From: Butyriboletus loyo | Lineage: Eukaryota > Basidiomycota > Agaricomycetes > Boletales > Boletaceae | Length of the DNA stretch: 64,000 nucleotides | Assembly (NCBI GenBank): GCA_038093515.1 | Contig: JBBPSI010000005.1 | Span: forward strand, 124,001 to 188,000 | Direction: 5' to 3' | Part shown: positions 1 to 64,000 of the stretch, in pieces | Layout of the letters: every line of letters begins with the position of its first letter | How positions within the stretch are numbered: the stretch's first letter is position 1 | Made by a program: the position numbers and the translations under genes | Notes under the pieces: model-generated | What the model saw: the letters and a program-made list of their open reading frames with translations, nothing else | Told to the model about the DNA's origin: nothing | Databases searched by the model: none

Positions 1-257
<257 letters not shown>

Positions 258-3090
258 GGAAATGAGGGCTGGGAAGGCAGAAGAGAAAGGGATCGAGGAG
301 GACTGAAGAGGAGAGATATAAGTACACATGAGTGAGGGACCCTGAGGAGGGAGGACACACGGTGATGTAAGAGAGGAGGTGAAAGTGCGCTATGTTCGAA
401 AGAGGGAGTCTTGCAGATTTATCAAAGGATCTCTCGCGAGAGCATTCGACCAGTTGCGGAAAGAGAATCGAAGGCGAGAGAGGAAGACGGGGTGTGTGAT
501 ATTACGGCGTGCTTGCAAGTATGAGATAGGAATCTATAGACGTCAAGGGGGAGCGGAGAGTTGTGAAGAAGCAGGGAGGGTTACGAAGGAATAAAGTCCG
601 GGGTAGGAGCGGACTCTGTTAATTGAGGAGAAGTTCGGGACGATGGGGGAAAAGGAAAGGGGACAGGTTGTGGGACGCGTTGCGTTGGGAAGCGGCGACA
701 ATGTCGTAAAAGGGATGGCGAAGCTGTGCGCGAGTTGAACGACACCCTCGGGGACCTCTAAAACGTGGATGAGGCGGGGTGACGATACGAACGTGGGGAA
801 CACGGAAAAGGATAAGACTGGCGCACTGCAACGCGGGTCGTTTTTTTTGCGTGGGCCCGGTTTTGTGTGAGGCCACAGGGCAGATTCTCTGAGCACGACG
901 ACGGGTCGTCGTCACTGCTGGGGGCGGCGATGGCGATGGTTTCGAGGGGAGACGATGTAGCGCCTGTCTTTTCTTTCTGCATTCTACACGGCTCCGCGTC
1001 CGTATCGGTCCGAGATTGGGAATTGCCGGATACAATTCATATGTTACAGCAAAAATAAAATAAAATGAGATGAAAATTTCTGTATTATATAATCGCGTAA
1101 TGTTGCTAAGTGTACCCCGCATTGCAGTAGTGGGCCTTATCTAGATCACCGCAGCCTAGAACATGTCAGGACACTCCGTGGCATACGCCGCTTGTCCGAA
1201 AATCGATGCTGTCATGTGCGTTCCATGCGTGCAAAGGCAGTCAAGGCGCCAACATGACGCGAACCATACCTCACCGCGCCGCTGCTGGTATGATCATGCA
1301 GAGGCCGTATTACTGATCACGTTCGACTCGTTTGTTGCCTGCCCCGACCTCTGATGAAAGTATGACTTGGATGCGCACGGCGGATTCGCAACCGCTGATA
1401 GAGCCATCTGATACGGTTGATAGGAACCCCAGAATGACAGCGTTTCACGGCGCTGTGATGCTCGTCCGCCGCGATGTCTGCTTCCGTGGTCTCGACCCCT
1501 GGGGTTCAGAATCGTACGTGCTGGATAAGCCGCATGTAGCAAATCCGCTGCTTCCCCGCTTAATCTGCCTCGTTGCCAGCGCTCATCGGGGTTTGCTCAC
1601 GCTCGGCAGTCGCCACTGGCGTGTGTACTCGCTCAACCGCCTGACTGCCATGGCACCTCTGTCACGGTAACCCCGGCCGCCTTTCTCGCGCTGATCTTTG
1701 CACGGGCTGCAGCGCCACAAAGATTCTAATATCGGGCGACCATGAAGAGATTTCGGCGAATTCCGGAACAAAAACAACTCACAGCGCACGCCCCTCGCCC
1801 ACCGTACACTGGCATCCCCAAGACAATTTCCAGGGGTTTGGGGATGTCGTCCCCAGGATCGATGGCGAGCCTTGTATTATTAGGCACGGGATCAAAGGCA
1901 GTCCGTCTCAGGCGGGACGATATCGGTGACCCCACAGACACTATGTACAGCATACATATCATAGCCAGCGAGATCCGCGGAGTGCTGGTTGGTGGCAAAA
2001 TATGCTGTACAACCACCGCACCACTCGACATTCTGTTTCCATTCTGGCACGGACCTCAGTTGAGCACATGCCCACAGAACGACGGCTCCGTGATCGCTAC
2101 TGCTCACCACCACCCCAAGAATGCAACCAAGCCGCGTGTACTAAAATGACGACCACTCCACGCCAGGAACGCGAACGGAAGACAATGGAAAGTCGACAAA
2201 GAGCGCACCACCTTGGGAAAGATACGATAACCTCAGAGACCGTGTCTCAATCACGGTGATCACCTCATCCCATTATCGCGCTCTGTGGCGTGTTTGCGCG
2301 CGTCAACTTGCTCCGGTGTTGGTAGCTGTCGCCCTTTACGACACGGGCGGCAAGGACGTGGTGCAAGTGGCCATCCTCGGTTTCCTAGCTCTCCGATGTC
2401 GACCGTGGGGCGTGCGAACGTTGACCGTATATGCATGACATGTGTTCAATAGCGCCTTTGTTGGAATGAATGCAAGGGCCATTCATATTCGTCATTCGCT
2501 CATCACATCTACCCTGAACATGGAACATGGAATCGACCATCCATCCATCCATCCTACATGTGCGCCCGATGATCAATCTTCCACCACGCGCGGACGCAAC
2601 GTTGCACCTCTCTTGCGAATAAACCCCACTGGCTTGAACTCAAAGCAGCGGGGCGATTGTGCAGCAGTGTTTTGGGTAACATACCTAGGTGCTCTTCGAA
2701 GCAACACGTGTCTTCCTGAGTTTCAGAGTTAAGGTTCGATTGTTTGTCTCCCAGCTTGACTCAGCCTTCGTGCTTATCTCCCAGCTGAGTCTTGATCTCA
2801 GCTAACTAGTAGCGGAAAATGGATATCCTTTGGAGCTCGGAGATGAAGATTTGGGGCTTTACGTGTTCTCACTCCGAATTTCATGAGCGTACTTTCTGCT
2901 AGATATCGGTGAGTGTGTGATGAGCTGTGAAGCAAACCATGAGATCAAGGGCGAAAAGTTGCTGCAAGTTGATGCACACCGACATGACGTTACAACAAAT
3001 ACCGAAATAAAATACTTCGGGTGACTAGCGAGGTACAGAACCTGGAGCCAACACGAGCGTTGATGGTGGCGCTGGTTGTCTCAGATGTTT
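258..3090. other. Gene-free interval upstream of creA
   Basis: About 2.8 kb with only short ORFs of poor composition, none with a recognisable motif or convincing splice partner. It is upstream of the creA start and downstream of the SFH1 stop, so it probably holds the creA promoter and a long 5' leader. Four SYGGRG-type hexamers are visible (774-779, 918-923, 1499-1504, and 1851-1856 on the minus strand). Confidence 0.6.
2537..2554. repeat. (CCAT)4 microsatellite
   Basis: Uninterrupted tetranucleotide CCAT repeat in the gene-free interval. Confidence 0.9.
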
Positions 3091-5110
3091 TCACCGTCGC
3101 CTTGTCCGTGTTGTCTGGAATTTCGAGGTCTCCCTACGCAAACGTCTGTGGATAATCAAGTTCAGCAAACCGGGGAATGGCACTCATGTTTCGTGAAAAG
3201 GGGCAACCCACCTACTAGCCCTTTCCTTCTCAATCTCCCTCCTTTCCACTTCCTCTGCGCTCAGCACCTCAAATCGTGTTCTGAACTCCTCGGCCTCCGA
3301 CCATTCCCTCCACACACTCTTCAGAGTTTTCGGACCCCTCCCATCTTTCGGAGTTCGTCCCCATCCTCCAAGACCAAGACCCGTCTTGTCTTTCATCACC
3401 ATAACACCACTACCCATGGAACTGCCTGCCCCCGCTGCAGGCCCTTCTGTGGTGGAGGATGCTGGTTCGCGTTCTCCAGCTATGACACCCCATTCGATCG
3501 CATCTTTTTTATGTTTCATAAGCTCCTCGTGTACTGCATGCGCGATGAGTGGGACCGCTTCTCCAGATAGCCCGAGTTCAGCGCAGAGTTGTTGAGAAAA
3601 TGCTTCTGGTGTTAGGGGCGAGAGAAGATCCCACTCAATGTGGTCGAGTAGGTGGTAGGTGGCTACCTGTACGTCAATCTATGTGTGTGATGCACCAATG
3701 GGGCGTAGTCAGTGATCCTTACAGTGTGCATACGTTCAAGTAGGATCAAACGCAGTGGGAAGATGGAATAAAGCAAGGAAGATGGAAGGCATGACGACTC
3801 ACGCTAAGTATGACTCTGCACTCGGGAATCTCTTCGACACTCTCACCATCCCTATCCACGTGCTTGTGAATATGATCGTCCACACCCAGATCCAACGAAG
3901 CAACACCCTCGTGCTCTTCGAGCTGTGCCCTAATTTGATTAGCAACGGTCTCGGCCCAAGGAACGGTCGGTAAATCAAGGTCCATGCAAAAAATCCTTGC
4001 GAATGTTTCGGGTTTGATGAGTGTTTCGTAGAGGTTCCAGACGAAACAGTCTCGAATTCTATGCGTCTCGGTCTCGAACTCCACACGGATGGGAACGAGA
4101 GATGTGCGTTTCAGAGAATGGGTTCCGAGGGCGTCTGTAGATCTGTACATTCCATCATATGAACATCGATAATCAATGTGCCACAGAAATGGACGTTAGG
4201 GTATCATAGTTCCCATTGAAGAGAATATGCGGAAGAAGACTCACGGATATTCATGTGCAGTGGGACCAACAGGCTTAGGTTTAATAAATCGGGATGGGGG
4301 GATCATACCCAGATAGCTCTGTTCCAGCTCCGCCTTTTCTGTTTGCATTGATTTCACTTGCTGTTGTGATTGGAGTAGCAGTGGTGGAGGTTGAGGTGTC
4401 GATAGCCCGCTCCCAGAATGGAAGACTGACATTCCACTGCCCATGCGTGATCTGGACTGTCGTAGAGCTGTCCGAGTGCCTCCACTTGCGACGAAATCCG
4501 AGTCGTCCGAGTCGATGGCACCAGCGTCTGGGAACTCGTCCCCTGATCCCGGTTCGGTGTAGTTGACCATGCCTCCACGACGAGTGGATGTACGTGCAGT
4601 GGTAGAGGAAGCATTCAAGATAGGTTGCATTAGGAGAGATGCGCCTGTGCGGAGACGGGAAGGGTAGGTAGAATGCAACGCTTGGGTGGTTACCGGGAGG
4701 GGGTGCATGGGCGGGTTAGGTGGGGGCGGGGGCGGGATGGGAGCCGCTGGCGCTGGTGGTGGGGGTGGTGCCTGGTACGCCACGGGGATGTAAGCTGCTG
4801 GAACGGGTGTCACGGGCGCAGCCTTGGCAGCGCGATGGCGGGAACGCGTCGCGGTCTTGGGCGTCGTCGACGACGACCATGTGTGAACATTTTTGAGGTA
4901 GGCTGAAAGTGTGTCAGAACCGCCAGGACAGAGAGAGATGAACTGACCCTTGGATGAAGCAGCCTGCGCACCCGTTGCGACGTATGGCTGAAACTGGTTT
5001 GTTGCGGCATTGGACAACTGGGTGATTGTCTGCCTAAGTTGGGCGTCAGTGAGACTGGTCATGTTTGTCGTTGGGTACGACGTCGACGCTTGCAGTGGTG
5101 TGTCGGTCAT
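3091..5110 (-). CDS. SFH1: SNF5/SFH1 subunit of SWI/SNF- or RSC-type chromatin remodeller
   Basis: Complement of 3091..3145, 3212..3678, 3803..4142 and 4245..5110; 575 aa. Snf5/Sfh1/INI1 proteins scaffold ATP-dependent nucleosome remodellers in the nucleus. The N-terminal third is low complexity with a polyproline stretch. Next comes RRGGMVNYTEPGSGDE at about residue 175, typical of fungal Sfh1. The two SNF5 repeats follow: LVPIRVEFETETHRIRDCFVWNLYE with ETVANQIRAQLEE, then IDVQVATYHLLDHIEWDLLSP. The C-terminus is basic (SRRLRRETSKF, ending TRTRRR). All three introns join in phase. Exon 1 also contains a 45-nt GT-AG stretch, roughly 4904-4948, that could be removed in frame. The gene is head-to-head with the family-X polymerase gene at 126 bp. 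Assignment to RSC (Sfh1) rather than SWI/SNF (Snf5) rests on length and the RGG motif and is tentative. Confidence 0.93.
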
Positions 5111-5236
5111 CGTCCAGGGCAGCCTCGGGAGTGGGTTGAGCGAACGGTGTCTCTGTAGGGAAGGACGCGTATTGCGTAATCGTTCACCCCCGCATTCCCA
5201 TTCCCGACATAAACTTTGTTTTGCGTGACGGAGGTC
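5111..5236. promoter_or_regulatory. Shared 126-bp divergent promoter, SFH1 / family-X polymerase
   Basis: The two start codons are 126 bp apart on opposite strands, so both core promoters must lie here or overlap the first exons. No clear TATA box is seen. Confidence 0.5.
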
Positions 5237-7031
5237 ATGCTGTCGACACTTCTCAAGAAAAAAACGACGTCTCTTGCACGAGGGTGCTGGAGACGCTATT
5301 CGACCTCTCCAGGGCTAAATGAGGAGCTGATCCAAGTATTGTCACGATGTAAGTCTCGCCGCCAAACCTGGTTAGAACGCTAACGAGCGTTTTAGACATG
5401 GAAGAGGAGACAGCCTCCGCGTCCTCAAATTCTTACAAGGTGCGGGCTTACTCGAAAGCGATCAGCGCCATTGGTCAACTACCTGAGCAAGTTCGGTCAG
5501 TCGAGCAAGTCAGGCATGCAAGTTCATCTTTGTCTGCATGGTTTACCCTGGTCTCATGAGCTCATCCAGCTCGAAGGAGTTGGTGTACGTATCACGAAGC
5601 GCATAGATGCCTACCTCTCTGGAACTCCCTATGTCCGTGGGTGATCCACTTCTAGTTTCATTTCACGACTTCATATCATTACGGGCTCTAGGAACCACCC
5701 ATGCCATACAAGTCAAGGAAAGCTAAAAACTCGGATCACCCTCTGACGGAGCATACAAGGCCCAAACATCAAAAGACCCTTGACGAACTACGCAGAGAAC
5801 AGATAGTAAGGACATTGTCAAGTATCAGCGGTATAGGGTAGGGCAGACCTATTGCCATCCATTCACATATTTCATTCTTTTGTACACAGATTATCAAGGG
5901 CCAACGCGTTGTACGACGCAGGCTGTAGATCCTTTCAGGATATCGGAGAGCCCAAATTCCTTCAGATGCTAAGCCGTCCTCAGCAGATTAACGCACAGTA
6001 TATGATTGGCCTTGATCACCTTATGACTTATGAAGAAGCATCAACCGTCCGTGTACGTATCTCATGGTACTCGCTTTCCCCGTTGGTCCTCAATCTGTCC
6101 CTCCGCCTCGCGACAGGACTTTGTGGCACAGAATATTTCATCCAAATATACTGTTCTACTGAGCGGTGACTTGTGAGTCTCACATCCTTGTGCTCGGACG
6201 GGATTTTGACCTTGCTTCCAGCCGCCGCGGTACAGCCAGCGCTCAACACATCGCCCTTATCGTTCTTCATCCTCAAACTACCGGCATGTTTCCACCCGAA
6301 GGTTCTCCAAGCATCGACTCCACTATAAAACAAAGGTCGAAATACGACGTCATACCCTCTTCGTTCGCAAGTCACCCTGAGACCAAGGTCAAGTCCAAAG
6401 GCCTACCAGACACTGCCACGTTTTCCACAGAGATCATCTCGCCACTCGAGTGTCGAGGACTTCTTGCCACTACTATCACTGCTGGTGCCCAAAAGTGGGA
6501 TGGGATCATTAGAGTTCCGCAACGTACCGGGGCCAATACGGAAGGAAATGGGTGGGAGACGAGGACAGAGAGAATTCAAGGTGTGCGAGTGCGTGAAGGC
6601 CAATTTTTCAGCGCCAAGATATAGTGAGTTTAATCCACCAGTGCCTTGTCCGTGGCCGGGGACTTAGATGTGATGTTAGTTACGTCCCACGTCAGTGTGC
6701 AGGTGCAGCATCGATAGCGTTGACAGGCGACGTGCAATTCAATCTTGCCATACGAAAAGCCGCATCCCGACTTGGTCTTCGCATCAATGAATATGGGCTG
6801 TGGAGATGGCGCGGGGTGGCCACGACGACTTGCGTTGACGAAATAGGCAAACGAAGGAGTATCGAGCAGCACGGCGGATATTGGGAATTGGTCACCAGTG
6901 AGAGGGAGGAGGATATTTTTGAGGCAATTGGGATGGAGTGGGTGACGCCGGAAAGGAGAAATTTTGCGAATCTGGACGTTCGGTCGAGGAGACGGAAGAC
7001 AGAGGAGGAACACTCTTGCTCCAGCTCATGA
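5237..7031 (+). CDS. Family-X DNA polymerase homologue, probably inactive, with mitochondrial-type N-terminus
   Basis: Exons 5237..5348, 5396..5508, 5570..5632, 5692..5837, 5890..6052, 6117..6172, 6222..6623 and 6680..7031; 468 aa. The first 23 residues (MLSTLLKKKTTSLARGCWRR) are basic and lack acidic residues, as in mitochondrial presequences. The 8-kDa domain follows, with a helix-hairpin-helix (LEGVGVRITKRIDAYL), then the second hairpin (SGIGLSRANALYDAGC) and the palm start LSGDFRRG. The C-terminus is typical: LTGDVQFN, LRINEYGLWRW, EEDIFEAIGMEWVTPERR. The metal-binding DxD after FRRG is absent (GTASAQHIALIVLHP), and the usual lyase lysine position reads Arg with Lys beside it. The third catalytic Asp is also missing in the only splice form that stays open. 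A structural or regulatory role, or a decaying gene, are both possible. It converges on QNG1 with a 53-bp gap. Confidence 0.85.
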
Positions 7032-7084
7032 GGAAATTAGGATTCATTCACTAATTGTAGGGTATGATCTCTACCAAGTCGTGT

Positions 7085-8641
7085 CTAGTACCATATGCTC
7101 CTTGTCCTGTGGGCAGGGAGGATTTCCACGCTCGTGATCCCCTCTATTCTATCTTTCCCAGTCTCGATTCTCTTGGCCAAGTCCCAGATATAAAAATCAA
7201 TCAACACACTGTGGACCTCTTCACACGGTCTCCTCCCAACGGTGCCTCTCAGCGTCGCAATCTCGTCCCTCATTCGCTCGATACTCAGGATGCTTGCTGC
7301 TCTCAAGCTGATCTCCTCGTCCGATCCCGGGGGGATGTCGTCGCCATTCCTCAGCTTTTCCTGCAGCGACGGGGGGTACACAAGGACGCCAAGATGATGC
7401 AGGATCTGGGGGACACGGTAGTCGGCGAACATCGTGAGGGTGTCTATGCAAGGACCGGGACCGTGCGGGAAGAGGGGATGCGGTGCGGAGGCGTCGGGGG
7501 GGAAGAAGGCGGCCCAAGTTTCCGCGACAAGAATCTGGGCGCGCTTCCAGAAGAAGACTACGCGCGAGCGGGATGAGGGAGAAGACGGGGAAGAGTGGCT
7601 GTGGACACGTACCCCGATGACCGCCGAGGGACCGCTCGTCCCTAAAAGAAGGAAATGTGTCGGCGACGGTCTGGACAAGGTCGAGTGCGGTTCCCCGGCC
7701 ACGTCGGGATGTCTGGAAGGCATTCAAGAAACCCGCGTACGATCCGCCAAAGTTCTGTTCAAATCCGTCACTCGGACGGCGATCGATCACGGACCCGACG
7801 AATGACGTACTTTGTAGAGGATCGAGCCGACCTCCCTCATGATCGCAATCCGTTCTTTGAGCAACGGCACTTGCTCTTTTGACACCGCCGCTGCACGGAA
7901 GACGTGCGCGATGAGCGCGTCGGGACAGAGCACCTCGGACCCGTAAAACGCCGGATCGGTGATCGGAATGTTTTCTTCCAGAGCTGCACGTGGCCAAGTC
8001 AGTACCACGTGTCCACAGAGCAACCAACGTCTGCTACCCACCCCGATTCAGGGCAGCGACGAGACTCCAGTATCCCGTATGAATAGCACCCGTCTCCGTG
8101 TCCCAGCCCCTTCGCCACTCCACCCCGTACCGCTCCGAACTGGCCCCCATCTCCGACCAGAAGCTAAAGTTGAGCGAGGAGATGAGGAAGATCCAGTTGA
8201 GACACTCTTTTGTGAGCGGGTCCGACGCAGAGTACGGCTCCGGAGGACATATGTGCAGAGGATGGGTCCGCCATGTCCGTGGTGTGTACGACTCCACCAA
8301 CATCCTGAAGGAAATCTTGTGGTGTGCGTTCCGCCCTCAGTACCTCGACTAGATCAGCATTGAAAGGTAGAGACATACATATTCAGCAGCCCTCTTTACC
8401 CCATCCTCGCTGATGTGTACAATGTTCGTTTCCTAGTTCGACGTCCAGAACAACCTTGCAAAATAGCAGAATGGCGACTTACGGCAAGCGCATATTCACA
8501 GCTGGGGACGACCGGGTTGATGATCCTCGCCGCGGGTGGCCGTTGTACTGGCTCTATCGTCTCTCGATTGTAAAACGCACCCTCGCGCGCCAATAGGTCG
8601 AGAGGGTTTTCGACGGACAACATTGTGGGTCTGAATGACAC
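7085..8641 (-). CDS. QNG1: Queuosine 5'-phosphate N-glycosylase / queuosine salvage protein (DUF2419)
   Basis: Complement of 7085..7557, 7613..7754, 7811..7983, 8042..8315, 8379..8432 and 8483..8641; 424 aa. The family releases queuine from queuosine nucleotide so that eukaryotes can re-use it for tRNA anticodon modification. Family landmarks in order: INPVVPSCEYAL near the N-terminus, HISEDGVKRAAEY, WIFLISSLNFSFWSE, YGVEWRRGWD, TGYWSLVAALNRALEE, FGGSYAGFLNAF, FPSFRDE, VFFWKRAQILVAETWA, LTMFADYRVPQ, and the terminal HRTRSIWY. Length fits the eukaryotic family. An alternative start is the Met at 8623. The acceptor of exon 3 (...cacaag) is weaker than the others but is the one that keeps phase and the conserved run into TPRTWRTHPLH. 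Confidence 0.92.
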
Positions 8642-9096
8642 GGAGAGCGTGGGTCTTTTGGTTTTGTATCAGATACTTTTTCTACATTTACGTCAGACGA
8701 ATACTCGCTTTGCACGACACCCCCGATTTGGTGGTACTTGACACCTCCAAGCTCCATCTGCAAATTGCCCGAGGAAAGGGGGTATACTTCTCTCCATCTG
8801 CAAGTCTCTCCGTACTCGTCCCGCCTGGGCGTCCACGGGCCGACGAGAAGGGTCGCTCAGCTGTTGGGCTGCCGTTCATTTTAGGCATCGAGGCAGTCGT
8901 TGGACGGGTACGACAGTTAGCGCCGGAGCACTGAACCTTGCCAGCGGAAGATTTAAAATAGAATTTAGCGTTTGCGGGCTGTTTAGCGCCCGAGATTGCG
9001 TTCACGCACGATAAGCGCTCATTCAACAAGGATACAGTCGCTACACAGGCAACAGACTATGCTACACTCGAATCAAGATAATGATCCGGTTCGGCC
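8642..9096. other. Intergenic, QNG1 upstream region
   Basis: 455 bp between two minus-strand genes. It should contain the QNG1 promoter and the 3' region of the small gene beyond it. No motif recognised. Confidence 0.5.
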
Positions 9097-9726
9097 CTAC
9101 TTGCTAGATTGGGAGTCTCGGCGCAGCGGAATGCCCTGCTCCCCACGAAGCACTTGCTCTCCCTGCTCCTTGACGTTGGGCTGACCAAGCACCTGATGGT
9201 GTCAACCATCGGCATCCTCGACAACACAGCAGCGGCGCAACTTACTTTGCCACGGATCAACTTCGTACCACACGCAAAGAAACAGCATCATCAAACCCGA
9301 GGACCAACGTAATCAAAGTAACCTTACCCTCGCGTAACCTAATTAATGCAAAGCTGTTAAGAACCTGCAATGAATGCGGCACAAAGAAAGACTGACCGTA
9401 TACTTGCTCCTTGAACGTCGGGCTGTGTGGCGACGGTTCCACAACCTTGATGGTTGGGTCGTCTTGGTGGACCTCGGACGGCTTCTTGATCTGGTCCGCA
9501 GGCACTTCGTTTCCATCAGCTGGAGGCGTGGAAGCTGGTGGAAACTCAGCTACTCAAGAGCAGAAGGCGTCGTTCGCACGTCCGACATACCCTGTTGGTG
9601 AGGAGCATCAGTCCCAGTCGGCGGGCCCGCGGCAGAAGACGGCGATGCTTGGACATGCTGTTGTTCTGTCTCAACGGGCGGTACGACATCGAGAGTGTTT
9701 TGTGGAGACAATGTTTCGCTAGCCAT
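9097..9726 (-). CDS. Conserved-looking small protein of unknown function, with two consecutive micro-exons
   Basis: Complement of 9097..9192, 9246..9260, 9328..9338, 9397..9534 and 9591..9726; 131 aa. The N-terminal half is Ser/Thr/Pro/Gln-rich and looks disordered. The C-terminal half reads as one amphipathic segment: FKEQVYGYARLIRGK joined to VLGQPNVKEQGEQVLRGEQ. This segment appears only if an 11-nt exon (9328-9338) and a 15-nt exon (9246-9260) are spliced in. Each has consensus GT and AG neighbours and both keep phase. I recall similar short FKEQV...GE(K/Q)-type proteins in other basidiomycetes but know no function. There is no signal peptide or membrane segment. The start was chosen because the upstream in-frame sequence has no better Met. 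Confidence 0.7.
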
Positions 9727-9963
9727 GATGATCTCCTCAATGTTGACAACGTTCAGTGACAGGGAAATATATACGGAAGATGCACGTGATGTGATATCAC
9801 TATTGTGGCGTACGTCAAGCAAATGGCGGCAATGCCTCAGAAAGCCATAATTACAAGAGTCGCTCAGTACATTACTGAATCCAAGTGCGTTCCGAGAAAA
9901 CAATGCGTCCAACGTCCAATATGAAGCTATTACAAACCGAGAATCCACGGCGTAACCCAAGGT

Positions 9964-11664
9964 CTAGGATGAGGCATATAGAAGTTCAGACGCTGCAGCG
10001 AGCTCCTCGGACGAGGACGAGGACGACGGAACATATACCCCCCAACCCGCACTATCGTCGTTCCAACGATCAGTAGCTAGTCGGATGGGTACAACCATTC
10101 TGAGTTCCTTGAAGGACGGTTTATAAACGTCAGAGGGCGTCATAGTTAGCACCAGATAGTCCTGTAATGTGGTTTCAATAGACCGCGATTGCAAGCTGGA
10201 TGAGCATACCCGTACGGAGAGCCCACTGGCTCTGAACCCACCGATTGTGATCTCATCGCTAATGAAAATATCGCCAGAGAACGCGGTCCAGTCAGCCCCG
10301 ATCCCCTTCATGTAGTAGCATCAGAACAATGTAACAAACATTCGCTCGTTCAGCACGCACCGCATTTCTGAATGCACCTTCACCAATACAATCTACTCGC
10401 CATATATCCGGTTTTGTGCCAAGAATCATAGCATTGCTAGAACCACGATCAGAATGGCGAAGAATGTTATCATTCCGTTGGATACAGCGCACCGAACGTC
10501 TACCGTTGTCTGCCGCATCAGCTGAATCCGTGTGGCCTGTCGCTTCGGAGCGATTAGGCCAGCCACAGGAGCGAGTGGCAAAAAGGCAAGTAAGGACTCG
10601 GCGTCCGAATGGAACGATAGATGGAACGGGATGGGCTGGCGAATGCAGAATATCTGTGCCCTGGGGATGTACAACTAACATAGCGGTGTTGTGACTGTGT
10701 GAAAGAGATGTACTGATAAACAAACCTTGGCTACTAGAGCTCGTATCCCTCGTCGATTGGCTGCAGCAATCGAAGAAAACGACTCCCATTGCGGCGTCTC
10801 CACAAAGCCACTGCTCAATGCGACTGCCACAAGCGGAACAGGCATTGGCACCGATGGGCGAGTACGAGGGAGATACAGGAACGGTGTAAAGACAATCCTG
10901 TGTCGAAGGATGAATAATTTGACAGTAGACACGCGATGTACGCCGACACACCAATCATCTTTGCGTAAAAAGGTAGATTTAACCATGTTGGAAACGTCAC
11001 TAGGCTTGACCACGACTGCGCGCACACTGTAGTTGACATGTGCCCGGAATCCCGGGAGCCCTGAAAGATGAGCTTCGAAGGTCGGTGGCAAGAACTAGGG
11101 TGACGTGTGAAGGATGGTGTCGACCTGAAACCTGCTTGGACACTTACATACGTCTTGCCTCTATCGGAATATGTTGTGGGAAGTGAGAAGCCGAACCGTA
11201 GCGAGTTGGGACATGGTGCGTCTTGAATCCTATCCTTGACCCAGAGTATGCTCTTGTTCGAGAATAACCTGTGGGTAAACGTTCCGCCTTCCGCTACTTC
11301 TTTCAGCTTTAGGATGCCCTCAACCTGAAGGCGCGCTCGTCGACACTCCGCCCTATCCAAGGAACGACCGACTCACCTTTACTTCAACACTCGTGATACC
11401 ATCGGTCTTGCTGATTTCCACCATGCCTTGGACGGAGCCGCCAAGACCATAAACGGGAATCTCTGCCCGAACATCCTGGTCAACCAATCTCAGACTCACG
11501 TTGCCGCCTTTTGTCTGTTTGACGAATGAGCGAGGTATCCTGTTGGGCCGCAGCCGAGGGCTGAACGCCAGCCGGGACTCATGTGTTCGGGGTACAGCGG
11601 TGTACGTTGGCGAAAGGAGTTGCGATGGGGGAGCAGCGTACTCGGGAAGACTTGCAGCGGGCAT
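9964..11664 (-). CDS. Arrestin-like protein A
   Basis: Complement of 9964..10161, 10210..10305, 10361..10436, 10493..10674, 10726..10897, 10952..11094, 11148..11324 and 11377..11664; 443 aa. It has the layout of basidiomycete arrestin-like proteins: a Pro/Tyr-rich N-terminus (SLPEYAAPPSQLLSPTYTAV), a first beta-sandwich with SVQGMVEISKTDGITSVEVKVEG, then FLPPTFEAHLSGLPGF, LYLPRTRPSVPMP, a second sandwich beginning LYIPRAQIFCIRQPIPFHLSF, the CIGEGAF element, and the C-terminal DYLVLTMTPSDV with VPIRLATDRW. Alpha-arrestins of this kind are adaptors between membrane cargo and ubiquitin ligases; the PEY/PTY motifs near the N-terminus may be weak WW-domain ligands. The target is unknown. All seven introns are 47-57 nt with matching phase. 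It is one of three paralogues on the same strand in 9 kb. Confidence 0.82.
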
Positions 11665-12051
11665 GGGAGAGCTCTGGCAAGTCGCAAAGGACCTGCCCCG
11701 GGAGACGAACAGTAAACGTGTAATTGGTACTAGTGTTCTTCCACCATATGGCTCATGAAGCTATACTTAACACTGACTTCCCACTCCGCTCGCCGCATTA
11801 CCGTACTATGGGCATGTTGGACAGCCAGACGCTGCTGTGTCCTGTTTCCGGTGCGACGGCGGTAGAATCTGATGATGATCTCGGAGCTGTTCGGCGTACA
11901 TTTGGTGCTATACGTCTCCGTGCTCACGGGAAACGTTCTAATGTTTGGAACGACTAGCCGGACCGCGGCGTGTTCTCATGTACAGACCACATGCTACATC
12001 GATGACTAATCAATGCGCCCAAATGTCACGGTTGGCCCGGTGCTATAGGCT
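11665..12051. other. Intergenic between arrestin A and the phospholipase D gene
   Basis: 387 bp between two minus-strand genes. Expected to hold the arrestin A promoter and the 3' region of the phospholipase D gene. Nothing else seen. Confidence 0.5.
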
Positions 12052-14356
12052 TTAAAATCCGCCCTGGCCACGCGCCCGAGCAATAGATCCTTGTACGCCT
12101 TTAAGGATACCTTTCAGCCCACTCCCGACTCCTGTCGAATCCGTCAGCGGATTTCCGTCTTGGTCGAGGTATACCCCGTCCTTCTGCAGCTCATGAAGGT
12201 GCGTGTTCTGCACTCTCCGGATTGTGTCCCGCCAGTCTTTACACACCACTGGATTATCTATCATTACGTTCACCTCCTGGCTGTGGTACCAAGACTGTGT
12301 ATCTGGCACATCAATGTCAGACAATGTCCAACGGAGCGCACTACCAACGAAACTCACCCTGGTTTCCATTCCCGGCGATGCCCACAGTATCGTCGATGAT
12401 CATCAGTTTGATCTTGAGCGCAAGTTCCAGACAAGCAATACAGTACAATTTCAATAGAGTACGTACGTGGCAATTCCGTTTTTGTGCAGATGCGTTGATC
12501 GGTTTAATCTGATCTTTTCCTGTGGCGAAATCGTTACAGTCTCCGGTGCTACCATCTGACGGTGGCAAAGCTCACCAGTGTACCAATATAATCTAAGTCT
12601 CTGCTTCTCCTCCTCGTTCAGCTGCGCAAACATTCGTTTCGAGACTTCCTCGTTTATACCACCTTGTCCAGGCAATACTTCTCCTCCATCATTATATCCA
12701 ACATCGACGTATAGCGTGCACTCGATCCCACGGCGCACAGCATTCAAGACACCTTCTACCACGGGTGCCGCGTTAAACGTTGGCGACTGTATGAATACAT
12801 TATTCTTCGCGTATTTCAGACCCGCAAGCCAGGCAGAATCCTGAGCATTGAGTGTTGCGCTGTCCGGATTGCCCAATTTTCCGTACGGCGCACGATTCAA
12901 GATAACCATGGGACATTCCTCGTGTGGTGCGTGGAAGACGTGAGGTAAGTATTCATCATCAGGTGATCCAGGCAATGCGTATTCGATGGTGCCGTGTGTA
13001 TTCGGTTGATTATCTGCGTCTATAATAAAGGACATCAACCCTCGAGATCGTGCGAACATAAATAGGGACCAACTAAGATGTTCGGTAACTGTTTGATATC
13101 TCCCCGAGATGAAGATTTGGCCATCTGATCTTGCTTCCGGGGAAATTTCATCACCCGTCAACTTGTGGTAAAATTCTGCACCTTTCCTTCCATCGAGGAG
13201 ATGGATCGATGCATATTCATTGTCCATTCCGAACTTGTAGCCACCCTCGGGTTTTTTGAATGGTCGGGTCAACAAAGGCAGCCTCGGGTGCATTGGCCTA
13301 AACCAGCTAATGAGGGCCGTGTCGTAAAATGCATCCACGATGGGTCCTTCGAGGTGTACCATCATCTCCATGTTTGCACGATCTTGAATATTATTCGAGT
13401 TCACCAACGCTACCTTCCGGTCGACGATCATGAATTTGCAATGGAAGGTTCCAAGCAAGGGTCTAGGGCCAATGTGTCGAATTATACGGTCGAAACATCT
13501 GATCTGAGATGTCACTCACCGGTGAAAATTCACGAGCTCGAAATCGAGCCATGGCATCTCACTCCTCCTCGGCAGTTTGACTTCATCACTCAACCATTCA
13601 TCTTCTTCGACAAGAACATGGCTTTCTGTGAGCATCTTCAAATTCGCGCGGTCGTACATCATCTTCACAACGACTTTCTTTCCTCGTTTCTCCGCCCGTC
13701 TCGATAGCTCTTTGAAGGCGTCGCAAATGAATTTGGATGCCTTGGATGCTTCCCAATAGTTTGTAGCGAGGAAGACTTCGTGCTCTGCGTTGACGATACA
13801 ATCGTAATAGTGTTGCATGATGTCTGGTATCCTGAAAAAAACTTAGCCTTCATATCACACATCGCCTTGGAGAATCCTACAAGGATATTATAGACAAGTT
13901 CACGACTCCTCTGGAACCCAAAAGAGGTGGGGATACGACACCAGCCCAAGGGTCGCTGTCAAGTGTAGCCAGAACATCCACGTATATCTGAAACCTTTAC
14001 ATCTAGAACCGCCGCGACGAACGCGATATCGCACCCACCTTTAAAAACAGATCACTGGGTCGCGAACCGAAATTGCCACACTGAGCCGCCAAGTCGAGGT
14101 CCTCTTGCGTAGGCTCGATCGCCTGAATGTATTCTACGTCCTTCTTCCCTGTGTGCTGGAAAAGCCCTTTGAACGCCCCTAGATGGCCATGATCAGAAAG
14201 GCTGTGGTGGTTCTTGGGATGCTCGTCATAAAGCGTCTTCGCGAGATGACCCGGGGACACATCATGATCATGATCTGGTTCGGTCGCCGTAGCAAACGCA
14301 GTAATCAGCGTCTTGCCCGAGTGGACGAGGGAGTAGACCCTCTCTGAGATGGCCAT
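12052..14356 (-). CDS. Phospholipase D-superfamily protein with two HKD motifs
   Basis: Complement of 12052..12302, 12358..12412, 12467..12519, 12576..13462, 13520..13831, 13881..13987 and 14039..14356; 660 aa. HKD enzymes hydrolyse or transfer phosphodiester bonds through a phospho-histidine intermediate. HKD1 is HCKFMIVD at about residue 250, preceded by LLGTF and followed by NSNNIQDRANMEMMVHLEG. HKD2 is HIKLMIIDD at about residue 559, followed by GNGNQDTQSWYHSQEVNVMIDNP. HKD2 becomes visible only when a short exon (12467-12519, reading GKDQIKPINASAQKRNCH) is recognised; reading through gives a false Tyr in place of His. There is no secretion signal or PX/PH domain, so it belongs to the short fungal PLD-like group rather than SPO14-type enzymes. 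Substrate unknown. It lies between two arrestin-like genes on the same strand. Confidence 0.88.
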
Positions 14357-14670
14357 TGAACGTTATGATGATCACTGGCGATTTCACGGTATTTATACCA
14401 CCAGCAGACTGCGCCGGTGGTTGCCATCAGCCTCCACTGGCAATCCGATCGCTATCGCTACTGGCTAGAAACAATGCCTCCGTGCAAGGCCAAAATATAA
14501 TTATAATGTCTAGTACTAGTAGTATGATACCCCTGCGCAGTCCCGGAATGTACACAGCCAGTTACACCCGAATAACTCGAGTGACGTTTATTACCGTATA
14601 AACATAGAATACCGAACGAAAAGTTGTATAGCTTTATTTAATCTCTTAAATAAATGGTGCAGCGGTATGT
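14357..14670. other. Intergenic between the phospholipase D gene and arrestin B
   Basis: 314 bp with the presumed promoter of the phospholipase D gene. Nothing else recognised. Confidence 0.45.
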
Positions 14671-16091
14671 TCAAGATCTGTCGATCCAAGGGTGTGTGAC
14701 CAGACGAATAGGAAACGCCTGATAAAGTTGCGGAGGAATGGATTTCAATGGACCAGGGGGGGCGAGCAATGAAAGCACCAAGAAATCCTGATATGCAAGG
14801 TGTTCGAACTCCAAGGTTCCGAAATAAGTAGACGAGACTCACCCTGACTTCGACCACGGAGGTAGTAAAACCAGGGTATCCGATCGGCCGTTCGCAATCT
14901 ATTTCACCGTCCCAGCTCAGGGTCGCCGTGTCGCCTGAGAGAGGCTCGATAGCTGTTATGGGATTGGGGAAAACCCTGGCTATACCGAGCACTTCTTCTT
15001 GAACATTTGTCCAACGTCCAATCAACACGGTCGTCCGTCGGAGAAGGAATACATGAATGGGTCTCTCGAGGCATATGTCGCTTTCTGTTACATGTCCGGC
15101 GATGCTATTCAGAAATGACGCTGAGGAGCAGAGTGATATATGAAACGGGACAGTCTCAGACGACGAGAATATTCGAACTGAGGGTACGAAGAGCTTGGGG
15201 AAAAGGTTAACTACCTGTGAATGGACTTTGCACTGCATGGCTCACATGACATTGGGCAATAAGCGGCTCTTTACCTTCACTTGAGGATGCTTTGGTCATT
15301 CCCCAAATCTCTTCTTGCCATTCTTCTGGGCAGATTTTCATGGAAGAGAAAGAGGCGGGTGATGGCCTGGGTGGACGAACTCGAGGGCTATAGCGTAAAT
15401 ACGCAGACAGACGCACATCCCTGCATAATTTCGGATGAGCTCGAAGCCCTCAATGCACATACGTATCACTGACTTGGTCCGGGAAAAAAATGGATATGTG
15501 ATTTTCCGGACTACAACGTTTAGCGAGTGCACAATAGCCACTCGACATGGGTTCTTGATAGACATGGAAGGTGGAAGACAATGCGGGCGACCATGATTTT
15601 TGTCCCGATATGCAGCAGGGAAGGATAACGAGACAGGCAACAGGCTGGGACACACGTCACTGGTCGAGTCGCTTCTCCGCCACAGTAGACGCTCTTTGGA
15701 GAAAAGAGTATGCAATAATACCCCCGATCTCGTTTTCACCCGAATTTGTGCCTCTAACTATGTCGAAGATCAAGATGGCGATAAGGAGAAGAGGGGAAGT
15801 GGTACGAACCTTGACCACGACAGACACGATTTTTTTCCTGTCAGCTGGTGCGAACTCACCATACACAGCGCTGCATAGCCCAAAAGTAGGTACGCCATCC
15901 TCCTCCCGACAACCGCGCAATGTGAGAGACATGCCATGTTCTTCGTATGTGAAAGCACAATTTTCGCGGTAGTGAACTGTCTGCCTTGGTGTCCTTTGAA
16001 TGCACTGCTCCCCAGGTAACGGCGTCGAAGAGTAATCAGGTGGGATAGAGGGTGAATAATCTGGAAGATCTATGTCGGTGAACATTTCCAT
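14671..16091 (-). CDS. Arrestin-like protein B
   Basis: Complement of 14671..14787, 14843..15193, 15246..15420, 15474..15757 and 15810..16091; 402 aa. Same architecture as the neighbours: a Pro/Tyr-rich N-terminus with LPDYSPSIPPDYSS, then LPGEQ; GLCSAVYGEF and IVSVVVKLEAQIRVK in the first sandwich; LLWRR; LPPSMSIKN; YSPRVRPPRPSP; KICPEEWQEEI; the second sandwich from LFVPSVRIFSSSETVPFHISL; LSWDGEI; and the ending DFLVLSLLAPPGPL with FPIRLVTHPW. Introns are 48-53 nt and in phase. The GEG element between the second-sandwich strands, seen in paralogues A and C, is degraded here. Probable membrane-cargo or receptor adaptor in the cytosol; partner unknown. The start is the first Met of the open frame. 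Confidence 0.82.
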
Positions 16092-17461
16092 AGTGGAACA
16101 GGCCGGAGCGATTAGCAGACGCGAGCGAGAGGTCCCATGGCGAGGCTCGGAGTATATATGAGGAACAGCCTACAACGCTCCCGGTAAGTATGCAGCGTCT
16201 TCGAACACTGTTGCGGTGCCGTGTGGTCAGGAACCAGGCGATGCCTGAGATAATCGAGTGACAGTGCCGGATCGTATCCGCAGCCCGTTGATGGCGCATG
16301 ATGCGCTACTAAGAGTAATGCCAATAAGCGGTGTAGGGTGCTGTGTCAACTGCTTACCATACAATGAGCATGGATACCACATTGCTCGGATAAACACAGA
16401 CATTTTGATCCGTATTGACTGAGAGTTGGTAGTCTATGGCTGTCCCGTATCATGATGGGTGGCAAGAGGTCGATGGGAACTGGATTTAGCAACTAATTTG
16501 GTTGGCAGTACGAGGACGTGCCCTCACACAACTTCCCACTGATAAGGCTCGAGGTTGGACACTCTGCCAGTCCTCAAACGCGTTCGTTGACTCCATAGAA
16601 ACATGGGATTGGCAAGTAACTTACCAGCAGGTCACACAGGTGAAACGTACATACACAGCTCTGTTTCTCGCTATTATTTTCTGGGGTTGTGCATGTCATA
16701 CTGACGGTAAGCTATTCCGCTTTGCGCTATGATTGCATGTGGTATATTGGGAGTCATATTAAGCTAACTTTGGAGTTTCTTGACATCTGTCTGCCTCGCT
16801 TCCTGAATCAATGGTGCCTCTTGGGAGTGACATTGTGTCTCAACGTCAACGCTCATCTGTCACAGGTCCCGTCCCTCAGTCATCCAGAAAGTGTGTTGGC
16901 ACCGTCGGGCACAATCAAAAGTGAGGGACTGTGTAAACTCAAGGGTAAATTGACTGCATTACATTGCATTGCCATGCCCCTTCCTATCTCGTGACAGGAT
17001 AGAGGTACAGTTGATATGCTCATAATGCATAGGCTCATAATACATAAACCCTACACTCAGGGTGATCCAAACCTTGACTAAACCTAGTCTCGCTTAATGG
17101 TCATTAGGAACCGTTGTTATGCATTATGAGCATATCAACTGTACAGGGGAAAGCAACACACAGAACCAGTCATCCGAGGGAAGTGTCCAGAATCTGCATG
17201 AATGGAAGCTATAGTACCTCGATTCAGAGCACGCAAACAATTGGAGCTATCAGTTCGGCGAGAAGCTCATCGAGGGTCGCATCAATGGATACTAGACATT
17301 GTAATGGATTGAGCTGGATGTCACAGGCAACATTAATAGACTGGGCGAATCAGCATTGGAAAGCAGGAGGGAAGTTCACCGGGCGCATAGTAATTTGGAT
17401 CGATAGGGGAAGTATGATCACGATATACCACTAGATTGACCATCATATGCCCACGTAAGTA
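16092..17461. other. Intergenic between arrestins B and C, with a MITE
   Basis: 1.37 kb without a convincing gene. ORFs here are short and lack motifs. It contains the 134-bp inverted-repeat element described at 17008-17141. The part next to 16091 should be the arrestin B promoter. Confidence 0.55.
17008..17141. mobile_element. Mariner-type MITE with 23-bp perfect terminal inverted repeats
   Basis: The element runs from CAGTTGATATGC to GCATATCAACTG and is flanked by TA on both sides (17006-17007 and 17142-17143). The arms are perfect inverted repeats of 23 bp, or 26 bp with the flanking GTA/TAC. CAGT termini plus a TA target duplication are hallmarks of Tc1/mariner (pogo/Fot1-like) elements. 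At 134 bp it cannot encode a transposase, so it would be a non-autonomous derivative. The 88-bp interior has no ORF. No second copy was noticed in the window. Confidence 0.72.
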
Positions 17462-18903
17462 CTAAGTCATGGCATCATTGGACCAAGGATCTGTCGTGAG
17501 CTGTATTGGGCTGGAATATGTTACACCCAGCAGTGGTGATTTGAGTGGTTGTCGAGGAGTAACCGACAGAACGATAGAGTCCTGTGTCGGGGAAAGGTAG
17601 CAATATGGTACATTAGAACTCGAGCGGATGATCATACCTTGACGGAAACTTGGTTCGTAGAGAAACTGGGAACGGTGACCTCTTCGCTACATCTGAGTAC
17701 GCCGTCCCAATCAAGGGAATCCAAAGAGGATGTCGTAGAAAAGTGCGATGTCTTGAAGGTAAGGACTGTGAAGGTACCATTTCCCCCTCGCCGAGGTTGT
17801 GACCCGCCGTAGAAGCTTGACCGTGTATTCTGACGCTTGATTGTCGGAGCAGATATACTCTAATGACTACTCCCCCATTCCGTTGGCCAGTGGTATCCTG
17901 ATGACTGCCTTTGCCTTGCTCAAGGAATGGGATAAGTGACGCGGGACCACCACGAATCTGTAGATGAAACGGGATTGTATCTGAGAAGGCATAGGTCCGC
18001 ACAGAGGGAATGAATAACTAGAGGCGTTTTATGCATTTGAGCACGGTTCATTGTACGTCAACATGACTCACGAGAGATTCTACAGGTGCCAACCCCGAAC
18101 CCTGTGACATTGGTACGGTACACATAACCATAACTTCATGCCATTCCTCAGGGGAGGATTTCACGGTAGACATAAATGGCAAGTCATTGGGAAGCATAGG
18201 CAGGTGCGGTCGACTTCGCGGACGGTACACGAGGGGCACCTTTACACTGAAGAAGGATCATAAATAAAGTCTCAGGTCGCATAGTCACAGTAAGTACTTA
18301 CGCCTGGTTGCCCTTCAAAAAGGATAGGAACTGCCGTGAACGTGACAACTCAATTGTCAGCGAGTACGAGCAAGCCGCACGAGGTTCACTACTCTCGAAA
18401 GTCGGCGGCAACACCCTGACCTGGACTCCATCATCGAAGGTACGCGGGAAGATGACTCCGAAAGGGATGGTTCGAGGACAACCTTGTGCATGAGACGCAC
18501 TCCACAGTACGTAGGTCGTAGAAAGAAAGGTAGTCGAAACAGGAACCCCAGAAACAAGAAGAAACTGGCCCTCGAGCTGAGATGTCATAAGAAACCCGAC
18601 CGCAAACGTATAGAGATTAACTTTCACCTTTAAGATCACAGAAGTTAAATCATCCGTTACGTTGCTGAGTATCACATCCCCTTGGATGACTCCACTCCGA
18701 CCGTATATGGGGTATATGCTGCTAGGATACTGGTCTCTAAGAACAATGGCAAGGTGGTCCGTTATTCTACGATACACCCCAGTAGGACGTCGCGACGAGG
18801 CATGGTGAGTGAATTCAACAGTTTGTTCTCCTGGTAAGACCCCACTCGAGTAGCGCGGCGAGGGAGCAGACGGTGTGTATGGGGGCAGGGTATCGTGTCC
18901 CAT
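17462..18903 (-). CDS. Arrestin-like protein C, possible frameshift near 17740
   Basis: Complement of 17462..17581, 17638..17765, 17822..18017, 18072..18246, 18302..18576 and 18628..18903; 389 aa in this model. N-terminus LPPYTPSAPSPRYSS, then LPGEQ; SVILKLEGQFLLVSG; VLWSA; VRVLPPTF; VPLVYRPRSRPHLPM; KSSPEEWHEV; second sandwich LFIPSVRTYAFSDTIPFHLQI; LDWDGVLRCSEEVTVPSF; DSIVLSVTP; and SPIQLTTDPWSNDA at the end. The join between exons 4 and 5 is doubtful. The 56-nt intron used here keeps phase but removes HGQASTAGHNLGEGEM, which looks like the conserved GEG element. Without that intron the frame breaks before LDWDG; one extra T in a run at about 17740 would restore it. An upstream Met exists at 18948. 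Confidence 0.75.
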
Positions 18904-19412
18904 TTTGCACGACTTGGTGTGACGAGTACGGATTGAGTGTAGTGGCACGAGCGCATGCCATGGCGCAGTAGAAAAACATCACTTGCCGACGAGTCTGACC
19001 CGAAAGGCGCAGTCGGGGGCATCGAACGCATCGCCATTCTGGAGTGAACATTTTGGTTAATTCGGGAACTGTGCCGGTTTTAGGTATTTTGCGAATGCGG
19101 ACAATGCAATCGTGTGCTATCTTAAGGCCAAGGAGTCGTCCGAGTGTACCGTAAGGGGAGTCTGACTCACTGCTGTTATTTCCACCACTATTGTAGCGTG
19201 TACCAAAAGCTCGGGATCAGACATCCCGGATCCTGATTAGCCAGGGTCCTGACGGCAAGGAAAGTACTGCGACAACGGTTAGAATGACCCAACTATACAC
19301 AGTCAGAAATAGACTCCTCACAGCACTTGTTTTACAGTCCACATATTTCATCTTGCTGTATCCAGCACTCATGCATTAATTACAAAGGCGGTACGAGAAA
19401 ATGAATTCTACA
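18904..19412. other. Intergenic upstream of arrestin C
   Basis: 509 bp holding the presumed arrestin C promoter and the 3' region of the dynactin gene. No coding signal. Confidence 0.5.
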
Positions 19413-21241
19413 CTAATCCGCGTCTGGTTTGTCATCCTTTGAGACCACACTGGGTCCAAGGTCGACAACGGTGTAGAAGGAAAATGTTTTGACCTCAGGG
19501 GCCTTTGCTGTTCTGGATGGTGTGCCTGCGCCGTCCTCGGAAGGCAGAGGGTCATCGGACCGGTACGTATATGAGACCATCATGTTGAACTGTGGGCACA
19601 TCAGTCCGTCGATGTCGGCCATAGAAGGAGGTACAAACCTTGACGTTGCCTTTGAAACCTGGCTTAATATTTGCCTCGCCTCCCACGATGGTCACGTTTG
19701 CCCTCCTTTCCAGTACGCCAACGCTTTTAAGGCGACTGCGTGGTTCCTTGTCTCTGACGCCCCTTCCAACATCTCCAATTCCAATTCCAAGCTCGTCGTC
19801 CTCCACTCCAAACATGTCTTCGTCATCGTCGTATTCCCATGCCTCTGCAAAGGCTGCAACAGAAAACGGCGTGGTTGGCAGCGACACCTGGTATGAACGC
19901 CCGTCCGCAACTCTCTGGGGAGATAGTCGCACTTGGATCGGATCATATAACGGGTTGGTCAGAGCGAGCTGAAAGGGGCTACTTGTTCCGGCATGCATAA
20001 CACCACTTTTGGCATCTGAACCGGTGCTTGGAACCTTGCCCGCCACTCGTTTGGCTGCTTGCGTTTGAGGAAAGCCAACAGAAATAGCGGGCAAGTAATT
20101 GGCCGCCACAAGCTTGATCTTGTAACGCACGGACTGTGCCTTTTGCTCCGGCTTGATCAATATATGTCTACATGCTGGACATCGCTTCGAGACTTTCGAG
20201 TGCAGGGGTATCCGATGCGGTCGTAGGTCGCTTGGACATGATTGAGTAACTAGTTTGTCCAAACTCGCTGACAGTACCTCGGGCGTGGTGGTGTCGTCCA
20301 GCTATTTCCCCACCGTTGTTCAAGCTTGGCCACCTCTTCAACGGTTTCCATGCGTCTGAGAAGTTCGACATCCGCGTCGTCTCCACCGCCACCCAGCTGA
20401 CTGAACACAGCGGTTTCCACCCTACTCTTGTACTCGGGCATCTCGTCTTTGTTTGCTGTTCTATCTCGACCGGCACGACTGCGACCCAACGGGCTATACT
20501 TGCTAACCCCGGGAATATCGCGCGCGAGCGCGGCAGAGGCAGCGGCTGTAGCGGAGGACGTGTGTAGGTGATGAGATATTGCTGGCAAGTGCGATGAAGA
20601 TGAAAGGGATGATGTACGCAGAAAAGGCTCGAAGTGCTCTTTTAAACGTTCAAACTCCAATGATTCCGGGGCAGAGTCTTCGAACTTTTGTAACTGCGCT
20701 AAATATATCATATCAGCAAGACCAGAGCGAGGGATATATCAATGTCCCTCACCTGCTAGCCCAGTCGGTTTCTCAAACGTGATACCGACCTCGGCCGAGT
20801 CCCAGCGACAATGACCACAATACAAAAAGTACGGAGCTTCTCCGATATTACTGAGCGAAGCCGAGGGCCGACCATCACCGTCATCGGGGGGGTCAGATGC
20901 TACTACAGACAAAGTGGAACGACATATGGGGCAAGAGAAACAATTGCGTGCACATCTATGGACGATGAAATTAGACATCCACACCAGTCAAAAGTGGCTC
21001 ACCGGTTCTTTTCGGCTCTTACACTTGCACTAGGGACCTCGAATAAGCAGTTAGGGCAGTAATAGCCACTGACTTCGACAGAGACACATCGATTGCATCG
21101 GACCGCATCACATTCCTCGCAAAAATAAAGGTTGTGCAATGGGTGAAAGTTTGCAGAGGATGAAACTAAGGTCGGCGGTGGTGGAGTCTGCAAGTTTGAC
21201 CCAGACATGCAAGGGCAGTAGTATTGGATGCTTGGCCACAT
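19413..21241 (-). CDS. Dynactin subunit 4 (p62)
   Basis: Complement of 19413..19589, 19639..20230, 20278..20698, 20753..20955 and 21003..21241; 543 aa. Dynactin p62 is part of the pointed-end complex of the dynein activator. The N-terminus carries the family's Cys-rich zinc-binding region: IQYYCPC, HNLYFCEECDAVRCNRC, YYCPNCLFEVPSASVRAEKNRC, NCFSCPICRSTL and YCGHCRWDSAEVGITFEK. The middle has a Ser-rich segment and a helical LRRMETVEEVAKLEQRW region. Then comes DLRPHRIPLHSK with KRCPACRHILIKPEQK and YKIKLVAANYLP. The C-terminal half is beta-rich, ending in a short acidic tail. The start at 21241 (MWPSIQYYCPC) was chosen because homologues begin a few residues before the first Cys pair; an upstream Met lies at 21268. 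EGT1 ends 157 bp upstream on the same strand. Confidence 0.92.
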
Positions 21242-21318
21242 CTCGACGTGTGTATGTGTACAAAGCAACCAGAGTTCGAGTTGGTGGTGATTGAAAGACC
21301 ATCAAATGCTAATCATTC

Positions 21319-21338
21319 CACACACACACACACACACA
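21319..21338. repeat. (CA)10 microsatellite
   Basis: Perfect dinucleotide repeat in the 157-bp gap between the EGT1 stop and the dynactin p62 start. Confidence 0.9.
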
Positions 21339-21397
21339 TCTTACATAATCGGCAACCATCCTGATACAAGTACATGTAACGCTCGCCCTCCCACATC

Positions 21398-24300
21398 CTA
21401 CACATCGTACACGATTCTAGCACCAACCCAGGGGTAGGGGTAGTTGTGTTGGTACCAGTTGCGCATGCTGGGCCTCTCAGCGATCCACGGGATCGTGGCG
21501 TAAGATCCACCCAGCTATGAAGACATATTCAACAAAAGGAAGATGGAAGGCGGGTTCAAGACAACGTACCACGACTTGGTGATGATCATCAAAGAAATCA
21601 GCAGAGTACCTATGGCGATGGTTACTAACTGAGCACACATCAGATGGATGTTGCTCACCCAGGGTACAACTGAGACGAAACAAAGCCCGGGAACGCGTCA
21701 AATACGGTCGAGGTCCATTCCCACACCCCGCCGTTGTGTCCCCGGCCACAACGGTTGTCTACACCAGTCGTGGCACTGAGCCAGCGCCCTGTCAGTAGAT
21801 AGCTCCAGCTACTCAGACGGATATGGAGTCACATACGGGACAGGATGCCAATTCCTAAATCCGATGTTGTTACCACCCTCGTAGCCGCATGCGAACCGAT
21901 CCATGAATAGGCGAAGTTCTGGTTCGGTAGGAAGTCGTCCACCCTTGACAGTCGCATACACCGACAAATTATCGTAGGAAGTGAGAACCGGCCAGTCCCA
22001 AGCAATGATCATTGACAAGGGACCATATACCGTACGGACTCTGATCTCCCCGTCTTCGTGTTTCACCCAGCTAGCAGGAAACTCAACTTTGTCCTTCCCG
22101 GTACCTGTGTAAAACTTGAAGAATTCACCATTGGTAACGGGCCTCCAGGAGATCCTAAAGGCATCGACGGAAACCTGGCGAGATGGACTCTCGTTATCCC
22201 AGCCAAAGACATGTCCTTCCGCATCTAGCGTCTTGACAGTATCGTTAGCTTCAATGTCGTCAATGCCGAGGGTAACGGTGATAGCTTCGATGACGATGGT
22301 AGGAGATGAAGGCTTAGGAGCAGCATTCCACAATGCGAGGAGTGACTCCCACGGGGGTGCAGTGAAGCCTGGAGGGGGGGTTGTTCCACTCCCAGCTCGC
22401 TGGATAAGCATATACAATAAAGTCTGCTACCGGGTCAAAAGGACATCAGGAGATCAACGGGAACAAAAAACCTCAGCGTGTAGCCCCTCGTGTTCATATG
22501 TCATCCAGAGCACGCGAGCAATTTTTCTCGTCAACCGGATGGTGCCACTGGATATATTCATGTATAGGTTCCTGAGTCGCTCTCGTGCACAATCCCTGAA
22601 GGAAAGGATGCTACTGAGCGATGGCCAATCTTCATCGCTACGTGGGACTTCGGAGTGCGCCTGACAGGATTCCATTAACTTCTAGAATAGCAGGGAGAGT
22701 AACACGGACATGGCATTGGGTTGGGTCATCCACGTTAGGGTCAATACCTCTCTATCCGTGAGTTGAATATTTAGTCGTATACAGACAAGGTAAGACAACC
22801 TACTTCAAAAATAAGCTAGGTTGCAAGGATGAATACCAGTCATTCCATAAGCAGCGATACAAAACCGACCTTGAACTCTTCGGGCTGAGTGGGAGGCTCC
22901 TGCAACAGACGAGAGAGATGAATATCCAAGAATGTGGGAATGTGGCCAAGATAAAACAAGCAGATGTGACGGAGGTCAATAGGCTTCTCGAAAAGCATGG
23001 ACGATGGAATCATCCGGAGCGTGACAAAGTCCCATGCGTTCCACATGTCTTGCCAATCTCGCATGCTCGGAACACCAAAGTTTCTGCCAATGAGTTCCTT
23101 GGTGGGTGTAGTAGGTGACGACAGTAAAGGAAACGCAAACGGCGGACGCTCGAGCAACCACAGGGAGTAGCGTAACGTGCTATCCATCCAACGCTGAATA
23201 GGTCGCAAGTTAGCATCAGTAAACAAAGTGAAGGCGTCTCGCTCCGAATACTAGAGATGATGAGTATAAAGGATGTGGCAATAGACAACTTCCTACCTTG
23301 AGAGATGTCTCAATCTTGAGTAGCTCATCTTTCGAGAAATAAATCTCTTCGTTGGCGCCTGGGATGGTGATGTGCTGAGAGTGTAGGCACTTGTAGAATG
23401 CCTCATGAGCGCCTAGAAAATCGTGAACAAAGCTACGACTCGCACACCTCGAACACACTCACGACTGCCTTTATCATAAGAGTTCGTATATTCCCAGTCA
23501 CTGAGATCAAAGAGTTCTGGATCGCCAAGGGCGGTCCCGGCTGCCTTGAGGCCATTCATGATAAAGCTTCTGGTATGACCTTTGGGATCGTTGTAAGCAG
23601 TCTCAATTTCCTCGCGGTCGTTGTCGTGATCGAGACCCAGCAGGAGGGTATCTCCATAACCAGCGCGTAATGGCAGCGAGCGAAGGAAGCGAGCATCCTC
23701 TCCCCGCGGGAAATTGCCGATAGAGGAGCCTAAGAATAGAAGGTGAAGCGGCTGTTCTCCTAGCGTGAGTGGCTTCGTCATGTCGACATCTTGTGTGACT
23801 TGTCCAGTGAACGCAGATGATCCGGTGGGAAGGCTCTGAGGCGTATAGCGTTCAAGTGATGCACTACTATCGTCAGCATGGACATTGTTGCCAACTGTCT
23901 CCTGTAGGCCTCCCTGGAGTATAAAAGTGACGCCATTTTCGTAGGTGCCAAGTAATCCTTTTGCCTCGATCTTTCCCTCGATAGCGGAACCTACATCGGA
24001 ATTGCGCAACTGAATCAGTGTCCGTTGGATCTCTTGTTCTTCGAGATCGAGTGCAAAGTATGTCACAGAAGGGATGGAGGAGGTCCCTGACACCAAACCG
24101 GCGAAGGCATGGAGTACATATGAGGTCTTTCTAAGTGTACTGGGTTGTACGTATCAGCGACGCCAAAATCATTGAGAAAGGTCAATCCCCAATGAGACCA
24201 CGGTTAGACGCTATATGTCACTTGGACAAAGCGTTGCTCCGAATGCGGAGAATGGTCCAGCTCCAGATGATGGAAACTTGGCGTGACTCACCCTGCGCCG

Positions 24301-24623
24301 AGCTCCAGTAAGACCTGGGCTGGTGTGCTTGCACTGCTTTCCAGCGAACGGCCTTGCATGATTTGAACGATTTCAGAAGCATGCCCACGAAGTATTTCCT
24401 CCTCAGCACCAAACAAGTAGTATTCTGGCGCATGTGTGGTGATCTGATCATAAAGTCTGAGACCGGGCTCATTGTAGAGAAGTAGGGTGGGTAATGTCTT
24501 AGCGTTAAGCGATGCTTTAAGACCCCTAAGGATAATGTCGGGGAGGTCGTGCTGGGGTTTATCCGCGCCATCTCGGTAGTTTCTGATATCGAAAATGTGG
24601 ACTGTAGCGTTGGCGTCGCCCAT
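21398..24623 (-). CDS. EGT1: Ergothioneine biosynthesis protein 1 (fused histidine methyltransferase / EgtB-type sulfoxide synthase)
   Basis: Complement of 21398..21514, 21570..21609, 21659..21775, 21837..22423, 22472..22660, 22710..22751, 22804..22815, 22870..23250, 23297..23412, 23463..24139 and 24292..24623; 869 aa. Fungal Egt1 trimethylates histidine to hercynine and then joins it to cysteine with oxygen at a non-heme iron. The N-terminal EgtD-like domain shows DIILRGLKASLNAKTLPTLL, YYLFGAEEEIL, LLELGAGTLRKT, FLGSSIGNF and LLGLDHD. The linker and DinB part shows RYSLWLLERPP and IDLRHICLFYLGHIPTFLDIH. The iron-site motif HEGLHAE follows, then TLLYMLIQR, and an FGE-sulfatase domain with FRNWHPVPATTG, NGGVWEWTSTVFDAFPGF, YSADFFD and WYQHNYPYPWVGARIVYD. 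A 12-nt exon (22804-22815) supplies LIFE before RGIDPNVDDPTQCH. The pathway also needs a C-S lyase (Egt2), not in this window. Confidence 0.94.
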
Positions 24624-26216
24624 AGTAGAGAGGGAAAGTTAAGTCCTGCAGGGGTTCTTGGCCAGGAGTTGGCGTGTGACAGATTGGAGCTCCCTTTATG
24701 GCCGTAGAGGGACTCTGAGCCAAACTGGAAAGGGATAGATGGAGGAGGGATGCTGAAGTAAGCGGGCCCCCGTAAATGTTGCAACTGGACAGCCAAAAGC
24801 CAGGAATACAGACGAAACACCATGTTGGCTCCACGGATAAGCGGAGAAGAAGCACTGTCATATCACGCGCATACGCCACTCCCCTCACGGGACCTCATTT
24901 TGTGAAACGATGACCTGAGAAAAAGAGGGGATCAATGCATGACCGCTAGGCTGTGGTTCATGTTGACCAAGGAAGGCCGTCGGCCAAGTTGTCAGCTTCG
25001 TTTGCGAACAGCAAAATTAAGCACGGGAGTTATGCTGGCCACGGAGATGTTGTCATCAGAACTCAACTTGGGTGACAAAGTGCTCTTACTAGGCGGGAGA
25101 GTTCGAACGTACACCGGAAGTCTCAGTGACCAGAAGTTGAATTTGGCCCAAGCAAGCTGTGTGGAGTGGGATTGCCTGTCCGAATGGTGGGTGTATTGCG
25201 GCGAACCACTGGGTACTATTATATGCCTGGGCCCGAATCACGTAAGATTGCGACCATCTTGTAAATACCTGCATCGATGCCAAGTTACCTAATCAGGCTT
25301 CTGCTCCACCAATGTGTGACACCTGTGACCTGATGTGTCACATGCGATATAAGTATTACAGCGGTGAGTAAATATCGGGAGGACCGCGATAGACACTAGA
25401 AGCCTCTTAAGATCAGGTATAAGTGTAGATTATATACGAGTAGTGAGAAAATAGCTGTAATGGTTGACAGTGAAGAAATTGGAGTAGCCTGGCAATGAAG
25501 ATTTATGAGCTACATTGGACATTATATGTAGTGATGTATCAGGCTGCCAGTTTTGTCTTCTTTGAGACATGAGAAGTATATCCACCAAGGTTTTTCAGGT
25601 TTCTCAGTGCACACTTGGGCATTGTGCGGCCTGCTCTCCAGAGTGGCATGGTTGATGACCCGACATGTTCATTACCGTGACCTTGGCGACCCCTTTGTTT
25701 GTCACGCCCTGAACGAGCTAAAAGTATGTTTGGCAAGGGCCATTAACTTTCTACGCTAAAGTCATGTCAGTGTCACCCTTGCTCACGTGATGTTAGTGGA
25801 GTGTGCATGTGCTTGAGCCCTACCTTAGTGGCACTATACGCCTTGTCACGCTCGAGCGTGCCCGTGACAGGTTTTAATCTCCTCTTCGGCGTGGCGCTGA
25901 GTTTCAGCTGCCGCCGGTCCTCCAAGACTGGAGATTGGAACCCCGCACCCACTCGGAAGTGTGACCCCGTGTGACGAGTGTTTGCATACGCAAAAAGGAC
26001 GCAACGTTGATGGAAATGAGTAGTGGTTGGAACTATATCTAAGCCGAGCATACTTTATCGAAGTGCTAGCAAACATACACTGATTTATTGCTTTCTGCCG
26101 TGGACCAGTATTGGCCAATTCCCTTGCTTACTTACAGGGTCGGAGCTTGAAAGTGGTGTGGGCAACAGGGACTTGGTCAGCCAAGGACTCTTTCTCTCGT
26201 CCCCTCAACATCGACG
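24624..26216. promoter_or_regulatory. Divergent intergenic region, EGT1 / PRP8
   Basis: 1.6 kb between two head-to-head start codons. No coding signal was found. A short inverted repeat TGTGACAC / GTGTCACA (25315-25322 and 25335-25342) stands out. Both promoters must lie here. Confidence 0.5.
25315..25342. repeat. 8-bp inverted repeat, 12-bp spacer
   Basis: Arms 25315-25322 and 25335-25342 are perfect inverted copies of TGTGACAC. It could be a dimeric protein-binding site or chance; it is 0.9 kb from the PRP8 start. Confidence 0.5.
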
Positions 26217-34524
<8,308 letters not shown>

Positions 34525-34828
34525 TGTACCGTACGCCTTTGGTCCTCGTATCCGTCGATCACGCTTCTGTAGATGTATTAATATTACCTTGCTTCTGTAA
34601 TTTCATTGTCTCATTTTGTGTTCCTGGTAACTAATTAACTGCAGGCAGCCATCGGTAAAACAGTTGCTGGTTTCCGATGCTAACCGAATGTAGCCGAGTG
34701 CTACAGACTGCTAGCCGTTGGTTCTGACCAATAACCATTTCACTGATGAAGTGTCGTGGATGTGGGTGAGGGGCGCACGATGGTGGGGTGGGTTCAATAT
34801 GCAAGAAATTAACAGTGAAGTATTACAA
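34525..34828. other. Convergent 3' intergenic region
   Basis: 304 bp between the convergent stops of PRP8 and the PH-domain gene. Only 3' untranslated sequence is expected. Confidence 0.55.
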
Positions 34829-37800
34829 TCATGTCATCACGAAGCCAAGCGAAACTACTGATCCACGTTGAGAGAGTGCCACCAACTTGTTCTCTTCTTG
34901 TTCCACAGACCGAGATCTTTCTGCTTCGAGTTTTTCTGGTCGTGTCATATGGGACTTAAAACCCCTCGGACGGGGTGGAGGGGAAAGAGCTACAAAATCG
35001 CGGTCTGGCTCGGGCGCCGGGATTCTCAAGCCGCCCACCGTAGTCGACGACGGTGGCAATGGCCGGTAAGGGCTACGAGGTGGAGGCTTGGGAATAGTCA
35101 ACGTGGCAGGGTTTTCAAGCTGGAGGAAACTCGGGTCGTCTTGCAGTGTTATGATATGCTCACCGAGCCCAAATGGCTGAGGAGGTTGGAAATAAGGCGC
35201 AGGAAGGTCGTCGTCGTTGTCGTCGCTAAGATCTAGCGTACTAACCTGGACGGAAGGCACCAAGGAAAAAGGAAATTGAACAGGAGAACACGAAGTGGGA
35301 GGTGTGCTCAAAATACGCAAACGTTGCCTGAGGGATAGGCTTCTTGAGTGAGGAGAGGTCGGCTGGACAGCATTGAAAATTCCTGAGAGGGCCGAAGTAG
35401 GACGCGATGATGGAATGGGGTGAGAATCCGACGTGCCAGCACTTGAGTTCCGGCGATGGCCCTGAACAAATGCAGTCTCGTCGGGACGAAGAGGAAGAGC
35501 GGACGAAGGGGGTGGCTTGGGTGAGGTCAAAGAGAGCCGCATGGCACGCTTTGCAACAGAGCTTCTGAAAGACTTTTCCGGTGCAGGAATAGGCATTGTC
35601 AATGGAGCGGGCCTCGACGCAGATTCTTGAACCGCCGGGGCAGGAGGGGGAGCAAAATTGGGCGCTGGTCGCGGTGGCGGCATTGAACGCCGTTTAGTTG
35701 TTCCAATGTGCGCTACAACTGGTGACGAGCCAAGAACTGACATCGACATCGGCCTCGATGACGCCCCGTTCCCGACAACCGACCCCAATGAAGAAGGGAA
35801 AGGCGCGCCACGAAAGGGCAGCGGTCTCTGAGACCGACCTCGCGAATTAGAGGTGCTTTGCGAACTAGCACTGTTCGTCGAGGAACCGGAGGCGCGTTTC
35901 CAAAATGTAGGCGACAACGAGGAACCACTGCTAGGGCTGATTCGAGCCTGAGAGTGGAAATTGGAAGATGAACTACTGGGGGAACGGTCAGCGGCGTAAG
36001 TGACCGGTATAGACATGCTCGATTCCACTGAGGCACGATGGTTTTTCTCAGGTGAAGACGGAATGGAAGGCGGAGGTCCTGAGGGTGGTATGAGCTGCTT
36101 CGGAAGGGGAACACCTTGACGAGACCATCTTTTGGTGATAGCAGTGCTTTGCACCAGTTTGTCCGTTGATACGGACCTACCCCTGGGAGATGAAGAACTG
36201 ACAATCCCGTTCCCCGACCGAGTCGATGTCACCTCATCGCTCTGTTCGCTACCATGCGCTTCACCAACACAAGGGGATGGCGTCTCAAAGCGCGAAATCG
36301 GAGATAAAGACCCTGGCTGCCCACCCGAAAAGCTAGACGAGTCAGGGGACATGGGAGAAGTTCCCCTCGGCGTAAGATCACCAGGGCCCTTCAACGGAAT
36401 TCCGAAGTTGCCTGCAACACTGCGATTACCACCAGCTTGCTTGTACATTCCCCGCGGTTCATGTAGAAGCATGGCGGGAACAGTTGCAACAGCTTGCTTG
36501 CATTTCCTAGGAGGGGGCTGGAGAGATAACGTCGATGTGCCTTGGCGTGAGAGGGAAGGAGTAGGCGGGGTGATTGAGCCTGGCGATGTACTAGAAGACC
36601 TAGCCTCTGGAACGACAATCGATAACTCTGGTACATCACGCTCCTTTGATATCTTTAAATCCGATGCAGTGATAACAACTGGCATATTATTTGATCGCAG
36701 ACTCGGAGCAGGCGAACCTTGTCCCGGCACGTATGGCAGTGACGGCGGCAGTGAATGAGAGGCTGAAGAACTGGAATCTGCGGAAGATTTGGTGCGGAGC
36801 ATGCTGAGAAGGCTGGTGCCCGCTGAACTAAAGGAGTCTTCTGCATGCCCGGGTGGATAGGCAAGGGCAGGTGAGTCTTCAACGGAAGGTGAACGGGGAC
36901 GTGTTCCCGAGAAGATTACTTTCATGGTAGTGGGTGACGGCGACGATGGGATATTTACCCTCAGGGAACGGAGAGACGGAGGAGGGGAAGGCGAAGTCGG
37001 TATTGGCGGTGACGGGGCTGAAATGGCAGTCGAGGGTTTGGATGGGTGAGTAGGTATAATCCCCTGCAGATGCATTGAGAGCATGACATCCATATCGCCC
37101 CTTGGCTCATTTCCTTCACCCATCCGTGCCGGAATATCGAGACCAGCACGGACAGCCCTATACCACTTGTTAGAGCTCCGGAAAATCACCAAAGCGTAAG
37201 GAACTATACCTCTGGGTTAATACCGCGTTCTTGATCGCCGCAATCCAACGCTGCGACTCTCCAAGGTCCGTGATCTGCAAAAGCCACATAGTACGCAAAC
37301 CCTCCTCCCTATTTACCCCACTCCGTTTCGTAGAAACGTCCTTTCCGGCGAATTTGACTACGTGACCCCTCCCCCTGACGTCTTGTTCAGCAACAAAAAT
37401 GACGCTATCTTCAGTGACTTCTAATCTTTCAACCTCCTTCTCATCCTTTGAGGCGCCCTTGAACAGGTGGACGTGGGTCTTCTGACTCACAGGATGTGAC
37501 GTGAGCACGATTGTACGAGGTTTCCACTGTTTTGCAAGCGCGTAGACGAGCAATGAAGAGGGCGGAACAAATTTTGGTAATGTCGCAGACAATTTGGTGA
37601 AAGGGTGGAGTGCAGCCAATGTTGCAGGAAACGGCGGTATGCGTTCAGGTTGGGGTGGACTTTGAGGAGAATCCAGCGACGAGCGACTTGCCGACTTGCA
37701 CGAATGATGCAGAAGCTCTGGATCGAGCCCAATCGACTGCGCGGCTACATCCCGCAGCCGTTCGCGCTCCTCATATTCGTAGTCTCCGTGTGCAGTTGCA

Positions 37801-38819
37801 CCACCAACCGTTGAAGTGACGGTTGAATTGTTACGGGCATTGATTTCGATGACCCCTGGCATGATATTACTTGTGTGGGGCAGGGAGTGAAAGTTTGATT
37901 TCTTTCGAGAGACAGAACCGATTTTCTTACGAAGACCGAAAGCGTCGGAGGCAGCTGACAGGAAGCTCGTACGATGCCTGGACGGAAGGGATGAGGAGTG
38001 TCGCTGATGGTGCGAATGCTGAGAAACAGAAGGCGAAGAGTCGTAGGTAGTTGCTGGGGGAGATGAATTTGAATATTCGGAACCAAGGGCATCGGCATCT
38101 TTACAAAAAAAAAAAAAGAGGAGAGTAAGTCTCGGGGAAACTAGGATCTGACTGGACATCTGCTCTGTCGCCATGCGGGAGGGTTCGCCGACGCATGAGA
38201 CGGTGAGCGTTTTGCAGCTACTGCCGCCGCGCCAATCCCGCAGGCTGGCTTGGGACGGAGACAGATAAATAGACACTTACTGTGACCGTGTCTGCACTCA
38301 AGACCCGAGTCCGCGTTACCGAGTGCGCGGCCTTTGCCTTTTATTCTGAGGTTGGGCATGTCAGGGGAGGAGGGAATGGTCGAGCAGTGGTGGTGGTGGT
38401 AGAGCTGGGAAGAGACAAGTCAGATGTGAGTGAAGGAGTTGTTGGCATCATCAGAGGCAGTGGAGTCGCGAATAGCCACCACACGAAGGAACGGTGCGGA
38501 GGGAGTATTCTGCAGGCTGTCGGATCACCCAGCAACGCGACGAGCACGCAAAATGTACGGCGCCGGGTGACTGCGCGGTTCAACTTCTTCGTGGGATAAA
38601 TAGGAACACGACAGGCGCGTTGGATTAAATACTTGCCTTTAAGTTGGTCCAGTCGCCATCGACGAGCTCATCCAACAGACTGTCGTCGTACTGCATATCT
38701 AGCTCTGATCTGAGCGGAAACGAGAACTTGGGGCCTAGCGCCATCGTTGCAGCGCGGCGACGTCGAGCATGAATGGAAGCCCTGCTTCGGTTGTCAGGCA
38801 AGCTATTAAATCTCGACAT
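34829..38819 (-). CDS. Large Ser/Pro-rich protein with a PH domain
   Basis: Complement of 34829..37157, 37210..38098, 38281..38404 and 38637..38819; 1174 aa in this model. A PH-like domain spans about residues 260-395: PPSSLLVYALAKQWKPRTIVL, then VHLFKG, VIFVAEQDVRGRGHVVKFAG, and a C-terminal helix GESQRWIAAIKNAVL. The C-terminal two thirds are dominated by Ser/Pro/Arg-rich low-complexity sequence with many SP and RS sites, which suggests a phosphorylated cortical or cytoskeletal scaffold; that is inference. Exons 1 and 2 are the weakest part. Exon 1 ends at a GC donor (AAG|gcaagt) and exon 2 is defined by splice signals and phase plus MPNLRIKGKGRALG. An upstream in-frame Met is at 38843. I do not recognise a named orthologue. 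Confidence 0.7.
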
Positions 38820-39303
38820 GGCTCGTGTCAACGTCAACGTCAAGTTTACAGAACCCCGGTCTCACCCGCCTCCTCTTCCTGAATCAAATGTCCTACCGTT
38901 CCTGATCCGTCCCCCCACTTCGCTTGTGATTAATACAGTCACCGCAATGTGCCTGTCCTCTCACAACGTGCTGCACGACTGCAGACCGCAACATCCAGGC
39001 TTGCCAAGTCTTGATTCCCGCCCACATTTCGCGTGCAAAGGCATGCTTGTTCTTTCGTCATGCCAGGAGACGACGGAATGTTGATTGGGATGGTAGAAAC
39101 GCACGTGTCAGGCAAGTCAATCATTTCACTTGGCGATGACAGGCTGGATGGTGGCGAGATTGAAGATCTCTAGGGTTTCGAGAAACACGTCTGATGTATT
39201 CTACCCGTCGGGATATACAATTCCAGTTGCTAGAGGATGGCGGAAATCATCTACCGTAGAGCGACAGCAAAGGACCAAAGTGAAATCTGGCCAACAGTGG
39301 TAG
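38820..39303. other. Intergenic upstream of the PH-domain gene
   Basis: 484 bp between two minus-strand genes; presumed promoter of the PH-domain gene. No coding signal. Confidence 0.45.
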
Positions 39304-40456
39304 TTACCCTGGTCTCCCAGTACTCCGTTTATATGTCCCGTATGGGCCGACAGTGCCAGGTGCTCCACCTAACATCTTTTTTTGAATTGTTCCTTCATTA
39401 GATCGTGGAATCGATGGTCTCTCTTGATCGACGGAATCGGCTCCTCCAAATCCGCTTCCGGTTGAATATCCAGGCTCCCCAACATCAAGGCCAAGCAGAC
39501 GTCTTAGGACCGCATTTTCACGCTCTAGACGCGAAAGTTCGCACTCTCGTTCCAAGGCCCAGTCGTCATCCTCTCTCTGTCCGAAATCAAAGTCGTTCGA
39601 CGCTGAGTTGTTGGTTTCAGGAGGTGGACTTGAAGATGATAGGCAAGGGACATCTTCGCCATTGAGAACACGCAAGAGTGAACGTAACGTAGCGGATATG
39701 CGTCCCAGAGAAATTGATTCTGCGGTAGTCGATGAAAGTGCGCAAAGGAGATTCTCGGACTCCTTGGCGAGCAGCTTCGCTTCATATTCACGAATCAATG
39801 CGAGTTCGTGTTCCTGGACATCCCGCTGCACAACCAGGTGAGATCAGGCATTGCATACGGCAGGGAGCAAACGACGTACAGCCCTCGTGCGGAAAGCACC
39901 CATAACATTCTCTAATGTCTGCTCGTACTCTTTGATGAGGACACCCAGCTGTTTGTTGTCGTGCAACAGACCCTGATTTTCTGCCACAAGAGATACATTC
40001 ATGCGTTCGAGTTCAGCATCATACACATCTATAATCAGGGTTGCATGTCAGGCAGAATTACACGTCTTCATTCACATAAATACCTTGAGGCTTGTCGAGA
40101 TTGAACCTGTAGACAGTTAATGTGTATATGCTTGATCGGCCCCATGTTCAGACGCACCTCCTCAACACAAAGCCGGTTTGAGAGTGAGTAGCCTGACTCT
40201 GCGGAGCTGACTTAGTATCGGCAAGGCTAGCGGGCAAGGTACAGACCTTGATAGTCCCTGCGGAAGCATGGAGTGCTATAGAAAGAGACCTGCTTTGTGT
40301 GAGCTGTTCCGAAAGTTCTTGAATAATATTCAAGAGCTGGACGAGTTCAGGTTCACCAGTGTTGTCGAGGATGGTCATGGGATGAGGCACCAATGCCACC
40401 TTTTGCTCCCGCTTTGACACTTGTGGACTCTGACCACCACCAAACCTGTTCCACAA
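39304..40456 (-). CDS. Coiled-coil protein, possibly SIKE/FGOP2-like
   Basis: Complement of 39304..39825, 39880..40028, 40084..40106, 40158..40198 and 40247..40456; 314 aa. It is largely helical with heptad-like runs: ELVQLLNIIQELSEQL, VYDAELERMNVSLVAENQ, LIKEYEQTLENVM, ELALIREYEAKLL and LERENAVLRRLLGLD. A Ser/Asp-rich insert separates the last two. The closing ENAVLRRLLGL is reminiscent of SIKE/FGFR1OP2 proteins, which are components of STRIPAK complexes, but this is a resemblance only. The tail is Gly/Pro-rich and basic. Exon 3 is 23 nt. The first intron (51 nt) is also open, so a longer isoform without splicing is possible. It is head-to-head with the RasGEF gene at 126 bp. Confidence 0.72.
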
Positions 40457-40582
40457 TGCAATGGTCGAGTCTCTTCAAACACCCGTCTATTGTCCTCTGT
40501 GGAACTCGTGGACTGACCTTGGCATCAAGGCGAATATATATGATAGAGCCTCGTCTCCACCGGTCGCTATATCTTATCACCC
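40457..40582. promoter_or_regulatory. Shared 126-bp divergent promoter, coiled-coil gene / RasGEF
   Basis: Start codons on opposite strands are 126 bp apart. No distinct motif was picked out. Confidence 0.45.
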
Positions 40583-43078
40583 ATGGCTTCACCGTACAAC
40601 TCTCGCTCGCTGGCGCGCATGAGAGCTACACATCCACAGCTAGTCCGGCTTGCACCCGACGCAAAAACTGAAAGCGTCGACTGCGACGAGCCTGCGCCGC
40701 CTACGTCAGATATTCTTGACATTGGTGCCGCGGTCCCTCAGTTCGACCTGGAGAAGACCTTCCCGGCTATCTTGGCACCATTCTCACTCCTTCGCAGGAT
40801 CCCCGAATCACAGGATATCAATGCATTACGCGCGCTTGCCCCCGTATTCTCTCACTGTCTTGATGCGATCTTGCATTCCCTGGCTCATCTTCCAAAGCAT
40901 GTACCCACCAGTCCAAGGTATCATCTTGCATTGAGTGGGGTCAACTTCTCAAAAGATATGTTCCTGGGCCATGTTAACCATATACCGCTACATGACCGAC
41001 CGTCATCTCGCCGGGAGGCAATCCGCGTCGCCGTGCAGTTTCTTGACATGACCATGTCAAGTCTCAAGGGCTTCTTGAATGCTGCCGCCTACGAAGTAGC
41101 ACAGTTAAAGCCTTTACCACAGATTCCTTTTGAGGACAATCTTGCCCAAGATGTAGAGGAATCCGACGCGTCGGCTTCACTCTCACATTCCTCCGTCGAG
41201 AGCCACCAACTTGGCTCGAGAGCGGACACTTATACATCAAACTCGACGGACGCATTCGATCAGTCGCAAAAATCCAAAATTTCTGTATTGCTCAAGCCCC
41301 TTTCCCTTCGCTGCAGAGTGAAGAAGAAGACGTCTCGCCTAGGCTTGACTGGGCTCGATTCTGCCGCTTCTAGCACACTAGTCGACAGCGACTCGGACGA
41401 CCTAGCGTGTGGTTATGTGCATGTTTCCATCAATATCCGTAACTCGCTGGCGCAATTTCCCGTTTCCATCGATCCGACTATTGACAAAATACCCCACCCT
41501 GAAGATGTCGCAGAACTGTGGAAAGATCGTAATGGGTTGGCTCAGCTTGCATCTCTCAAGGCTCTCGTGCGATATATGACAAGCCCCGACGCTGACAGCG
41601 ACGCAGAGATTGTCGATGTGTTCTTCTTATGCTTTCGCTTTTTCTCAAGCCCTAAAGAGATGTTCGGTGCTCTCGTTGCCAGATACGATGAAAACTTAGC
41701 TTGTCAATCTCCTTCCATAGCGCACTCATATTCTATGCAGGTGAAGATGCGCATTGCGAGGCTGTTGTACCTCTGGGTGTACCTTCATTGGCGAGCGGAG
41801 GATGCAGAGGTGTTAACTCCTCTGAGTCAATTTGCCTTCTCTCGATTGGCACAGGACATACCACGGGAAGCTTCCTTGAAGCTGGTTTCTTCGTTGCACC
41901 AACGCGCCTTCGCCGGCGAGAAATCTAGGGGACTCAGAATGGAAAAAACGATCGCACGTGCAGAAGCAAAATACCGACAAGAGCCGCTTGGCAGTACTTG
42001 GGAACCGCGAGAGAAAAGGTCGATGATGAGGCGCGACTTTTCGAGAGTCAAACTCGAGCACTTTCACTCTCCTAGAGGGCATGTCATGTTGGCACTTCAG
42101 ATGACGCTCCTGTTGTGGGAAAAGTACCGTGCTTTCGAGCCTGAGGACGCGGTTCGGTACCTAATGACTAGGAACGGTGATGACAATTCGCCCACGTCCG
42201 AGGTTGCGCGCAAAGTGGCTAATTTCATGGCCTACGAAAGAGCCTTGCACCGATTTGTCATGAATAGCATCGGAACCGCCGAATCGGTGCAAAGGCGAGC
42301 TGAACTGACCGAATTTTTCCTGGAGTTAGCCACTGTAAGTTTTCTCCTGATAGATCAGCGACGAGTTTGTTGATATAGGAACAGAAATGCCACGAGCTCC
42401 GTAACTACTCAGCTTCCTGCTTGATCGCCCTCGCTTGTGACCGTCCAACTGTGCTTCCTTTCATCACGGTGCGTAGGTTCATGTTTGCAGCGGATACTAC
42501 TCACCTATCCTCACCTGTTCGCCAGAGATTAAAGCTCAGCCCAGCTCATGAGCGAATGAGGGCTGTGCTAAAGGACTTTTATACGCGGGAAAACCATCAT
42601 ATGGCAGGTTATAAGCAAGCTTTACAGAGTTGCTGTTGTCCTGCTCTCCCTGGAATGAGTGAGCATTCTCCCGCCTACAGTGTGTAGATGCACCTGACAC
42701 ATGACCCAGTGCTCTTCATCCGGGAAGTTGCGCGTGGATGCGGGTCGGGGCCATATGATCAGCACCCGGCATTTCCTGGGTCTCGTCTGATAAGCCTCAA
42801 ACGCTACCGACCAATAACGTGGGCTGTTAGAGGTTTGTTTCGCGCCCTCAGCACATTCGGCGGTTCTTGATAGTTCTTTTGCAGCGATGGAGAAATGTCA
42901 CACCCCGTTTAAGATCAAGCGTGTTGAATATATTTGTGACTGGCTGGAATACGTATTGTCCGGGTACCTTGTCGGCACCGAGGTGGAATGGGAAAGACGC
43001 ATATACAACAACTGGTACGTCAACTGCAGCTGGAGGAACCACTCGTTTATTGTTAATTTCTGCAGTCGCCAACTATGA
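40583..43078 (+). CDS. Ras guanine nucleotide exchange factor (Cdc25 type)
   Basis: Exons 40583..42334, 42379..42468, 42526..42658, 42710..42832, 42885..43014 and 43066..43078; 746 aa. RasGEFs load GTP onto Ras-family GTPases at membranes. The RasGEF-N (LTE1) module lies at about 315-440: GLAQLASLKALVRYM, DVFFLCFRFFSSPKEM, ARLLYLWVYLHWRAE. The catalytic domain follows: AYERALHRFVMNSI, AESVQRRAELTEFFLELA, KCHELRNYSASCLIAL, RLISLKRYRPITWAVR and VEYICDWLEYVLSG. The usual P-F-L-G-x-Y-L-T-D-x-x-F-I stretch is altered to PALPGMMLFI in the canonical-splice model; the unspliced sequence there (HLTHDPVLFI) looks closer to the family but cannot be joined in frame. The last coding exon is 13 nt. The shortened catalytic core raises doubt about activity. 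No SH3 domain is seen. Confidence 0.82.
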
Positions 43079-43443
43079 AATGCTGGTGATTAATCCCCAC
43101 GCAAGCGTGGTGTGGAATGTAGAATCTTCTAAACCAATCCCACTCCTTTTTTTTCCATTCTGATTCATGTTCCCGATGGGCTATGTCCGCCATTCCTTAG
43201 TACAGTCATTCCTCATTGCCCTGGGAGCGTTTGCTTCACCAATACTTAATATCTTTATCTTATGTATTTTCTCCGAATATGATCTACGCGCTCGTTATCC
43301 GCTGAACTCAAAGAAACGCATTCGTGATGGCCGAGGAGATCGTGTCTGGTGCCATAGCATATTTGCATATTTGCGTACATAACCACATGCGACCTTCGGA
43401 TGACAGTAATAGCCCCTGTGATATCAAAGCTGGGTGAGTGGAA
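43079..43443. other. Convergent 3' intergenic region, RasGEF / RPL17
   Basis: 365 bp between convergent stops. Only 3' untranslated sequence is expected. Confidence 0.5.
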
Positions 43444-44308
43444 TCATACACGGCCTGCCTCGATTCGTCTCCTTGCAATCTGACGTCGGTTCAATGATGA
43501 GAGAGATGAAGTAACGACTGCATCTTTGTCCTTGCTTCGCTCCACCTCCTCGCCAGAGACTCCCAAGATAATTTCAACGTGGCAAGGGTGCCCCTGGTAG
43601 GGGTTGATGCGACCGTGTGCACGGTAGGTGCGACGTCGAGTTTTCTGAGCAAGTTGTGCATTTAGCAACTTGACTATAAAATAAGGACTTGTTGAAACAT
43701 ACGGGTGCCTGCTGAACGACGATGTTTTTGATAATAAGTTCTTCAAGTTCCAAGCTCTTCGCGTCCGCATTGGCCTCAGCATTCTTCAAGAGGCGCGTGA
43801 TGAATTTGACGGATTTCTCGGGCCAGCGACCTGTGTCAGTGATGTCAAGTCACTCGTCAAGCTGTGATCTCCTGCCGGTGCATGAAACTCGCCTTGGGTC
43901 GTCTTAAATTGCTTGGCCTGGCTAGTACGACCGACACCACCCGAGTAACGACGAAATGGAATAGTTTGTTTGTGTTCCACGACATCACCGAGGTAAGCGT
44001 ATGCCTTGGTCAATTTTATGCCTGTCAGGTCCGCTTAGTTTCGATGGATAATGCCCGTCTGATCATGAACACACCTGATAGGGCAGCGGCGACCTCGCGC
44101 ATGTTCTTGAAGTGTGTGCGCAGGTACTCGCCGCGGGCGCGGGCGGCTGTAAGAATGTGAAATGATAAAGTCGGATTAGACGCGATGAGCTGTACGGAAA
44201 ACGGACTTTTTTCGGGGTTGGTGGCAAGGGCAGCGGCAGCGTAGCGAACTGGGGGAATGTGTGGTCGGTGAGATGCACTGGCAGCATATCGGAGTCGGAC
44301 GTACCCAT
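43444..44308 (-). CDS. RPL17: 60S ribosomal protein L17 (uL22)
   Basis: Complement of 43444..43644, 43703..43830, 43893..44021, 44075..44146, 44207..44248 and 44305..44308; 191 aa. uL22 lines the ribosomal exit tunnel. The first coding exon is only ATGG (4 nt). The protein then reads MVRYAAAALATNPEKTAR, GEYLRTHFKNMREVAAALSG, IKLTKAYAYLGDVVEHKQ, PFRRYSGGVGRTSQAKQF, GRWPEKSVKFITRLLKNAE, LIIKNIVVQQAPKTRRRTYR and HGRINPYQGHPCHVEIIL, all family signatures. The intron 43831-43892 has GC-AG ends (AAG|gcgagt), proven by the conserved TQGRWPEK it joins. It is head-to-head with the Rictor gene at 184 bp. Confidence 0.96.
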
Positions 44309-44492
44309 CTTGAGGAGCTTGTCGAGCGCGTTGTGCGTTGGATGGTGTATCGGGGAGTTGGAAGATTTGTGGCTTGAACCTTGTGTCTGCAGTTTTACGG
44401 ATTTTACCGTACATTACGTAACCACCCCTCTCGTGACTGCAGCAAACGCCCGCTACGCCAATTCAACAGGCTCTTTGTGTTTCAACTAGCTC
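44309..44492. promoter_or_regulatory. Shared 184-bp divergent promoter, RPL17 / Rictor
   Basis: Opposing start codons 184 bp apart place a strongly expressed ribosomal protein gene next to a TORC2 subunit gene. No TATA box was identified. Confidence 0.5.
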
Positions 44493-47400
44493 ATGCCAAC
44501 GAACAATGACCTCCATGACTCGTCGGGAGTTTCCCTTGCTCATCAGTCCAATACCTCCTTCTCTTCCCAGTCAACCGGCTTGGCCTCCAACAGCGCGTCA
44601 CACGAAACGGAGAACTCGAACAGGCCATCTGATGATCAGGTGCGCACATATACACCGTGCAGCAAAGAAGGTGTCACGAGTGCGATTGCAGCTGGAAGCG
44701 CTCACAGCTCTCTTGGAGAGGGAGAACCGCATCAAGGAGGGAGCAGAGAAATTCCTCAAACTCGCCATCACCGTAAGGACCGGTCATGTGTCGCACAGAA
44801 TCGCGCTGAAATTGATTCCATAAGGACACTATGCGGATGCAAGTCGAGTCAGAATTGGAGATGGCCACAAACGAGATAGAAATACTTACCAGGAGAATCG
44901 AACAAGGTGAGAACAACTTCAATCATGTATCCCTCCTCACTGCCCTCCGGATTTGTCCAAGAAAACTCGCGTGGTAAACGGAAAAGGAATGGCGTTGGAC
45001 CCACAACCAAGCGCAAGTTCGCCGGACAAGCCCCACCGTCCACCGTCCGCTTTAGAGCAGACAGTGACGACAGAGATCGAGGTAATCATTCCTTGATGAT
45101 AACTGTGTGACCCGATTCAACAGCCTATTAGACGACTTCCGTACTGCGTTGAACCAGGCAAACTCTTATCTTAAATCACTCGCTGCTACGTCTCGCCCAA
45201 GCCCATCTACCTCAACGGTGATATCATCGTCGAGCACTTCGACTGGCCCCACGAATCCTGAACTCGACAAGGCACGTATAGATATCATGAATAAACTCGT
45301 CAGTCTCCTCCAGCGCAATCTTCGCGTCCGTTACGAGTTAAGCATATCCGAGCTGGTCCAATCGTCAGTCCTATTTTTGCCTGTTTCATGGGGTTTCAGC
45401 TCACGAAATATGCAAGTGTAATACTATCCCTCTCAGACAGATCCTCAAAGTACTGTCGTGCAGCGGCGTACAGGCTTATCCGTCACTCATTGGTCGATTC
45501 CGCCTCGGTAGAAGAGTTACATCGTCAGCATTTGGAATGGTTCATAGTAAAGTGGTGTTGTTCACTTCTGACTCGAAAGTGTATGTAAACTTTCTCTAGG
45601 TCGCTGGCGCACGACAACAAACATGCTGTTGAGAGGGAACAAGTCATCAAGCTCATCCGTGCTGTGGTTGATATCATATCCGAAAAACGTGACAGACGGG
45701 GAAACACTGGATCAACCTCGATTCCATTGTCCGAGCCAATAATGCGAGCATTCGTCGCCGTTGCCGAGCACGCAGAGGATCCATTTAGGCAAATATGTGT
45801 CCAAACGTTGGCCGAGATGAGTTCGTCAGGATCGTAAGTGAGTTGTTGCCACGTCCTGACTGCATCCTCGACGTCAGGTTTGCTTGATATCGATCTGGTT
45901 GCAAGGACAGGCGGTATCCGGTTCCTTCTTCATGCTCTTGGCGAGGGCCCAGTTGAGATCGGACCCATCCTCGCAGCTACGTTCCTTCACATCATCGACT
46001 CCCCGCGCACTCGTGCTTACCTGCGACTGGGTATCGATGTTGAGGTATGTTATAAAGTCCTGGGATTCGTTCAGTAAATAACTTCCCAAGATTGCACTCT
46101 TGGCAGTGACCGATGCCTATGGACGAGGTTCTGAACACGCGGAACGCATGAGAAGTTGCACAAAAGTCATAGAACTTATGCTGCGGACTTGGAGTGGTCG
46201 GTACTACCATTGTTTGTTCTTCCCATAGCTGACACTATGCTAGGGCTGATGTATTTCTGCATGGAGGAGCAGAGAGCGATCAAATCCATCGTTAATACAC
46301 TGCGCATACCTTCCCTTGACACAAGGGTACACCGATATTCTCTCTGGGAGCCCGAGTACTCATGGAGATGTAGGAAATCATTCTCGATATGTTCTTTGAT
46401 CTTCTCAACATCAAAGCCCCCGAATGGTACAAGACCTTCATCGATGGACGTCGCTTGACGAGTGAGTAACCTGACTTTATCATCCCGTGAAAGTCGAGGT
46501 CACGCTTTGTAGTGTATCGTAAACCACGGAATTTGCCTGAGCACATTGGTGAAAACAAATCTCCAGAGCGGCCGCCTGGAGCGCTGAAATTGACTGACCA
46601 ATATATTGCTCTCCTAATTCTAGTCTTCGCTAATGCAGGTTTACTAGATGTAATCACACTTTACTCCCTTTGAAATAGTCACATACTGATGCTGTTATTA
46701 GGCACTAACTTGCATGTTAGAGGAGAGCACCATTGGGTCCAACCTGACGCGGAAGGCCACTCTACTTATGGCAGAGGTCATGCAAATGGCGAATAGAGTC
46801 TTGCCTTTAGCCATTGCGGCAAATATACAGGCTGTTCCCCGCGTCTTTAATCTCGCATCGGATTATAATCGTGGGGAGCATAGGATTATCGGAACGTCAG
46901 CAATATCCGCGATTGATAGTTTTAACCGTAATCGTGCAAGGCTGCAACCTAACGTCAAGGGTACGAGGCCGAGGTGAGCCTTGCTTTGATCTCATACATC
47001 TTTCATCACTACGATGTTCTTGTCCAGAGCCAATTCTGCAGAGGACGCCGTCCGTCGAGGACAACGTCAAGTGGAGCAGATCAAGATCAAGATAAGCATG
47101 CAAATGGACGACAAAACATTCCAATCATGCTTGCTTGAGACTCAGGTAAATGGCTTCATATATAAATGACTGGTTCAGTTTTGTATGAGCATCATCTAGG
47201 TCATGCTCACCAAAGACAATACGAAATGGAACTTTGACATACTCCAAGAGTTAATTGACGGACCACTCCTAAATCCCAAGCGGCTGGAGGAAGCTATCAA
47301 AGTTTCGCGTTTCATGCGTCGCCTCATGTCATTCTTTCATCCATTTTCACATCGTTTTTCTGATCTTCCGCGTAAACAGGTGAGTTCAGCGTGAGGTCTC

Positions 47401-49778
47401 TTGCTCTCAGCTGACCCACCAGGGTTACTCGACAGCCTAATTTCCGATGGGTGCGATTGGGATGCAATCTCCTCACGACCCTTCTTGCGAGCCCGGACGG
47501 GGTTCGCTTTCTCATGACAGAGGACGAATTTCTTAATCAAATCGTGAAGAGTTTTGCCCAGCTCGATCCAGTGCGTGTGCCAATTTTTTTAGGTTTCCCG
47601 CGCTGACCCCGAACGATAGTTCAATGGCACTCCCGAATCTGATCCGATTTTCTCTAAAGCGCGCATATCGGACACTCTGGCCTACGGCTACTTTGAAATG
47701 CTTGGTACTCTCAGCAAGCATCCAGAGGGACTTGAGTATGTCAGGGGCACTTGCATGTCATCGCTACTAACACAATCCACAGTCTCATGGAGAAGTCGAA
47801 GATCTTTACTGCGTTCTATCATCTTAGCGAGCTCCGGAATCGTGAAGATCTCATAACCGCGGTGATCACGAACCTAGACTACACCATGTACGTATTCAGA
47901 CGCTTTTGTTTTCATGCACACTCAAATGTAACGAATATATAGTGATGGGCACCCTCGTGTAGTGCTCTCGAAAGCTCTGACTTCCGAAGACGTTCACGTT
48001 CGACTATTTGCGACGAGTCATCTTGGCGAGCTCATCCACAATTCACTTAGCCCAGTCTCATGGAGTTTGCGACTTCTCCTGACGCAACTTTATGATCCTT
48101 CGCCGGAAGTATGTGAGATGGCTATTCAGTTCCTTGAAGAGGCGTGCGACGCTATGGAGGTACTCCAGCTTGTTGTGGAAATGCAACCGACGATGGACCA
48201 CCTGGGCGAAATAGGCCATCCTTTGTTGCTGAAGTCAGTTCCAAACGCGACGCTCTCTGCATTCATCTAACTGTCATCACGCCAGATTCATGTCTACCCC
48301 AATGGGGTTCCGGTATCTATATAATGCTGGCTATATCGACAGAGAGATGGACATGTGGTTCCATGTAAGAACAATTACCTTGTCCGAACATTAGCTAACC
48401 ACCAGTATATAAGGAACGGAATACCTATTATGTAGTCCAAGTAGAGATATTCTTGGCCAAGGTATTCAGCTCCGAAGCTGCGGAGGATGACGAAGACATT
48501 CTGCGAGTGTTGCATTTTCGTTTCAGCTCTAGCTCTAATCAACTCTACACAGAGCCTTCGATGGAGTCGTCCCGCCACATTTTTACGGGGAGATGTCCAA
48601 GACCGAACTTGGCTGTCAAGTTTTGAGTGAAAAGGGGCACTTTGCAGAGTTTTCTCATTTTATTCGGCAACATGGTCTTGAGAGCGAAGACCTCGAACTC
48701 ATCCTGAAGCTAAAGAGCATTCTGTGGGCAGTGGTAAGTCATTCTACGTGTTTTTTCCGTGGCGATTCTTGATCCACCGATATGTATAGGGCAATGTTGG
48801 CGCCACTGAAGGGGGCTTGCCATTTCTTGAGGAGGAAGAGATCATTCCGTCGATTCTTGACATCGCAGAGCACTCTCTCATACCTTCCGTACGAGGGTGA
48901 GCCAAAAGAGCACAAATCCTTTTTCCATACAGCACTGAGTCAGCTCCTAGAACATGTTTCTTCGTCTTGGGATTGATCTCATCGACGACACAAGGGGCCG
49001 AAATACTGGATGACTACAGTTGGGAGGCCACTCTGTCACCGCTCGGTCTCCCTACTGGACTGTGTGTACCAGTGGATTTGGGCCGATTCATTTCGGTATG
49101 GATTGTGTGGATACATGAGACTTTCACTCGATAACTTTGCTCAAGCTCCCTACATGGGAACCAGTTGAAGTCAAGAGTGATGCAGACGTTCGCCTACTTC
49201 CTCCTACCGTGCAGACGGAACTCGAAGTGATCACCGCGATCGACAATTTGAGCAACACCGTGATTGCCAACGCCGCCTCACGTTCCTTGGCAAGGTCAGC
49301 CCTCGCACTGAACAACGTCCTCCCTGACTTACATTGGCGCATCAGAATGAAATCACGGCCTGAGTACCGCTCTGCGTTCACATCTCCGACAGTGTTCTTC
49401 AGGGCCCTCCATATCATCTCTACGCAGCGTTATCGTCTCCCTGTGCGGAGATACATTCTCGATTTATTCGATATCGAGCTCGATCACGATGTGATGAAGG
49501 TGATATATGACGCCGCTGTCTCCCTCCGCGCACCTCCGTCTTTCAAGCAATCCGAGGCTCACATTAGCCGTGTTGTCAGCATGCTGGGCCCGAAACACGC
49601 TGCCGGGGAGTCTGATAGCGACGCAGAGGAGGATGATTCCGAGATGGACGACACGGCAGAGGAAGTGGCTGTCAAGAACAACCCCGTCATAATGCTGCGT
49701 CCAGTGAGCAGGATTATCGGGTTCGACACATCAACTTCTTTAGCATTCGCATCTGCTGATCGACTCGCACTTTCATAA
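44493..49778 (+). CDS. TORC2 subunit Rictor / Ste16 / Avo3
   Basis: Exons 44493..44639, 44692..44772, 44825..44906, 44962..45081, 45132..45363, 45441..45551, 45600..45820, 45878..46044, 46091..46196, 46244..46326, 46374..46461, 46513..46649, 46702..46973, 47028..47145, 47200..47379, 47436..47570, 47620..47735, 47783..47887, 47943..48233, 48286..48364, 48414..48508, 48553..48733, 48790..48896, 48951..49095 and 49146..49778; 1343 aa. Rictor is the defining TORC2 scaffold, acting at the plasma membrane on AGC kinases. N-terminal coiled coil (LTALLERENRIKEGAEKF), a Ser-rich linker, then the helical repeats: YELSISELVQ, RAAAYRLIRHSLVDS, IDLVARTGGIRFLLHALGEG, FNRNRARLQPNVKG, GFRYLYNAGYIDREMDMWFH, LLLTQLYDPSPEVCEMAIQF and MEVLQLVVEMQPTMDHLGEI. 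The C-terminal tail is acidic (DSDAEEDDSEMDD). Every junction keeps phase; exon 7/8 uses a weak gttcgt donor. Confidence 0.9.
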
Positions 49779-50025
49779 ACGAAAGACCATTGTAATTTAT
49801 GTTGCATAGTTGCATATGTAATCCATCCATACCCCACCAGACCTTTGACATCGCTTTCGGAGTGAAGCCCCGAAAAATCCACAAGATCTACCGAATCTAA
49901 TACATATCACAGGGGGATCGATTTCATTTGTGGTACCTTCTGGCCCGGTATATGCGCACCAGGCTCAAACAATCGTCCTTCCGTACCCTCGGAGCTTCGG
50001 AGACCATCAGCGATCGTTGATGGTA

Positions 50026-52346
50026 TCAACAAGGAAAACCTACCCTTTCGTACAACAACGGAAGCAACACCATTCGACGCGCGTACCCGAGAGACAGGAG
50101 TACGAATGCAGACACCTTCAACACGCTAAACATCATCCGTTTCCTGACCCACTTCTTTCCATCTATTGCGGTATAGTGTGCCCAATTCGGCCGGCGAAGC
50201 CACCACCACCAGACGGTAACTGCCCAAGGGAACGTATTGTAAATCTTGCCAGTCCCGCGCGCGCGCTGCCAGGAGTAACACTGAGTGTACACGGAGCGCG
50301 AAATTCGTTCCTGGATCTTGGCGTTGTACGCGTCCGTGGCATCTGCCTTGACGGTAAACGCCGATACCAAGCCGTCAAGGACTGGCTTGACGAGCTGCAA
50401 AGAATAGGAGACCTGTTGGACCGTGAGTGTGAATGTCATGACAGCACGAGCAGTCATCACAGACTTGGACTTCTTCTACGAAGAGCGTGGACGCCGGTGT
50501 GCCGGTGTTGGGGCCTACGTTGACGAGTGTAGTGAGCGATACGGGTAGGTTTCACATGTGACGTACCCGCTAACATGTAGAAATTTGGGATGTCGGGGAT
50601 CGTAGTACCACAATAGCCAGTGGGACCTCCATGGGCATCGTAATATCCTTGAATAGTCGTTCCATTTAATCCTTTCACATGCACGGGATAATCGTCCTGA
50701 TGTGTGATAATCGTCAGCGAACCCAACTTAAAAGCGTACAAAATGAATGACCCCGATGAATCCTGTCGCATAGATGATAATATCGAATGGTAGTACTTCG
50801 CCTTTCCAAGGAAAAACATCACATTTCGCAGCACAACCAGGAAACGAGATGTCTTACCTGTCTTCGTCAGAATACCATTCTCCACTATTTGTTCGATCCC
50901 ATCAAAGTTGAGAGCGATGTTCGGTAAACTCAGGCTTTTGAGGTAACCGCTATCGGCCACTGCCGAACAGACAGTATGAACAAGGTGATCAACTCGAGGA
51001 AAATTGCCAACCTGTTCGTTTGCACCCAGGAGCTAAGAAGGCATTAAGAATCAATGTGTGGGAAACGCGGACCGAACTCACGATACGTGGGTATCAGATA
51101 GTCGTGATACTTGCTTGGTGTATTGTCTAGTATGTATTGCTGTAAAACCTGAAAAGCATCAACGTTTTGCACATATCGCACAAGATGCAAAGTGTACTTG
51201 ACGGTGTCTTTCACGGACCGCTGTACTCTGAGGTCTCAGTAAAGGCCAGTCAAACTATGAACGGTATATGTAAGTGCTTCGAACGAAAGGAAAGTCCCAG
51301 GCACCTTGAACATGATGTACGCGCGGTGAAGCCTCATCACAAACGGTATGTTAGCGAATACCCACTTCACCGTATCGGAATATGGTATATGAGGCTGAAA
51401 ACGTGAAGTAGCTGCGGAATTAGCTGGAGACGGAGAGACTCACTCGGGTATTGAACCACACAGGAGTTCGAATGAAATTGACAACGTGAACACTCGAATC
51501 TTCCGCAAGCCTAGGGACGAATTGGGCGCTAGGAAAGATGTCAATATGTTGACCAGAAACCTGCTACCTTGCGAAGTACCCAGAAGACGCGTTACCGATG
51601 ACGGCCACACGTTTGTGGCGGAGATCCAGTTCCTGAGGCCATGTCGCTGAATGAAATGAGATTCCCTTGAAGGTTTCGATGCCTTGTATTTCATATGGTA
51701 TCTTCGGTATCTCCAGGACTCCTACTGCCGAAATGACAATCTGTGCGATGTCGGTGGTTTTCTCTCCTGTCAGAACGTCTTCGGTGACGATCTTGTAGCG
51801 ACTGTGAACATCGCTCCACTCGGCCGAGATCACTTTGGTATTGAAGACAACGTGAGGGTACAGTGCATATTTCTTTGCAAGGCCAATCCAATAATCTTGA
51901 ATTTCGGGTTGGAGACCGTGAGATTGGTTCCAGTAGGGATTGAGTCCGGACGACAGGCTATACCAGTGTATCTCCACATCAGAAGAGCAGCCCTAGGGAC
52001 GGTGAGTAGAGGATTTCCAGACGAGTTGCGACGCATACAGGATATGTATTGGCCTGCGAGAATGTCAAACACCTACTGATGACATGTCACAGGTACTCAC
52101 CCTCCAACAGCCGCCTACTTCGCCTCCCTTTTCATATATCTGGGATTGACGGTGAGCGAATTCTTACATTGAGGCAATAGGACGATACTTGCAGTGAAGT
52201 TTCGGAAACACAACCGAGACTTGAGTGATATAGCAAAGGACAAACCTCCAACGCTTGAGTACGAATGAGCTATGATATGCGGGCAGCACGACGACTCACC
52301 CAGCCCCAATGATGACTACCCTGGGTTGCCGTGCGGCGCTCTCCAT
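50026..52346 (-). CDS. FAD-dependent Baeyer-Villiger-type monooxygenase
   Basis: Complement of 50026..50412, 50465..50514, 50567..50696, 50752..50801, 50858..50959, 51012..51032, 51082..51148, 51198..51254, 51305..51394, 51444..51528, 51580..51992, 52039..52053, 52101..52139, 52193..52253 and 52300..52346; 537 aa. Such enzymes insert oxygen into ketones or oxidise heteroatoms using NADPH. The FAD site GAGVGG is at residues 15-20, split by an intron, followed by IYEKGGEVGGCWR and ANTYPGCSSDVEIHWYS. The fingerprint FxGxxxHxxxW is exact (FKGISFHSATW). The NADPH Rossmann motif GNASSG follows. Later landmarks are IPTYPPGCKR, DIIIYATGF and GPNTGTP. The C-terminal 40 residues include a hydrophobic stretch that may touch membranes. 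Intron 52140-52192 has a GC donor; exons of 15 and 21 nt occur. Substrate unknown. Confidence 0.9.
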
Positions 52347-52584
52347 GGCAAAGAATGGGGTGAGATCAGGATGTAACCTTGGGGGGATTTATCATGGGGT
52401 TAATATTAATACGTTATATTTTGTATCGAGAATGTTCGACATGATCAGGTGCGCTGCAAAAATAGAGCGGGCGAGCGTTATACGTTGATAACATTATGTG
52501 GGAGCAAGTATCACGCGGCACAGCCACCGCGGTGTAGACCGGATTCAGCGGTTGAGTTGAAGCGACCCTCATTCATCGAGAACG
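52347..52584. promoter_or_regulatory. Shared 238-bp divergent promoter, monooxygenase / NDUFS4
   Basis: Opposing start codons are 238 bp apart. The half nearer the monooxygenase is AT-rich. Confidence 0.45.
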
Positions 52585-53319
52585 ATGTCCCTCATTCGTG
52601 CTTGCCGTGCGCGACCAGCTTTGAATGCGTTGGTGCATGTTCATGGCCTCGCGACCGACGCGCCCACCCAAACGCAAGTCGCAGCCAAGCAATCGGAGAG
52701 CACACAGATCGCGGAACCTGTCCATGGCGAGGTTTTCACCGCCGATGTGGTCAGCGGCGCACCTGGTATGCATCTCGGTTGTCGCTGTAATAACATCGGC
52801 ACACTTATTCACATTCCTAGCTGAGCTTCGTCATCGCGCGGTACGCATCTACCAGCCTACGCGCAACACCATGCAAAGTGGCTCTGGAAAATCAGAACGT
52901 TGGCGCATCGACTGGGATATCCTCCAGGGCGCCGGTCGTTGGGAAAACCCGTTGATGGGTTGGGCTAGTTCGTGAGTAGTTATTGTGCGAACCTCGGACA
53001 CCTTATCAACTCCTGCGTTAGCGCGGATTACATGCAAGGCACACGCCTCTCGTTCAAGAGCAAGGAAGATGCTATTCATTTCTCTGAGAAGCAAGGTGTG
53101 TGATCTGTTTCTTTCCGTGTTTGTTTCGCTGATGTCGCATTGTTCGATTTTAGGGTGGGACTACTACGTGTAAGTTTCGAGCATGCCTTTTGTGTATTTA
53201 TGGTTCACCACTTTTTCTCGCATAGTCAACCGGAGACTGTAAAGAGGATACCCCAAAAAAACTACTCGGAGAATTTTGTGTACAAACCTCACAAGCTACG
53301 CATCATGCGTACCAAGTAG
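52585..53319 (+). CDS. NADH:ubiquinone oxidoreductase subunit NDUFS4 (complex I)
   Basis: Exons 52585..52765, 52821..52971, 53022..53095, 53154..53169 and 53226..53319; 171 aa. The Arg/Ala-rich start (MSLIRACRARPALNAL) is a mitochondrial presequence. The mature part has the family landmarks [81 protein letters not shown] and a terminal MRTK. NDUFS4 is an accessory subunit on the matrix arm of complex I near the N-module and is needed for assembly and stability. Exon 4 is 16 nt and encodes only the WDYY core. Length and layout match fungal homologues. Confidence 0.95.
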
Positions 53320-54116
53320 ATCTCATTGCTTTATTAGCCCTCGCTGAATGTCACTCCGTTTCCTACCGATAAGTTTCTTCTGGGCGGACGTTCTCCGGAA
53401 ATGGCAAACAGCAGTTTGGGCCTAAGACCGAAATTGGATCGCAGTTGACGACATGACTGATTTCACCGTTGCAGGAACCCGGTAACATTTCCCCCGACCA
53501 AACGAATGTGTTTGCATGTGACCACTGATTGACTCATACGGCTCTATTCTTGCCATGTTAGTTCGCATCAGGATCGATACCATGCGCAACTGGACGAGAT
53601 CCGAGAGCATGCTCCTCGTGCGTCGCGCTTTTTATGGCGAAACCAGTATGGCGTTAAATTTACACTGGGTGGACTTTGGTCATCCGCTGGGATCACGATC
53701 CATACCGGCTAGTTCCGGCATGTGCCGGTCCGAGTTGGCCACGAGGCTCATTATAGGTCACTGCTGATAAGAAGCTTCTCCCTTTCGGTGAGTCGTCCTG
53801 GCCTGTCACCCAAACGGCGTCTGCACACCGCCAACTACATCCACACGACGCACGCACCAAGTACTTCCGCCTTCGTTAATCAGTTCACTGATCAGTAATG
53901 AAAACATGCAAGTGAGCAAAACTAGATATAGGAACCTCATGAAATGCGCGAAAGTTGAATGTACGGAGAATGCCAACTCCCAATGCTAGGAGCCGCAGCC
54001 TTGAAACATGCATACCCGAAAGGAACGCATGACCACAGAAACAGGCAACATTGCGCTACAACTAGCACGACAAAAATAATGGAACCCAAGTTCCGACTTT
54101 GGCCCTGAATTGCTAT
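53320..54116. other. Convergent intergenic region, NDUFS4 / lipase
   Basis: 797 bp. The ORFs here (for example 53555-53767) have no motif or splice partner. Untranslated 3' regions of the two convergent genes are expected. Confidence 0.5.
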
Positions 54117-54653
54117 TTATGTGCAATAAATGGTGCCTATGTAGATCCCTTGGTAGGGGCCCAAGTGGTCGAGAATATCACCATCAAGGATGTTGGGTAC
54201 TGTCTTGATGGTACATTGAGTGTCTGTCGCATCATTTTCGCCTAAAAATATTCAAGTGTTACTGGACAGCAGTGGATGGGCATGAGTTGTTGTGCCTACC
54301 TGGACATTCAACTGCGTCGTTGGGTTGAATGAGATGAACCTCACCCATGACATGCGAGAATCCCAAGAAACGGCCAGGGACCATGGGAATAACATCTTTT
54401 TTGTTATTTATCCGCTGGAAGTCGGAGATCTATGGTGATGAATGTTGAGTTGCTTTGGGGTGGGAATGTTGAGAGACAAACGGTCGCATCGAAGAGAGCA
54501 GCCCATGCAGGGTTACCGACGCGAGGAGTGCCGTAGGTGACACCTTTGATGGCGATGTTGGATGGTAGATTGAGGGCCATGAACATGCAGTCAAGCTCTG
54601 CGAGCGCTCCTCCGAGGGAGTGACCAACCTATCCAAAAATCAATACAAGACGT

Positions 54654-54701
<48 letters not shown>

Positions 54702-55395
54702 TACCAGAGTGACGGATGTCGCGCCATACTGAGAAATGAGGGATTTGGCTTGGTTAAGAATGACTGGTGCAGTCTTGGCATGTTCGTTGGCAAAGCCACT
54801 GTGGACATGGACACTACTATCTACACCGGGAAAGAGAGTAGAGTCGAGATTTTCCATGACGATGTCGACATCGGTGAGGTCGGAAAGGCTATGAGAGGGT
54901 AAACGAATGTGATCTAGGAGGTGAAAGAAACGGTTACAGTTGGGTGGGGTCAGTGCCCTGGTGAGCAACGACGACAGAGTTGGAGGAAGGCCAATAACCG
55001 ACATAGTCTGGAGATAGCTGTAGAGATAAGGGGAGAGGAGCGAAAAGAAGAGAAATTGATGTTACAATATTGGATGGCGTTACCGTCACCACCGGTGAGA
55101 GAGACCTGGAAGTCCAGGACAGCTTGGCAAGCCTCTGGGAAGGGATGAAACGAATGGATTTTCTAGAGACAAAGGACATACGACCACAGGCCCATTCCTG
55201 GACGATGGCGGGAGAACAGTAGGCGGCCCTGGCAAACTCAGTATAAGGGGCGAGAGCAGAGAGCTGAGCGGAGGTCATGGGGGTGACGGACGATACATGG
55301 GCGCAAGGGACGGGGGGGAGTGGAGTGGCATGAGCGGGCATAGCAGCGGCCCCGAGAGCGGAAAGGAGAGTGAGGTGAAGAACGAATGGGTGCAT
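54117..55395 (-). CDS. Secreted class 3 lipase
   Basis: Complement of 54117..54241, 54300..54429, 54482..54628, 54705..54888, 54938..55007, 55066..55134 and 55185..55395; 311 aa. The N-terminus is a signal peptide (MHPFVLHLTLLSALGAAAMPAHA), indicating secretion. The fold landmarks follow: YTEFARAAYCSP, YYVGYWPSSNSVVVAHQGTDP, TDVDIVMENLD, VHSGFANEHAKTA, and the nucleophile motif VGHSLGGALAELD. Next are VTYGTPRVGNPAW, the region of the catalytic Asp (NNKKDVIPMVPGRFLGFSH) and the catalytic His in GEVHL. It ends DHLGPYQGIYIGTIYC. Five or more Cys suggest disulfides. It would hydrolyse acylglycerols or related esters outside the cell. Intron 4 consists mostly of a (TC)21 tract. The gene is head-to-head with a Zn2Cys6 regulator. 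Confidence 0.93.
54656..54697. repeat. (GA)21 microsatellite inside a lipase intron
   Basis: Perfect dinucleotide run of 42 bp lying inside the 76-nt intron 54629-54704. On the transcript strand it is (UC)n and begins a few bases after the 5' splice site. Confidence 0.92.
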
Positions 55396-55757
55396 GATTG
55401 GGAAGGGGGCGCATGGGATGCATTTTATGGTGTAGAAGTAACCGGTGTCTACGGAGAAACCAGGAGGTGCGGGAAGAACATCTGACCTGTTGGTGCGAGG
55501 CAAGGCTGGAGCACATCGTGTCAGGTATAAAGATTAGACCGCGACATGGAGATTGAGTCGTCCTCGTCGGGAGGAGGTCAGGGGGTGGCGAAGGAACATC
55601 TGACCTCTCTGTGCGAAGCCGGGACGGGGCACACTTGGGATCACCCACACCGAAGCGGAGATTGTCGTTGTCGTCGTCGTCGTCATCGTCGTCGTCGGTG
55701 TCAATGTGAATGACATTCCCACCGAAATCTCAAATAGACATCAACATCTTCGTTTCG
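55396..55757. promoter_or_regulatory. Divergent promoter, lipase / Zn2Cys6 regulator, with internal duplication
   Basis: 362 bp between opposing start codons. It holds two imperfect copies of a roughly 50-bp unit (about 55462-55510 and 55572-55628) sharing AGGAGGT and GAACATCTGACCT, and a trinucleotide repeat. Both genes may be controlled from here. Confidence 0.5.
55664..55698. repeat. Imperfect (TCG)n repeat
   Basis: Near-perfect trinucleotide repeat with one CAT interruption, in the divergent promoter. Confidence 0.8.
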
Positions 55758-58714
55758 ATGTCGCGTTCGACCCGACTCCCGTCCATCGCGAGCATGTCCC
55801 TCTCGGACATTCCCTCGCACGACCAGCGCACCCACCACCGACCCGATCTTTCGCAACTGGACCCATCACTCGCCGTCGACCTGCCCGTCCCACACCGCTC
55901 GCTCTCGCCCTCCCATTCCCCATCTTCCACTTCTGCCTATCTTCAGCCCTCTCGCACCAAGAAATCCCGCAGAGAGAAACCCCGCATTGAACTAGCCCCA
56001 GACCAGCCCCTCACCACACAGGGAAAACCCCGCGCACGGGTTTACGTCGCTTGCTTGCAATGGCACGCCCTCCCTTCTCTCCCTTTCGCCCTCCTTCTCA
56101 CCGCATCATAGCCGAACACGCAAAATACGCTGCGATGGCACAAAGCCCACCTGCCATAACTGCGCCCGTCGCGCGAAGCCGACCGACCCCTGCGTTTACG
56201 ACGCCGCCCCAAAGCGTAGAGGCCCAGACAAGACTCCTGGTACACGCCAGCGCATGGCGCGCGAGGCACGTCAGGAAAGTGATGCAGACGCAGACGCATC
56301 CCGTCGTCGCCGTCAAAAGAGACACGACACCGTGTCTCCGCCTCCACAACCTCAGTTCCGTCCACTCCCCACATCTCCCCGCCCTCTCGCTCCACTCAGA
56401 CAGTCTTCTCTCGTCCTCGACCCACAATTAGCCGATATGCCTCCATTTCACCCCACTCCGGTAGCTTCCCCACCACCCTTGTGTTCAGATTCCTCACTCA
56501 CTGGTGCAGGATCCGCCATATCCGATCCGCTACCAGTCTTTTCGGACGGCACATTATACCACATGACGAGTCAGGTATTGACTTGATCACTCGCTCGTCG
56601 TTGACGTTCTCATCAGTTGTGACCAAAGGGTCTACACAATATACTTAGCTTTACTTCCCATCTAGACCTCCATCCCCCACTGAACTCTCTTGTCACTCCA
56701 ACCATGACTCGTGCGGTCATTTCCTCGTACGAAGACCACGACACCGACACCTCTGAAGACTCTCCAAAGATAACCTTTGAGCCCTCCCTTGACTTTGCTC
56801 GTCAAACTTGGTGGGATTACCTCCTTTCCATGTACTCTTCTTCCGTTCCATCCCTATCCATACCCATGTCGAAACGACAACAAGCGGCAAACCAGATTAC
56901 TAGCGACTTACGTTTTCTCTTCCGTTCTTCAAATTATTGGTTTTCCTTCATCAACGTCCCTCGTCTTCTCTCTATTTATTTCGATCCAGAAAGGCGGGTC
57001 GGTATGCAACCTAGCTTCCTGCCTGCCGCACTTGCCATCGCCACCTTTTTTCAGTCTTCCGAGGCTGGTTTTGGCAAAGAAGGGCGGCAGAAAGCGATGC
57101 GTCTCCGGGACGTTGCCCAAGGTGCCCTCGAGGCCAGTCTGAATGCTCGTTGGATCGACGAGGAACTAGCGCAGGCAGCTTGGGTAAGCAGGTCCCTTTA
57201 CTTCTTCGCTTATCTGACCGTCCAAAAGCTACTAGCTTTGTTCGAAGTTTGCGCGCATCCTAATCACACCAGCGAGCGGTCTTCGTCTGGTTTGGTCATG
57301 CTCGACACTATCATCAGGACGCTTTCTCTGACCTTGGTCGACATGGGGGATCCGGCTTCCACTAGATTTTATCCACGTTCTGTTCCCTCGGTCGTGTCTG
57401 CGTCACAATCTTGGGCAACTAATCCATCACTCGATACCGGAGTAGACAATGCATACTCCCCGTACCCATGGCAAGGCTGTTCCTGTGTCTTCCGATCGCT
57501 AGGACGATGTTCGGTCATAGCCCATGAGTACACCCCCCTCTGGCTATCTTCCCCGGCCTGGGATAGCTCTTGGTCAGAATCCGAGATCAGAAAGGAGATT
57601 TGTCGGAGGCTCTGCTGGAGCACGTTGGTGCTCGCAGCTGGTCACACGTCATATCTCACATCAGCGAGCCGAATACCTGCTGACCTCTTCATCCTAGAAC
57701 CCGCCAATGTATGCATTCTTCCTCGTTGGTGCGACCATACTGACTTAGAAGCATTTAGTTTACGCTACTCTTTCCTGGCGAGGCGATGCGCTCCTCCGAC
57801 GGACACTCTGGAAAAGACACCATCTGGTCACTCAATTACAGGACCATGCTACTTTGGCACAGTTGTCTGAAAATGCGTCACAATCCCAGCGTATCGGAAG
57901 CCGAGATGGCGCGCTTCGGACTGGACGCGTGGCTCGAAGCAGATGTACTTGAGAAAGCGCTCAACTCACATGGATGTGACCTTGAGAGAACGTTCCTATT
58001 CCAGGGACGTGAGTATTTATTCAAGTAAGCAAGTCGTTTCTTGTAGCGAGTGCGACTAATTGTCTCTCAGTGTGCGGTTGATTGTGACGCATGAATTCCA
58101 ACGAAATATACCGCTTGCTACTGCGTAAGTGTTTCCCTGTTTCACCGTTTGGAAACATGACTCAACCGCTTCAGTGATGTTCATCATCTTTTCCGTAAGA
58201 AAGCAAAAGAATGGCGTACGTCGGTCTTGTTCTCGATTCACACCACCGTAACTAACGTGTTTGTTTCAAGTCACCCACCAAGCCAATGTCGCCCAGCGTG
58301 TCGTCCAATCACTGGGAGCCGTGACAGGGAATGGATCGCATACATTGGTGCATCGACCTTTCTTCGCATTCTGGTTCATGAGCCAGATCAACAGGTAGCG
58401 TGATGCTAGGAAGCTATACGTCATGTCATTGATCTGCGGCCGGAACAGGGCATTGTCTCTTTGGGAATGCGATAATTCGTTGACTCTTGCCCTCGACGTG
58501 GGCACCGCCCTCTTTAAACCCATCGACTACCTGAGTGCCTTGTGGCCGTGTCCCGGTCAGTCCTGTAACCACCGCTCTGGATTGGCACTGAGTCGTCATG
58601 CTAGAGCAAAGACGCCGGTCGCAGGCCATCCGCGAACAACTCGCTGCTGCTTGCAGGGAAGCGAGTCGCCCCCTCCCGCCTCCGAGCCCTCCGGATATTA
58701 TAGACTGGGACTAG
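55758..58714 (+). CDS. Zn2Cys6 fungal transcription factor
   Basis: Exons 55758..56062, 56112..56574, 56629..57183, 57229..57708, 57759..58024, 58071..58124, 58175..58215, 58271..58394, 58449..58555 and 58593..58714; 838 aa. The binuclear cluster is at about residues 99-130: ACLQCRTRKIRC, DGTKPTCHNCARR, then DPCVYD, giving C-x2-C-x6-C-x5-C-x2-C-x9-C. The second Cys is created across an intron with GC-AG ends (56063-56111). A basic, then Pro/Ser-rich linker follows. The middle region (WWDYLLSMYSSS, FLPAALAIATFFQSSEAG, LLALFEVCAHP) resembles the fungal-specific TF domain. The end has DNSLTLALDVGTALFKPIDYLSALWP and a short helical tail (EQRRRSQAIREQLAAACREAS). The start is uncertain (55710, 55758 or 55794). 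The last intron is only 37 nt. Target genes unknown; the adjacent lipase is a candidate. Confidence 0.85.
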
Positions 58715-58917
58715 AATCATGTTTGCATCGCTACATTTTACTGTGGAACTTGGAATGTATTGATACGGATACGTTCATGTTGCACTATTACCGTTTACCG
58801 GCATTTCCTAACAAGGAGATGATGTGGCTGCCAGTATAGTCACAGATGTACTTAAGCCAGAAATGCGCGTCGTTCCCTACATTGACGTTGACCTGCGTGA
58901 TAAGTCTTTGACGATCC

Positions 58918-60847
58918 ATGGAAGACATCCGTCCTCCTCATTCAGCCCATACTACATCAGATTCAACATCTTCTCTTGTTCGGGACGACCAACCATCCAC
59001 CCCAATGTCGAAGCGACCTCCTTCCCCCTCCTTCGAGGGTGCTAGCGACGGGATCACGAGGAAGAGGTTCAAAGAAGATTCATCAGAAGATACGGCGAAA
59101 ATACTCATTGCATCTACGTCTAAATATGATGCCCTCGTCAGCGATCTCGCTCAGGAGCTTCAATGCGGGTGTTGTGCCGAACTCGTCTACCGTCCAGTCG
59201 TCGTGTCGCCGTGCCAGCATTTCTTTTGCGGAAGGTATTCTTTTTGCTGATGTGTCTAGTGTAATCGGATGCTAACGGGGCTGCAGCTGTTGTGTGCTCT
59301 GGATCAAAGTGAGTTGCCCTTAGACCGTCGGCGCCCACGAAAGGACTACGCCATCACGAGCCAGTTCGGTTTCACCAAACGTGTTCTTGTGTTGTTTTCA
59401 CGATTTGGGGATGGTATCTCTGGGTGACACAGACGCTAACTTGACTGATCCACAGAATGGTGGCACGAACTGTCCTGCTTGTAGAGGGATCTCGAGCTTC
59501 GTCACGCCATCCCGCCCTCTTCAGACAATCGTTGATGTGCTGCTACGTGCGGAACCTTCCAGGACGCGTACAGAACGGGAGCGAATGCAGGCGGATGAAA
59601 TATATAAGGCTGGTTCATCGATGAGGGTGCGCACGGTGATTTATGTTTATACGGTCATCTCTCAAGCGCTCTGCCAGATTCCGACTCCTCGAGAAGCGTC
59701 TCCAGAACCAAATCTCAACCAGAATTCAGACTATGCCCGTCCTTGCCCACATTGTGGGCCAGATAACCACCCTGGATGGAGATGCCCACAACCGATTGTA
59801 GACTTTTCAGTCGACGCCGAACAGGCTTGGCATCTTGACGACGGTGCACCCCCCGGGCATGCATATTGCGGAAACTGGTATGAAATTTCCGTGTTTTATC
59901 CTCCAACATCGGTTATGGCTGTCTTACTAGTGAAATGCTACTTGCCCTCGGAGCTCCTATCACAACGAAGTGCGACTTCTGCCAAGTGTCGTTCTGTGGA
60001 ATCACCGTCCAGGGCAGATGCACTGCGTTACCTTTAGCTGCTCAGCACCCTCACAATATGAGTGACATTGGTGACCTCGTTCAATCTTCCGAGGTGTATG
60101 AGTGCTTTGAAAACAACACTATAGAGGTTGAAATCATGTTGGATTACTTGACCAAAGGACAAATCACCCCAAGACAAATATATCGTGACGTGAGTTTGCG
60201 TGATTGTCCCTTTGAGTTTCTGAGACATTGATTCGCTTGCAGATCACGCAGCACCTACAATCACAGCCCAATGGGTTCCGACCCCTAATTGAATTGGACC
60301 TTTTTGTGGACATGCATAGTGTAGCAGCGGGGATCGATGACAACCCCAATGCTCCGAGAACTCGCATTTGTAGGCCATGTGCAACAGAAATACTGCTCTG
60401 GGGTTTGAGGGAATGGTGGATTCGCGAACGTCAAAAGGGTCATTTGGACGCATCCATTGCGAACCGGCCTGATTGTGCACAAGGTGGCTCGTGTGGTCGG
60501 CAGAAAGATCTTGGTGCGTCACGTCTGTTTTTCAGGCCCTGAAATGGCATTTGACATGCCTTGACCTCAGTGCATGCCAAGGAGTGTGAGTTGTCGCTCT
60601 CCATAACTTGAATGATCTGACGGGTTTGCCGTGCATGACAGACAATCACTTGGTGTCGACTTCAGCAACCCGGTTGGTACAAGGATCTGTGTCATCTGCT
60701 GGTCCTCCTGGAAGGGAAATGGACCACGAGAGAGAGATGCGACATAATGAATCCGAGCCAGTCAGTGATGTCCGCAACGCTGGGGATGTTGTTCAGACTT
60801 TGTCTAGCGCTGACGATGGATCTACCATAACCATATGGGTGATCTAG
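58918..60847 (+). CDS. CHFR-type RING E3 ubiquitin ligase without FHA domain
   Basis: Exons 58918..59234, 59287..59308, 59456..59626, 59678..59877, 59931..60189, 60243..60513, 60571..60585 and 60642..60847; 486 aa. The RING (C3HC4) is at about residues 84-125: LQCGCCAEL, VSPCQHFFCGSCCVLWIK, NCPACR. The Cys-rich domain typical of CHFR follows: CPHCGPDNHPGWRCPQP, KCDFCQVSFCGITVQGRC, VEIMLDYLTKGQITPRQIY, ELDLFVD, RICRPCATEILLWGLREWW and RPDCAQGGSCGRQKD. CHFR ubiquitinates mitotic regulators at an antephase checkpoint. The usual N-terminal FHA domain is absent, and only 203 bp separate the start from the previous gene. A 22-nt exon encodes the CCVLWIK part of the RING; a 15-nt exon is used near the end. 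Confidence 0.9.
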
Positions 60848-61038
60848 AAGGTCCTCGTGTTTTTATTTATTTATTCTGCTACCGTCCCACAAGTCATTGT
60901 ATGAACGGCAATATGCTACCTGGCCAGGTCGATATATAGCTAGCGTGATACAAATTCTATATTAATGACAGGTACTCAACAAATATCTATGAACGAACGA
61001 CGTAGATCGAGCAAGACAGAAAGCAAATAAAAAGTTCC

Positions 61039-62244
61039 CTACACCGCGCTCCCAAGTCCGTTGTACATGGCGATATCATCGTCCCAGCGCCGCCGACCAC
61101 GCCCGGATCGACCCGAGTGGATAGAGCCCCTGTCTTTGGCAAGAGATTTGCGCCGCTGACGCTCTTTGAGCTCTTCGGCCAGCCGCTCGACCTTGGCCTT
61201 TTGTTCCGCCTTCTTCATCCTTTTCGCCTCCGCTTTCCGTGTCTTCTCCTCCTTTGCGTCTTCCTTCTTGGAAAGCTTCGATATAGCGGTGCTCTCGGTC
61301 GGCGACGGTGACAATAATTCCAATCCGAATTCAGAAGATTTGCTGGTTTTAGGTAAGGGAGAAATGATACGCGTCAAAGAGAGCTTCCCGCTCATATTTG
61401 GACGCGGACTAGATAGTACTGTCCGGCTCGTATAGTCGAGGGTGGGTGATGGTGAATAGGTTAGGATGGAAATGGGGGCAGAGGGGGGTGGCACGTTGAC
61501 GCGAAGGTTCTCGAGGTTCCGGTTCTTTGTCCGAGCGTCGATGGTAGGCAGAGATTGCATGAGTCCGTCTTGGTCTAGAAGCTCCAGAGGTGCAAAAACT
61601 ATGCTCTCGGAGCTCTGCGAACCACGCCGGTCAATGGGCACCCGAGCACCTCCCATGGACCGTTCCTCGATGATGGCAAGGGTGTGCGACTGCGGAGCAT
61701 GGTCGACCGGGGTTTTCAGAGTGGCTGGGCTTCTTGGGGGAGAATATGATCTTGAATGTGATGAACTGACTGAGGTAGTCGAAGAGGAAAGTGATGGAGT
61801 ATCGGAATCGCTTGCGCTCACGCCGGCACTGGATTGTTTACGTGCCCGAATACGACACGGAAGGTGAAAAGCGGGGAAGGTAGAGTGTGAAGGAGTATGT
61901 GAATGCCATTGGTTGTCTTCTGGAAATGAATCGAATTCCGACTCAGACGGGGTGAAGGTACAACTAGCAGGAGAGTATGAGGGATGGGGAGGGGAGAAAG
62001 GTTCCTCGTATTCCAGAAGAAGGTAAGGTGCGATAGACGCCTTCCTTTCGCGCTGATCGCAGGGCATGATGCTGGCATCGAGGTAATCATCAAACCCGTC
62101 GTCCAGCGCAACTCCATTTACCTCTTGTTCTTCAGCAACGCTGCGTGTATGCGAAACAGCCGGGGAGAACAGTTCCGCAACGGCACAGAGCTCAAAGTCT
62201 GTGTGTGCAGAGACGATACTGAATGTCCGGCTGTGGTCTAACAT
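61039..62244 (-). CDS. Intronless protein of unknown function, disordered with a basic C-terminal helix
   Basis: Single open frame of 401 aa; a Met at 62268 is an alternative start. It is Ser/Pro-rich throughout, with SP/TP clusters (SYSPPRSPATLKTP). The segment RVNVPPPSAPISILTYSPS suggests conservation. A strongly charged helix (KKEDAKEEKTRKAEAKRMKK and EELKERQRRKSL) lies near the C-terminus, before GRGRRRWDDDIAMYNGLG. The lack of introns contrasts with every complete neighbour, but codon composition does not look foreign. No domain recognised. The basic helix could bind nucleic acid or act as a coiled coil; this is a guess. Confidence 0.72.
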   Translation of the reverse strand: MLDHSRTFSIVSAHTDFELCAVAELFSPAVSHTRSVAEEQEVNGVALDDGFDDYLDASIMPCDQRERKASIAPYLLLEYEEPFSPPHPSYSPASCTFTPSESEFDSFPEDNQWHSHTPSHSTFPAFHLPCRIRARKQSSAGVSASDSDTPSLSSSTTSVSSSHSRSYSPPRSPATLKTPVDHAPQSHTLAIIEERSMGGARVPIDRRGSQSSESIVFAPLELLDQDGLMQSLPTIDARTKNRNLENLRVNVPPPSAPISILTYSPSPTLDYTSRTVLSSPRPNMSGKLSLTRIISPLPKTSKSSEFGLELLSPSPTESTAISKLSKKEDAKEEKTRKAEAKRMKKAEQKAKVERLAEELKERQRRKSLAKDRGSIHSGRSGRGRRRWDDDIAMYNGLGSAV

Positions 62245-62627
62245 CGTCCAACTTCGCCGTGGCCTCAAGGTGTTCTCTGAGAAGGTCGCCTTATGCGAAT
62301 GTCCGTTTATTTGAGAGCTTGAAACTGATGCGTCAATCGGAATTTGATATGAGCCTCTATCACCGGTGGGAACGGCTACACGACGCGCAACTTGTAGGTT
62401 AGAATTCTACTGTTTTACCCACGGCTTGACAGAGATGTGTATCCTACTTACTGTTTTTCGCAACGTGACCCCTGCTAGTTCCAGTGCTCTGTTGATCGAT
62501 GGTCGGCGGCCTAGTATCTGAGGCGCCTCGGGGCCGAGCTGACGACCCTAGGGTCTCTTCTGATCCCCGCCCCTGGTGGTCACTGTCGCCTGGGTCAAGA
62601 TTACGATTGCCCCCACCCCCACCTTTG
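62245..62627. other. Intergenic between two minus-strand genes
   Basis: 383 bp with the presumed promoter of the intronless gene and the 3' end of the kelch/BTB gene. No coding signal. Confidence 0.45.
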
Positions 62628-64000
62628 CTATCCGCGCGTGAACGGCCCGTCCTTTTCTGGCTATATGACTGGATAATCGTGGGGTGACATGAGATCTATG
62701 TATTACTACACATGTAGCCTGTAGCGAAAACCTTACCATGACAGTTTTCAGAGCACTACACCCCAAGGTAAAGGAGTGAATATACCATAATGTCCGAACC
62801 TTAGAAAACGTACCGTATCTGAAGACTTCGACAACTACAGAGAGTCGCTACTTCGTAAACTCCAACAGAAGTCGAATTGGATAGAGCGCGGTGCATCGCA
62901 TGCTTCACTAAAGCTTCCAGGTGTGTGATCTGATATGTACTGGAAAGGATCAACAATTGACTCAGGACCGCGGGAGCATGTTGGAGAGGAGTGAGGAGTG
63001 CGAGCGAGTAAAAATATTGCAGTAACGCCAGCGTGATTGGGTATGGTTCCGAGAGATGGAAAGCACGCGGCGTTAACCGCGGATCTGGCCGAGGCTCTGA
63101 CGAGTCTGGTGCTCCAGGGAGGTCGGGCAGGCCGACATCCATAGAAGAGGACGGTAAAGTCTCGACAGCTTGCCGAGCGCGCTCCAGAAATTTTATCCGT
63201 TGGTCCTTGAACCATGGCCACCTATCCTCCAAAGTCTTTCTCGAACATTTGATCTTGCGCCCATCATCACAGACAATCTCAAAATCCGCCAAAACCCCTT
63301 CCTCCAACGCAGCCAAACCAAACTCCTGCATAGGAACATCAAGCCGTCGTGACGGCGGTTGATATATACCGAACGATTCGAGGTCAATCACTGCAACGTG
63401 ATCCCAACTAAGCAGTCGACGATTATAGTCATCTACCAGATTTCCATTGCGATTCCCAAATATGACGAATTTGCTAGCTTCTGCCCAGAGGCATGCTCGG
63501 AACCACGATCCAGAAGCAACCGCATTTCCTGGATCGATGCGTGACCAAGTCATCGTGAGCAGGTCAAGTGCCCAGATCGAGTACGATTGGTATGTGTGAG
63601 CGAGGTAGGTGCCAGCGATGATAAAGTGAGTTCCCAAAATTGCACCTGAGGGAAATCGAAGGCCCGGAGGGAAAGAGGTCCCGGTCATTGCTGTGGAGCG
63701 ATCGGTAATTGTGAAGTCTGTGTCAGGTAACGGAGAGAAGACTTCCAGTTCGCGCTTGACATCCGTGAACTTGAAGTACGTCGTGAGCAGAGGTTCACAG
63801 TGATAAGCCAGGAGCGTACATTGTAGTTGCTGTAGAGATAGATGTCGTTTGGAAAGTCGTCAGTTGGGGAGGCGGAATATGGAATATGGATAAGGGACTC
63901 GGTGGGCGTGAACTCTTGAGAAGGCGAGGACTTGTCTGAACGGAAGCGAGTGCCTGGAGACCCTAGGATAGCAAGATTGTCGGTGGCACGTGATTCCTCT
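62628..64000 (-). CDS. Kelch-like repeat / BTB protein, 5' end outside window
   Basis: Complement of 62628..62660, 62737..62755, 62814..63769 and 63820..>64000; about 396 aa are in the window. The visible start lies within a kelch-type beta-propeller: IYLYSNYNFTDVKRELEVF, GAILGTHFIIAGTYLAHT, SIWALDLLTMTWSRID, ASKFVIFGNRNG and VAVIDLESFGIY. A BTB-like module follows: DFEIVCDDGRKIKCSRKTLEDRWPWF, AFHLSEPYPITLALLQYFYS, LLILSSTYQITHLEALVKHAM and VYEVATLCSCRSLQIRAL. A 19-nt exon (62737-62755) and a 33-nt last exon complete the C-terminus. Kelch/BTB proteins in fungi include cell-polarity and ubiquitin-ligase adaptors. Which group this belongs to cannot be told without the N-terminus. Confidence 0.82.

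Follow-up and report, generated by a model that had tools for sequence, protein, structure and literature searches.

The gene at positions 5237–7031 (+ strand) of the window, the whole 64,000-nucleotide stretch of the Butyriboletus loyo genome that was analysed, raises the question of whether a family-X DNA polymerase (PolX) can be kept by selection once its catalytic residues are gone. A preliminary description of the locus offered two readings, a DNA-binding pseudo-polymerase with a conserved fold or a gene in early decay. Polymerases that persist without catalysis reveal other uses of the fold. The gene model comprises eight exons that join in frame, without an internal stop, to encode 468 amino acids, and its seven introns are all GT-AG and 47–64 bp long. 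Its parts are as follows.

5237..5348, + strand: exon 1, putative mitochondrial presequence with the cleavage-like motif R-R-Y|S-T; the lyase (8-kDa) domain begins
5396..5508, + strand: exon 2, 8-kDa domain with K52 (Pol beta K35) and Y56 (Y39)
5570..5632, + strand: exon 3, first helix-hairpin-helix (HhH) GVG, with R82 (K68) and R86 (K72)
5692..5837, + strand: exon 4, linker, then the beginning of the second HhH
5890..6052, + strand: exon 5, second HhH/Pol lambda-type fingers domain
6117..6172, + strand: exon 6, the palm begins; the exon end falls inside SGDF
6222..6623, + strand: exon 7, palm, RRG..AQHIALIV; H227 and A229 replace D190 and D192, and K350 replaces D256 near the 3' end of the exon
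6680..7031, + strand: exon 8, end of the palm and thumb, with LTGDVQFN, NEYGLWRW and PERRNF

The domain order, 8-kDa HhH, Pol lambda-type fingers, palm and thumb, is the one by which family-X (Pol beta-like) proteins are recognised. In a Pfam search the lyase HhH domain, fingers and thumb score over the cut-off, the PF10391 match (residues 137–182) lies across exons 4 and 5, and the palm falls slightly under (24.1 bits against a cut-off of 25). The same search recognised no further catalytic domain, and a PHP exonuclease domain gave no match at E up to 1. The best PDB sequence matches of the protein are Pol beta chains, as are the best PDB structure matches of an orthologue's predicted model, which follows Pol beta over its whole length and so agrees with the earlier view that the rest of the fold is kept. 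Both neighbouring frames lie on the minus strand. The convergent 3' neighbour (7085–7723) matches the queuosine salvage family PF10343, and the divergent 5' neighbour (4241–5113) is a proline-rich open frame with no Pfam match at E up to 0.01, the likely start of which is about 125 bp from the PolX start, so that the two may share a promoter.

The catalytic triad of Pol beta is described as D190, D192 and D256 (PMC11914125). A phmmer alignment to PDB Pol beta places H227 at D190, A229 at D192 and R86 at K72, the first two positions lying inside the gap-free aligned stretch GTASAQHIALIV / GAESSGDMDVLL. The D256 position is K350, the last phmmer stretch beginning two residues later (Y352, residue 258). 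The multiple alignment agrees on the triad and K72 columns, in which the spider Pol beta row reads D, D, D, K. The loss of the catalytic Asp pair named in the preliminary description is thus real and goes further, as all three Asp, the metal-binding carboxylates that mark an active family-X polymerase, are replaced. From these replacements we strongly infer that the B. loyo protein lacks polymerase activity. The upstream SGDFRRG, previously called conserved, is itself altered: Pol beta reads G-S-F-R-R-G, with S180 replaced by Asp in B. loyo, while the second Arg (R183) is retained. S180 belongs to the dNTP-pocket motif GSFRR (PMC9226535).

The loss is shared widely by relatives of B. loyo. Three protein searches returned 117 proteins, of which 116 (all but P0020) were aligned with the B. 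loyo protein. Each search scored about 8000 candidates sharing most words, such that the absence of a taxon is uninformative, and the third, run with an intact query, biases the sample towards intact relatives. The family (Agaricomycetes and kin, B. loyo included) makes up 96 rows of the alignment; 49 have at least one non-acidic triad residue (“dead” rows), 33 are D-D-D, 8 have only Asp or Glu with at least one Glu, and 6 are gapped in the triad. PolX rows outside the family are D-D-D in 21/21 cases, a soft control given that they were recruited by likeness to an intact query. Named Boletales, a count that leaves metagenome rows aside, contribute 32 rows including B. loyo. Of these, 29 are filled in all triad columns, and no D-D-D row occurs among them: 27 carry one or more non-acidic residues, and two (Leucogyrophana and Hygrophoropsis) are conservatively changed. 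Order was looked up for seven taxa, six of them Boletales and one, Plicaturopsis, Amylocorticiales; for the remaining taxa we presume order membership. In the core Boletales (Boletineae and Sclerodermatineae, 20 rows), where 13 further named genera share the loss with B. loyo, D192 is lost in 20/20 rows, D190 in 17/20 and D256 in 18/19. Suillus and Rhizopogon have Gly or Ser for D190, and keep D256 throughout and D192 in all but one row. Intact D-D-D orthologues exist in most Mycena, Plicaturopsis, Hohenbuehelia, Athelia, Jaapia, Sanghuangporus, Serendipita and others. The damage is therefore not confined to this strain; it is found in most of the Boletales rows, as the pseudo-polymerase reading had anticipated. 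Separate triad losses were also seen in other mushroom lineages, namely Psilocybe cubensis (P0028, E-Q-K), Amanita (P0077, P0080 and P0082), Marasmius (P0090) and Russula (P0073).

Two trees were built. The quick tree has 94 rows (rows under 300 aa and P0031 were excluded, and P0097 is without a triad call), and the careful tree has 79, after removal of 15 more rows, which were near-duplicates, fragments and some long-branched ones. Among the latter was Antrodiella P0092, which is also dead. Eight maximal dead clades are found on the careful tree, which was computed with the trait columns left out, with the caveat that support is weak at several deep branches, that some rows sit on long branches, and that dead states confined to one species may be sequencing or annotation errors. 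The clades are the core Boletales, Suillus/Rhizopogon, a group of Amanita, Psilocybe, Phlegmacium, Coprinopsis and Cyathus, Marasmius/Paramarasmius, Lyophyllum, Russula, and two single Mycena species. Of 1000 bootstrap trees, 946 have 8 such clades, 18 have 7 and 36 have 9. The quick tree also gives eight, with Antrodiella grouped with Cyathus, and a minimum of eight undirected changes. Loss of catalysis thus appears to have recurred. Independence is safest to assume for Suillus/Rhizopogon and the core Boletales, both within Boletales, because different residues changed in the two groups and Leucogyrophana and Hygrophoropsis, the closest relatives of Suillus/Rhizopogon, have near-intact triads. 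On the tree, D192 was lost before Boletineae and Sclerodermatineae split.

We consider it probable that the B. loyo protein is a mitochondrial, non-catalytic PolX that binds gaps, nicks and 5'-phosphate ends and hands the ends on. The protein would probably be imported into mitochondria. Its N-terminus is acid-free and basic, and carries the motif listed under exon 1, which we take to be a presequence cleavage motif. Scored by this motif, 33 of 54 family rows are positive against 9.2 in shuffles; the motif is rarer in dead rows (15/31) than in others (18/23), which counts against the proposal. With its three metal-binding carboxylates gone, the protein would no longer catalyse DNA synthesis, while most of the lyase-domain pocket, both HhH motifs and the thumb are kept. 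It would probably bind gaps, nicks or 5'-phosphate ends of mitochondrial DNA non-catalytically, holding or shielding the bound end before passing it on, and another polymerase, for instance an organellar family-A enzyme, would carry out the repair synthesis.

In the alignment, the core Boletales retain most DNA-end-binding residues. The 5'-phosphate residues of Pol beta are in part different (K60 has gone, and mostly Tyr stands for H34 and Arg for K72), which counts against a binder role, and the intact rows are alike in this. The K35 position (K52) is Lys in every filled row of the core Boletales (20/20), the intact rows (26/26) and Suillus/Rhizopogon (13/13), and three residues are newly fixed in the dead clade (R82 in 19/20 rows, A89 in 20/20 and Q75 in 20/20). 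Also speaking against such a role, R283, which is Arg in 29/29 intact rows, is lost in 6/18 core Boletales rows, and the K280 position has drifted; to these are added the overall acceleration of the core Boletales and the failure of thumb and fingers to slow, both detailed below.

Retention of this pocket could alternatively reflect a repair enzyme that has lost synthesis and still removes 5'-deoxyribose phosphate, using K52 or another Lys in place of K72. We regard this as unlikely, although the Lys at K52 in those three groups is in its favour, as is the relatively slower evolution, that is, relatively greater constraint, of the 8-kDa domain after the loss. The activities of Pol beta are moreover separable, synthesis being abolished by D256A and lyase by K35A/K68A/K72A (PMC4106905). 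Against it, the Schiff-base Lys72 by which a Pol beta-type 5'-dRP lyase is recognised is absent in B. loyo, and the K72 position is Arg in 84/84 filled family rows, catalytically intact rows included (it is Lys in 16/20 filled non-family rows). The preceding residue is Lys in only 21/84. K35 is also a phosphate ligand, so its conservation is explicable without chemistry, and among 12 other dead rows Lys is found in 8 of the 11 that are filled. As the whole family has Arg, the change at K72 is not part of the catalytic loss. The preliminary description was accordingly right that the lyase Lys is Arg in B. loyo, a feature that is not special to it, and its statement that all active sites were lost holds for the polymerase triad, whereas the lyase position changed in intact relatives too and was not lost jointly with it.

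The rates of evolution bear on the choice between a non-catalytic binder and decay. In the 20 core Boletales rows alone (361 shared columns), a gamma model (alpha 1.19) is preferred to one with equal rates, by 198 log units, and the rates per site track those estimated from 29 intact orthologues (Spearman 0.55, p 1e-29). Among intact rows the catalytic columns sit near the 4th rate percentile; in the core Boletales they have become average (59th to 68th). Thumb and fingers are slightly faster, not slower (0.75 vs 0.65 and 1.10 vs 1.05), and the root-to-tip distance is 1.57 in core Boletales vs 0.95 in intact rows. Overall, constraint is thus reduced, but real. Neutral evolution was simulated in 600 runs (200 at each of three kappas). 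Over the bolete branch (~0.48 changes per site) about 12–14 stop mutations are expected and 0/600 runs stay stop-free, an argument weakened by the fact that proteins reach the databases already filtered for open frames; over the B. loyo terminal branch alone (~0.10 changes per site) 39/600 runs do. At the protein level, then, these patterns indicate purifying selection after active-site loss, alongside faster evolution than in intact rows. Early decay, the second of the original readings, finds no support, given that the D192 loss is old on the tree and that the gene still has its frame, its splice sites and its rate heterogeneity. The first, that of a pseudo-polymerase preserving the fold, is well supported by the clade-wide loss, the orthologue's predicted fold and the persisting constraint.

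A slower decay deserves separate consideration. The gene may be of low benefit, losing catalysis repeatedly as another polymerase does the work, and be on its way out. About eight separate losses, the faster evolution of dead rows, the drift of other pocket residues and the single family-A polymerase match in the same genome all fit such a course, and the 39 stop-free runs leave some room for constraint having been lost recently. We nevertheless find it improbable, in view of the intact frame and splice sites, the lack of any stop-free run over the longer bolete branch, the strong rate heterogeneity that persists and correlates with that of intact orthologues, and the new fixation of R82, A89 and Q75 within the dead clade.

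It is very unlikely that the active site has instead been rebuilt, with the new Asp at S180 and, in most relatives, Glu at D256 forming an alternative metal site that keeps some nucleotidyl transfer. The S180 column (B. loyo residue 217) does have Asp or Glu in 25/49 dead rows vs 0/44 rows with an all-acidic triad, and Asp in 18/20 core Boletales rows. However, a phylogenetically independent test of the link between S180 and the triad, with only 4 supported pairs, is not significant, the third triad position is Lys in B. loyo, no D-x-D lies within the aligned stretch, and the catalytic columns are variable (H, D, Y, C, R and T at position 190), unlike those of a functioning site. That the gene model is wrong and the real exon carries DxD is hardly credible, since the palm stretch aligns gap-free with Pol beta and with orthologues annotated in other genomes, and the remaining two palm matches in the B. 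loyo genome are separate PolX genes, with DxD and the third Asp intact, making the gene studied here a third locus.

The end-binding, non-catalytic PolX that we favour can tentatively be extended to the whole family. Mushrooms may have a third, mitochondrial PolX the selected role of which is structural, binding gaps and ends of mitochondrial DNA, such that polymerisation was dispensable and was lost about eight times independently; boletes might then have reinforced the DNA-end pocket, by Gly to Arg at the K68 position and an acidic residue to Ala at residue 89. Multicellular fungi are stated to lack Pol beta and TdT and to encode two family-X polymerases (PMC12828229), compared with which the B. 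loyo gene, with its presequence-like N-terminus, is the third PolX locus of its genome. No paper on a third fungal PolX family was found in the literature searched. A testable question follows, whether mushroom mitochondrial DNA maintenance depends on a PolX that does not copy DNA.

Among known systems, Pol beta shares with the B. loyo protein the whole domain order (8-kDa lyase/HhH, fingers, palm and thumb) and the fold, and differs in that the B. loyo protein is fungal, has all three catalytic Asp and Lys72 replaced, and carries a putative mitochondrial presequence. Fungal Pol lambda/Pol mu (Coprinus cinereus and Aspergillus fumigatus) are likewise family X, but are described with a longer N-terminal extension, presumably with BRCT, and A. 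fumigatus PolX1 was shown to be active (PMC12828229). The noncanonical prokaryotic PolX of Deinococcus and others are similar in having substituted triads and a retained N-terminal domain, and two Deinococcus representatives are reported inactive as polymerases; they keep the PHP 3'-5' exonuclease, unlike the B. loyo protein, and most of them are described as forming one cluster, beside several smaller groups (PMC9226535), whereas in the fungi loss recurs inside a single eukaryotic family of orthologues. A further comparison is with the intact Agaricomycetes orthologues (32–37% identity to the B. loyo protein in five D-D-D rows), which share family membership, Arg at the K72 position and presequence-like N-termini, and differ in keeping the D-D-D triad and, in 27/29 rows, Ser at S180. 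A single orthologous family thus spans intact, partly altered and fully dead proteins, with several losses that look independent, so that comparison among them offers a test of a non-catalytic role.
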